From: Cymbomonas tetramitiformis
Lineage: Eukaryota > Chlorophyta > Pyramimonadophyceae > Pyramimonadales > Pyramimonadaceae
Direction of reading: 5' to 3'
Assembly (NCBI GenBank): GCA_001247695.2
Contig: LGRX02035293.1
Location: 20,002 to 84,001 of the forward strand
DNA: 64,000 bases
The translations under genes were made by a program, and so were the position numbers. Positions 1-64,000 of the stretch are shown here, one piece after another; the stretch's first letter is position 1; the number at the start of each line of letters is the position of its first letter. Under the pieces are notes generated by a model. It did no database searches. It saw only the letters and a list, made by a program, of their open reading frames with translations, and was not told where the DNA came from.

Positions 1-1538
1 CGACTGATATGGAAAGTGTTCAGAAGATTCGTGCTCTTTTCCCCAAACTTATTTCGCATTTCGGTATGGATAAGGTTTGGAATATGGACGAGACAGGCTT
101 GTATTGGCGTAGGTTGCCCACCAGGAGCCTTAGGAAAAAGAAACGCTCAGGAAGAAAACTTTCAAAGGATCGAATAACAGTCAGTATTTACACTCGCGCT
201 GATGGTCAGAAGGGTAAATTGCATGTGATTGCTAGCGCCGCGAAACCTCGAGCATTTGGCCGCACCTGGAAGCCTGCAGACATCGGCGTTCATTACACGT
301 CGAACGCAAAGGCGTGGCAAAATCAGATCAGTTTCGAGGACTCTTTGCGCGAGTTTCACTTGATGAATTGTCAGGATGCGTCTCAGGAGTACATGTTGAC
401 TTGTGACAATGCCTCGTCACACAACGACGCACAGCCACTGCCGACCTGGATGCGTGAGTTAGGTGCCAAGGGGTACAAGTATAAGGGCAACTTGCTCTTA
501 GTATTTTTCGAGCCCAATGCCACAGCGAAAACACAGCCCGCTGACCAAGGCATCATCGCAGCAATGAAAGTGTATTATAGGGGCAGGCTATCGCACTTCA
601 TAGTTGCAGAGGTTCAATCTGTTCTCGACGCTGGTGCTAACGCTAGGGCTGACAAAATACGTGTCAACGTGCGGCAAGCCCTCATCTGGTTGAAGCATTC
701 ATGGGATAGCGTTTCCGAAACAACAGTCCGCAACTGCTGGATGAAAAGTGGGATCCTCCCAATTTTGGAAAGTCACGATCAGGAGCAGGAGGGAAGGTAC
801 CATATGGGACACAGGGAAAGGAAACCCACACATTACGTGGTTGGTAACACGATGTTGCCCGTGGAGTGTGAGGGTGCAATGGCGGAGCTGCAGCTGTTGA
901 TGGGTCAGATGGGCCTGGAGAGTTCGGACACGGAGACGGCAGAGGAGTTTGTGCTTGACTCGGATGAGGTTGTGATTGAGGAACAGAAGGAGGTGAGCAC
1001 GATTGTGGCAGAAGTGCTTCAAACTGAACCTGAGGAGCTTATGTCTTCTGCCGAGGAGGAGACAGAAGATCAGCGTGACAGTGGTGAAAGTGACCCTGAG
1101 TTGATAGTCCCTTCCTTGAAGCGGGCTAGGGAGATGGCCCAACAATTGGAACTATTCACCCAGGAGAATGTAAAGCAACTTGGGGTACAGTCAGCAGAGA
1201 CAGTAAGTTGGTTGTCTTGGCAACTGACAAAGATGTTGGTGTCAGATGGGGCAAGGCAAACCAAGGTGGACAACTTTTTTTCTCCAGCAGCTGCAGGTGA
1301 ACCAAGTGCTGCAGGAAGTGAGGGAAGCCCGAGGGACAGTGACTGGGAGGGGGAAGGGGTCAGTGACCTGGAGGAGGATCTGCAGGACAGCTTGGTTTCG
1401 GTGGTTCCTGAGACCCAAGACAGTGTCCCACAGTGGCCTGCAGGAGCACCACACCAGGGTGACGGTGCCAGGTTGATGGAGGAAGAGACTGAGGATCTGG
1501 TTGATTTTGATGAGGAGGATGCTGATCACATGGAATAA
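1..1538 (+). CDS. pogo/Tigger-type DDE transposase, 5' end cut by window
   Basis: The protein catalyses cut-and-paste transposition in the nucleus. The frame is open from the window edge; the first in-frame ATG is at 9, but the N-terminal helix-turn-helix DNA-binding part expected in this family is missing, so the true start lies outside. Three catalytic motifs are visible: NMDETGLYW near residue 26, TCDNASSHND near residue 130, and PNATAKTQPADQG near residue 170. These match the DDE_1 signature of Tigger/jerky/pogo proteins. The spacing between the second and third aspartates is about 45 residues, longer than usual because of a lysine/tyrosine-rich insert. The C-terminal half is strongly acidic and resembles no catalytic domain. 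It ends at TAA 1536-1538. No internal stops suggest a young or domesticated copy. No terminal inverted repeat was found downstream. Family call is secure; activity is not. Confidence 0.85.
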   Translation, partial: TDMESVQKIRALFPKLISHFGMDKVWNMDETGLYWRRLPTRSLRKKKRSGRKLSKDRITVSIYTRADGQKGKLHVIASAAKPRAFGRTWKPADIGVHYTSNAKAWQNQISFEDSLREFHLMNCQDASQEYMLTCDNASSHNDAQPLPTWMRELGAKGYKYKGNLLLVFFEPNATAKTQPADQGIIAAMKVYYRGRLSHFIVAEVQSVLDAGANARADKIRVNVRQALIWLKHSWDSVSETTVRNCWMKSGILPILESHDQEQEGRYHMGHRERKPTHYVVGNTMLPVECEGAMAELQLLMGQMGLESSDTETAEEFVLDSDEVVIEEQKEVSTIVAEVLQTEPEELMSSAEEETEDQRDSGESDPELIVPSLKRAREMAQQLELFTQENVKQLGVQSAETVSWLSWQLTKMLVSDGARQTKVDNFFSPAAAGEPSAAGSEGSPRDSDWEGEGVSDLEEDLQDSLVSVVPETQDSVPQWPAGAPHQGDGARLMEEETEDLVDFDEEDADHME

Positions 1539-1789
1539 TTAGATGTATACATATTTTGTAAGCAATTACCGCTTCGGATATTTTGTAAGCAATTACTGCT
1601 CAATTCAAAATTGAATGCCATATGAATACATAACCCTGCTGTAGTGAATGTGCATTCACAACATTCTTAAAAACCGTGGCATGGTGTTTATTTCATTCCG
1701 TTGCTATAGAGAATACTATAGAATCTGGGCCTTCCTTGTTCCTGCCCGACCTGCCCGTGACGAGATGAGTAAAAGTACTGTAGGGCTAC

Positions 1790-1886
1790 ATATCACCGGA
1801 ATATTACATCTCACCGCGTTATCACATCTCACAGGAATATTACATCTCACCGCGTTACTGCATCTCACCGCGATATTACATCAATT
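1790..1886. repeat. minisatellite with core ACATCTCACCGC
   Basis: About five short units containing ACATCTCAC(C/A)G separated by TTA-rich linkers. The same core recurs as a longer array at 32280-32530 inside a hAT element. No coding role is seen. Confidence 0.75.
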
Positions 1887-1890
1887 GAAT

Positions 1891-2602
1891 GCTATATACG
1901 AGCCGTAAATAATAGGGTATCTTGACCGTGAATAACTTTTGAGTCACGAGGTCTTTTGGAATGAAACTTTGCATACATAAAGGTTTTTATAGACGAACAC
2001 AACGATATATTGTTCGTTGTGATAGGATAAGTGAAACCCAAAATCTGATACCCATATCTTGTGGCTATATACGAGCCGTAAATAATAGGGTATCTTGACC
2101 GTGAATAACTTTTGAGTCACGAGGTCTTTTCGAATGAAACTTTGCATACATAAAGGTCTTTTATAGACGAACACACCGATATATTGTTCGTTGTGATAGG
2201 ATAAGTGAAACCCAAAATCTGATACCCATTTCTTGTGGCTATATACGAGCCGTAAATAATAGGGTATCTTGACCGTGAATAACTTTTGAGTCACGAGGTC
2301 TTTCCGAATGAAACTTTGCATACATAAAGGGCTTTTATAGACGAACACAACGATATATTGTTTGTTGTGATAGCATAAGTGAAACCCAAAATCTGATACC
2401 CATTTCTTGTGGCTATATACGAGCCGTAAATAATAGGGTATCTTGACCGTGAATAACTTTTGAGTCACGAGGTCTTTTCCGAATGAAACTTTGCATACAT
2501 AAAGGGCTTTTATAGACGAACACAACGATATATTGTTTGTTGTGATAGCATAAGTGAAACCCAAAATCTGATACCCATTTCTTGTGGCTATATACGAGCC
2601 GT
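1891..2602. repeat. tandem repeat, four copies of a 173-175 bp unit
   Basis: Units start at 1891, 2064, 2238 and 2412, each with GCTATATACGAGCC; a truncated fifth begins at 2587. Copies are nearly identical and differ mainly by single-base indels in a T-run. A minus-strand frame stays open through the array but only reflects the repeat. Confidence 0.95.
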
Positions 2603-2880
2603 GGCTGTTTAGTTCAATGCCCAAAGTAATAAACTATTACATCACCGATTAAACTAATAATTTATTAGTTCAGTGCACTGAACTAATAAATATTAGTTCA
2701 ATGACTGAACTAATAGATTATTAGTTCAATGATTAAACTAATAAATTATTAGTTTAATCATTGAACTAATACATATTAGTTCAATGACTGAACTAATAAT
2801 TTATTAGTTTAATCACTCAACTAATACTAGCACTGAACTAATACCAATCTCTTACATCGAACGTATTAGTTCAGTGATGC
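2603..2880. repeat. chain of AT-rich palindromes
   Basis: The motif TATTAGTTCA and its reverse complement alternate many times, for example TGAACTAATA next to TATTAGTTCA. This gives a series of near-perfect palindromes able to form cruciforms. It could be the end of a MITE or a stalled-replication expansion. No gene is present. Confidence 0.85.
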
Positions 2881-3489
2881 ATGCACTGTACTGAGCTCGT
2901 AGCTGTAGCTCGAAGGATGTCATGGTCAGTCTCAGGCTCACGCCCCCATACTTAAGGGTGGCGAGACGGCTGGTGCTGGTGGTAGCAGTGTGGTTGCTAA
3001 TAAGGATTTGAAACTGGTGGTAGCTACCACTGTATACACGTCGGATTTCGTGGGCACTGGACGCGAGCCCTTATGCTTTAGTTTGTTGTTAAGAGACACA
3101 CCGTAGAGATTCGTAACATACTCACCGTAGAGATTCGTGGAGATTCTTGCGCGGTCTGAGTGGAGAACCATTAGGACTTCGTTCGCAACTTTTTAAAGCA
3201 TCAGGGGACACCTTTTATTTCAAAAGACAACTACTGTACAAGCTATTGGCAAGTCTTCCGAAAACTTGCATTCTCGCTTCGGTGCGTATCGTATACTGTT
3301 TTTGAGTGCACGACAAACAACCACTGAGACCATAAATGCTGGGACTAAGCTGAGCCACTCTGTCCAACCTTCTGAGTGAAACAAATGTTCGCGCATAGAT
3401 ATTTTCCACACTTTGGTTTCTTTTTTGTCCCCTCACACACGAGCGTCAAAGATGTAGACGACTGACTGAGATGGCTTTGCCTTACAGAC
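2881..3489. other. gene-free spacer upstream of the 3490 gene
   Basis: No coding sequence is supported here. It should contain the promoter and 5' leader of the following gene, but no TATA box or other element could be assigned with confidence. Confidence 0.5.
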
Positions 3490-6400
3490 ATGGCGCAGCG
3501 AGACAACGTTTTACACGGGCTGCACAGCCCCCCTTCAACGTGCGAGATAGAGTCCCTCGATTTGTATGCCAGTCTCGAGCAGAAAACGCAGCAACTAGGG
3601 TCTTCGGTGCTTAAAGCGTACTTTGAGGACGCCCATGCTCGAACTAGGGGCGCTCTTAATGGGCTATTGCCGCTGGAAGAAGATTGGGAAGGGCCACGGG
3701 AACCCTTCTTATGGGCTCTCGGAAGCGTAGCGCACTTTTACGAAACTATGGTGCTTCGTATTGTTGAGCCAACATGCCTTCCGCCTTTGCTAAAGAACCT
3801 GAGCGACGAGCAGTGCGCCGCACTCTTCGGCTCGTCCACAGCGTGTCCCGAAAGCCGCTGGGCCGAGCTGAAGACGTTGAGCGACGAACTCCCGAGTGTC
3901 TCCGACATGTTGAAGTACCTCGAGCGCACTACTGTTATGCTGGTGGAGCGTGTGAGCGGAAGAGCCGGCGCGATGCTCTCTCCTGCCGAAACCTATTTGT
4001 ACATGTATGGCGTGCTGCACGAGCACTGGAACGTGGAGCAGTTAATCCAAATTCGACAGAAACTGCGATTGCCTGCGCCACCACCATACAGGCCGGTCGG
4101 AACCGTGCCCTACAACGCTTGCGGCGAATCTTTCAGCTTTACAGCCACCGCATACGCCTCATCCCTCACCGAGGAATTCCCGATAGACGAAGCTAAAAGC
4201 GGCCAAGAGGGCCGCCCTGCTTGGGACCCGGTGTGTATTCCGGCGGGGAGCTATTTCCTCGGAGCTCGCCGAGACGCCCCCTGGGCATTCGACGCGGAGA
4301 AGTGCGGGCACACAGTGCAAGTCCCGCGCTTCGACTTGGGGCGCACCTGCGTGACGAACGAGCAGTTCGCGCGCTTCATCGAGGCGCGTGGGTACCAGCG
4401 ACGGGAGTTCTGGGACCACGAGGGCTGGAAGTGGCTCAGTGCGGCGAGTAAGATCCAGAAGCGCATCGCCCCTCTATATTGGGTGCCGCTGACGAACGAT
4501 GGGAACTCACCTCGCGCACCAGCACCGCGCAACGCCCTTTCGAGCCGCTGGGCGACGGTGCGATTCGACAAGATGGTTCCCCTCGATCCCGGTGCACCCG
4601 TCGTACACGTGTCCTGGTATGAGGCTTCCGCGTACTGCTGTTGGGCCGGGAAGCGCCTTCCCACGGAGGCCGAATGGGAAATAGCGGCGGCTACAGAGCC
4701 TCTTAACGGCGACCGCACTCGCTATGACGGCCTCGAAGGCACGAGGCTCTATCCATGGGGTGAGGACCCCCCCACCCCGGACCGCTGCAACCTTGATGCG
4801 TTCCGCGCTGGCCCTGTCGACGTGGCGGCGTTCCCAGAAACAGGGACTTCAGGCTGGGGCTGCCTGAACATGCTTGGGAACGTGTGGGAGTGGACCTCCA
4901 CAACGTTTTACCCCTATCCCGGCTTCAAGCTAGACTACCCATTCCGGGAGAACTCTGCGCCAACTTTTGGGTGTCGCAAGGTGGCGAAAGGCGGCTGCTT
5001 TCTCACCTCTGCGCCCGTCGCCCGGGTCCGGTACCGGCACTCCTTCCGGCCCGAGGACGACGCCGGGTACGCCGGCTTCCGGGCGGTCGGCTCTGGTGCG
5101 CGGACCATCCTGCTGCTGAGCAAGCTCGGGGCCGGCACTGGCAACGACACCACTGCGCAGCGCTTCGCGAACCTCTTTGAGGCCCGCGGGTTCCACGTCG
5201 TCAAGCGCAGTGCCGGGCCATTCCCGAGCTCAACTTCGAGCGCGCGGGCGGAGGTGGAAGCGATCAACCCGGCTGTAATCGTCGCTATCCACACCTTCCA
5301 CAGTGCAGCAAAGGTGGGCCCCTTCCCGTGTGAGTTGTGTTCAGCCCTGTTTCGCTATTGGGCTCAGACAGTCACCCAACACGTGTGAATTTCAACCTAA
5401 GTTTGTAAGAGAACGCTCCTGCGAGTTGGAGGTGTGGTTGGGTTCCATGTCTGACAGGCCCCTACTGCTTTTCTTTTTCCGTCTCTTTTCCTGGGGGTTG
5501 CTAGCATCCCTCGAGCATGTGTCTCTACACTTAGTAGGAACATGCACGAACACCAGTCACAGTGACATCCAGGTGCCAATATTGTGCCGTGCAACTCCCC
5601 CGGGATGCCAGTTCAAACAGTGTATCAGATATTTCTTTTCGAACATCGTGCTTGGGAGTGCAGAACGAGAACTAACGCTGACCTTAGGGCTGTACTAAGG
5701 GATCTGTTCGGTGCTTTATCTCTCTGGTTTACTCGAAAGCTGGGGTGGTGCCACAACGGGATGCGCTTCGGGGTTCACAAAATCGACTCACTGAACCAGA
5801 CACCTACCCACAATTTTCATCCGAGTGTGTGAATCTTTTGTCCTCAAACCACTTGTCACATAGTATTGTATATTCCTAGGGAAATAATACATACTCTTAA
5901 GCAACGGCACACAGGTGGCATATGATGGCTGCCCGCCACTGATCACGGTTCTCGGCGGCACCGATATGAACACCGACGTGGACCGCTCTGCCTCACATCT
6001 CTCTCGCATCCAAGAAGTGTTCCGCCGCTCCCACACCGTGGTAGCTCTCTCGGAGCCCATGCGGGCGCGCGCGGAGCTCATCATCGACAAGCTCTCCCCG
6101 CGCCCTGCCCTCGTGAATATACCACAAGGGGTCGCAATCCCTCAAGGTATTTCTCCGTGAACTCTTTCAACTCGGCAATGCTTTAGGTAAAAAGGTTCGT
6201 ACGTCAGTCAACAGTGCCCATAGGGATATGCTTTTCTGATTGGGTATTAGTGTCATTTTATCCCTGTGACCGTGAGTATCGCATAATGATAATATGCAGT
6301 GCTGAATGTATCTGTATCTGTATATGTTCACTTTATTTGTCACAAGAAACGGTTGTCGGCAATGAACGCCTCCGAGGGATCCCTGTTCCCCCCCCCAGGA

Positions 6401-7589
6401 CTCTTCTGCGATTCTTGCTCAATTGCACAACGAAAAGGGTTATCCAGGGCTCGCCACCCAGTGACTCGATCCGTCACACAAATCACACATTTGGCGAACC
6501 CTCTTGCAACACTGCCCAGCATTGAGCCCTCCGCAGCATGTCCGTGCTTGCCAAGGTCAACGCGCTCGCTTCTCTGAGCTCACTGGTGTAGGTTGATAAA
6601 GCATGTGCGGAACGATTGGATCACAGGGTGGCCACTGCCAAAGTGGGCATCCATCGAGGTCGATCAGTTGCATGCCCTACGAATACAGTTCCCTGGAGCA
6701 AAGATCTGCTTGCTGGTAGCTGGGCTTCGACCAGTGAAGGATGTGTTGTTTCTGGTCGACTACTTTGATACCCTGAGCAAGGCACAGGCTGTATCAGAAG
6801 GCTCATCCAGGGCGACAAAGTACTTTTTGGTCCTTATTGGGCCGGTTATGGAGGAAGAGTATGGGGACATGGTCAACGCACGTCTCCAGCAGAGCCCTGA
6901 TCAAGTGGCGCAGTACCTTGGCACTTTCAATAGGGACTGGACGCTACAGGTACGTATGTAAGCCAGATTTGCTGTTGACACTTGAACCTCGTTGACACTT
7001 AGATTACTAGCAACGTTGATTTGTTGATGTGAGAACATATAATATTCATTTCATGTTGCGTTTTGCGCTGTGTGGGTGTGAACGGTATCGATGACATGCA
7101 CATATTTAGGCCATGTTGAGAATATGAATGACGGTGTTGACTAAGTACGCATGAAAAGGTATCATGAGAAGATCGAGGGCACTGTAATGAGGACACGTAA
7201 ATGGTTGGGCACTGCAGGCGATGCAAGACTCAGACTGCGTGGTGAACACTTCACTCTCCGAGGGCTGTGCAGGGGCTCTGGTGGAAGCCATGGCACTCGG
7301 GGTGCCGATTCTAGCCCGTGATATACCCGGAAACCGAGCGCTGCTGGAGTCAGGCACGCATGATGTCATCTGTGATTCTGAAGAGAGTAAGGGATGTGGA
7401 GATAGCGCAGCAAGCGTTCTAAACGAGTTACTATTTGAAACTTCAGTGGACTTCCACACGAAGTTCATGAAAGTCTGCAATGATCAGAGCTTTCGTGACA
7501 AAGTTGTGGGAGCTGGGAAAATGTTGGCGTCTGCGCTAAGTACCTTGGAGAAAAATAGGTGGGACTTGGTATTACATTCTGCATTTTGA
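3490..7589 (+). CDS. EgtB/SenA-like synthase fused to GLT1D1/SenB-like glycosyltransferase, 4 exons
   Basis: Exons 3490-5313, 5915-6146, 6627-6949 and 7218-7589 join with phases 0, 1 and 0 and GT-AG borders, giving 916 residues. Residues 20-190 form a DinB-like domain with H82 and an H177-x3-N181-x-E183 motif where EgtB proteins have H-x3-H-x-E. Residues 244-535 are an FGE-sulfatase domain (VTNEQFARF, RLPTEAEWE, GNVWEW, GGCF, GFRAVG). Residues 539-916 are a GT4 glycosyltransferase: GTGNDTTAQR, GGTDMNTD, AGLRPVKD, and the E808-x7-E816 motif. In this family EgtB makes the C-S bond of ergothioneine; bacterial SenA makes the C-Se bond of selenoneine and SenB, a glycosyltransferase, makes the selenosugar donor. 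GLT1D1 is the animal relative of the C-terminal half. The fusion suggests both steps in one cytosolic protein, but the chemistry is inferred. A further 3' exon after AAATAG 7559 cannot be excluded. Confidence 0.85.
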
Positions 7590-9970
7590 TCTGCTATTGT
7601 TTTTCGGTGATGAGTTGCATTGCTCTGAGAGAGAGAGAATATACATATAACATTACATATTACACATTATACATTCATATAACATTACATATTACATCAA
7701 TGTGGTCAACAAAGGGATACTTCTGTGGGCATATTGAGTGCAGCATCAGTGCAGCATGCAAGGCCAGCAACGATTCCAAACAGGGATACGTGCGTGCCAA
7801 CGAAGATAACACACACACACACATAAGTGGGTTACACAAGAGCAAGCAAACTCAAGCACGTGTCAGCCCTTCGGGATGTGGGCTCACTGCATAGTGATGC
7901 ATTACATTATCACGCGATGTGTGCGCTCAATGTTCTGTTTTGATGCCATTCATTTGCTATTGTTTGCACACACCGCGCGCATCTTTCTTTCAAAACTATG
8001 TGAATTTTAGCATCATAGAAATTGACAAGTATCAAGAAGAAATCTCTGGTGTGTTATTTCTCTGAAGGCTTTCGAATTTCGGTAGAACGTTAATGTAGTA
8101 CCCGTAGTATATAGGGAAACCCCGATATTTCCTAGGCGCGGGTGCGCATAAAGTAGATGTTGTACGATGGTCAGGGGTTGACAAGAGCGCAAACGAATAC
8201 TCAGTTAGCGGCACAAAGGCTAGCATGCTACCAATTTTGTCACGCTGGAATGTGTGGTGCTTACGGTGCTTGCGAATATGTGCTGCAAACGTGCATGGAG
8301 TTCGTGTTGCCAATGTTTTATCTTATTACGATTGTTGCTTTCGGGGATTTTGTTGCATGCGACAAATTGTCATCTTCGGAGGAGTTGTGTTGCACACGCG
8401 ACTCGAGACCCTAGCGGGTCCATTTTGCTGCAAGCACTTCGATTGGCTTGTCGACTCTATGATGGTAAAATATCATTAGGGTTTTTCAAATTTCATTTCA
8501 TTTTCTAAAACCCTAAAACCCTAAAAGTAAAATTTCCTCCGACCATCCTGCATTGACAGAAGTCGTGCACCGTTGGGCGGGAGTAGTACTCTGGTCGGAG
8601 ACGAAATGAATAAATGTCATATATGAAAATTGGTCGCAGCTGTCCGCCCCCGACCAGAGTACTAATGTTGTCAAACGGTCGTGCTTAACTTCCCGACTAT
8701 ATCAACTGTCGTCCCCGACCGGAATGCTCGCTAATCTCTCCCAACGGGTGGTTGAACTCCGTGCTTCGCGGTGAAAGTGATTTCACCGTGATAGAGTCGA
8801 CTCTGTATACGAGCCAATCGTGGTACTTGAAATGTCCTTCTCGATTAGAGGAATGCGTTCCTGCTCTTTGCAGGCTGGTTTGAGTGTGGGGGAATAGTTT
8901 CTTCTTGTACGTTCCGAGGGCTTTGTCTTACCCATCGACATAAATGTGTTTATCATCATTAAACGTCGCATAGATCATATGCATGGTTTCGACTGTATAA
9001 ATTGTCAATCATGAATTTCGTAATCACGGGGAACGGCCTCATCGATGGACTCTTTTTTTTGCGGGAATCGAAGTACCATTGTTTATTTTAGCATGCATGG
9101 CATTTCAAAAGCATGCCATTTATAACAAATAGCAACAATGTTGCAACAAAAAGGAGAGGGCATTCCATCTACAAGTGTGCTTGCACGCATGAGAAAATGG
9201 AAAGTTAAGAATTCGGCACACCTATAAGGAATCGCTGTGGTGGTAACTTTGTGAAATCTCACTGCACTGCGATACGACTAGCAAGACAGATGGGTGTCTG
9301 AAGGTGACAAATTATGATATGCAGTGATGACAATACTCGGCGTGCAGTTTGCGAGACATCTGCACTTTGAATGTGCCGCTTTAGAAACATGTATGGAATA
9401 TGAATGCCGACCAGTCGTGAGTAAACCATTGCAAACTAAGACACATCCACGGTTGTTGAGCTGCTCGCTATGATTATTATTGGTCTTAATTTTCATTTAT
9501 CGTTTCCTGTTGTTCCGTGCCAATTCAATCTCCATCCTTATTGTCGGTCGTGTGCACAGCCTCCTTCCTCCATCACTCACACGCGATATATCACCTTATA
9601 CAAACAACGTCATTTATCCCTTTACAGCTTTGAATGCACGTGATATGAGTGGCGGGATCGGGCACGTGCAAAGCCAAATGGATATCAAATTTCGTCTGAT
9701 GACACACGACGTAACAATCCCTGGTAAACTACATCACAATTTCCCTTGAGCGCCTACTTAGCATTTTGACCGCAAGATATTCATGAATTGTCTGCCACTG
9801 GTGTCACAGGGTATGTTGATAGATACGCCATGTTTCAATACATTTGATGAAGAAATTAATATATTGTATCCGGAGGTACATACGAAACGAGAGAGATCCG
9901 GGTATCGAACCGTATCGAGAGAATCTTAGCTGAACGACTGTGTCATCGGGACATTGGGGAAGTAACTCGG
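7590..9970. other. gene-free spacer with small repeats
   Basis: No coding sequence is supported. It holds short ACATTACATATTAC direct repeats (7640-7695), an (AC)n run near 7808-7822, two CCCTAAAA units near 8507-8526 and an inverted repeat pair at 8586-8662. Short open frames here lack any recognisable domain. Confidence 0.6.
8586..8662. repeat. inverted repeat pair TAGTACTCTGGTCGG
   Basis: TAGTACTCTGGTCGG near 8586 is matched by CCGACCAGAGTACTA near 8648 about 45 bases further on. It may be a small palindromic element; no target duplication was identified. Confidence 0.6.
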
Positions 9971-10159
9971 TATGGCCGAAATGCTAGATCGAGATTGTTC
10001 ACGTTCGGTTAGGGAAGATCGCGTACGAGGCCGAACGTCTGAGACTTATTCAGGAACGATCGTGAGAGACTGCATTATTGAAAAGACAAGAAATCGCAAC
10101 AACCTAGTCAACGAACAGAGATGTCGGTATGCAACACCTAGACATATCTTGAAAGTGTT

Positions 10160-10246
10160 ACGATATATATATATATATATACATGAGGGTATATATATAT
10201 ATATATAGAGTATATGGGTATATATGTATATATATATATATGGGGG
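10160..10246. repeat. TA-rich microsatellite
   Basis: Long TATATA runs interrupted by CATGAGGG, GAGTATATGGG and GTATATG. It lies at the 3' end of the disrupted minus-strand gene described next, whose frame reads into it. Confidence 0.9.
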
Positions 10247-10604
10247 TACCCATGTCCTATCTTGCCCAAGAGCAATGTTCGCCCGCCCTCACACTCAACT
10301 GAGGTAATGTCATACAGTTGACAAAACGCAATGTCGATAGCTAGGATTGCATCTGCTTCGGTACAAACCGAACCCAAAAAAACACCCACGTTCGTGCGAC
10401 GCCATGACTAGCCTCATTTCGCTGAATGCGTATGCGCCCTGGAACATCCATCTGTATTTGAGCTAGATATGTACGTCCACCATTTATACTCATAACACCC
10501 GAAGGATGAAGCTTGCTGCGATGAATAGAAGAACGAATCAACATTTCCCGATTGAGCCGATTCACTGGTACCCAAGAGGGATCTACTTCAGCAATAGACA
10601 CACT

Positions 10605-10778
10605 TGCTGGAAACAGCACGGCAACCACGGGGAGAACGCTCCCGGCGAGATAGAACGAACTCAATAATTGATAACATACGGGAATAAATATTCAGACTGA
10701 CACAAGCAGAGTCGCCGAAGATGACATACCGGAAATGACACGTGACAGTACGAACATGTCACAGTGCCAATTCCAGCA
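10605..10778 (-). repeat. 3' LTR of element E
   Basis: On the minus strand it begins TGCTGGAATTGG and ends TTTCCAGCA, pairing with 12401-12574. Confidence 0.9.
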
Positions 10779-11493
10779 CACCACCTCATCTGAGGTGGCT
10801 CTACAGCTTGTGCAAGTCACCACCCTAGCTACTAGAGTTTACATCTAATGAGAATGTTATAAGTCTAGTGGCTAGCAGATCACAAGTGTAAAGAAACGAA
10901 TAGAGGATGCCGAATAAATACAAACTAGCCGCTCAGCCCACATGAGAAAGATTGCTGAGTCAAATTCCTGCCGGCTAGTGGTCAGCAGCCAGCACCTGTG
11001 CCGCCTGTCTGTTCATGGGGAAGAATGTTTGCAGGATCGGAGCTGCCTGTCGGCTTAGCTTGGGCATTGATTGCGAATTGAAGAAAGGGGTTCAAACTGC
11101 CCGAAGAATTCGACTCACTGAAACCAGCTGTCCGCAAGTGGTCAACACTCTAATCACAAAATAATCACAAAATACATCGGAGAGATCCCCATCCCAGCTA
11201 GTGGTCGAAACACGAGATAAAAGCTATGCCTGTCCGTTTAGAAATCACGATGACCCAGACGAATAACCCTCGTAGGAGCTGCCGCTAGCACCACCAGACC
11301 CAGAGTCGTAGTGGTCTCCAGAACCGTAATCGGAGTGGTCAGCCTCGTCCTCATAAGCACCACCAGAGTCGTGCCCCTCGTGATCGTCGGAGTGATTGTC
11401 GTAGGACGCATCGTCGTAGCCATCGCCCACTGGGTCCACGCGCTCGGAGGAGAGCGAAGCATTCCCAGTAGAAATAAATGTTGGCGGTAAAAA

Positions 11494-12309
11494 TTATGCT
11501 GCTGCAGCGTCTAAAAGACCGCCAGAATCCCCCTCCTGGAAGCCTGTGTCCAGAGAGGATTGTTGTACCAATCGTGAGGGAGAGAATCCCGGAGAAGTCA
11601 AGTGACCATGATCTCCCTGTTCCCCCTCCAAATCGTCATCAGACTCATCGTAGTACCCAAGTGGGTATTCCGATTCATCTTCGCTCTCACTGTCCTCACA
11701 ATCTGCACGAACGTCCTGCCCAGAGAGTAACATAGAACGCGAATCCGCAGAATGACAGAAGTGACGCTCGACACGAACAGGAGGAGCCTGTCGTGTGAGC
11801 CTACGCGTACTGGAGGAGCCAGTCGCGGGTCTGGTGGTCGTAATCTGTGACGAAACAGATCGGGTGTCCAAAATCGCGGACCCATTGCCAACGCCCTTCT
11901 CACAGAAAGTTACGGCCGGAATCAAAGAAGAATCGGACGCAGCACCACCAACTGCTGCGTCCCCTGAAACAATGAGACTCAAAATAATCGGCTCGAAAGA
12001 TGCTGGAGGCTGCGGTAAAATCTGAGAAGCACTACGAAAGTGAGCGAGCGCTCTAGCTTGGGCTTGGCACAAGGAAATTAACTGAGCGCGTTTAAGGAAC
12101 TCCACTTTGTCCAATCTCTCATCGCAAGAAAACAAAAGAGCTCGAAGCTCCTCATCGGGCAAAATATCTGCGAGAGCCATCGCGGAAGAAAGGATCCGTA
12201 AAAGAAAGCGAACGCGCGAAATAAATGCCGAAACCACTCCGCCGTAATTACCCGCAACTGCCGGACCGTCCAAGCTAAAGCGAAAATCAGATTCCGTAGG
12301 CCGCGACAA
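11494..12309 (-). CDS. Gag-like protein of element E
   Basis: A 271-residue open frame occupies most of the internal region of element E. No protease, reverse transcriptase or integrase motif and no zinc knuckle are visible. The C-terminal third is rich in acidic residues and serine (SESEDESEYPLGYYDES). After the TAA at 11494-11496 the same frame stays open to 11245 and encodes more Asp/Ser/Gly/Tyr-rich sequence (VDPVGDGYDDASYD), so the stop may be a late mutation or a leaky stop. The start codon is uncertain; MALADILPDEE (about residue 43) is an alternative. Its role as Gag is inferred only from position between LTRs. Confidence 0.5.
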   Translation of the reverse strand: MSRPTESDFRFSLDGPAVAGNYGGVVSAFISRVRFLLRILSSAMALADILPDEELRALLFSCDERLDKVEFLKRAQLISLCQAQARALAHFRSASQILPQPPASFEPIILSLIVSGDAAVGGAASDSSLIPAVTFCEKGVGNGSAILDTRSVSSQITTTRPATGSSSTRRLTRQAPPVRVERHFCHSADSRSMLLSGQDVRADCEDSESEDESEYPLGYYDESDDDLEGEQGDHGHLTSPGFSPSRLVQQSSLDTGFQEGDSGGLLDAAAA

Positions 12310-12400
12310 AGATGGCTGAGCTCAAAATAAAGATAGAGCGAATATGAAATAAAATCTACGCTAAAAATCACAATACGCAAGCGTAAAGTGGGACAAAACC

Positions 12401-12574
12401 TGCTGGAAACAGCACAGCAGCCACGGGGAGAACGCTCCCGGCGAGATAGAACGAACTCAATAATTGATAACATACGGGAATAAATATTCAGACTGACACA
12501 AGCAGAGTCACCGAAGATGACATACCGGAAATGACATGTGACAGTACGAACATGTCACAGTGCCAATTCACGCA
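12401..12574 (-). repeat. 5' LTR of element E
   Basis: On the minus strand it begins TGCGTGAATTGG and ends TTCCAGCA, followed by the candidate primer site. Confidence 0.9.
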
Positions 12575-13423
12575 ACACTCCTGGCATTCGCCATCTCAAA
12601 TGAACGCTCTATTTCATCTGCTTCACGTTTGAGCATAGATTCAAATGCAATCGGAGCTTCTCCTGCATCAATATCAACAGCTTGCGAAACCTGATGTAAT
12701 TCTATGAGCGAACTAACCTCTACACTGAGAAGGACATAAAGTGCAGTCCAAGCAGCAAATGCACGCGACCAACACTGATTTTGCACCAATTGCAGAAAAC
12801 TCGTGATCGCATCTGCCAAAGGCTGGTACCGTTGGTTAGGAAAGACGGTTTTATCATTCTCTACAGTTTTAACCAGACGGCACATGCATTCTTCATACCG
12901 ATCGACCAACAATTGCATCCGAGGATCTGTAAGCAAGCCAGCATAAGTGAAATGCGCAACACGATTCTCACATTGCTGCTCCCATTGCACCGAAGAATGG
13001 GAATCTTGCGTTGTCAACAAATATGAAGTACCAACATCACAATTCCCAGAAATATCAGTTGTCGCACTACATGATGGCAAAAGTAAGGTGGCGTTATTAT
13101 CCTTGCCAGTCGTAGAAGTCATCAATAAATCATTGTTGACAGAATAAGATGGCAGCTCAGACTGCACACATGCTTCCTCAATTCCAAGAGATAGCACAAT
13201 TCGGTTTACATGGTTGTCGAGGATAATACCTTGATAGGTATCCCAAAATGGATTACGACTACCATCTGCCATCGTCCAACCACCCGCACGACGAATACCT
13301 GTTTCAACCACTGGAGAAATGCCCAGTCCATTATTCATCTTCAAGGCGCGTATCGAACCACGTGTCGCAAAACCACGCGGATGCGCACGATGTAATGCCG
13401 GCTTACACGCGGCACTTTGCATA

Positions 13424-14390
13424 CAGTAAAGAACGGTATATAAGAAGCTCGGCTATAAGAAGCCAGCCGCTGGCTTTTGCCCAAAAATTAAGAAGCCGGC
13501 TAAGAAGCCAGCCGCTGGAAAAAAAACGGATGGCGATAAAAAAATGCCATTTTAAGAAGCTGTACCGCTGGAATTTCGAGAAGAGGCTACATTAAAATGG
13601 TCAATTTAAGAAGCCGTATCATGAATGTCGATCCAATGAACTCGTTCTCAATTAATCGTAAACAACGCATCGTTATATATCTATATATATGTATATGTGT
13701 GTATCTATACTTCGAAGAATGCAATCATCATTAAGGTTCAATACACTTGAGAAGTTTTGGATGATCACAAGCACAATGCATATGCAGTACTGAAGGTACA
13801 CAATACGTATTCTCATTACGTATGCATTATGTATGATTGTACTATTACAGGCTCTGTACAGTGTACATGGCAATAGTTTCTAAGAAGAACTGAGTTTCTT
13901 GAAAGCTACCCACGAACCAAACTTATAGCTGTCTACCTCAGGCAAACCACCAACATAGTTCTCGTCTGTCATCGTGTGACTGGCCTCACGATCCTCGGTG
14001 CGGTAATACACCTTGAAGTTGTACCCAGAGTTGTTGCGCGCCAAGATCTTTAAGAAATACACCTGAAATAAGAAGTCACCGCTGGGTCTACAAGTCTGTG
14101 TGTCGGTTTCTAGGTTTTAAAAGCCGAAATCAAGAACTTCGACGCTGGTCGACAGTCAGAAGTTGGACCCCCAAGATTAGAAGCTGAGCGCTGGATCACG
14201 TTGGCGAATCTGGAATCAGAAAATTTTGCCGATTTAAGAAGCGGCACACGCTGGATTTGGATTTCCGATGGTCAGGATTTTGCCAAATTAAGAAACGTGC
14301 CCACGCTGGCAAAGGCAAATCCATGACCGTCGATTAAGAAGCCAGCCGCTGGCAAGATTTCCCCGGCTTCTTATATACCGGTCTTTACTG
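13424..14390. mobile_element. pogo/Tigger-like MITE (967 bp)
   Basis: The ends are CAGTAAAGA(A/C)CGGTATATAAG in inverted orientation, flanked by TA at 13422-13423 and 14391-14392. CAGT ends with a TA duplication are typical of the pogo branch of Tc1/mariner. Inside are many AAGAAGC...CGCTGG subrepeats. A minus-strand block at 13880-14085 has an acceptor-like TTATTTCAG followed by 60 open codons (YFLKILARNNSGYNF...), possibly a captured exon. It splits the recombinase-like gene. Confidence 0.85.
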
Positions 14391-14656
14391 TAAGACCACG
14401 ATTCCACTCGGACACCATTGCAGGCTTTATGGGCAAGCTGTTCGATAACAATTCTAGAGTACGAACGAAATTGCCACTACCATGTGTCACACGTATACGA
14501 GCTCCATTTGCACCACCCTCAGCTTCAACCTTCTCCACAATGTTATCCAACTTCACTGCAATTCGGTATGAAAATATCCGCAGACCATTGGCGAAAGATG
14601 CCGAATTAAGGGTATCCTCTTCAACTCGAACAAGCATATATCGGCATAATAGAAAA

Positions 14657-14896
14657 TGCTGGACTTCGGGTTTAGGCTTAGTTATTATGGGCTCTGACTA
14701 GCCCCTAGCCTGACCCTGCTTCCGTATCGTGTCCGTGACATCCTAGCACTGTACTGTACAGTAGTACAATACAGTAGTACAGTTGTTTCACCGTCTGGGT
14801 TTCCGAGAGCATAAAGCCTCGGCCAGACACTGTTTATGTGATTATCGGTTTGATGCTCAGCGAGCTTAGCCGGACAGCGTATCTGTCTTCCTCGCA
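14657..14896 (+). repeat. 5' LTR of element A
   Basis: Begins TGCTGGACTTCGGG, ends TCTTCCTCGCA; contains a GTACTGTACAGTAGTAC palindromic block. Confidence 0.95.
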
Positions 14897-15233
14897 GGTT
14901 ATGGCCCGCACCGGCTTTCCGGTGATTCTGATGATGGCACAGCGCCTTGCTGTTGCCATGTTCGGCTAAGTAGGACGTAGGAGGGGTTGAGCGCCCACTT
15001 GGGCGGTGGTGTATTGTTCTCGCGGTATGGCCTTTTAGCATGGCAGTGATGGCGGCACACGTTGTGCTCGCCTTCGCTGCGCAGGAGATCGGCAGTTGAC
15101 GGATTGTTTTTTTTACGGCAGTATCGTCGCAGCGAGAGTTTATTTGCATCGTGCGCCACTGGCCCTGGCGAGGTCGCTCCACACGTTGTACATTTTGGCC
15201 GCTCCCATTCTTCCGCTCACGACCTGTAAGTTT

Positions 15234-15945
15234 CAAGGGTAGGTATCGATATTCGATAGTTGCGATAGTATCGATTAATCGATATATTGTTATTTATCGA
15301 TAGGAATTGTGTACCTATCGAAATTGATCGATACCCGGCGTGCACCTATCGAAATCGATCGATCATTAAAAAATATATGTAGTGATTGGCTAGTATCGTA
15401 ATATCGATTAATCGATCCTGCCACCGCAATCCGAGCTTTTAGGTGGGCCAGTTACTACAACTGGTGTAGAGAGAGCCTTCTCGCTAAAATCACCTTTATG
15501 CAGTCATGCCTGCCAAAAAGACTGAATGAGGGAACATTGAACACTCAATAATGGCTAGTATGGATACCATTGAATTTACTCAGATAGCAGAGGGAGTAGC
15601 CCCTGGTGTTTTCACTAGCCTGCTTTGCAAGGATACCGCACTCTCAGGACTTTGTCCCCTTTGCTAGCGTAAATGTTTTATTATTAATTTACTCGATTTG
15701 ATTGCAAGCGTGTGTTGGCGTGTAGCCCTGCTTTGAATCCGTACTTGTGTAGTTTGACATTTATCGAGATATCGATAGATCGATAACTGTCGGTGATCAC
15801 TAATTTATTATTATTTATTGATTACTTGAACTAACTTATTCATATTGATCGATATGTGATACCAACCTATTGTTATTGATCGATACCCAGACGAGACCTA
15901 TCGAAAACTATCGATACGCTCGAAAACTTTCGATACCTACCCTTG
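15234..15945. mobile_element. hAT-type non-autonomous element in leader of element A
   Basis: Ends CAAGGGTAGGTATCGA are inverted, and the 8-bp duplication GTAAGTTT occurs at 15226-15233 and 15946-15953, the hAT hallmark. The interior is full of ATCGAT motifs. A short block near 15450-15540 (VERAFSLKSP, then after a frame change PKRLNEGTLNT) weakly recalls the hAT C-terminal dimerisation region, so this may be a deletion derivative of an autonomous element. Confidence 0.9.
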
Positions 15946-16071
15946 GTAAGTTTCGATCTATTGTGCTGAGACTCCTACGGATTATCTGGCCGCCGTGACG
16001 ATTTTATACCACCACCCTGCTTAGCTCGACCTTTCCCCTGTCTCTCCATCATGGTTACCACAACAAATTGA

Positions 16072-18237
16072 ATGACGCGGTCTCGCGTCCGTAGATTAGA
16101 AACGATTTTTGATGATGTGGGTGCGCAGCACACTGCGACACCACACACGCCGCGGCTGCCAGCTCCGACCACCGCAACTGCGAGGGAAATTCTTGAGAAG
16201 TGTCAGCTGTTGGCTCGGGAAAGTTTCGACAGGAGAGTTGCTAAGACCGTTGCCACTAAAATTCTTGGAGACAAGTCTGGGCGCTTCGCTGGGACCGAGA
16301 CAGATGCAGTCGACATTTTTTCACAGGTCATGCATGAGCTACGCACGCAGTTTCTGCTGCAGTCACAGGCATTTGCTCCCCTGTTTGACTTGACCGACAT
16401 GGCTGTTGAGGCTAGGCATGAGGCCAATGAGTTGCTGCTTTCGGCTCTGACGTTTCTGGCTCGCCCTGGCTCGCCTGCTCGTGACTGGCTTGAGGCCTCT
16501 GGGTCTGACGTTCCTGGAGATGGCAAGCGTGCTGCCCTTGAGGTGGTACGCATGCTCCAGGAACGCTCAGAGCCCTTTGACTCTTTTGAGTCGCTGCTGG
16601 CGGTTCGCATCCCCAGCAGCGGAGATCCTGACCGTGAAATCTGTGAGTTCCATGGCCTGTTGCGGGACGTTCAGCGTTCCCACAACTTGCCAGAGGACGC
16701 GGTGAAGCGGCAGTTTCTCAAGGCTCTCGGCGACTCGGCACTGTATCGTGACTTGGCTAATTCTCTGGCTCGGGCTGACCAGCGGCAGGGAGTGTCTCTT
16801 CTGACTATCCAGGCTCGTGTGCGGGAGCAGTTCCGCCACGGCCTGAAAGTCTCTGACACCCGTGTCTCTGCTCTGTCATTCGGCGATGGCGCGTCTGACC
16901 TGGCTGCGGCGTTGTCCAGTCTGCAGAAGCAGCTGGAGCGCATGCAGCAGGACATTCGTGACCTAAAGCGGCAGAAGCGGGAAGGGGCACCGCCTGCGGG
17001 CAAGCACCTTACCCGCTCTGCTGCTAAGCATCATCGTGCTGGTGTTAAGCCACTTGGCACCGCTCCTCCTGTCTCGTTTGACAAGAAGAGCGGTGCCTTC
17101 GTGCCTCACTGCAGAAATGCGGAGTGTGCGCAAGGTGGTTTGAAGCATTGGCATGCTGAATGCCCCAACGGCGGTCCTCAGTCTGCCCACTACTGTGGTG
17201 CAGTTGAGGACTATGAGACTGACTGTCTGGCTGTTCGTTTCCAGCGTTTCTATGACGTTGGGGATGAGCATGCCTTCGAGTCGCTCTGCACGATGGAGGG
17301 TCGCCCGGAGGTGGTCGAGCTGTCGGCACATTCTTTTGTGACGGCTGAGCCCACGTCTCTGCGGCACTTTCAGGATGCGGCGGCTTCCGCTCAGGATGCG
17401 GCGGCTGACGATGGCGGCATGGCTCAGTTTGGTCTGGCCACGTTCCACTCGGGTGCACGGGGCTCGATTCCGCCACCGCCTGCGGTTCGGCATCCCTCTG
17501 CACTCGTGGCTGGTGGTGTGCCTACGGCTCATGACCCGCCAATGGTTGTCCCTGGCTCTCACGGCTTGCCTGGCTCTGTCCCGTCACTCCAGCTTGGCGA
17601 CTCTACACCGGCTCCGCTGTTTGCTGGCATGAGGATTGAGACTTCTGACATTGGCTCTGAAGTCTCTGACAATGACCAAGGCTCTGAGGATGACTCTGAC
17701 GGCGGGCGGCAAGTGGCTTTCGACTCCTTCGGCACTCTTGAGCATGACTCTGACGGGGGAGCATCGCCAGCGGCCAATGGCAGTCTGACTCCGATGTACC
17801 GTCCCCGGACTCCGCCGAGCTTTCTCCGGTGTGCATTGATGACTTCCGTGCTCTGTTGTTCCTTACTGGCCAGCTCTACGGCATCTCTGGTTGCCGTGGG
17901 CGGTGGTGACAGGGGCCTGGTTGAGCCCGGAGCCACCGTCCGTCGGTCTACTGGAGATCTCTTTGCTTCGATTCCACCACTTGGTGCTGCAGACATCCGT
18001 GATTGGCCGCCAGATGATCGAGCTCTTTTGTCGGCCTCTTCAATGCTCAAACCGCCGTGGGAATCTACTTGTTTCGGTTCTTCAGTTGCTTTACATTTTG
18101 CTGTGGATCCACCTTGCCCGCTTGGGTCTGGTGGTGCTCAGTTTAAAACAGACAGCTTACAATTCACTTCAGGATTCTTATTTACTTTGCATCCGACAGC
18201 TGAACTCAGCCCCGCTAACCAGCCTCAAAGTGGCTGA
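16072..18237 (+). CDS. Gag-like protein of element A with HWH zinc knuckle and hydrophobic C-terminal segment
   Basis: The 721-residue frame is intact and ends at TGA. In order: a helical capsid-like region (residues 1-260) alignable by eye to the family B and D proteins (ETIFDD, GRFAGTET, DGKRAALE), a coiled coil near 280-308 (LQKQLERMQQDIRDLKRQK), a zinc knuckle C-x4-C-x6-KHWHAEC near 346-364, an acidic/proline-rich linker, and a hydrophobic stretch near 583-608 (FLRCALMTSVLCCSLL). It should package the element RNA; the hydrophobic segment suggests membrane contact. No enzyme domain is visible. The ATG at 16051, which aligns with the start of families B and D, is followed in frame by TGA 16069-16071 immediately before the present ATG, so the family's original start has become a six-codon upstream frame. 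Confidence 0.75.
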   Translation: MTRSRVRRLETIFDDVGAQHTATPHTPRLPAPTTATAREILEKCQLLARESFDRRVAKTVATKILGDKSGRFAGTETDAVDIFSQVMHELRTQFLLQSQAFAPLFDLTDMAVEARHEANELLLSALTFLARPGSPARDWLEASGSDVPGDGKRAALEVVRMLQERSEPFDSFESLLAVRIPSSGDPDREICEFHGLLRDVQRSHNLPEDAVKRQFLKALGDSALYRDLANSLARADQRQGVSLLTIQARVREQFRHGLKVSDTRVSALSFGDGASDLAAALSSLQKQLERMQQDIRDLKRQKREGAPPAGKHLTRSAAKHHRAGVKPLGTAPPVSFDKKSGAFVPHCRNAECAQGGLKHWHAECPNGGPQSAHYCGAVEDYETDCLAVRFQRFYDVGDEHAFESLCTMEGRPEVVELSAHSFVTAEPTSLRHFQDAAASAQDAAADDGGMAQFGLATFHSGARGSIPPPPAVRHPSALVAGGVPTAHDPPMVVPGSHGLPGSVPSLQLGDSTPAPLFAGMRIETSDIGSEVSDNDQGSEDDSDGGRQVAFDSFGTLEHDSDGGASPAANGSLTPMYRPRTPPSFLRCALMTSVLCCSLLASSTASLVAVGGGDRGLVEPGATVRRSTGDLFASIPPLGAADIRDWPPDDRALLSASSMLKPPWESTCFGSSVALHFAVDPPCPLGSGGAQFKTDSLQFTSGFLFTLHPTAELSPANQPQSG

Positions 18238-18423
18238 GTTTCTTAGCATTTATCCTGGCAGCTTGATTAGCTTTAGCCCAGTAGTGGGATGACCGGGTCA
18301 AGACCCCGGCACCCAGCTAGAAGTGATCGGTTTCCACCGAAGTGAATGTTAGGTGTTTGTTTATTATCTCGTGGCTGTATGTCCTGTGCCTGCTTTGCTA
18401 GGTAGTCACACCCACGGGTGGTG

Positions 18424-18663
18424 TGCTGGACTTCGGGTTTAGGCTTAGTTATTATGGGCTCTGACTAGCCCCTAGCCTGACCCTGCTTCCGTATCGTGTC
18501 CGTGACATCCTAGCACTGTACTGTACAGTAGTACAGTACAGTAGTACAGTTGTTTCACCGTCTGGGTTTCCGAGAGCATAAAGCCTCGGCCAGACACTGT
18601 TTATGTGATTATCAGTTTGATGCTCAGCGAGCTTAGCCGGACAGCGTATCTGTCTTCCTCGCA
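18424..18663 (+). repeat. 3' LTR of element A
   Basis: Same length as the 5' LTR and about 99% identical by eye. Confidence 0.95.
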
Positions 18664-18869
18664 GAAAATACCTCCCCGTCACTTCCGTGCGAAGAGGTAC
18701 ATTCTGGGCAACGTGCATCGAGGCCAATGAATGTGGAACAAATGCATTCCGCTGCACCAGATTCTCGTACATGATACGTGCAGTGTCCATAGTCGATGCA
18801 AATGGCACGTCCTCCAGAACGTTCAATCTAAGACTACGTATGCCTTGTGTTCCCATCCACTTCTCCTAC

Positions 18870-21190
18870 AAAACATAATACACAGAACCTTCAACAATGT
18901 ATACAACAATTACATACCACACATGATACCAACCGCCCCCTGCCTTCCGCACATCATATGTAGCAACCGCCGTGCCTGTCACACATCACAGTAGCTACCC
19001 CTTGACTCCCACGCATCACAGCTGGCGCGCCCTGCCTACCACACTTCACGGCAGTAACCTCATGCCTGCCACGCATCACACAAATACCAACCCTGCCTAC
19101 CCTACGGATACATGAATTCTCTTCACATCAATATCAAAATTTACACGCATGCACATGTTATCTGATGTATGTATATGTATATGTGCAAAAAATATATGAA
19201 AGGGTGCTAGAATATACATATATCTGTAGTGCGCACATGAGTGAACGACACGTTGCCGACTGGCACCATCTCGCCCGACATGTCCAGCCTTCCCACGGTG
19301 AAGATTACATCAGAAAGTCTGATAGCGGCGAATGTTGCCCCACGACGTCCAGAAACCAAGCTGATGCACCACATTACATGATACATCCTGGCCACGATTG
19401 AATTTTGCAATGCTAACCACAACGAAGCCTTCCAACCAACACAAAGCCCCCCCCCAGCCAGCCATATACTTCAGTTATACACAATACACTATATCCAATA
19501 ACACTATTACCAACCTACATGTAACATGACATACCCTGCTCACGTCAAGGCCGCTCACTACCATCACTCAGTTTTTTATCATAGCACATGATGCCATGAT
19601 GCATGCCGTCACTCACATGGCTTGCATGCGTCAACTAGCTAGTGACCCACACACATCGCTATACCACAACCGCGCCGCGCTGCCGCCACATCACGCATGC
19701 CCTGCTCACGGCACCTCGCTGCAGGCACGTATTGCTTCGACCACGGCAGCACTGCATTGCCAGCAAACACTAATTTGCGTATTATGGCAACGCCGTGCTG
19801 CCATCACACATTCACACTGCTCACAACAGCGGGATCGCTGCCGGCGCACACTCATTGCTTTATTACGGCAGCGCCTTGCTGCCGCCACTCTACACATGCT
19901 GTGCTCACAGCAGCTCGCTGCCAAACCACACACAGTGCTTCCTACACTCTCTCGCATAGTATGGCAGCAACGCACTGCTGTCACACATGCATGTGCTTCT
20001 TATGGCAGTGAGGCGCTGCCATCACTCACATTCCCTACACATAGCAGCTAGCTCCCAACCCACACTCATATATTTCATACCACGGTAGCGCCGCACTCCC
20101 CTCACACACATGCCTCGCTCACAGAAGCTTGCTAATATATACTATATATATATATGTATTATATGTATATATGCTGACTTTTTTGGTATACCTATATGCC
20201 TCAATTATATTGACTCAATGACCATCACATCACTATTGACAAGCAAAACAAATGATAACGCGTTGCATACAAACATTGATTCTCATCCAACCATCTCATT
20301 TACATGCCACACATTACATAAGTAGATACGTTCCACATAATCGGCATCGACACCACATCCATGATACTCTCAGTACATAGTGCTTTTTTTGACTAATCTG
20401 CATGTAATATGAAATGCCCTACTCAAAGCCGATCGCTGCGACACGCCCATTTCTTGATCACAGCAACACCACGCTGCCGCCACTCGCATGGCGTGTATGC
20501 GTCAACTAGCTGGTGACCCACACATATTGCTATATCACGACCGCGCCACGCTGCCGTCACATCACGCATGCCCTGCTCACGGCAACTCGCTGCCAAACCA
20601 CACACAGTGATTCCTACACTCACTTGCATATTATGCATTGATGTCACACATGTAGTTGCTTCTTATGGCAGTGAGCGAGCCGTTGCCATCACTCACATTC
20701 CCTACACGCAGCATCTAGCTCCCAACCCACACTTATATATTTGATACCACGGTAGCGCAGCACTCCCCTCACACACATGCCTCGCTCACAGAAGCTTGCT
20801 AATATATATACAAAGTATATATGTATATTATGTATATATGCTGACCTATTTGGTATACCTATATACCTCAATTATATTGACGCGATGACCATCGCATCAC
20901 TATCAACAAGCAAAACAAATAATAGCGCGTTGCATACAAACATCGATTCTCATCCAACCATCTCATTTACATGCCACACATTACATACGTAGATAAGTTC
21001 CACACAATCGGCATCGACACAGCATCCATGATAATCTCAGTATATAGTGCTTTTTTGACTAATCTGCATGTAATATGAAATGCCGGCGCACACATTTCTT
21101 GATCACAACAACACCGCGCTGCCGTCACTCACATGCGTATAGCTTCATAATATTATTTATATGTATTACATTATTTACTTGTCACATGTA
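18870..21190. repeat. intron filled with tandem duplications (period 667 bp)
   Basis: Within the intron of the recombinase-like gene, blocks such as ATGCCTCGCTCACAGAAGC occur at 20110 and 20777, and TAATATGAAATGCC near 20406 and 21073, a period of 667 bp. A further copy of CATGCGTCAACTAGCT lies at 19626 and 20489. (TA)n tracts and CA-rich text fill the rest. No gene is supported. Confidence 0.8.
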
Positions 21191-21619
21191 TGCACATACC
21201 TTGCAAGCTTGCGTATCGTCCACACCCTCCACGATTTTCTTTCCGATCGGACCAATCTCGCGTCGAAATCGCGTACTAAACGAGTCCAATTCATGCTTAT
21301 ATGATTGTCTCGGATCCTCCACAGATTGTTCATGTCGTTGTGATCGCAGGATTGCCACCATCAGCTTATGCAGCTTTCCCAGGATGGGTCGAACACTATA
21401 TATCCCTCTTTCTCTTCGTTGATACTCATGTTTTACGAGCGTCATAAACATAACTTTGCTTGGTGGCCATGTACTGCACAGATGGTTCCAAGACCGAATG
21501 CGAATGCCAACCGAAGAACAAAAGTCTACCCACATTTTAAGCACGGGCAACTCAACCTTAGTCTCTTGTTTTGTCGCACCGTCCAAAGGATTGCTTACAT
21601 GCTTTAGAAAACCCCGCAC

Positions 21620-24480
21620 ATCAAAATACGTTCACAACGACAACTGATTATGGATTTTAGATTTATCGAGTAGTAAAAGCGATGCAAAGCCTACGTTAGC
21701 AAGCTAGCGTCATTGAATATTAGTAATAACACTGCTCAACGAACGCTATTGATACCATTTTACGACGAAGAGCACAATGATCACGCCAATGTTGAGCAGC
21801 TACACGCACGCACCTCGGACAGATGATAAACAAACCCGGTTCTTCTTCGGCCAACCATATCGTAATAAAACCCAATGGAATATACAGTACCTTGCTCCAC
21901 GGCCTAGTCTAAAACAGAAGGATTAATAACTGATTCGCATAACGATGATCTTGCAATAATTACCACATACCACAATGCACAAACATGCCACCTTCTGTCG
22001 AACATGATTGAATATGCAAATAAAATCTCATCCACATCCCGCCTGCATACCTAGCTAATAAATATATCTCACTCGCAAATAACCTACACACATTTTTGTG
22101 AAATTGGATAAACACGTCAATATTGTTGATAGTGCAGGCGCAACTCGATTTTATCAATAACAGCAACGATGGTCGGTATATCTCTTGGCTTGAAGTAATG
22201 TTGAAAAACATTCGATGTTCGCATATGTATTCCAGTAAAACTAATGGGTACACTGATCTCCCTAAGTAGTTGTACAATATTCTAACCGCGTTTTTATTGT
22301 CCCGTACATTATAAAGTTGGCGTCTCTTTCAACACACACAAATCATCGCCCGATAATAATACACGCCATGTCAACGCCCAAAACGCGATCATGCCATTGC
22401 GCACCACCCATCAAACGTCCGCGACACCGCACATCGAAAAATATTATCGGCATTTCTGCGTCCAGTCCAGCGGTGAATATACTCTGTTGACGACTGACGC
22501 CTGGCGCATCGTGGCCGACGCCTGCTCAGGCATGACGCCCGCATAGCGCCTCGCCTGTCGGGTCCAAGTATCCAGCCTGAATATCATCCCTCGTCTACGA
22601 ACAATCGCCTGCCACTCTGATCATCTGAACTCTGAGTAACAAGTATTGTAGTTGAGTAGTGTGTACACATACCCACAGGTTTCATATTTATTACTGCATC
22701 ATTCATTATAATTGTATCACCACGACTTATATTATAAAAACATCTAATCACATGTACATCTTTGACAACGACGACCACGCCACGTCCACGTCCAGTCGTC
22801 CACGTCCACGACCGACCGCGACGAACGAAGACCGATATCAACCGACGACCGCAACCTTACCGCAACCTACGACCGAAGACCCAGAACGGCCGAAGCGATC
22901 ACAATCGGGGTCGGAACATCTAAATTTAGGGGGGGAAACGCCTATAAAAACGACCAAGACCGATCACACCGACCAGAGCTACCAGAACGACCAGAACGCC
23001 CAGACAAGTCAGAATATCCACAATAAAAGTGGCCACAACAACCGCAGCGGCCGCATATCGACGAAATTCGGCCGAAGGACAAGAACAGGCAGCCAGAATG
23101 GCGAAACGAGACTGGTCAGAAGAACACCGGAAATGAAACCTTCACAACAGCCAGAATGACGGTAACGGCCAGAGCGATCAGAACGCCCATAAAAGTCGGA
23201 ACGACCATATCAGCCAAAGCAACCAGAACGACCAGAGCGGCCAGAGCAGCCGAAGCGATCACCACCAGAGTGGGAAATCCAAAACAAAAAAAACGCCCAA
23301 AACGACTACCACTCACAGACGAGTCAGGTCATGCCCAACGCCCAGAACACATATAACGACCACAGCAACCATAGTGGCATACCATACGTCAGAGCGATCA
23401 ACACACTAAAAACGCCTAGGAAAGCAACCAATAACGAAATATAATCTAAGCCCCGCCCCATTGACAAATTTAATATACGACGAAATCCGCGCGATTATAT
23501 ACCGCCCCAACCAGCCGTAAAGTATAACTCGTATCGACAAACCTCCTGTCCCACTAGCGTATATATATATATATCTTCCACATATCGCCTCGCCTCGCGT
23601 CTATACAAGCTACAAAAGTCCCCTTTTCAAAACCAGCACCTCTCTAACACGAAATGTCACTCTACAAAAACCGGCTTCTGACACCCCTTCATATATATTC
23701 TGCACATATATATATATGGTTGTTACAAGTGTATTCGAAGCTACCGGAGTGCCCGGTACATATCCACTGATCGTACTGGTATAAACGAAACCCCGAGTTA
23801 CAGAACGATTTGCATTTTCGATTGTAATTGACTCTGCATAATGCTCCCGATTATGAACTCATTGCTCGATTGATTTAAAATCGGACATATACTACTCCCC
23901 CAATCGAGCGCTGACATATGTCGTACTAATCTGTCAAATATTGCCCATAACTTTATTTAATTACACGCTGGCTTGCTACAAAGCGACTGGCATGCACCAA
24001 GCTAATCATAACTTTACCAAGGCATTATGCTGCCATACCATTGTCGAGAAAATCGGCATTGTCCTTGTGCAGTTGTCCTTCCTTTCGTTTTTGGGATTTA
24101 ATAACAAATAAGCGCGTTTCAATCTAATTGATCATATACTAACTCTTATTACGGCAAAACTCTGTTCGATCTACACTTCGGATACATCATCATGTGAGCG
24201 TTGTATGTTCATATTCTTTGTCGTTAATTTAGAAGGTTTGTTATAAATAAAATGCCTGGACTAGACGTATAAAAAACACAGAGTCGTTCTAACATTTCAA
24301 CATGCGATTCTTCGTGAAAGTAAACCACATTTCATTCATTGTATAAGCAATATCTCGCAGCTATACCTATCACGCAGATAACTAATACTCAAATTACTTA
24401 CATACATGTTACCGCACTCTTGTCACTAGCATATTCCCAAGCTCAGCTACCCAGTTGCATCTTCCACGTAAGCTGGTTAG
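21620..24480. other. gene-free stretch with GACCAGAACG-type low complexity
   Basis: Around 22770-23400 the text is dominated by variants of CGACCAGAACG, which keeps several frames open without a recognisable product. The rest is AT-rich with TA runs near 23560 and 23700. No gene is supported. Confidence 0.55.
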
Positions 24481-26000
24481 TTATTCAGCTATAGTTACAG
24501 GGGGGGACGAGACGTCGTCACCGTGGATGCAAGTGCGTGCAAGGATCCGGGAACTAGTGTGCGCCAGGAGCTCGCCGCATTCCCAGAATGAAAATGCAAG
24601 TGGAACAACATAATCAACACAACCAGGGAACCGATATGTAAAAAAAGTCCGAGTGCTACCGCCCACCCGCAGCATTCTGGCACCTGTGGACAGCCAGCCG
24701 GCCGCCAAGGAAACCACAATGAACTTCGTCATACGTTACATGTTCAACGAATCTAATTCCAGCACGCAAAAAATCAAATCGATCGATTGTGATTCATATT
24801 GGCTCACAAAATATGTGATCCTCATCTGACAATCAATGTCACTATCATTTAATGGACATGCCGCTCAGGCAGTTTCCGTCATCACCGAAGGGACGGCCCC
24901 ATGGATGGCGCCGTTTGTGGGTGGCGCCACTCTCCTACGACGCTTTCTATGTTCGACAAAATGCAGTCAAAGAAGTTATCCAATCCGAAAATACAAACAC
25001 TTATACCATCCACAAATTTTTATTTTTTCGACCTGGGGTTTTGCATGCCCATTTTCTTGTGCATTGGTCATATCTCATCATCAAATTAACATCATCTGCT
25101 TTCTGAGAAAACGTTAAATTTCCCCGCACACATAATGTTATCAACATCTCCAAAACGATGTAACCTCCCCTTGGGCCCATCTTAAAATAAGGTACATATA
25201 ACTGATGGTATGGACATATCGGAAAGTTTGTAAGGTGCATAGTGCTATCCCATGTGAACGTCAATGGCTGATTACCCCCAGATTGAAACAACCTAAGGAA
25301 AAATCGAGGTCTGCATGATCCAGACTTCGGGCCACTTCTTTGCAATTCAAATAACAATGAATGCGATGTCATTAGTTTCACGCGCGGCTACAACAAGATC
25401 AACGTACTTCACTCTCAAACTATGACATTGTAAAGACGCCACACAGTATGATGCGCAGTGCTGGCTCTTTTTCGTGGAACCCTGTGGGAAGTGTGTCCAT
25501 TATGTCTATCGCCACTTTCTGTTCCCAAGCTGATGCCGTGGATGGGCATGAGCAATATGTCAGGACATCTGACGATGCATCACCTGACATGAAACTCAAA
25601 CCCCAGCCCCACACTGATCAGCCCCAAACTGCACCCTTGATATAATTCCGAAGCCCAGATGACGGGAAGGACAGCACCGATGCTGACACATCTATAAGCA
25701 TCTGTATTCTGCCAGAGTGCAAAGAGGCAGGATCCCCTTATGCATCTGTCATGGAGGGCCATTGTGCGCTGCTGCAGTCGCAAACCAGAATATCCAAATT
25801 CCACAGTACATATGGAGAATCCGTCCCGCAGGCTCACAGCGTGGTGGATTCAGTGGCTTAAAGATGCTCGAATCGCGTATGAGTCAGATGCCGCCTATCA
25901 GATCCCAGCTTTCAAATGGTTCGGGACGACGCAGCGGCGTCCTCAGTTGAGTGCCATCAGCATACTTGTGAATTAGCTGTGCAAGACAACCGGGCAAACC
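24481..26000. other. stretch with only short unassigned open frames
   Basis: Short frames at 24852-25106 (+), 25001-25381 (-), 25448-25645 (+) and 25740-25976 (+) look compositionally protein-like but match nothing I recognise and show no convincing splice joins. They may be remnants of a decayed element. Confidence 0.4.
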
Positions 26001-26015
26001 ATGGTTTCCCAGGAA

Positions 26016-26351
26016 GCTGCCCTACATTACAAATGCAAGGCAGCCGTAGCACCTTTCCGAGAAGCCGGCCTACATTATAAATACGAGGTCAACGTGACGC
26101 CCTTCCAGGGAGCTGCCCTACATTACAAATGCAAGGCAGCCGTAGCACCTTTCCGGGAAGCCGGCCTACATTATAAGTACGAGGTCAACGTGACGCCCTT
26201 CCAGGGAGCTGCCCTACATTCCAAATGCAAGGCAGCCGTAGCACCTTTCCGGGAAGCCGGCCTACATTATAAGTACGAGGTCAACGTGACGCCCTTCCAG
26301 GGAGCTGCCCTACATTACAAATGCAAGGCAGCCGTAGCACCTTTCCGTGAA
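26016..26351. repeat. 96-bp tandem repeat, 3.5 copies, in an open frame
   Basis: Units start at 26016, 26112, 26208 and 26304 with GCTGCCCTACATTACAAATG. Each unit is itself two diverged 48-bp halves, reading AALHYKCKAAVAPFRE and AGLHYKYEVNVTPFQG in the frame 26001-26411. Because 96 is a multiple of three the 136-codon frame stays open; whether it is translated is unknown. Confidence 0.85.
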
Positions 26352-26526
26352 GATAACGAAGGGACCCATGCATGTTGCAACAGACCTTGCTGCAAAGCCG
26401 ATGTTCTCTAGCTCACGGCAATCGCGAGGTACACCAAAATGGAGCCAGCTGCACAGTCCACACCGCACATGTCCTCCATGCGTCCTCGCCTCCCCGCTGT
26501 GCCCCCCATCATGCACACCAGAGTGC

Positions 26527-28999
26527 TTACACAGCCTCCCCCTCTGCTGCGGGGTACAAGCAACCTGCACCCTCCACAATCCCTCCTGGCGACGCCTTTC
26601 CCCCGCCCACCTCTGTCTCGAGCCCTGCCTCCGCCTCCCGCCGCAAGCCGCGCACGTCCTGAAGCAGGGAAGGCCTGTCGGGCAACCCCAATTCGAGCGC
26701 TGCGACCGCCTCCCTCAATGCGCGACATGCCACCTGCCGCGCCGCCACCGCAACGGCACCATCCCGCCGGCCCGAGGTTCCCGCCACTTCCAAGGAAGCG
26801 CGGCCAAGATCCACCAGCAGCATCGCCACGTCGAACGAATCGACCCCAGGCCCGTACCCTACAACTGGCTGCAGACACCGCCGCGCTGCCACGAGCTCCG
26901 CAAGCAGCTCTGTGGCACCGGCCCACGCTCCGGTGGCTAAGGCGGCGCGCGCTGCTAAGTCCAGCGCCTCGAGCGTCCCGAGGTGCGCGGCGTGCAGGCC
27001 TCCAACCCCGCGCCGCAGCTCCAAGGACTGCCGCAGCAGGGGCAGAGCCTGCGCCGGCCTCTGATCTCGATAGTGCTGCGCCCCCTTCTCGAAGGCGTCG
27101 TCTGCAGCGCCGAGCACCGCCTGCTGAGCCGCCGAGATTGCGCCACGCAACTCGCCACATGCTGCACATACCAGGCGCGCCCCGGCCGTGTGCGAGGAGA
27201 ACCCCTCTAGGGGGCGCCACTCCCCGATTGAGCCATCGCAGGCGGGGCCTGGGCAAGCGAGCCCCACCAGCCCTTGCTCCAGCGGGCGGCATACCCCCTC
27301 CGGGGAGCAGCGCTCGCAGGCACAGGCGAAGCCGAAGTCCTCCAACAGGGCCAGCTGGCGCTCTGGGCGCGCTGCGAGCGGGTCGATGTAGCAAATGGTG
27401 AGCTCCTCCCCAGGCGCCACGTGGCGGATGGTGCGCACGCTTGCCGCGCAGCCTATGCCGGGGTCAGGTCGGAAAGACACGACGCAGGAGGCAGCGCAGG
27501 AGTGGTTGAAGGCGGCAGTGCGCGGGAACAGCGCGAGCCCGAGGGAGCCCTCCTCGGTGCCCACGGCGAGGGCGTGCGTCTCCAGCAGACAGATGAGCTC
27601 GGCCAGCGTGTCGAGAGCTTCCACCTCGCGAAGCTTGTGAGAGATCGGCATCAGAGCCTGCACTGCCTCCGCATCCTGCCAGGCGCCAGGCGCGGGCGGT
27701 GTCACACAAAGATGAACAGACAGAAGGCGAGACGAGGCAAAGCAGAGTGACAGAAGGCAGAGTGTGCACGGAGCAGACAAACTAGCAGCAGCCTCTGAGA
27801 GGTCGCTCAACAAACTGAGACGGTCACGTGGCAGCCGCTGAGAGGTCGCTCAACAAACTGAGGCGGACACGTGAGGCATGGCTCAACAGCCTGAGGCGCA
27901 CAGTAGTGAATTGGTCCGTGGATCTACATCGCGAAGGTGAGCACAACCAGGGCATCCTGAATCACCGCAAAATTTGCAGCATATACCACACGTCCGGCTG
28001 ATTGCGAGACCCAGAGCTTCTAGGAACAACACAAGAGGTTCAGCAAAAACCGGCGTGGAAAAATATGTTTGGAAGCAGCAAAGACCTCGGGGGTGAGTTG
28101 CGTTGCGATGACCAAGTGGCTGGCAGGGGCCGAGAACCTGTGCGTCAGGTAGCAACGCAAGATGCGCAGCGAAGACCACGTGTCTGGCAAGGGCCGACAA
28201 GCTCGGTGTGGGGTCCCCAAGATGTGCTGCGTAAAGCATGAGTAAGGAGGCCCTGAGCGTGTGTTATGTGCAGCGGGTCGAATATGAATGGCTGGGCTAG
28301 AGTCCTTAGGTGTGCGGCGACAACCCAGAATTTGCACCGGAGTCCAAGTTTCTGGTAGGGGAATAGTCCCTGAGCGTAGGGTAGCAACCTAGAATCAGGA
28401 TTAGCAACCCTAAGTGCGAAGCGAGTACCCTCGACTCTGAATGGAAATATTAAAAGCGCAGAGAGGGTTGTACGCACTTTTTGAAGCCGCCGCTGCTCAG
28501 CCCTCGAGATCTGGAAATACCGGCTTTTAAGAGCAACACCCCCGGGCTGTCCAAGCTCACTCGTCAGCTGGCCGACTGAGAGAGACTCGCGATGATCGCC
28601 TTTCTCACAGGCCCAAATGAAGCGAGCGGCCAGACGTACTGCGTTCCTCGCTCCAGCCTCGGGGAGAGCACGGCACTCTTTTGAATGTGTCCTCGCATCA
28701 GCATCTTTGCAAGCGTCGGAGCAGTAGGCGATCCTTCGGCACCCTGCACAACAGCTTGCGGAGTTGCCGCTTGCAGATCGCCCGAGTTCTCGCTGGGGCA
28801 GGTGACGCGGGGCGAGGCACCAGCCGCAGGACGCCAAGTCCACCCGGCGCGTCGCAGTCACAGCGACGAGAGGAAAACGCTCCTCATGAACCAGATCTCC
28901 CGGAATAAGCGCGCGTTGCGCAAACACCCCAATCCCCTTCCCTGGACTATCTCCAAGAACGATGACGTCCGCACGATTCAATTGAAGATGAGGATCCAT
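26527..28999 (-). CDS. SMYD-type MYND-SET protein lysine methyltransferase
   Basis: Exon 1 is 28478-28999 and exon 2 is 26527-27675; the 802-bp intron has GTGCGT...GGCAG borders and phase 0, giving 556 residues. The enzyme family transfers methyl groups from S-adenosylmethionine to lysines of histones or other proteins. An N-terminal SET segment (KGIGVFAQRALIPGD, residues 21-35) is split by a MYND zinc finger, C58-x2-C61...C84-x2-C87...YC93...C97...H105...C109. Exon 2 holds the SET core: NHSC at 231-234, GEELTICY ending at Tyr270, and the post-SET cysteines C292, C294 and C297. The C-terminal 250 residues are alanine- and leucine-rich helical repeats like the SMYD TPR-like lobe. Length and order match the family. 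The opposite strand also shows long open frames because of high GC, but without domains. This looks like an intact host gene. Confidence 0.9.
27840..28460. repeat. degenerate repeats inside the SMYD intron
   Basis: GCCGCTGAGAGGTCGCTCAACAAACTGAG-type text is duplicated at 27790-27860, and variants of CTTG/CTGGCAGGGGCCGA...GTGCG recur through 28080-28420. Purely intronic. Confidence 0.55.
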
Positions 29000-29780
29000 A
29001 CGGATCTATGCTGCGTTGTTGTGACGTCAAGTGAATGGAAAAGAACCGGAATGTAGGTATTGCCTTCACGCTTAACCGTCCGAACTGAAGACGAGCTGTC
29101 CCCGCTGTCCGCTTTCTATTGCTCGCATACCGTTCACCGGCAGTAAACGACGCTAAAGTGTCTTTACATGCTTCGATATTCTACATACACTAGCGTGAGA
29201 AAGCCCTTCTTTTCACTAGGATCTTTTCAGACGGGACTCCTGACGAGTACAACTTCGCTAAACTACTAGAGGTAGATGTCCCTAAAATAAGACAGCATTT
29301 TCAATTTACTATAAAATTTGCTATATATCGAATCGAGGTCGGATTTTTTTTGGCCGTCTCAAAAACTCCTTCTCAAGACCGCGACCGCCCTAGAGTCAGT
29401 GTGTGCTGTAGTATGACGTGATATTACGTAATTGATGCCCCTCACTATTGAGCTTGCGGGCAAAAGAAGACACTTATGGAGGGTCCAAACCCTACATCTT
29501 AGAGGGCTAGAAGTGTTGAAACAAGGCGATACAAGTTATACAGTGACATAGGTGAACAATATATATCCAATATAACACTTATGCACTAGTATTGAAGCAA
29601 AATAGTTGATATAATTATACACCCAATATCGGAGCCAAAATATACCCTCCCAGGTCACTTTCTAGAAAAATATCATAGGGTTTCAGCGTGCAAACGAGTG
29701 TGTGCTCGTGATAAGTTACACAGGTGAGTTGGAGGCCAAGCTATTGTTGTTGCAAACCTATCACTTACAAAAATACTATG
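29000..29780. other. gene-free spacer
   Basis: Upstream of the SMYD gene; probably carries its promoter. AT-rich from 29160, nothing else recognised. Confidence 0.5.
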
Positions 29781-29781
29781 C

Positions 29782-30195
29782 TTAAGTATTGCTAATATCA
29801 CCTAGGACACCCGTTGGTGTTTCCACATTCTGAGATGCCAAACGAGCAACTTTCCTTACTGTAGTTGCCGCATCTTTCTCCTGCTTAGCCTGCTCCCTTT
29901 CTCGCTTCCTACATTGCACCTCCGCAGCTTTTCGGGCTTTTTCAATCGCTTGCTGAACTGCCCTTCTCTCAGCCACGGCCGCTCTTTCAATTTTCTGGAT
30001 CTCCTTTTCCGTTGCAACGTAAATCTGGTTCATCTCGGCCTCCCACCGAGCTTCTTTTTGCTCCTCTTGCCTCTCCGCCGCCTCCTTTTCCCTCGCCACC
30101 TTATTTATTTCAGCCTCCGCACCTCGAAATATCTCGGCCATCTCAGCCTCGAACTCTTGCTTCCTCAAACGTTCCCTCATCTTCACTGTTGTCAT
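29782..30195 (-). CDS. small coiled-coil protein, function unknown
   Basis: The 137-residue frame is almost entirely a charged coiled coil rich in Glu, Lys, Arg and Ala (EAEMAEIFRGAEAEINKVAREKE region, residues 15-105). It starts at ATG 30195 and ends at TAA 29782-29784. No domain is recognised, and the chance of such a frame in random sequence is modest, so coding is likely. It precedes a disrupted transposase gene on the same strand by about 900 bases and might belong to the same old element as an accessory protein, though no terminal repeats link them. Confidence 0.5.
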   Translation of the reverse strand: MTTVKMRERLRKQEFEAEMAEIFRGAEAEINKVAREKEAAERQEEQKEARWEAEMNQIYVATEKEIQKIERAAVAERRAVQQAIEKARKAAEVQCRKREREQAKQEKDAATTVRKVARLASQNVETPTGVLGDISNT

Positions 30196-30199
30196 GGAT

Positions 30200-31090
30200 C
30201 CCCACTCCTGCGTTATACGGCGTATTAAGAGTGTAATGAAAAGCGCGACGGATTCCTTTTCGATTCCTCAGATGCGAATTATATTTTTCATTGTTTACAA
30301 ATTCCGAACAGCCGTTCGATTAAATCAGAAGGACATCTAAACCGTTATCGAAATCGCACCGGTATCTTTCTGGAATCTGTCCGCTTCCGTTCGCGCTTCT
30401 TAAGCACTTTACACTGTGAAAACCTAGTGCAGCAGGGTAGATTAATGAAGAGATTGATAACTCTTCGCGATATATTAGAAGCGAATAATGTTTATTATAA
30501 GCTATTATGAACGCTAGGAAGCATCCCCGCACAGATTCGGTGACTGGAAGCAGATCCCGGATTCCCCGCTTCGTGTGGCGGAAGCGGGAACCGGCATCCG
30601 CAAAACGGCATTCCCTTCGGTATCCTGCCGAAGGGAACGCTAAGAAATAGTAATAACAACGACTGAAACATATTTTCAACGCTGTATGTGTGCATATGTG
30701 TTTCATTTGGTCATTTGGTTCACACGCTTCGAGCCCCGCGGCACATCCGGGATGGCGCGTGTAAGTTACTAAATACGCAAACCAACGCAGCAAGTACGTC
30801 CATATGGGCTGTTGAACAAACGTTACTTGAGGCGTTGCGAGAAACCGATGGGAACAGCTGCATTCGTACATCTCTAGAGATGATGTAAAGAAGTAGCATG
30901 CCAAATCTTTGCGAGAAATTGGATTCACGCAAATCCCCAAAGTACGATTGTGAGGACCTAAGCCCTCGACTACCTCAAACCTTCAGAATGCCCTTTCGAC
31001 AAAAAATGGTATGCTTTTTCTGCACCTGCACGTTCCGGGGCGGCTACATATAAGCAATCCCAATATTAACGCTATAAGTATTTAATCTTG
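30200..31090. other. gene-free spacer
   Basis: Short open frames only. A small imperfect hairpin (CCCTTCGG...CCGAAGGG) lies near 30607-30630. Confidence 0.5.
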
Positions 31091-31577
31091 GAATTTATCT
31101 CCATCGCGTTTTTAAATATGGTCTTAATACGCGGTACGTTAGACGCTTCTTACTCTTATTGACCTCAGGGACCGCCACATCGCTCTTCACCAAACAAAGA
31201 CCCAACTCCTCGGGGGACAACGGAGACTGCTTGGCCGCTAGCAGTTCCTTTTCCAAAAGGGCAACCTTCTCCTCCAAATATTGAATGCGTGTGACATACC
31301 AGGGCTCGTCATGAATACACTCGTAATCATGATTACTTTCATGATTAGACGTTTTTTGGTACTAATCAAGTCATGATTAGACCCGACAGGGTACTAATCA
31401 AGTCTTGATTAGACCTGACAGGGTACTAATCAAGTCTTGATTAGCCACGGCAGGGTACTAATCAAGTCTTGATTTTTTAATCATGACAAAAGTGGCAAAT
31501 TGTGGCCTCTGACGTGCGTGACAGTCGAGAGACAGTCTGACGCGACGCGATGTGGCCGTCGGTCGGGTGACTAATAT

Positions 31578-32280
31578 CTGCACACGTGGGGGGGGCACCA
31601 AGGTGGCCCCTGTTGGCCTTAGGCCCAAGCGTGCACCCCTCCTACCCGCCCTAATGCATTATAGGATGCCTTTGGGGCCGCTCGGCACCCCTAGCTTCAA
31701 CCCAAAAAATGTGCCCCGCCTACCCTCCCAGGAGGGCCTCGAGGGGCCTTGCGCCTCAGTTCTGCACACGTGGGGGGGCACCAAGGTGGCCCCTGCTGTT
31801 GGCCTTAGGCCCAAGTGTGCACCCCTCCTACCCGCCCCAATGCATTATAGGATGCCGTTGGGGCCGCTCGGCACCCCTAGCTTCAACCCAAAAAATGTGC
31901 CCCGCCTACCCTCCCAGGAGGGCCTCGAGGGGCCTTGCGCCTCAGCTCTGCACACGTGGGGGGGGCACCAAGGTGGCCCCTGCTGTTGGCCTTAGGCCCA
32001 AGTGTGCACCCCTCCTACCCGCCCCAATGCATTATAGGATGCCTTTGGGGTCGCTCGGCACCCCTAGCTTCGACCCAAAAAATGTGCCCCGCCTACCCTC
32101 CCAGGAGGAGGCTGGGCCTCGAGGGGCCTTGCGCCTCAGTTCTGCACACGTGGGGGGGGCACCAAGGTGGCCCCTGTTGGCCTTAGGCCCAAGTGTGCAC
32201 CCCTCCTACCCGCCCCAATGCATTCTAGGATGCCTTTGGGGTCGCTCGGCACCCCTAGCTGCAACCCAAAAAATGTGCCC
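31578..32280. repeat. tandem repeat of about 186 bp inside the hAT element
   Basis: Units begin CTGCACACGTGGGGGG at 31578, 31762, 31948 and 32142; the last is truncated. Period 184-194. Long open frames across it are repeat artefacts. Confidence 0.95.
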
Positions 32281-32560
32281 GTTATTACATCTCACCGCAT
32301 TATTACATCTCGCCGCATTATTACATCTCGCCGCATTATTACATCTCACAGACTGCATTATTACATCTCACCGCTTTATTACATCTCACCGCGTTATTAC
32401 ATCTCACCGCGTTATTACATCTCACCGCGTTATTACATCTCGCCGCATTATTACATCGCTCCGCATTATTACATCTCAGTGCCGCATTATTACATCTCGC
32501 CGCATTATTACATGCCTCCGCGCTTTCACACGCCTCCGCGATATCACATCGATGCCTCCG
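32280..32560. repeat. minisatellite TTATTACATCTC(A/G)CCGC
   Basis: About 14 units of 17-18 bp, degrading towards 32560. Shares its core with the array at 1790-1886. Confidence 0.9.
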
Positions 32561-33736
32561 CGCTATGCACATGCTATACACATGCCTCCAAGCAATGAGC
32601 TAAAATTTGCCCCACTCATGAGCAAAGAATGACTAAATGAACGAACGACCGAAAATATCCGAAAATCATGATTAAACTAATCAAGTCATGATTAGACCCG
32701 ACAGGGTACTAATCAAGTCTTGATTAGCCACGGCAGGGTACTAATCAAGTCATGATTAATCACAGGACCCCACTAATCAAGTGTAATCATAGTATTCATG
32801 ACGAGCCCTGTGACATACGTGCCAGACGCAGGGGTACAAACAGGCAAGGTTTCCCGTTCCACTTTGGCATCCTCTTGGTCCTTGATTGCCTCCTGCATGT
32901 TGCTCTTCACGAAAAAGGCGTCGGATGTGTTGTGCGGAAATATGCCGTGCTCGGTTATGCCAACCTGTAAGCACACTTATGTTAGGGCATCGGCAATACC
33001 GAAAACCCCGAAATGCCGAAACCTAATACTCACCTTTGCACGGATCGCTGCTTTCCACTTTTTCCACGCGGCCGGAAATACAGCGGCGAAGACGGCTTTG
33101 GTGACCGGTTTGCCCGGGTTTTTCTTGCACCAGTTGGTCACCTCCGTCTCGTGAATTACGTGCCAACTATGGAATACCCGATCTAAGAATGCATGAGCCG
33201 TCGTGGTATGGGGAGGGTAGGCAAACTCTTCGATGTCATTCTCCGCCACAAAGTCCAAAACCTGAAGCGTAAACCTAGCACTCTGACCGTCAGTTAGCCA
33301 TAATACAGGCGTATGCACGTTCTCCGCTACCAGGTCACGGTTCACCTCTTTCAACACTGCCAAGAGAGTGTTGCGATCCTGTGTGCACAAGACAACCCTA
33401 ATCGTCAACATAGGTGGCACTTCAAGATGTGGGGAAAGGGGAATACACACAACGAAGCACCTGAAAGGCGTTGGGCTGCGTCGAAACCAAAACGTCGTCG
33501 CCGTCGCCCATATCTGGAGTCTGGTTGTCGAGTACGCCCTTAGAGCCGAGGATCAGATGTGGTTTCATTGTACCACTTTCCCCCAAGCCCCACCCAAACA
33601 TCCAGAGAAATACGCTCCTTGTTGACAACCTTCTCCTTCGTAGCTCTACTTCTTAGAACTTACAACGTTACAAGCCGATGTAGCCTACTGCGATCGCCTA
33701 CCGTACGCCTACGTCTTAAAATCCGATGACAATTAC

Positions 33737-33905
33737 TGCTAGAAGTGACGCCCCGACTGTCATTCCTATAGTTAGGGTGTATGACTGTCACCGGTCCCGG
33801 AACCCTAGACCCCGAACATATAACGGGAAGACTGAGTATTCTCACCGGTTATCTATTCTGATTATCTGACTCACCGAATATACAGTCCAGCTGATATATT
33901 CAGCA
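33737..33905 (+). repeat. family B LTR 1
   Basis: Begins TGCTAGAAGTGACG (a G-to-A change from the other copies), ends GATATATTCAGCA, followed by GGTTTGGTCCCACGCAC, the candidate primer site. Its leader continues to about 34096 and resumes at 35956-36147. Confidence 0.9.
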
Positions 33906-34099
33906 GGTTTGGTCCCACGCACTCTTAATTTTACACTGCGACTTTGGCCATGATTGGCTAAACACCGACGCTTGAGATGGGGTGAGGGGCCCGCGTTAGA
34001 GAGGTTTTCGGTATGGGCGGTATGGCTCAGTTACGGACGCGCGGTTGATTGGACATGATTGGGGCGCGCGTTACGACAACTTATTTTCCGTGCAGTGTC

Positions 34100-35450
34100 T
34101 GTCAGATATACAGTTCCGGTGTAATATATATCTAGCTGAAAAAAGGGATAAACCCTGAGTTGAGGGTTACGATATCAGAACGTTAAAGTGTACTCGATAA
34201 AAGGAGAGATAACATAAATACCTAACGGGTGTTTCCCGTCTACTGGTGACGGTCACCTAGAACGCCCGCAGAAATACGAATGCCCAACATGTCTGCCTGT
34301 CCCTGAAAGGGGTCACCCGCCGGGATCATGCGGCGGGCAAACTCAAGCAGGACACGCTTACCGTCGGACGGGAAGCTGGAGTGCGAGGAGTCCATCCAGT
34401 CCGCCGCGGGTGACATGGGGCCAACCATCAGCTCGAGCGTGGAGAACAACAAGCCGTTGGCCTCCACGCGGACGGGCAGGGTAGCGTCGTCCAGCGGGAA
34501 AAGAGGTGCAAAGCCAATGTCCGTCCTCCGTGATAAATGCCGCCTGCAGCGCAGAAACCATCCTGGTGAACAGCGCCGACGCGTGGCACTCAGTCCCGGA
34601 AAATCGCCCGTTCTTGTCCTCGAACAACTTCTAACGAACGGACTTGGACACCTTCATGTCGAAGTGCTCCCTCTGAAGGGTACGCACCGAGGCCAGGAAT
34701 GCAGCTCCCGCTGAATTCGCAGCCGGCTGTGCTGCCGGCGGCGTGGCTGGAGTGTTCGCGTGTCTCGCAGCCTCTAAATCAAAAATCGTAGACAATGCCC
34801 GTCGGCGATTCGCCATGCTAGCGGTGGCTCGAGTGGAAGCAACCATGATGAAAAGGACTGAAGGGGCGGAGTGAGGCAATGAAACGCGAGAGATGTGGCA
34901 GTCGTGGGCGGCCAAGAAACGTGCGGGTCGTCGATACGGCAACCGTGAGAGATCAAAACAATTCCGGGAAGTCGTGTGGGGCAGGCGGCCGATACGCAAC
35001 GGTGTGGGATCCAACCAGAAAACGTAAACCAGTCCAACGTTAAATCCGTAAGAAAATTCTCTCCAAGCGCTGCGGCGTGCCGTAAATCAACCCACAAAAT
35101 TTAGGCTATACCCGTGACTGCCGGCACTCTCACGCGCGGAGCGCATCACTCCATCCCAGGCGTCCCAGCTTAGCCACTCATAGTGGCAATCCCGCAGTCC
35201 TGTGGCTAAATAAAGCGTAAGTGGGGCCAAACCTGTCAGATATACAGTTCCGGTGTAATATATATCTAGCTGAAAAAAGGGATAAACCCTGAGTTGAGGG
35301 TTACGATATCAGAACGTTATTAAAGTGTACTCGATAAAAGGAGAGATAACATAAATACCTAACGGGTGTTTCCCGTCGACTGGTGACGGTCACTCAGCCT
35401 ACTATAGGAAGTGACATGTGACAGTTTCGGGTGTCACAGTGTCAAATCCA
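34100..35450 (-). mobile_element. LTR element D, internally deleted
   Basis: The complete 217-bp LTR is 35234-35450; the left copy 34100-34258 lacks about the first 57 bases and joins directly to gag text, so the 3' half of the element is deleted. GCAGT follows the element at 35451-35455 and also precedes it, three bases off the left LTR edge. The primer-site candidate GGTTTGGCCCCACTTACGC precedes gag. It lies in the leader of the first family B copy. Confidence 0.8.
34240..34846 (-). pseudogene. broken Gag of element D
   Basis: It starts MVASTRATASMANRR at 34846 and aligns with family B Gag (STIFDLEAARHANTPATP; GRFSGTECHASALF; SPAADWMDSSHSSFPSDGKRVLLEFAR), but the text is split over three frames with a stop near 34631, and it ends in the LTR deletion at 34258. 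Not functional. Confidence 0.8.
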
Positions 35451-35456
35451 GCAGTA

Positions 35457-35955
35457 CAGTAAGAGTCAACCAATAAGAGAATTCTACGTTAAGAAAACAG
35501 CCAGCTTTTTTTTGGGGGGGGGTCACAAGTTTAGGAGAAAAGCTGGCTGGTTTTAAAAGTTAAGAGATTGGCAAAAATAAGAAATATCGAGGCTGGCTAG
35601 ACCCCAGGACATTTTCTTAAAATATAGCAAAATAAGTACGGCTTTGATGTTAGAAAAGTCATCTTGTGCGAGTAGACCTTCCCTAACATCACTAATAAGT
35701 TACCGCAATTGTGAACGGGTCGCGTCGTCCATCACGGTAGTGGGCGGATTTTTCGAAGTGAGGATGTGCTGCGAATCCAATACGAGAAAAACTGATTTTT
35801 CACTCTTAAGGATGAGAAAAGCTAGCTGGCAAAATAAGCGGTTTTCTCTTATTTCGTCGGCTCTCTTAGGTACCGAAGCTGGGGGGGGTCACAAGTTTAG
35901 GAGAAAAGCTGGCTGACCCCGAAATCTCTGTTTTCTTATTGGTTGACTCTTGCTG
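35457..35955. mobile_element. pogo/Tigger-like MITE (499 bp)
   Basis: Inverted ends CAG(T/C)AAGAGTCAACCAATAAG with TA at 35455-35456 and 35956-35957. Internal AGCTGGCT motifs repeat. It sits exactly at the edge of element D, next to its LTR. Confidence 0.9.
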
Positions 35956-36147
35956 TATCGTTGGGCTGGATTTTGTTGTTTCTGGTCACTCGTATACCGT
36001 CCGGCATTGATCACGTCCGTTTCGTCCCACATGACCGCGTACTGTTTGTTGTTTCCCCGCTTTATCCTCGACGACCCGCCGCAACTCGCGAGCCGTCGCC
36101 CACACCGTTAGTCTCACCTCGCATTATCCACCTCACCCTGTCTCTAT

Positions 36148-36319
36148 TGCTGGAAGTGACGCCCCGACTGTCATTCCTATAGTTAGGGTGTATGACTGTC
36201 ACCGGTCCCGGAACCCTAGACCCCGAACATATAACGGGAAGAGACCTGAGTATTCTCACCGGTTATCTATTCTGATTATCTGACTCACCGAATATACAGT
36301 CCAGCTGATATATTCAGCA
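36148..36319 (+). repeat. family B LTR 2
   Basis: Begins TGCTGGAAGTGACG, ends ATATTCAGCA, followed by GGTTTGGTACCACGCAC and a 400-base leader to the gag ATG at 36717. Confidence 0.9.
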
Positions 36320-36716
36320 GGTTTGGTACCACGCACGCTTAATTTTACACTGCGACTTTGGCCATGATTGGCTAAACACCGACGCTTGAGATGGGGTGAG
36401 GGACCCGCGTTAAGGAGGTTTTCGGTACGGGCGGTATGGCTCAGTTGCGGACGCGCGGTTGATTGGACATGATTGGGGTGCGCGTTTCGGCAGCTTATTT
36501 TCCGTGCAGTATCGTTGGGCTGGATTATGTTGTTTCTGGTCGCTAGCACACCGTCCGACATTGATCACGTCCTTTCGTCCCACACGACCGCGTATGTACA
36601 ATTTGCTGTTTCCCCGATTTATCCTCGACGACCCGCCGCAACTCGCTAGCCGTCGCCCACACTGTTAGCTTCGCCTCGCATTATCCACCTCACCCTGTCT
36701 CTATAGTCATTTCATC

Positions 36717-36845
36717 ATGGGTACTTCTACTAGATCACACACTGCGGCCGCACGCCGCTCACTAGTTACCATTTTCGACGATGCCGCAGCCCGACATGCA
36801 ACCACACCGGCCACTCCTACGGTTGCAGCTGCACCGGCTGCCCAG
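36717..36845 (+). pseudogene. 5' fragment of family B gag (first 43 codons)
   Basis: Starts MGTSTRSHTAAARRS and matches the copy at 54838. It breaks off after PAAQ at 36845. The rest of this gag appears to be the fragment at 52201, 15.4 kb away; about 32-36 bp between the two are missing. Confidence 0.85.
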
Positions 36846-37082
36846 TAGTTCCGGCAGTTGGTGGGAGACTTACGATGAAAAGTTCAGGGGGCAGAGGCAG
36901 TGTGCAGAAATTATACAACCATCACAAGATTTTCTCTTGAAAATATATAAATTAACTTTATAGTGGAGCGCCCCCTGAATTTTCGAAAGACTTCGGACTT
37001 GACCGCGCTTCAAGTAAGCGGTGAAATAACCCCTTTGGGGCATTTTAAAGCAGCTCTAGCGCAGTATTTTATTTTATTTGGT
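36846..37082 (+). repeat. dispersed 237-bp repeat, copy 1
   Basis: Nearly identical to 46315-46551. Contains AGTTCAGGGGGC and, inverted, GCCCCCTGAATTT. Its nature is unknown; the second copy begins at a stop codon, so this could be a copied 3' end. Confidence 0.8.
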
Positions 37083-37328
37083 TACAACAATATTTTGTTT
37101 CAGAATGTCCACGCCTTGTTGTGGGCCACTCTAGAAGAGTTTTACGCTAGCGCTTGGAACGCTCTTTGGCTTTGGGAAGTTTCGACGAGATGGTGCACTA
37201 CGATCTTCTAACAGTTGATTTGTATTTTATTTCCGTTATATTGTATGGTAACATGACAATTTTCTAGCTACGCTTAATCATACGCGTTTGCACTCGAAGT
37301 TTCTCTTGTTCACAAATTCACAGATCGG

Positions 37329-38390
37329 CAGACCCTTCGATAGCGGTAAAACCGCTATTCTGACGGCGGTTTGGACTTTACCGGCGTCTTCCTCGCGGAA
37401 AACTACCCCATTTAAGTATTTTCATCACTTCATTTGGTTGAACTTTCGAGGAGATGGGTGATCTCTTCGCAACCCTATCTTTTTGACGACAGTTTTTTTC
37501 GGTTTGCATTGCGAACGTGGCATTAGCTCAAACAGAGCGCCAAACTGCGGTTTGGAGGTCTCGGTTAAAACCCGGGATGCCACACAATAGAAGAGTGTTC
37601 AACGACACTCGTTTACTTACCTTCTCCTTTTTGAAAGATTCGCAGGTTTTCAGACCCTTCGATAGCGGGAAAACCGCTATTTTCACGACTATTTTGACTT
37701 CACGAGCGTTTTCCTCGCGGAAAACTACCCCATGTAAGTATTTTCATCACTTCCTTTGGTTAACTTTTCGAAGAGATGGGTGATCTCTTCGCAACCCTAT
37801 CTTTTTGACGACAGTTTTTTTCAGTTTGCATTGCGAACGTGGCATTAGCTCAAACAGAGCGCCAAACTGCGGTTTGGAGGTCTCGGTTAAAACCCGGGAT
37901 GCCACACAATAAAGGTGTGCTTTCTATCTTCTTTTCACCCTCTTTGTTTGGACGTCCGATCTTTCCTTTTCTTTAGGCTTGGGAGTTCTAACCTTTTCGT
38001 TCTTGCGTGCTCCATGTAGGAAAATTACGTTTCGAGTTTCCATCATCTATCTCTTCTACAAACCTAAGGTATATTTCTTTTTACCAAAGAATGATCCTTG
38101 AACTGTTTGTTAAGGCCCTCAACAACTTGTTAAGGCATTTAACTTTTTTTCAGGGCCTGAAGGAAAAGCTCAAGTGAGGTCTCGGTGAAAACCCGGGATG
38201 CCACACAATAAAGGTGTGCTGTCTATCTTCTTTTCACCCTCTTTGTTTGGACGTCCGATCTTTCCTTTTCTTTAGGCTTGGAGTTCTAACCTTTTCGTTC
38301 TTGTGTGGTCCATGTAGGAAAATTACGTTTCGAGTTTCCATCATCTGTCTCTTCTACAAAGGTATGTTTCTTTTTACCAAAGAATGGCCC
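37329..38390. repeat. direct repeats of 261 bp and about 212 bp
   Basis: 37329-37589 repeats at 37651-37911 (offset 322). The end of that unit plus following text, about 37879-38090, repeats at about 38178-38390. AAAACCCGGGATGCCACAC therefore occurs three times. No gene is supported. Confidence 0.85.
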
Positions 38391-38424
38391 CCTTGCTCAT
38401 CTGCACCCTCCAGCTCAACCAAAG

Positions 38425-38540
38425 AATGAGCGGTTGGGGGTGCGCACACGCATAGGGGGTGGGTTGAGCTGGAGGGTGCGCACACGCATAGGGGGTGGGT
38501 TGAGCTGGAGGGTGCGCACACGCATAGGGAGTGGGTTGAG
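38425..38540. repeat. 36-bp minisatellite ending at assembly gap
   Basis: Three units of GTGCGCACACGCATAGGG with GTGGGTTGAGCTGGAG. The array runs directly into 20 N, so its true length is unknown. Confidence 0.9.
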
Positions 38541-38560
38541 NNNNNNNNNNNNNNNNNNNN
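38541..38560. other. assembly gap (20 N)
   Basis: Bases are undetermined; the gap follows a minisatellite. Confidence 1.
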
Positions 38561-39507
38561 GGGGTGTCCACGTCCCCGCACTCGCTCTGTTGGTGCCACG
38601 CATCGTCGCACCGCATCGCGTGGGCGTTGGATGACAACGTCCTGGCGGCGCTCGACTTCGTTCACCATCGAGAGCTACGCCGCCGTCCACCCTCGATTGC
38701 TGGGGCTAGATTCGCCGGCTGGCCTGTGGGAGTAGTCATCCCCAGCACAAGCACATGCATGGGCATAAGCCCCTAGAGCACGCATCAAGAGACCACGCAG
38801 CGCGGCGGAGCCACACTAGCTAGGTTGGAAAAGACCTCTTAAGGTCCCAGAAGATGCTTGTTTTTTAGGGTTTTGCCTTTGTGGCCAACCGTAGGATGTT
38901 AGACCCGGCTTTGCTGGCTTGCATCGTGGCACCTCACGCCTTCGGGGTGAGGTGGTGTCATGGAGAGACAGACTTTCGCCCCCCCCATAAACTGGGGGTG
39001 ATTGTCTCTTCCTGTGTCACCCCTCGCCCTGTGGTGTCACTTGCATCTTGCCAGCCGACCGATAATAAAACACCTAAGTTATTTTATTATCTTATCTCTT
39101 TGACTGTGAAAACCGTTAGCATCACTGCACAGCTTTCATCGCCTGCGTGCATATATATATATTCACTATATATATATATCACACTTTCTTTCAAACGGGC
39201 AAAACGGCTAAGACAGTTTGATAACAAAATTACTTAGGGTTTTATGTTTCGGACGGTCGGTCAGATGGCACGTGACAGACTACAAGTGACATTCGCAGTG
39301 AGGGGTGACACAAAAAGGGAGGTGACTGTCAGTGACACAAAGCCACCCCCTTCATGAAACAAGAGTATCAATTTAAAAGCTAAAATACCCATATGATTTT
39401 GAAATTGCCCAACCCCAGCTCCCCTCCCATAAAAAAATAAATAAATAATATATATATTCTATGTAGCGACCAACCCAGATCCGAATCGAGATGAAAGTCT
39501 TTGTTAA
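38561..39507. other. gene-free stretch
   Basis: Only short frames without recognisable domains; TA runs near 39140-39180. Confidence 0.5.
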
Positions 39508-39721
39508 CTCTATAACGGTTTGCCCTCCAATTCTGGAGGGAAGCCCAGGGGTAGTGATTCAGCTGCATTGTGCGAGCTGCAGCGTAGGCCCAATGGCCAT
39601 ATTTCGGTGCACAGGGGTCAAGCAGGTACCTTGGGGTAATTTGCACGCCGGGGGGCTAAGGGGGGCGAGAAAAACCTGCAAAACCTTTGCAGGAATTTGG
39701 GGGGTTAGTCATAGAGGTCCA
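39508..39721 (+). repeat. 214-bp direct repeat, copy 1
   Basis: Repeats at 40112-40325 (offset 604) with very few differences. The second copy is cut at its right end by the terminal repeat of the large DNA element, which fixes that element's boundary. Confidence 0.9.
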
Positions 39722-40111
39722 GAGGGGGTCATCGGTGTGGTGGATGGGTGAACAGAGGGGGCGCTATGGAGTGATTCCCTTGAGGTATACGGGCGTGCGA
39801 GCTACTCAAATACATCACAAGACATGCCCCAAAATACCCGGAGGGGTGGTGGGTGGAGGGGTGGCAGAATAGTGGGGTGGTAGCCCGTGGTGCGCAGTCG
39901 TGGGAGGTCTACGCGACTAAGTCAAAAATGGTATCGATTTTCAGAAAAAACTCGACCGTCATAGAGATATCGACCCAACTTCAAAATCGGCATCCCCGGT
40001 AGGAAACCATCATAACTTATCTACTAAGCCCTGTGGAGGTCCAATCGACCCCCCTTGGGCCCTGGGGTGGCCGTAGACCCCTTGAAATTAAAGGTGGCTG
40101 GCCCCCGATAT

Positions 40112-40325
40112 CTCTATGACGGTTTGCCCTCCAATTCTGGAGGGAAGCCCAGGGGTAGTGATTCAGCTGCATTGTGCGAGCTGTAGCGTAGGCCCAATGG
40201 CCATATTTCGGTGCACAGGGGTCAAGCAGGTACCTTGGGGTAATTTGCACGCCGGGGGGCTAAGGGGGGCGAGAAAAACCTGCAAAACTTTTGCAGGAAT
40301 TTGGGGGGTTAGTCATAGAGGTCCA
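40112..40325 (+). repeat. 214-bp direct repeat, copy 2
   Basis: Second copy of the block at 39508-39721; diverges exactly where AACGACC begins. Confidence 0.9.
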
Positions 40326-40356
40326 ACGACCATATCGCAAAAATGAGACACGCGGG

Positions 40357-41130
40357 CGCAAATGAGAAAAAAATGAGAAAGCACTAATTTGTCTGCCAAA
40401 TTGGTTTTTGGGGTTCTGAATGACAAATATGAGGGTTAATTTGAATAGTCCTTGAAGGAATTTCAAAAAATCTGGTTTTTGACTCTTCAAAGTAGCCACG
40501 CGAGTCACGCGTGCGGCAAGAAAACGGGAAAGGTGGAAGTATCGTGTTAGGTGTGGAAAGTTATGATTTTGCCTTATGTTTGTGAACGAAATGTTAGATT
40601 TTTGCACTATTAGAATATGTAATATTTTGACATTTCCAAAAATGCAACTATTTGCTTACATGGGAGAGATCCAGCAGATTTATGGCCCATTTTAGGGTGT
40701 TTGGAGGGTCACGTAGTAAAATACTTCTCATCGGGCGAAAGTGAGCAGCAAAGGAGATATTTTCAAAAGCTATTATGCTGGAAAAGTTGTTCGGGACTGA
40801 AAACAACCAGGGGTGATGCTCCCTCAGGCTTCATGTGACCCAACATGGGCATTCAGCGGGTCAATTTGCCCTGAACAGGCTATTCCAGCACGATTCTCGG
40901 CAGCTAAGAAGACCGGTTAACTGTATTATTTCGCGGGAAACATTAAAATATGTCAGAGGAAAAATATCCCGCGGCAGGTGTTCCTACAGGTGTGCTGCAC
41001 ATGGATATATCGGGGCGTCCAAGGTTCAGGGTTTTAGGGTATATGTTGGAGGAGTCGTAACCGGAGGTCGTTTGCACACACCTGCGTTCGTGACATAGAA
41101 CCACAACCCGCACCTTAGACTACCTACACC
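40357..41130. other. left subterminal region of the large DNA element
   Basis: No gene is supported. It is followed by the small open frames at 41134. Confidence 0.5.
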
Positions 41131-41133
41131 AGT

Positions 41134-41634
41134 ATGGCCAACATTGGAATATTGCAGTATTGGATGTGGCCTTTCAATACTTTTACGTTTCGCGACTGCC
41201 AGTTACAACAAGCCCAATGGGTTCCTGAAGACCCTTTAATTCTCCGCTTGTGGCAGCAAGCGCGGGAACAAGCAGACAAAGACTGGGAGGACTTCGGGCA
41301 ACATGCAGTTAATCTCAGGACCTATCACTGGTGGAGTTTTTGGCCGATGTACGTCCACGGCCGTAGATCCAGCTAAAGGTTCGGTGTGAGGCATCTCGTG
41401 TACTGGTATGAGGGCGGGTGGATCTACCACCGATACTCAGATTTGGAGTGGCGGGCCTGGCGAAATAGAAACCGCTACAGCGAAACAACGCACGGTGCCC
41501 TGACAGAGCTGGAAAGCGATCTGCTGCAGGAAGATGAAAGGAGATGCGCAGTTTGCGGGCGTATGTTAAGAACCTGCACCCTGGCGCGCATATTTGATGC
41601 TAGCGCGTGCAATGAGGAGACGTATGCTTGGTAG
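41134..41634 (+). pseudogene. tryptophan-rich small protein frame with one in-frame stop
   Basis: An 80-codon frame (start MANIGILQYWMWPFN) ends at TAA 41374-41376, then the same frame stays open for 86 codons (HLVYWYEGGWIYHRY...CAVCGRML). Composition (many Trp, Tyr, Arg and a Cys pair) is protein-like and continuous across the stop. It could be a mutated accessory gene of the large element. No family was recognised. Confidence 0.4.
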
Positions 41635-41771
41635 CTAACACTTATGTCACGTGACTGTACACAAATAAACCGTATATTTACATGTATGAAAAACAATAAG
41701 TTTCACGCCGTGTGGCCATTGTAATCTAGTGTGCGTGCCACGAGGAATGAATGAGGCTGTGTTGCTTACCT

Positions 41772-44700
41772 TCACCTGTCCAACGCCTCGGAGGCCAAGT
41801 TTTCCCTGGCCACCTTCAGAAGTTCTGCCTTTTCAGGTCCTCCTGGAACTCCGCCGACAGCAGGTTTGCCAGGAGGTTCGTCCCAGCAAGTCAGGATCTC
41901 ACTCGCATCGAAGTCGTACCAACCTGTCGCTTTCGGAGCGGCTCTCCGGAAGGCGTTCTCCGCGAACAAGCTGTTCAAGTCAGAGAAGGTTTTGCTTGTT
42001 CTCCTCGTTGTCGGCATAAGCAGAGGCGTACATGGAAGCCAAAACCCCCACTTCACTCTCTTCGTGTTCAGATCCACCTCCAAGACCTCCACGAAATGCA
42101 TAGGCATGGACACGGCGTTCTTGTTCCCAGGCATGCGGATAGTAAAGCTGCAGCCGTCGTTGCCCGCGGCCACGGTAACTGCGAAACTTTTGCCCGCACT
42201 CTTCGCCAGCATGTCGATGGTATAGTCCGTAGGAAGGTTACGGCAGGCCAACGGTATGTCGCCGTCCGCCCGGGTCGCCCTCGTCGCCCTCGTCGTCCTC
42301 GTCGTCCTCGTCGTCCTCGTCGTCCTCGTCCATCGAGACGCCTGCAAACTGTCCAGTCGCCGCCTCCGGGGGATGCGCGTTCTCCACCTGCTCCGCAATC
42401 TGGTTTGCATCCATCCTCGAAAAAGCAATCGTCGTCAGGAGCGAAGCTGTCCGTTATAAGGGCGCCTGTCGGACCGATCACAGAGGCCGCTCGGAATAGC
42501 ACTCGTCCCTTGTCACGACCCCGCGCTTGTCGAGACTTCCCGGGTGGAGACTTGCTCCCTGGGGATGCCTTTGCCAATGGCGAACTGCGTGCACGCTTGT
42601 CACTTGGAGCTCGTGCTTGATCTCCCTGTGGCGCTGCAGGAGCTGGGCATCCTCGGCCACCTGCGCGTGGCCCTCGTGCTGCCGGTGCCTGTGCTCGAGT
42701 AGGCATAGCTTCGATGGTTTGCGGGCCTCGCGCAGCAGCTCCTTCTCGTCTTGCCTGTGTAGTGGCTGTTACAGCCCCGAGTGTTGGCGCCGCCCGCGCA
42801 GCTCCGTCGGCTTCGGAAGTTCTTGCAGGCTGCGCCTGCTCCGTACCCGGCGATCGATGCTTCCTCCCCGGTTTCCTCACCTGTCGTCGCTGGCGTTTTT
42901 TTCCGAAGGACTCTGAGATGTTCGTGGTGGGCCTTTCGGGCGACATCCGTCGCTTCAAATAAGGCCTTCGCCAACGGCTCCTTGAGTGGGCGTTCAGGAA
43001 GTTCAACTCCCAGGTGGTGCAACGCTGCTTTACACTCGGCCACCGTGTACCTGCAATGGTAGCCGACGCGTAAGACACACAGGTAAGACTCGGGTAGGCA
43101 GAATACTTGCAAGACCTAACAATGAAACCGAGGTGTTCGCAACAGACCAACGGGACGAACCAGAAATCGACGGACTCGACGTCCCTCGCTTTCTCCACGC
43201 ACTTGCTTGCGCACGATCTCTTGTGGAGGTTTCCGCGGAAGGTCCTTGCTTAACACGTTGCGACCGTCGGATATCACTTCGAACTGTTCGGGCATCGTCC
43301 GTTCTGGCACCTCCTCCTGCACTGGCTTCTTGTGCCAGGCGTTCTCGTAAAGCTCCTTCAAATCCAGAGGAGCCTGTGGGGTCGGCGTCGGTCCAGCCCA
43401 GGCATCGTAGTCCTCGGCGGTCTTGGGCAACAGGGCACATATCTTATGGGGATTGGCCGGCCCGGGGCCGAGAGCAGCGCCCAAAAAGAGGTCCGGGCCG
43501 AAAGCGGGCCGGTCGATTTTTCATCCTTAAGTATGAAAAACATTTGAAAATTAGCAAAAACACGTGTTTTTCTTGATTCCGGGCCGAGAGTCATTCTAGG
43601 AAGATATGTGCCCTGTTGGGCAAGGGAAAGTACGCCAGCAACTTGTCCAGCGTGTCAGTTGGACGGAATACGGTACTCGATGAAGTCGCACAAGCGACTG
43701 AAAGCAGTGCGGGTTTCCCTCTCTTCCTTCGGGGCTAGCGGCTGCACCTCTTGTAACGTGGGGCTGCTGTCGAAAGCTGGGTAACTTTTCATGACCTCGA
43801 TGCCCTTACGGAGATCCTCATCCACTCCGGCAGGCATGTGGTTTGCGTATTGTTCTCCAAACTTGTACTTCGTGCGTGTAACACCATCCGCGTCCTTCTC
43901 GAAGTGCATCAGGTGTGTACGCCTTACTTTCCCAGAATAGCCTTCAAACTTTGGGTTTATGTGCGGCTCCAGCCAAGCCTTGAAGTCCAACTATTGGCCT
44001 TGTACGTCCGTGATTTTGGTGAACTTCTTCACCGGCCAGCTTCGTAACCAGCCAATCCACGATTCCAGGGTCAACAGCCACACTCCAGATTTGCGCGCGT
44101 CTTTCCCAAATATGAACATCTTGATGAGTCCAAACCAACCGTCGCAGTCGTTATGGGTGTGCGCGACCATCAGACGGTGGAAGACAATCACGGTGTAAAT
44201 ATTGTAGTGCACCAACACCGCACAAAACGCGAACGCGTTCTTGTTCCAATTTTCTGAGCCACCATCCAGCTGCAAATGAAGCTCCTTCCGGAAGTAGCGC
44301 TTGCCTGCGCGACCTTGTGCGGTGTAGTGCAACAAGTTCCACAGTGTCGTGAGCAGCATGTTTGCACCCTTAGCCCCGCTCCAAGGGAGCCCAACGGAAA
44401 ATAGAAGCAACGAGCCATGAAGTATCGTGAGCTGCAGGTGTAGGTTAAAGAAATGCTGTTTCTTCTCGCTGATGCCCTTAACTTGATGCGGGGCATGCGG
44501 AACAACCGTGTTCTGATTTGCCGCGCCGTCCGCCGCTATGGAGTCGATCCGACCGTCAGGGTCAGAACCCTCCTTCCGCCTGAGGTCATAACACGTGCGT
44601 TGCATCCTGTGAATGTAGTCGTGTTGCTCGAAACGCGCAGAATAGGCGTTCCAGCGTACAGGATCGCGACCCTGTTGTCCAAGAAGCTGAGCCTTCTCTG

Positions 44701-45397
44701 CTCCCAGATCGTCACATGTCGTGCAGATTCCGGACACCTCCACCTTCGCCCTTACCGTTATGTGTCGAGCCTTGAGCAGGTTTTTCACGTATATTTTGAA
44801 CGTTTCAGCACATACTGCCCACTGGACCTCTGTGTCTAACCTATACAAGTCGTACTGCACACCATAATCGATGGGTGGAATTTGGCGCGCACCACTGACC
44901 GGCATCCTCTGTGGTGCTCCTTTCAACATATTCGTATCCGCCCAGTCGCGGAACACCTCCTCGTGGTAGGAAATCTTCGTCACCACCGCCTTCGACACAG
45001 GGAATGCACTTGTTGCCGGTAGTTCCCCCTTCTCATCAAGAATACGTGCCTTATATCGCTGGTACGAGCTCCTGGGCAGCGCCCACACTCTTCTGGACGC
45101 CTCCTCGCAGATCTCCTTTTCGAAAAGCTTCAGGGTGCCAATAACACGCTCTCCAGACTCGCGCTTCACCATCGCTTTGCGCATAGTTGCCATCATGTAA
45201 GACTTGAACTCAGTTTGGCCCATGCGCTGCTTATGGTCGATATTGCCCTTGAATGTGCTGAACAAGAAACTGCAGTTCCGATCGCACCCACAGCTGAAAC
45301 CGCCCTCGCATAGTTCGGGAATATTGGACTGTGCAATTTGAAGAGTCTTCTGCTTTGACAATCTCCTGCCGCTGGAGTTGCTGCTATTGCTGCTCAT
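41772..45397 (-). pseudogene. DUF7869-like transposase gene, broken in several places
   Basis: The first block, 45397-43991 (468 codons, start MSSNSSNSSGRRLSKQK), has a C-x-C cluster (GGFSCGCDRNCSF, residue 33) and ends in the DUF7869-type core: LQLDGGSENWNKNAFAF, then VAHTHNDCDGWFGLIKMF. A TAG at 43991-43993 interrupts it, but the same frame goes on with LDFKAWLEPHINPKFEG to about 43675. A one- or two-base shift then leads to DTLDKLLAYFPLPKT, where a 185-bp hAT MITE is inserted. After that the frame continues to 43129, with a probable intron 43051-43128 and then a SAP-like motif (YTVAECKAALHHLGVELPE). The remaining text to 41772, with a GAC/GAG microsatellite at 42265-42335, changes frame again. 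DUF7869 proteins are found in eukaryotic mobile elements; DNA cleavage is inferred. This copy is probably dead. Confidence 0.65.
43431..43615. mobile_element. 185-bp hAT MITE
   Basis: Inverted ends CAGGGCACATATCTT and the 8-bp duplication TTGGGCAA at 43423-43430 and 43616-43623. It interrupts the transposase-like gene. Confidence 0.95.
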
Positions 45398-45468
45398 CTT
45401 GCGAGACGCGTATTGTTGTTATGTTGTTTCATATTTGAACGCTTACCTGATATGAGGGCCCTTGTTTC

Positions 45469-46160
45469 CTAGAACTTGGGCGGGGCGATGACCGTGACCG
45501 CCCAAGTTTCCTAAGACTTGGGCGGGGCGATGACAGTGACCGCCCAAGTTTCCTAAGACTTGGGCGGGGCGATGACAGTGACCGCCCAAGTTTCCTAAGA
45601 CTTGGGCGGGGCGATGACCATGACCGCCCAAGTTTCCGAAGACTTGGGCGGGGCGATGACAGTGACCGCCCAAGTTTCCTAAGACTTGGGCGGGGCGATG
45701 ACAGTGACCGCCCAAGTTTCCTAAGACTTGGGCGGGGCGATGACAGTGACCGCCCAAGTTTCCTAAGACTTGGGCGGGGCGATGACAGTGACCGCCCAAG
45801 TTTCCTAAGACTTGGGCGGGGCGATGACCGTGACCGCCCAAGTTTCCTAAGACTTGGGCGGGGCGATGACAGTGACCGCCCAAGCTTTCGAGACTTGGGA
45901 GGGGCGATGAGTGACCGCCCAAGTTTCCTAAGACTTGGGCGGGGCGATGACAGTGACCGCCCAAGTTTCCTAAGACTTGGGCGGGGCGATGACAGTGACC
46001 GCCCAAGTTTCCTAAGACTTGGGCGGGGCGATGACCGTGACCGCCCAAGTTTCCTAAGACTTGGGCGGGGCGATGACAGTGACCGCCCAAGTTTCCTAAG
46101 ACTTGGGCGGGGCGATGACAGTGACCGCCCAAGTTTTCTAAAACTTGGCCGGGGAGTTTC
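45469..46160. repeat. 42-bp tandem repeat of hairpin units, about 17 copies
   Basis: Each unit reads ACTTGGGCGGGGCGATGA then CAGTGACCGCCCAAGTTTCC, so CTTGGGCGG pairs with CCGCCCAAG within every unit. As 42 is divisible by three, frames stay open on both strands (for example RPSLRKLGRSLSSP repeats on minus). It lies between two divergent genes. Confidence 0.95.
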
Positions 46161-46179
46161 GCAGGGTAAAACAGAGCCC

Positions 46180-46318
46180 GTTGTGCTGCATACAAAACTT
46201 TCCGCAATGTCAGCTCTTCTACAACCGATTGTAAAAGTCGTCTTCAAGGAGTTGTACCAAAATGATAAACTTAACGAAGCTTTCCAAAAGCTTGAAGAAG
46301 AGAACACGCAGCAGTAGT
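46180..46318 (+). CDS. short C-terminal coding block, unknown
   Basis: The frame reads LSAMSALLQPIVKVVFKELYQN...KLEEENTQQ and ends at TAG 46315-46317. It looks coding (amphipathic, charged), but an upstream exon is not identified because the hairpin array precedes it. The stop marks the first base of the dispersed 237-bp repeat. Confidence 0.3.
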
Positions 46319-46551
46319 TCCGGCAGTTGGTGGGCTACTTACGATGAAAAGTTCAGGGGGCAGAGGCAGTGTCATGAAATTATACAACCATCACAAGATT
46401 TTCTCTTGAAAATATATAAATTAACTTTATAGTGGAGTGCCCCCTGAATTTTCGAAACACTTCGGACTTGACCGCGCTTCAAGTAAGCGGTGAAATAACC
46501 CCTTTGGGGCATTTTAAAGCAGCTTTAGCGCAGTCTTTTATTTTATTTGGT
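46315..46551 (+). repeat. dispersed 237-bp repeat, copy 2
   Basis: Nearly identical to 36846-37082; both copies are preceded by CAG. Confidence 0.8.
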
Positions 46552-46797
46552 GCTCTTTGTGGGCTTCGTCGACCACGTAGAGCCGAACCTTTCGCCCAGC
46601 AATGCCACCGAGGCCCTCGAAGCTCCCTTCGAGTTTGTTGGATCCCTGCTCGCTCTGGAGTGCAGCCAACCTTTAGCTGGACGCGCCCGTTGGCACCAAC
46701 GCAGCATAACTTCATACTTTGTTGTTGATCTTGTCATATTCATCCGCGCGCAGTTTGTACACGTCCTAGCTTTTCTACCTAGCTTTTCTTCACGCAG

Positions 46798-47868
46798 GTG
46801 TACACGGATTCGGCGGTGATAGCGCCGCTCGTCGGGAAGCAGCAGGCGGGTTTTGATAAGGATACGCTAATAGATTTGGGCTCGTCCATCGAGACAGAAG
46901 AAGCGCTCGCTCAGGTTGAATCCCTTAAGATCGTAGACGAAGAAGGGTTTGCGTATCTTCGGAAAGGTTTCCTGTTCAACTTGCATGCGTCGCGTCGACG
47001 GGTGGACATAGACATAAAGCGACGGTACGAACGCTTAAAAGAAGTTTACGCACCTTGGAACGGAGACGGCGAGGACCAGAAGGCGAAAACGATGTGGGAA
47101 TTACAAGCCCACACGACTTGCGTGGATCTTCTGGAGGATCTCAGGGATAGGGCAGCCGCGTCTGTCTCGTCTCAACCATCATCCCCAGGTACTGTTCGAA
47201 AACCTAATTTTCACTTTGTCGCGTCCTTCGTGTTCTTGATGGAACATCGCGTGTCCTCAGGTTCGACGCCGGGAGATGCGTTCGTCCGCATGCACCTCTG
47301 CAACATTCTGAAAGCACCAAATGATGAAGAGACACCTCGCTTACTTCGGGGGAACGATACGGACCGTGGGGAACTGGTTGCTTTCAATCGCGCCGAGATT
47401 ACGGACCCTCCGGACTATGTTTTGGGTGTTGTTTCTCACTATCTCACACAATAGTAGAGGAGAAGAAGCTCATGGTCCGATATTTAGATCGTACCAATTC
47501 AGAGAAGCATCTTGTGGAGGATGCTTTAGAAGTGGAATACGACACATACTTCATCGTGCAGCCTGAAGTTCGCGAGGCTTTCAATCTGGGGCAGCGGATG
47601 TTGTACCTGCTTCAGGATGCCCACAGTCGAAAGTTGAATGAGTCTGAACGGCAGGAACTTGACAGTTATTTCGACGAAATGACTTACGAGGACGAGAAGT
47701 TTGCTGTATATATGGGGCAACAGTTGCCTGCCGAGTCCGCCTTCAGAGAAGTAGCGCTCATGACGAAAGACGAGATCGACACTGTGCACCAAGGGTTACC
47801 GAATGGCTCGGGGAAACCAGAAACACCAGCTGAACCAACATTTATCCAATCAGCACCAGCGAGGGCAT
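46798..47868 (+). CDS. unknown gene of the large DNA element, 5' part
   Basis: An exon begins after the acceptor TTCTTCACGCAG at 46797 and reads VYTDSAVIAPLVGKQQAG. A 72-bp GT-AG intron (47189-47260) is possible but also stays open in frame. Near 47426 the frame must move to EEKKLMVRYLDRTNSEKH; a GT-AG intron of only 29 or 32 bases (to 47454 or 47457) would do it in the right phase, otherwise it is a frameshift. The block ends at TGA 47866-47868, overlapping the next frame. The protein is acidic and helical; no domain is recognised. A first exon probably lies in 46552-46730. It may be one gene with the following block. Confidence 0.45.
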
Positions 47869-50800
47869 GATTGGGATCTGCACGGTAGGAGCCTTTATCG
47901 GATAAAGCTGCTGCAGAAGAAGTACGAGCTTCTGCAGGACGGCAGTGACACCAGCGGACAGGGCAGCGCGCATGCAAGCGAAACTACAGGCGTTGGTGAT
48001 CCCCGAACAGTCGCTGAAATGGAAACCAATCGTCGCGACAGCCTTGCACCCGCTGAAGTCTCGGATTATGCTAAGACAGCGTCTGAAGCCTTGGAGGCGG
48101 ACTTGGGGGAGACGGCGGTGTCCTCTGGCGAAGCCAGTGGTCCTACGTTGTTGAATCAGGTACCAGAAAACGTGGACCTCCCGGGCATCCTGTTGACTGG
48201 GTTGGAGGAGGAGACCGATCAAGGGTGGGATCTCGTAGCGCTGGGACAAATGATACTTCAAGACAACCCCATTGCCAGCCAAGAACACGAGACGAGACGT
48301 GCGGTGGCTGGCCGGCCTGTGCAGGTTATTGACAATTGTACGTTGCAGGCGCCATACACCTACGCTGACCTGGCCCTGTTGTTGCAGAACAGTGGCTGTG
48401 AAATCAGCGAGCCATTTGGTTTTAACGACGGACATACCCTGGAGATGGAAGAAGCGCTTAAAGGTTCTGCAGCCTGCACGGACGCCTCCGACCCTTCGAC
48501 CTGGGACCCCAAAAGCGAAAAGGAGACGCCGCAACGATGGGGGTTTCTTCTGTCCTTCAAGCTGAAGAACAAAAGGCTGCAACCCGAGTTGGCGTTCGTT
48601 TCGACGGTGAAGACCATGTTGTACGAGATGCCAAAGGACTGTCCTTACGCGGACGCCATCCTTATCATGCATCCCCGACACGACTGCGAAGTATTGGCTA
48701 CTATTGCCGAGGCAGTACTTTTTTGTATTGAAAAGTTCCAGGGGGTGGAGGGTATTACCAGGATTGCACTGCCAGCAGGCAAAGGTCCTATAGAAAAGCT
48801 GAAAACCACGATAACAGCCGACCTGAAGACCAGCCCGGCATATCTCGACGCGCGTCTTTCCGGGGAAGTGGCGAACACCGGGGTGATTGTCAGTTATCAG
48901 AAGTTTGTTCCTGATCAGCAGGTAAACAAGATACAGAACAAGAGCGGCATACTGGAGGGAAAGTCGATCATCCCAGCCTTCAAGGCTTCTATCAACTTCG
49001 AGCGGCACCTGGAGTTCCGGTATGAAGTGGTGCAAGGGATGAGGGTGTCGACCACCATGCACAAGGAGTTTCGTGGTGTCCACAGGTTCGTTTGCCTGAC
49101 CATGAACCTGTCACTGACCCAACTTCATTTGTAACACATTCGTTTGAAGTACATAGTCAAGATATATGAATAGGGAGGTTGTTGGTGCCCACAGGTTCGT
49201 TTGCCTGACATGGGCTGGCCAGTGGCACGCCACTTACATGGCGATAAACGGCAATGACCCCAAGCCGGGCCAGGTTACTTGCACGATGTTCCAGGCCCCC
49301 GCTCTGTATGAGCGGAAGCTGGAGATGAAGCGAAAGGAGAAGTATGCCGGCAACTGCCCGCACGTGCGAATAACAAAGAAGAAGGTTTGTCTGACAGGCG
49401 TCGTCACGCGCCTGGTGGAAGCCAGAGAAGAAGGGACGCTAACCAGAGAAGAAAAAGACAAGGAGAAACAGAACTACGAGATGTTCAAGAAGGTCCTGGA
49501 GCTGTTCTGGAAGAAGATCGAGGAAGCAGAGATGCTGGGCAAAGAGGCTACTGGGAAGTTTGAGGCTAGGAAGTGGTGCTTGGCGGACAGCCAATTCAAG
49601 GCGAACGCCCCTGCGCGAGTAGTGGGAAAGATCATCTTAGGCACCAACGGCCAAACCGCCATATTTGTGGATTTCCCGACTGGAAGCTCGCGGAAGCTGC
49701 CTTCCACCCCGAAGACCACGCCCCCTATCCCAGGCGGGAAGGGCAAAGCCCCGGTACCGGAAGTGCGTGTACCTATGATGGATCTTGCCGAAGATCATGA
49801 CAGCAGCGACGAAGACATGGCGGACGTCGGACGGCGACGGGGGAAGAAGCAGCCTGCGCCGGAAGCAGCTGCCATGCATGCGGCTAAGGAGGTGAGTACG
49901 AAGTTTTGCTTGAGTTACAATCGTCTTTTTTTTGTCACAGCTTGGTACGTACTGACCGATGTTTTGTTACGCATGGACGGAGCTCCGCAGAGGGTGAAAG
50001 AGGGGGAGTTGAGGAGTGCCTTGCTCGCGGTGTCGGTGGACGACGAGACGATGAGGCTGCAGAGCGTCGGTGACAAGCGGAAACGTGAAGAAAGCGAGCG
50101 GGACCTTCATGCGCTGAAGAAGGCCAAGGAAGCAGTGGAGGCCGAGAAGAAGAAGGCGGATGAGACACTGGCGAGCCTTCGAGAAGAGATGCAGAAGAAG
50201 GTGGAGGATGAACGTCTGCGCGGGGGAAAACAGCTGGCTTCGGCCCTGTCTGCCGAGCGAGACGAAAACCGTAAGACAGTGGAGCTCCTTACGACGAAGC
50301 ACACTGAAGCCCTGCAGATGCAGTGGGCCGAGGCGAAGCAACGGGAGGAGACTCGTGCCGAGGAGCACCAGACAGCATTGGGTTCTTTCTGGTCAGGGCA
50401 GAAGGTGTTGCAGGAGGAGAACACGAAGGCGCAGAAGGCTTTGCTGGAGGAGAACACGAAGGCGCTTACTTCTCGGGACTCGCTTTTGAAGGAGGCAACG
50501 GAGTCTTTCCAAAGGACCACTGCCGAGACTGCGAAAATGGCCCACGACGCCCAGGCGCAGATGCTCGAAAATAATGCACTGGCCCAACAGAGGATGCTAG
50601 AGAAGAACGCGGACACCTTGAAGGAGATTAACAATCACCACGCCTCGGAGGCTGCAGCGATGAGGGAGATCCTGAAGACAGCCGTGCAGGTAGGAGCTAG
50701 TTGTTACGTTCAAGTTGTTTGTGTTTATTGTGGAGGAGGGAACTCTGGCTTGAGGTCCAGATTGAAAGACACGGAACTTGTAACTGGTGTGGGGGGGGGC

Positions 50801-51243
50801 GGTTGGTACGTCACCGGTAACAGGCAGTAACAGCAGCAGGCCCGTTCGCCCAAATGTTCCAACTGGGCGGAGGAGGCTTTTACCCGGGAGCGCCAGCGCT
50901 CGGCGCAGTAGGAGGGTCACCTGCTTTAACGACGCCAACGGGCTCCAAAGTCCCGGGAGCCTCTCCTCCATCACGACCGGCGATGTTCGCTTCTCCACCA
51001 CGAGCAGGTCCGCAGTGGCCAGGTCAGTTCGACCTCACCCCGGCGGCGAAAGCTGACGCTGAGAAGTTAGGAGAAAGCCTCTGGACAGACTTGAAGGGCG
51101 AGGACTCGGAGAAGAAACGGTCGGCGATCGCACAGTACAACGGGTACAAGGAGCTCGCCCAGCACCTGGAAGTGTCTGAACCAGTTCTGCGCGCCAAGGT
51201 GATTGTGCAAACGTTTGACCTGTACATGTCCGTTAGCAAATAG
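47803..51243 (+). CDS. unknown multi-exon gene of the large DNA element with long coiled coil
   Basis: Blocks are 47803-49085, 49195-49891, 49991-50689 and 50824-51243, with introns 49086-49194, 49892-49990 and 50690-50823, all GT-AG with matching phase. The start at 47803 is uncertain. The first block has a globular-looking part (residues 180-420, RWGFLLSFKLKNKRLQPEL; DCPYADAILIMHPRHDCEV), the second a lysine-rich and acidic region, the third a coiled coil of over 200 residues (EAVEAEKKKADETLASL onward), and the last a proline/glycine-rich tail. No enzyme motif was recognised. As the divergent partner of the transposase-like gene it is probably a DNA-binding or assembly protein of the element, but that is inference. 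Confidence 0.55.
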
Positions 51244-51679
51244 GTAGTTGTGCTGAATAAGCCAGCCAGCAAACGAACTGAGAGCTCGCACCTGCACTGC
51301 CATCGTACCGGCCTTTACAATGAATAATACCGCGCCCGCAAGAAAACCCCTAACCCTGGGTGCTTTGCCTGTTCAAATAAAGACTGTATATTTTCATAGC
51401 ACCAACGTCTAATCTGGTAGCATCCTTCTTGCCTTTTGTCGGTTTTTGTTGAATTTTTGTGCTACGCACACAGCTACAGTCGCGTGCAGACCTACGCCCC
51501 CTAAATTTAAGGTGGGTGCCACCGCTTTTAGCATTAAAGCCTCCCATTCTCGGGGTGCATGTAAGATATGAACAAAAGTTTCTTCAGACTCAGTTTGATT
51601 GGAATGACTTTGACGTATCCAAGCTGAAAACATCGTCATTATCACCACTTTCAACAAATGGCACTTGAGCACCACCCGA
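51244..51679. other. gene-free stretch
   Basis: Downstream of the coiled-coil gene; probably its 3' untranslated part. Nothing else is seen. Confidence 0.5.
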
Positions 51680-52150
51680 ATCTCGGTGACAAATCGCCTG
51701 GAAACCCCAAATTTCGGGCTATACCCTGAAATTTCAAATTTTGGAATAACGTGTCATTATCTACTCTCCAAATGCTATTTAGTCATATAAAAAAAACCTC
51801 ATTATCATAACTTCCGCCGATTGACACCTGAGCACCGCCCGAAACTGGGCGAAAAATCGCCCGGAAACCCCAAATTTCGGGCTATACCCTAAAATTTCAA
51901 ATTTTGAAATAACGTGTCATTATCTACTCTCCAAATGCTATTTAGTCATATAAAAAAAACCTCGTTATCATAACTTCCGCCGATTGACACCTGAGCACCG
52001 CCCGAAACGGGGCGAAAAATCGCCCGGAAACCCCAAATTTCGAGCTATACCCTAAAATTTCAAATTTTGAAATAACGTGTCATTATCTACTCTCCAAATG
52101 CTATTCAGTCATATTAAGAAAACCTCATTATCATAACTTTTCAAAAAATG
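51680..52150. repeat. tandem repeat of about 168 bp, three copies
   Basis: Units contain CCCCAAATTTCG(G/A)GCTATACC, AACGTGTCATTATCTACTC and CGCCCGAAAC. They lie just inside the right end of the large element, where transposases often bind. Confidence 0.9.
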
Positions 52151-52200
52151 AGAATATAGTGAGACACCCGCGTGTCTCATTTTTGCGACATGGTCGTTAA

Positions 52201-54392
52201 ACGTCTGGTGAAGGAATCCTTCGACGAGCGCGCCGCCAAGCTCGCCATCAAGAAGGTGTACGACGACAAACATGGACGTTTTGATGGTACGGAATCGAAC
52301 GTCAGCTCCTTTTTCGCCCGTCTGGTTCTGGCGCTACGGGACATTTTCGTCACTGAGGAGTCCGCGTTTTCTTCTCTGTTCGACCTGGAGGATGCCACGT
52401 TGCCCGTTCGCGCCGAGGCGAACAAGCTACTATTTTCGACACTGGAATTCATCATCGCTCCGGTGTCGCCCGCGGCAGACTGGATGGAGTCTTCGGCGGA
52501 GACACACCCGTTTGATGGGAAACGGGTGTTGCTGGAGATCGCCAGAATGCTTCTGGATTCCGGTGGACCCTTTCAGGGCACCGCAGACCTTCTGGCCATC
52601 AAGATCACCCAGATCGACCCGTCGCGGACTATCGCCGCCTTCAACGCCGCTCTCCGGTCCGCTCGACGGAAGAGCACCCTCGACGACATGGAGGTCAAGT
52701 CCCTGTTCATCAAGTCCCTCGACCCAGTTTTCTACGCCCCGGTCGTCAACCGGCTTCTGTTGCACGACCAACGTGCGGCGGAGTCCCTTGCCACCATTCA
52801 GCAATGGACCCGTGAGTGCTACGCACAAAACGGGACGGACTCGCTCGTTCCGCCTGCTACGCGCGCGTTCTCCGCCCTCACCCTGGCTGGACAGAGCGTC
52901 GACGAGGACTTTAAGACCATCTTCAGCGAGCTCCGCGACCAGCTCTTTGACATGAAGAAAGAGATCAAGACCCTTCACACCCGTATCGACGACACGAGGG
53001 GCTTCACGCCCCGCAACGACAAGAAGAACGCCATCGGACGCGGTGGGCATGGTGACGGCGTCCACTTCGCAGCGAAGCCCCTTCCCGAGCACGGCAACTT
53101 CCCGCAGTCCTTTCGTGGGAAGTCTTCGGGGAAGGTAGCTTTCCACAAGCCCACCGGTACGTTCGTTCCTTTGTGCCGGCACCCGACATGCTCCGCTACG
53201 GCGGAGAAGCATTGGCATCGGGACTGCCCGAACGGCGGGCCACGCGGGCATGTATGTTGGCGCACACGGCTTCAGCATTACGGACAGCGAGAACGACGTC
53301 TTCGCCACGCTGTTCCAGGACGCCATGGACAACAACGACGCCGCTCGTTTCGACGCCGTCTGCTACATTGCGGACGGCAAACCGGAGCTCTACGACACCG
53401 TCTCCGCATTCTCCTTCGCTGTCGCCGAGGAGCGGGTGCCCGACACCATCGACGAGTATCTGGAGTGCCGCCAGCCCGCTGACACCCGCTTCGGGGTTTT
53501 CGCGGTTGGTGGTGCTATGAACGTCAACAGCTTCAAGGTCCATGGCAAGGTCCATGGCGACGCTCCGGTCGTACCACCGCCGCCAGCACCGCCCTCCGCT
53601 CCGCAGTCGGTGGTGTCCGACGAGGGGATGTACCCCGTCAGCGCGTTGCACGCGCACGAGCCGCACATGTCCTTCATGGACAAGTTCGCGGTCGAATTGG
53701 ACCTCACGGGACCGGAGCCGACCCTTGCGATGCACAACATGGGGACCGTTGCGCCCGTGGACTCGGTTTCAGTGGCAACGGACGACTCGGAGGATGACGA
53801 CGAGGGTCTTCCGCCACCGCGGCGTACCTTGGGATGCGGCAGACCACCGATGGGTTTTGGGTTCTCAGCCCTCACATCTCTTGTGACAGTCTGCTTGATG
53901 TTTGTTGTTTGTGCAACCGCAGTGCCTTCACGGGACCACTCCGCGCAAGCATCATCAGCGGCAGGGCGCATTGGCAACGAGGTCGGTGGTGTTGGTGTGC
54001 TGACGCCCACAGCCATCCCGCCGACGCTCTACTGGCGCCCGGAGGGCTGGTACCCAAACGTGGTACACGGGTCCGGGTGGACGTGGCACCCGGGTCCCTC
54101 GCAGCCACCCGAAGCAGCTCCGATTGTTACCGAGCCGCCCTCGCCGGGTGGTGCTCCGCCATCGCCGGTCTACGTGCCACCCGCCTGGGGCGGGGGAACC
54201 GGGGATGAACCTTCTTCTTCAATTCAGCACCGGACCAGACTGGTTGCACCCGATGCAACTCACTACAACGACATCGGCACATCCTCAACCTTCTCATTTT
54301 GCTCTACGCATGATTTGTCAAACAGTGGTACCAGCTCTCCTGGGCGCTGTAACAGTGGCACCGGCTCTCCCGGGCACTCTCGACGTGGTTAG
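52201..54392 (+). pseudogene. family B Gag, copy X, truncated and frameshifted
   Basis: The frame opens in the transposon end, but gag homology starts at ACGTCTGGTG 52201 (residue 58 of the full protein, LVKESFDERAAKL). The capsid-like region and coiled coil (LRDQLFDMKKEIKTL) are followed by the knuckle CRHPTCSATAEKHWHRDC near 53180. A 4-base duplication (ATGT) at about 53250-53256 shifts the frame. The second frame carries an acidic linker, a hydrophobic segment (FSALTSLVTVCLMFVVCATA, near 53863) and a Pro/Trp-rich tail (PTLYWRPEGWYPN), ending at TAG 54390-54392. Copy Y lacks the 4-base duplication, so the break is specific to this copy. Confidence 0.85.
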
Positions 54393-54648
54393 AGTTGACG
54401 AGATTGAGATTAGCCTGCCTCCAGATTGTGATGCTGTTGGTTCAGGTCGCCCCAAGATGGGCTTGATTTAGGGTTTTAACTGTATCTGTAGTCTGCAGTA
54501 TGCCTCGCTCACTGCTAGTTTCGGGAGTTACCCTGCCAGAAAGGACAGGTTCTCCTGTAGGATGCTTATTTCCGCCGAAGCTGAGTAGGTGTTTGTTTCA
54601 GTTCCGTGACCACCTAGTTACCTTTGCCAGTCACCACCCTAGGTGGTG

Positions 54649-54820
54649 TGCTGGAAGTGACGCCCCGACTGTCATTCCTATAGTTAGGGTGTATGACTGT
54701 CACCGGTCCTGGAACCCTAGACCCCGAACATATAACGGGAAGAGACCTGAGTATTCTCCCCGGTTATCTATTCTGATTATCTGACTCACCGAATATACAG
54801 TCCAGCTGATATATTCAGCA
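54649..54820 (+). repeat. family B LTR 3
   Basis: 3' LTR of copy X. A hairpin (CACCACCCTAGGTGGTG) precedes it. It is followed directly by TCTATAGTCATTTCATC and the gag start, so the primer site and leader of copy Y are deleted. Confidence 0.9.
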
Positions 54821-56817
54821 TCTATAGTCATTTCATCATGGGTACTTCTACGAGATCACACACTGCGGCCGCACGCCGCTCACTAGTTACCATTTTCGAC
54901 GATGCCGCAGCCAGACATGCAACCACACCAGCCACTCCTACGGTTGCGGCTGCACCGGCTGCCCAATCAGCGGGAGCGATGTTCCTCGACGAGGTCGGAC
55001 GTCTGGTGAAGGAGTCCTTCGACGAGCGTGCCGCCAAGCTCGTCATCAAGAAGGTGTACGACGACAAACATTGGCGTTTTGATGGTACGGAGTCGAACGT
55101 CAGCTCCGCCTTCGCCCGTCTGGTTCTGGCGCTACGGGACATTTTCGTCACTGAGGAGGACGCGTTTTCTTCTCTGTTCGACCCGGAGGATGCCACCCTG
55201 CCCGTCCGCGCTGAGGCGAACAAGTTGGTGTTCTCAACACTTGAGTACATTATCGCTCCGGTGTCGCCGGGGGCAGACTGGATGGAGTCTTCGGCGGAGA
55301 CACACCCGTTTGATGGGAAACGGGTGTTGCTGGAGATCGCCAGGATGCTTCTGGATTCCGGCGGACCCTTTCAGGGCACCGCAGAACTTCTGGCCATCAA
55401 GATCACCCAGTTCGACCCGTCGCGGACTATCGCCGCCTTCAACGCCGCTCTTCGGTCTGCTCGACGGAAGAGCACCCTCGACGACATGAAGGTCAAGTCC
55501 CTGTTCATCATGTCGTCCCTCGACCCGGTTTTCTATGCCCCGGTTGTCAACCGCCTTTTGCTGCACGACCAACGTGCGGCGGAGTCCCTTGCCACCATCC
55601 TGCGATGGACCCGTGAGTGCTACGCACAGAACGGGACGGACTCGCACGTCCCGTCTGCTGCGCGCACGTTCTCCGCCCTCACCCTGACTGGACAGAGCGA
55701 CAACGAAAACTTCAAGGCCATCTTCAGCGAGCTCCGTGACCAGCTCTTCGACGTGAAGAAAGAGATCAAGACCCTTCACAACCGCATCGACGACACCACG
55801 AGGGCTTCACAACCCGCAACGACAAGAAGAACGCCATCGGGCGAGGTGGACATGGTGACGGAGTCCGCTTCGCTCCGAAGCCTCTTCCCGAGCACGGCAA
55901 CTTCCCGCAGACCTTCCGTGGGAAGCCTTCGGGGAGGGTGGCTTTCCACAAGCCCACCGATACGTTCGTTCCTTTGTGCCGGAACCCGACATGCTCCGCT
56001 ACGGCGGAGAAGCATTGGCATCGGGACTGCCCGATCGGCGGGCCACGCGGGCATGTTGGCGCACACGGCTTCAGCGTTGCGGACAGCGAGAATGACGTCT
56101 TCGCCACGCTGTTCCAGAACGCCATGGACAACAACGACGCCGCTCGTTTCGACGCCGTCTGCTACATTGCAGACGGCAAACCGGAGCTCTACGACACCGT
56201 CTCCACCTTCTCCTTCGTTGTCGCCGAGGAGCGGGTGCCCGACACCATCGACGAGTATCTGGAGTGCCGCCAGCCCGCTGACACCCGCTTCGGGGTCTGC
56301 GCGGTTGGTGGTGCTGTGAACATCAACAGCTTCAAGGTCCATGGCAAGGTCCATGGCGACGCTCTGGTCGTACCACTGCCGCCAGCACCGCCCTCCGCTC
56401 CGCAGTCGGTGGTGTCCGACGAGGAGTTGTACCCCGTCAGCGCGTTGCACGCACATGAGCCGCACGTGTCCTTCATGGACAAGTTCGCGGTAAATTTGGA
56501 CTTCACCGGGCCGGAGCCGACCCTTGCGATGCACTACATGGAGCCCGTTGCGACCATGGACTCGGTTTCAGTGGCGGCGGACGACTCCGAGGTGGATGAC
56601 GACGAGGGTCTTACGCCACCGCGGCAGGCCTTGGGGTGCGGCAGACCGCCGATGGGTATTGGGTTCTCCGCCCTCACGTCTCTCGCATTCTGCATGTTGT
56701 TCGTTGTTTGTGCAACTGCTGTGCCTTCACGAGATCGCTCCGCGCAAGATTCATCAGCGGCACCGGAGCACGCCGGCGACGAGGTCGGTGGTGCTGGTGT
56801 GCTGTCGCCCATGTATG

Positions 56818-58766
56818 CACTGTTGTTAGTTTGTTGATGTCATTTCATACGCGGGGAGGATGAGCCGGTTGCCTACTAACATCTGTAAAAAGCTCGCTGT
56901 TGCAGGGAACTACACCATGGAGGACATGCTGAACTTTATCTTGATTTTCAGTCCGATGGTGTTCATGGATGTTCTGAAGAACTTGAATCCGGAGTTGGAC
57001 AAGGCTTGGTGGACTTTGCGGCGGGCGGTGCTCTACTTTATGAGAGGGCCTGCAATAGGATTGTGTGGGGACCTCCAGTCCCGTGCGGAGCCCCGGAAGG
57101 AGGCCGGGAAAGAGCTGTGGGCCTTTGCGGTGATTGTGGAACAGCAATGCCCCATGAACATGTTGACGTTGAATCTGCGCATGGCGGTCGTTCACTTGTG
57201 CAAGCAAGAGGAGGAAACCGGCGTGGTGAGCAGCACCAACGAGCTCTGGGTCGAGCGTCTCTTGGGCGACAGCAAGGGGGTGGTGCCAGCCCCGGTTGGA
57301 GGTAAGGCGATCGACACGTGCATAGCGAACGCGTATCTCACGAAAGAGGCGGTGGACGACATGGCGTGGAGCTACGAAGGGATCCGCTTCCTTCCGGACA
57401 TGCTCACGAAAATGGCCATGGCCAAGGGCGGCGAATACCATGATTCTGGGACCACCCGGGCTGACGATTCCTCCGAGGTGTGCCATCTCCTGGACACCGG
57501 CCACTATCTCGTCCGCGACGGTGTACCAACCGCTGCGTTGGCAAACGAGGAGGAGGGTCGTCTGCACCGGGAACTGGTGGGGTGCGTCCGATCCCTTTTT
57601 AGCGATCATGCAAGCCCTTCCCTGGATGCAGCCATGGACGTCCTTCGATTCTCGCGCATGCGAAGAGGCGATGAGGACTTCACATCCCGGGTTTACACCC
57701 GGGCAAAAACGCGTATCTCCTTCAACGTGGCTTTGAGTACATGCGCGGCCGTCGCTTTTGAGTACGGCACCGTGGAGGCTTACTACTACTTGATCTTCCT
57801 GAAGCGTTCCGCCGAGAACTCCGCCGCCAACGACACCGTGTGCCGCCTGGCTATGGTGACCGCCTACCTCACTGTTGAGGACCTTACCATGAACAGCCGG
57901 GGCGTGTATGTGTGCAACGAGGCAGAAAAACGTACCCTTGCTTCTCCTACCGGTAAGCCGTCTCGAAACCAAGGTCATTATCCATCGCCCACCTGGAAAC
58001 CGCGTACCTCTACACGCCACTTACCTATGGCCGGGGATTAAAGCGGTACGTTGCAAGAAGCAATAGCGCAAGCTACCTCATCAGCTCCGCGCAGCAATCG
58101 AAGGAGGTCACCGAACGCCAGCGCAGCTTCATCAGCTCCGTCCAATTGCTCTGTGTAGATAGCGAATGCCTGCTTGCCACATGGAACGTATCTGTTCCAG
58201 TGGTACTTTTAGTAGCATCGGCAGTCCCTCTTAGCATGCCACGTGGAACAATCTGGAATTTCTGTTAATAGCTAGTGGTGCTAGTGTTAATAGACATGCC
58301 ACGTGGGACAATCTGGAATTTCTGTTAATATCTAGTGGTGCTAGTGTTAATAGTCATGACACGTGGACGATCCGGTCAAATCTGTTAATCTATGACCGTT
58401 TACAGTCTGCCAAGTGTTAGTATCCGGCAAAACTGTTAATCCGAGTGCCACGTGTATGATTCCTATTAAAAGTGTTAATTTTCTGTTAATATTCCTTACA
58501 TGTGTAACGATCTCGCGAGGGGGGCCTATTTCAACTCCCTCCGGCACCCCTCCGATTAAGTGTTAACATTCTGTTAAAATTGTGTTAAATCAACATTCTG
58601 TTAACATTCTGTCAACATGAATTATATAATGTTAAACTTTTTCCCAAGAGCCAATCATTATTTACCACCGGGATGTATACCACCACTATTAACAGTTCCT
58701 ACCCGTTAACACGTTTTAACACATAATTAACACGTTTTAACACTTTATTAACAGAAATCCTCAGTG
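56818..58766. mobile_element. CACTA/EnSpm-like element inside gag
   Basis: The ends are CACTGTTGTTAG and, inverted, CACTGAGGATTTC. The flanks ATG and GTG may be a diverged 3-bp duplication. The right 560 bases are packed with GTTAA(T/C)/TTAACA and GCCACGTG motifs, like CACTA subterminal repeats. The terminal repeats are short, so the superfamily call is moderate; the boundaries are supported because gag text resumes exactly outside them. Confidence 0.7.
56860..58041 (+). CDS. C-terminal transposase-like protein of the CACTA-like element
   Basis: The 393-residue frame starts MSRLPTNICKKLAVAG close to the left end of the element. Text such as KAWWTLRRAVLYFMRG, NMLTLNLRMAVVHLC and TNELWVERLLGDSKG, followed by AIDTCIANAYLTKEAV, resembles the region downstream of the catalytic core in Tnp2/DUF4218-type transposases (HL...E...GxxK...IANxYL). 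The catalytic domain itself is missing, so this is a fragment or a separate accessory protein. The ending after TLASPTGKPSR may run past a splice donor (ACCGGTAAG near 57955). Family call tentative. Confidence 0.45.
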   Translation: MSRLPTNICKKLAVAGNYTMEDMLNFILIFSPMVFMDVLKNLNPELDKAWWTLRRAVLYFMRGPAIGLCGDLQSRAEPRKEAGKELWAFAVIVEQQCPMNMLTLNLRMAVVHLCKQEEETGVVSSTNELWVERLLGDSKGVVPAPVGGKAIDTCIANAYLTKEAVDDMAWSYEGIRFLPDMLTKMAMAKGGEYHDSGTTRADDSSEVCHLLDTGHYLVRDGVPTAALANEEEGRLHRELVGCVRSLFSDHASPSLDAAMDVLRFSRMRRGDEDFTSRVYTRAKTRISFNVALSTCAAVAFEYGTVEAYYYLIFLKRSAENSAANDTVCRLAMVTAYLTVEDLTMNSRGVYVCNEAEKRTLASPTGKPSRNQGHYPSPTWKPRTSTRHLPMAGD

Positions 58767-59415
58767 GTGTGCACGGCCGTCCCGCCGACGCTCTATTATC
58801 GGCCAGAGGGGTGGTACCCCAACGACCATGGGGGTTATCTCGGCACACTTTGGACGTGGTACCCGGGTCCCTCGCAACCGCCCGAAGCGGCTCCGATCGT
58901 TACCGTGCCGCCCTCGCCGGATGGTGCTCCACCGTCGCCGGTCTATGTGCCACCCGCCTGGGGCGAGTTGGACGAGGATGCACTTTCTTCTTCAATCGAG
59001 CACAGGGCCCGGCTGGTTGCACCCGGTGCAACTGACTACAACGACATCGGCACTTTCTCAACTTCCTCATTTTGCTCTACGCATGAATTGCCAAACAGTG
59101 GTACCGGCTCTCCTGAGCGCTGTATCAGAGGCACCGGCTCTCCCGGGCACTCTCGACGTGGCTAGGGTTGACGGGATTGGATTAGCCTGCCTCCAGATTG
59201 TAATGCTGTTGGTTCAGGTTGCCCCAAGATGGGCTTAATTTAGGGTTTTAACTGTATCTGTATTCTGCAGTATGCCTCACTGACTGCTAGTTTCAGGAGT
59301 TACCCTGCCAGAAAGGACAGGTTCTCCTGTAGGATGCTTATTTCCACCGAAGCTGAGTAGGTGTTTGTTTCAGTTCCGTGACCACCTAGTTTACCGGTCA
59401 CCACCCTAGGTGGTG

Positions 59416-59584
59416 TGCTGGAAGTGACGCCCCGACTGTCATTCCTATAGTTAGGGTGTATGACTGTAACCGGTCCCGGAACCCTAGACCCCGAACATAT
59501 GACGGGAAGACTGAGTATTCTCACCGGTTATCTATTCTGATTATCTGTCTCACCGAATATACAGTCCAGCTGATATATTCAGCA
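59416..59584 (+). repeat. family B LTR 4
   Basis: Outer 3' LTR, preceded by the same CACCCTAGGTGGTG hairpin and followed by ATTAC. Confidence 0.9.
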
Positions 59585-59589
59585 ATTAC

Positions 59590-59975
59590 GATTCTCACCT
59601 CTCCTGATCACCTGACGTGAGACTACGCAATTCCACAGATTTCGCGGAATTTTACCTATATTTTTCTACCTATATTTTTCTACCTATATTTTACATTTTC
59701 ACCTAAATTTCGCGCAGATTCTTCGAGAATTTCTCACGAAATGTCAGATTTTGCATACATACACGCAAAGGATAACAGTTGCTGGATTCAGTGCACCGTA
59801 GGTCATTATGTGCATGACTCCGTTTAGCTGTACCAGTACGCGTACAGTACTTGGTGGCAGATACCTAGGTCACAGCTACGCTTTATATTCGTTTATCTTA
59901 TAATCAGTTGAGACTTGTATGATAAGAACTCAGCGAACACCCGATATATTATCGACACAATATATCTCACAGGTT
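59590..59975. other. AT-rich stretch, probably including the 5' LTR of element C
   Basis: TACCTATATTTTTC is repeated near 59652-59690. The sequence ends AATATATCTCACA before GGTTATGGGGTATCACC, matching an LTR-end/primer-site layout, but no second copy was found to define the LTR. Confidence 0.4.
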
Positions 59976-62940
59976 ATGGGGTATCACCCCGCTTTTATCA
60001 CTGCTGACTTTGCCATGATTGGCTAAGCTTTTCCGCTTGGCGGGGCGTTGGGGCCTCGCGAGGTGTTGAATTGGAAAAACCTAGAGCGTGCGGCTTGCGC
60101 GACGTTGCGGTGCGATCTTCTATTGGGACTTTCGGCTTATCCTTCGGGTGTCTGCGTTGGAATTTGTTTTTGACTGGGCCTGATCAACCTTGTCGACATC
60201 TCCTTGGCCGCCGCATCTTCGACTTCGTTGGTTTCGTTCGACCCCTTTTAGCCTCCCACTCCGTAACTGCATTGCCGGCGCTCGCCACCCCACAATTTGC
60301 ACCTCGCCTTTTCCCCAACGCCCCTCCTATAGGATTTTATTCTGATGACTTCATCTTCAGTTGGCACCCTGGCCGTGGGCGCTAGGATGCGCCTAGATTC
60401 TATTTTCGCTAGAAACGTGGGTGCTCGCTATAGGAGCACTCCGCAGTCACCTCGTGTGACGCTTGCTGCTACTGACAGAACTCGTGGCAACGCCGTTTTG
60501 CAGTCGTCTTGGGACACTGACGTTGTGAAGCATGTTCCGAAAGACACCTTAGGTAACAAGGCGTCTACAGCATTTTCTGGAATTGAGCCGCATCGACAAC
60601 TTCTTTGGGATTCTTTGGTGACTGCGTTGGGGGCTTCTTTTGTCAACAAGGAGTCCACCAACGAGGACATTTTTGACCTCGTGGACGTCGACAAGGAGAT
60701 TCACCCGATTTACAACGACATCTTACTTCGTTCGTTGGTCTCGTTGACCACGCCCCACTCTCCAGCTCGAAGGTGGGTAGACGCCTCGGCTAGAATTTCT
60801 CCGCACGACGGTAAGCGTGCTCTGCTTGAGGTCACGAAGAGGCTTTTGCCACCTGGACATCGGCCACTTCGCCATCACGAGGAGTTGTTGGGCATTTCTT
60901 TTGGGTCTTCAGACGATCCAGAGCCCCTCGTGGCTCAATTCGACGAATGCATCAAGGCGATCGCCGCTTTTGGCGCTGGTACACTCGACGACAAGGCTAC
61001 CAAGCGGCAGCTGCTGGCGGCACTGGATGGTGAGTTTTATCGAGAGGTAATCTCCCCACTTCGCCTCGACACCGAGTTGGCTAAGATGGCCATCGAGGAG
61101 ATCTATACGCACGTTCTCGAGGTGTGGTGGTGTGCGAACCCTCATGGACCTCCCACCCGCCCCAAAGCTTCACCGTCGCCCGCGAATCTTGCAGCGGCTT
61201 ACGCAGGTGGGGACCAGCGTGACATGAAGGACTTCCTCGAGGAATTTGCCCGCATCGTGGATGAGGCTTCTTCCTGCCTTGCTCGCCTCACTTCGTCATG
61301 AGGAGAATGGTATTGAGCGTGACGCACCGCCGCCACGGGATGACTTTCCCCGTCGGCATGGCGCCGGTGGTGTCAAGTTTCCGCCGTCCAAGTGGCGCGA
61401 TGATCGCAACCGTCGACCTGGCGGTAAGTTCCATGGGCGTGACCGTCGAGTAGGATTTAAGTATCGTTTTGCGGCCACCCCGCTCACGAAAGGGGGAAAT
61501 TGGTCACAATCGCGTTCCACGCAAGCGGCTAGATGCATTTCTTTTCACTCCGCATCTTCGTCCTTCGTCCAGGAGTGCCCCCTTTGTCCGGGGCACTTTC
61601 ATGACACGGCGCGTTGCTCAACGGTGTGTGGTTCGTGTGATGTGGACCTACGTGATGCCGCCATGGACATGGACCTCGTCGTTTCGGCCTTCCATACCGC
61701 CTTCGACAACGAGAACGACGGGGAATTTGCTGAGTTGTGCCACCAGCACGACCGACCACTGGTACGTGACGACCCTGAGCCCTTCACTTACCCGACGGGG
61801 CACGACGTGGGATTGCGTGCCCACTATGCGGGTTTGGGGCGTGCTACATCGGACACCGCATGGGAGAGGTACTTGCCGACGCACGGGGCGTGCTCGCCTC
61901 TCTGCGGTCTGCGGCTGCGGCTGCAGAGGTCGGTGGTGCTGCCACGGCCGGTATGCAGGCACCCCTTCACCTTGGCACGTTGTCTGTACCGCAGGTGGTG
62001 TGCGATGTGTCACCACCTGCCAATCACGAGATCGAGACTCAGCCGCTTTACTCGGTTTTGCCGTCGGACCCGGCAGCCCACCGGTCTCCTTTTGAGGAGC
62101 CCCTTCAGGTGACCTTCATGGACAGGTTTCACCCGGCATGCCCCGACAACCCTTCACTAAATTTGTGCTCGACTGAGTTTGCTGAAGGGCAAGCTCACCC
62201 GGTGGAGCTTTCCGTGATCGACGATGACACCGACTCAGACATTTTCTCTTCCCACGGAGACGAGATCCCCTCGGCCCCACCGGCTACACGGTCACGTGTC
62301 GGTGTGGCAACTTTGCCGAGAGTCTTCTCTTTTGCATCCCTTGCCCTGCCCGCCCTCATGTGCCTTGCATGTGTCTCAGCGGTTCAGGGTTCGGTGGTGC
62401 TCGATCGAGCCGCTGACTTCACCGCAACAGTACATCCCACTGGGGTGGCTGCCAACAGTCTGTCTGCCTTGCCGTGCACTTTTGCTTTCGGCTTTCCTTT
62501 TACTTTTGTGGTCTCGGCAGACCTGGACTCAGATTTTCACATTTCTGGATTCCGGGATTTGCTCTACGAGTCTTGTTCTGGTTTCTGGTTCTGGCTTCTG
62601 GTTTCTGGTTCTGGCTTCTGGTTCTGGACTCTGGTCTCTGGACTCTGGTTCTGGATTATGATCTCTGGACTCTGGTTTTGGTTGGACATCTTTGACTCTG
62701 ACAACATCTTCAACACTGGTGAACTCTGCAGCTTTGTGGACCACTTTGAAAGTGGCTGAGTAGCTTTGAGATTGGCTGTAGGAACTTAGCTTGAAAGCAG
62801 TATCCTGGCAGCAGTTTTAGAAAGGGACCGCCCTGGCTAAAGCACAGGCCTCCCTCTGGCAGTTTCCAGCTCTTAGCTGTTTGAGAGGGGTGAGACCTCT
62901 CTCGTCTGCTCTCGTGACTCACAACAAGATTACAATATGT
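59976..62940 (+). mobile_element. gag-only LTR-type element C, ends unresolved
   Basis: The candidate primer site at 59976, a leader with GCCATGATTGGCTAA (shared with family B), and a gag with family features define it. The 3' untranslated text (AAAGTGGCTGAGT, TATCCTGGCAGC) is shared with element A. No 3' LTR could be paired by eye. Confidence 0.6.
60345..62759 (+). pseudogene. Gag-like protein of element C, two frameshifts
   Basis: The first frame (60345-61301, start MTSSSVGTLAVGARMRLDS) covers the capsid-like region (ISPHDGKRALLEVTKRLLPPG). Near 61285-61300 the reading moves to the frame with RDDFPRRHGAGG and a knuckle CPLCPGHFHDTARC (near 61575), different from the HWH form of A and B. 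Near 61860 it moves again to the frame with an acidic linker, the hydrophobic segment FASLALPALMCLACVSAVQG (near 62335), and a tail rich in Trp/Phe/Gly encoded by a TTCTGG/TCTGGT microsatellite (62570-62690). It stops at TGA 62757-62759 after HFESG, comparable to QPQSG of element A. Confidence 0.7.
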
Positions 62941-63590
62941 AGGGTGAATTGTGAGATAGCCCGGTACTGTATGGGATTGGTCGAGGCATTGGGAGGATTG
63001 GGCATGGTCGAGGTCGACATTCTCAGATGACATTTTCCTCGCGGCTATGGATATAGAGTGGGGTACGCTAGTCTGAAAATGTGGTCTCAGAATTGGATTT
63101 AGACCCCTGGATCGTTAGCAGTGTGCGTTGACCCGATCGATTTTAGCGTTGACCAAGCCTTGTCCAGACCTAGGGGTTTCCCGAAATTGGCCAATTTTGC
63201 TGACCGCTGATCCATGCTGTTTCTGAGGTAAGTAAGGCTTGTATATTGTGCATATGGGTGCGCCTGGAACACAATTTATTGTTAAACCGGACTATGGTTT
63301 GTCCCATAGCCTCATTCGGTTGCTTTCATCGCTTGCGGATGGGCGGAACCCGCCTATCCCGCGAGTGACGGAATCCAATTTTTGCTTTTCAATACTTGTA
63401 AACACGGGCAAACGTGGTTACAACTACTGTAGACTGTAGCGCATATCCTTGAATACGTTTAGTTCAAGGATATGTGCGAAATTCTGATCATCCCGACCGC
63501 TTTGGAGCGGTAGTGTCCTATCGAACGAATCGAAAGAACACTAAAAGGGCCTTGATGGAACATCGCGGAACACGGGTTTCTCAACGGCTA
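62941..63590. other. gene-free stretch
   Basis: No coding sequence is supported. An inverted pair CATATCCTTGAA...TTCAAGGATATG lies at 63441-63475. The second exon of the following minus-strand gene, if present, is not recognised here. Confidence 0.5.
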
Positions 63591-63593
63591 CAC

Positions 63594-63866
63594 CTTGCAT
63601 CGTGTTACGAAAGCCCCCTTATCACAATAGCAACACCTATCTTCCGGAAGTACCTCTTTACATGCACCACACTGCACCGCCGGATACTTTTTATTCGCAC
63701 AGGTAAAGTGAAAGCTCCTATTGCAAACCCTACAAGTCTGCGCTGGAGCTAGTTTACTGTCGCATCCATCGACATGGCAGCGGTGGTATTCAGGGGCGTT
63801 TCGGGGCATTTTCCCCGCATGGGTTTTGGCAGGCGCGTTGTTTCCGCCTCGGTTTCTTGAGGTCAT
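63594..63866 (-). CDS. cysteine-rich zinc-binding protein, first exon
   Basis: From ATG 63866 the frame encodes 91 residues to a donor-like AAG/GTGTAG at 63594. After a basic N-terminus it has about 13 Cys and several His in paired spacing: CHVDGC, CRVCNRSFHFTC, CGACKEVLPEDRCCYC, followed by TRC. This looks like a RING/PHD-like or transposon-type zinc ribbon that binds DNA or protein. The C-terminal remainder was not found. It is probably the N-terminus of a larger protein. Confidence 0.5.
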
Positions 63867-64000
63867 TGCAGTTTCCGAAGTGCTAGCTCTAAGAAGTGTT
63901 CTTCAAGAATGGCTTCCGCTCGCTTGCACCAACTAGGGCGCTGAGACGCAGTAACTGTGCATGCATGTGTGACGTCAGCTCAGTATAAATCGAGGACAAA

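Follow-up and report, generated by a model that had tools for sequence, protein, structure and literature searches.

A single gene encodes a SenA-like module and a glycosyltransferase

The window (the whole 64-kb stretch of Cymbomonas tetramitiformis DNA analysed here; GC content 51.2%) carries a four-exon gene that joins a SenA-like synthase module, made of DinB and FGE domains, to a GT4 glycosyltransferase.

3490..7589, forward strand: whole gene, 916 codons in four exons (splicing model and EukProt protein P0001)
3490..5313, forward strand: exon 1, SenA-like DinB and FGE module (residues 1 to ~536) and the first ~70 glycosyltransferase residues; holds the fusion point
5915..6146, forward strand: exon 2, glycosyltransferase, GGTD motif
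6627..6949, forward strand: exon 3, glycosyltransferase, AGLRPVKD motif including the Lys equivalent to SenB K158
7218..7589, forward strand: exon 4, C-terminal part of the glycosyltransferase, E-x7-E motif and stop

GT-AG sites were present at all exon borders, and the spliced exons gave 916 codons open to one single stop. Since 220 alternative GT/AG combinations were counted that also keep the frame open, the open frame is weak proof by itself. A separately made model, EukProt protein P0001 (906 aa), matched residues 1-906 exactly and has the same three junctions; the last 10 residues differ. In addition, the relative P0016 is colinear across junctions 2 and 3, with 58% identity over 67% of the glycosyltransferase part. 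The boundary between synthase and transferase, at about residue 536, lies within an uninterrupted open frame (3466-5388) that spans both modules; no splicing choice therefore creates the fusion, and its origin as a product of splice choice was ruled out. The DinB-FGE module and the GLT1D1-clade GT4 domain thus form a genuine fusion in one chain. The preliminary description had read the four exons as one DinB-FGE-GT4 chain of 916 codons, and the GT-AG splicing, the EukProt match and the location of the junction within one exon all bear this out. Upstream of the gene, a DDE superfamily endonuclease (transposase) frame occupies positions 3-1535 of the window, and an AT-rich array with repeated and inverted TTAGTTCAATGA-type words lies just 5' of the gene (2620-2880).

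Domain searches with Pfam detected FGE-sulfatase (168 bits) and GT4 (43 bits, on exon 4). The Pfam DinB model PF12867 did not reach the fusion protein, and a search of the whole genome with it (E 1e-3) found no DinB domain. The same model was positive in 5 of 14 control genomes, and we consider it too narrow here. The DinB part was aligned by the NCBIfam SenA and EgtB models. SenA (NF041186) scored 279 bits (276 in a six-frame search; curated cut-off 420), EgtB 206 bits (cut-off 360) and OvoA 128 bits (cut-off 400), and the transferase half scored 162 bits with NF038229 ('GPMC' GT4; cut-off 400) and 64 bits with TIGR04348 (SenB; cut-off 300). The profile search proposed in the preliminary description thus yielded SenA as the best NCBIfam match, with scores below the cut-offs of SenA, EgtB, OvoA and SenB alike. 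An AlphaFold model of the fusion matched EgtB, OvsA and SenA over residues ~32-537; its input was an alignment of synthase rows only (A4), and the transferase half of the model is therefore poor. A second model was made for P0017, an algal-type relative. A mixed alignment (A3) was dropped, as its transferase-only rows had 10-19% identity and conserved columns only in the synthase part, and were judged misplaced.

The synthase half is related to SenA and has lost two iron ligands

In the tree, the synthase half falls within an algal-type clade (99% SH-aLRT) on the side of SenA and OvsA, with EgtB and OvoA on the opposite side. The split between the two sides is weak (74%), and the tree does not settle how the algal-type clade, OvsA and the two bacterial SenA groups branch relative to one another. 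These results support a SenA-related synthase half, previously described as SenA/EgtB-like, that groups with bacterial SenA and OvsA and not with EgtB or OvoA. Membership in EgtB or OvoA was rejected on the NCBIfam scores and the tree placement. SenA (PDB 8ryz, 8k5i) shares the DinB and FGE architecture and lies in the same part of the tree; OvsA, the selenoxide synthase of ovoselenol (PDB 8u41, 8u42), was the best PDB sequence match of the fusion (204 bits). A literature search for a selenoneine synthase crystal structure with histidine and iron returned nothing.

We then compared the active-site positions of the fusion with 125 other sequences, counting rows that have a letter at the position.

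3724..3726, forward strand: S79 (AGC) in place of an iron-ligand His (His in 118/118 others with a letter)
4018..4020, forward strand: H177, the sole retained iron-ligand His
4030..4032, forward strand: N181 (AAC) in place of an iron-ligand His (His in 124/124 others with a letter)
4864..4866, forward strand: L459, where SenA, OvsA and the algal-type clade carry Arg
4942..4944, forward strand: F485, where SenA, OvsA and the algal-type clade carry Tyr; probable catalytic-Tyr position
4951..4953, forward strand: N488, pocket position of OvsA M401
5038..5043, forward strand: H517-S518, pocket positions of OvsA Q430/A431

Positions 79, 177 and 181, which we take to be the iron ligands from EgtB biochemistry and the shared motifs, are all His in SenA; the fusion has S79, H177 and N181, a loss unique to it among the comparison rows with a letter. 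Position 485 presumably corresponds to the catalytic Tyr377 of M. thermoresistibile EgtB, judging from the Y-x-x-Y-S motif; this match is less sure because the HMMER alignment puts Tyr377 one residue off. Of 78 columns conserved to at least 95%, the fusion keeps 73 and has lost H79, H181, R459, Y485 and W504, a count that is not exceptional (P0109 loses 8/73 and P0067 5/70). Compared with SenA, the fusion thus lacks H79, H181, R459 and Y485, differs in its pocket and carries an attached transferase, whereas OvsA itself keeps the three His and shares with SenA the Arg at position 459. The DinB iron-binding motif is given as H-x3-H-x-E in an excerpt of PMC4659905. Judged from these residues, the synthase half would be unable to hold iron in the canonical three-His site and is most likely a pseudoenzyme.

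A whole-genome search, exon by exon and in six frames (own-genome searches covered 851.7 Mb in 25,745 contigs), found no second SenA; besides this gene, it returned one 81-bit FGE match and one 32-bit fragment. The 81-bit match (G000:C1:237813-238268) belongs to a 327-residue FGE-like frame in an AT-rich, virus-like stretch, next to a putatively PhoH-like frame, and is possibly endogenous viral.

The algal-type clade has its own substrate pocket

By its PDB title, 8u41 shows OvsA binding histidine, and 8ux5 is the OvsA variant M401Y/Q430N/A431F, which binds hercynine and has selenoneine-biosynthetic activity. At these three positions OvsA has M-Q-A and bacterial SenA-type proteins have Y-N-F/Y (24/24 rows with letters); of the four EgtB rows with letters, three have Y-N-F and one has Y-T-F, and both OvoA rows with letters have F-Y-A. 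The pocket of the fusion is N-H-S rather than the hercynine-type Y-N-F/Y. The same N-H-S was found in 13 of 14 complete rows of the algal-type clade (P0064 has N-N-H; two further rows are incomplete). Because N-H-S differs from both Y-N-F and M-Q-A, neither hercynine nor histidine is an obvious substrate, and since the pocket is of neither type, selenoneine is not the expected product. The proposal of selenoneine as the product, made in the preliminary description, is thus not supported: the synthase half has lost two iron ligands out of three along with further conserved residues of the active site, and the pocket differs at all three OvsA switch positions. A pocket type specific to the algal-type synthases suggests that algae make an additional selenium- or sulfur-containing compound.

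PTS1-type C-terminal tripeptides are peroxisomal targeting signals. Within P0043-P0067, the C-terminus is intact in 22 algal-type SenA relatives, and 15 of these terminate in (S/G)(K/R)L, four of them strictly PTS1-like; such an end occurs in 2 of 94 of P0068-P0161 and is absent from the fusion itself. A peroxisomal location of the algal-type SenA relatives is therefore possible.

The transferase half belongs to the GLT1D1 clade and keeps SenB-like residues

The best relatives of the transferase half are algal-type proteins, animal GLT1D1 and Desulfuromonas proteins. In a quick tree of 68 rows (SH-aLRT only; half of the selB-linked and 'other' rows removed beforehand), its nearest partner is P0016, and the two fall together with algal-type and named animal GLT1D1 proteins (forks 94/89/88% SH-aLRT), with SenB outside; the joint fork of the GLT1D1 grouping (89%) is drawn open. 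P0026, assigned as animal, was placed among YdjC-linked bacteria, and either its assignment is wrong or the sequence is foreign. Orthology to SenB was rejected on the TIGR04348 score and the separate clade. Animal GLT1D1 and the 'GPMC' GT4 proteins group with the fusion half but are stand-alone proteins; a Geomonas protein (L015) passed the NF038229 cut-off with 480 bits, whereas the animal P0019 (225 bits) and the fusion did not. Literature searches found no paper on a 'GPMC system' and, for GLT1D1 with selenium, no title on selenium biosynthesis.

5143..5154, forward strand: N552 and T555, equivalents of SenB N20/T23
6737..6739, forward strand: K723, equivalent of the catalytic SenB K158
7260..7286, forward strand: E808 and E816, equivalents of SenB E231/E239

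We compared 13 positions with V. paradoxus SenB, taking the roles of the residues (catalytic Lys, selenophosphate site) from an excerpt of PMC10891094. The SenB letter (PDB 8jjn, 8fbx) is kept at 10 of them (N20, T23, H58, T85, D86, R155, V157, K158, E231 and E239); R61, T83 and H235 are replaced by H, G and G. K158 and both Glu are common to most or all of three unrelated GT4 control rows. In this small control, N20, T23, H58, T85, D86, R155 and V157 differ in at least two of the three rows; V157 is E in both SenB rows used, and hence is no SenB mark. The SenB EGGAHV motif is missing from the transferase half, which has EGCAGA instead. In structure comparisons, BshA and MshA matched as strongly as SenB did. 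From its residues, the transferase half looks intact and functional, and selenosugar formation would be its best-supported activity.

Bacterial relatives of the transferase lie beside selenium genes

Genome contigs were scanned once with the transferase alignment and a single peptide pattern ([LC][VP]AGLRPVK), which left 80 loci; these are related to each other, so that the counts are not independent events. In 25 of the 80, selB is immediately followed by the transferase relative in the same orientation, and 21 of these 25 also carry selD on the opposite strand. At two further loci (Ammoniphilus) selD is beside the gene, giving selB or selD neighbours in 27/80. The remaining loci have a YdjC-type match beside the gene (12/80), a weak GTPase match (one) or none of these (40). 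The NCBIfam cut-offs were passed by the selB of L042 and the SelD of L044 and L065. These three and other Bacillota loci share the arrangement of selB followed directly by the GLT1D1-like transferase; selD, on the opposite strand, is close by, as are genes for a PhnD-type ABC transporter at most of them; the ABC binding protein of L065 passes a phosphate/phosphonate model and scores 188 bits with the selenate model, below its cut-off of 250. The YdjC/ChbG-type pairing (L006-L014, L075, L079 and L080; Pfam-checked in L008 and L009) recalls the BshA/BshB pair. With seven synthase queries (tblastn, E 1e-6), SenA, EgtB or OvoA was found beside the transferase relative at none of the 80 loci; the flanks searched were at most 8 kb long in either direction, and shorter at some loci. 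Collectively, the SenB/GLT1D1-like nature attributed to the C-terminal half stands with regard to the GLT1D1 clade, the key SenB residues and the link to bacterial selenium genes, but does not extend to SenB proper.

Apparent linkage and possible selenophosphate supply in algae

Two pairs of transferase and synthase clusters, P0024/P0045 and P0025/P0050, come from the same source and have longest contigs of identical length (7882 and 6876). These are the 2 such matches among 9 x 25 clusters assigned as algal, and a rough simulation put their chance at ~0.0001. In these related algal-type assemblies, the two proteins appear to be separate, encoded by linked genes, with the iron site of the synthase intact. 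Furthermore, a SelD-like exon, which the preliminary description had suggested looking for, was found in the same genome; its score of 124 bits, from an alignment of 125 residues, falls barely short of the cut-off set for the whole protein (125), and the 'fusion_not_SelD' family scored 84. A comparable protein is OSTTA_12317 of Ostreococcus tauri, likened here by description only, with an FGE domain and an incomplete glycosyltransferase domain (PF00534). It was mentioned in 2015 and classed as a sulfatase-modifying factor, without the present reading in the excerpt of that paper (PMC4659905).

Discussion

The reading we prefer, to which we give about an even chance, is that the chain combines a selenosugar synthase half with a pseudoenzyme derived from SenA. 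The C-terminal GLT1D1-clade transferase would most likely move the sugar of a UDP-sugar onto selenophosphate and so form a 1-seleno-sugar, in the manner of SenB; a SelD-like enzyme would supply the selenophosphate. The N-terminal half descends from an algal-type branch of SenA, the enzyme by which a histidine-type substrate receives the selenium of a selenosugar. With its fold and clade pocket kept, the disabled half probably serves to bind a ligand, to keep the transferase stable or to dock a partner, and would not catalyse C-Se bond formation. The fusion, the clade placements, the lost and the conserved residues and the bacterial linkage to selenium genes are observed, whereas the reaction, its substrate and the role as a pseudoenzyme are inferred. 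Since related assemblies have separate linked genes with an intact synthase iron site, the pathway is probably active in the algal-type lineage, with a product other than selenoneine.

A functional enzyme with both activities, first forming the selenosugar and then using it for selenoneine, would agree with the domain order, the parallel to SenA and SenB, the 279-bit SenA score and the SelD-like exon. We hold it to be very unlikely, as the synthase half has lost two of its iron ligands as well as the conserved Arg and the probable catalytic Tyr, and the pocket is not the hercynine set. The iron site could instead have been remodelled, with H82, H177 and H179 holding the metal and the chain making some other selenium or sulfur compound. 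Both H82 and H179 are present in the fusion and most algal-type relatives, and the 73 of 78 conserved columns that are intact indicate a domain under constraint. However, W, F or Y occupies the H82 position in 96 of the 119 rows that have a letter there, the H179 position is D in 82 of 125, and we know of no precedent for a remodelled three-His-type site of this kind; we regard such remodelling as distinctly unlikely. That the gene is decaying, or that the sequence is wrong at the iron ligands, would fit with the single genome, with a EukProt model that may derive from the same sequence data and with N181 (AAC) being one base from a His codon. With 916 open codons, the conserved columns kept and S79 (AGC) at least two base changes away from both His codons, this is highly improbable.

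The remaining alternative concerns the transferase, which might act on an ordinary O- or N-acceptor, like BshA, MshA or a glycan enzyme, with an incidental link to selenium. The equally strong structural matches to BshA and MshA and the YdjC-type deacetylase pairing at 12/80 loci point in this direction, as does the reported action of human GLT1D1 on PD-L1 glycosylation (PMC7191186, excerpt). On the other hand, SenB pocket residues are conserved, selB or selD are neighbours at 27/80 loci, and the transferase is fused, or apparently linked on contigs, to a SenA-clade protein; we consider an ordinary acceptor unlikely.

The transferase half shares its family with GLT1D1, a poorly understood animal gene, and its intact residues next to a disabled synthase point to selenosugar chemistry in this family. 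To our knowledge, the transferase behind mammalian selenosugars has not been identified. SenB is called the only selenium glycosyltransferase identified in an excerpt of PMC10891094, whose authors add two close SenB homologues, and selenosugars are among the urinary selenium metabolites of mammals (PMC5372522, excerpt). Linking a widespread non-SenB clade to the surroundings of selB and selD in Bacillota, and to the SenA-type synthases of algal-type genomes, provides a concrete, testable function for GLT1D1. As a tentative extension, which we find possible but doubtful, the whole GLT1D1 family, including the animal and human proteins, may be selenophosphate-dependent selenosugar synthases; prasinophyte-type algae would pair one with a SenA-type synthase whose pocket belongs to a third class, towards an undescribed selenium metabolite, and the synthase described here would be a non-catalytic partner domain. 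If this is true, the GLT1D1 family would become a candidate source of the enzyme that makes urinary selenosugars in mammals.
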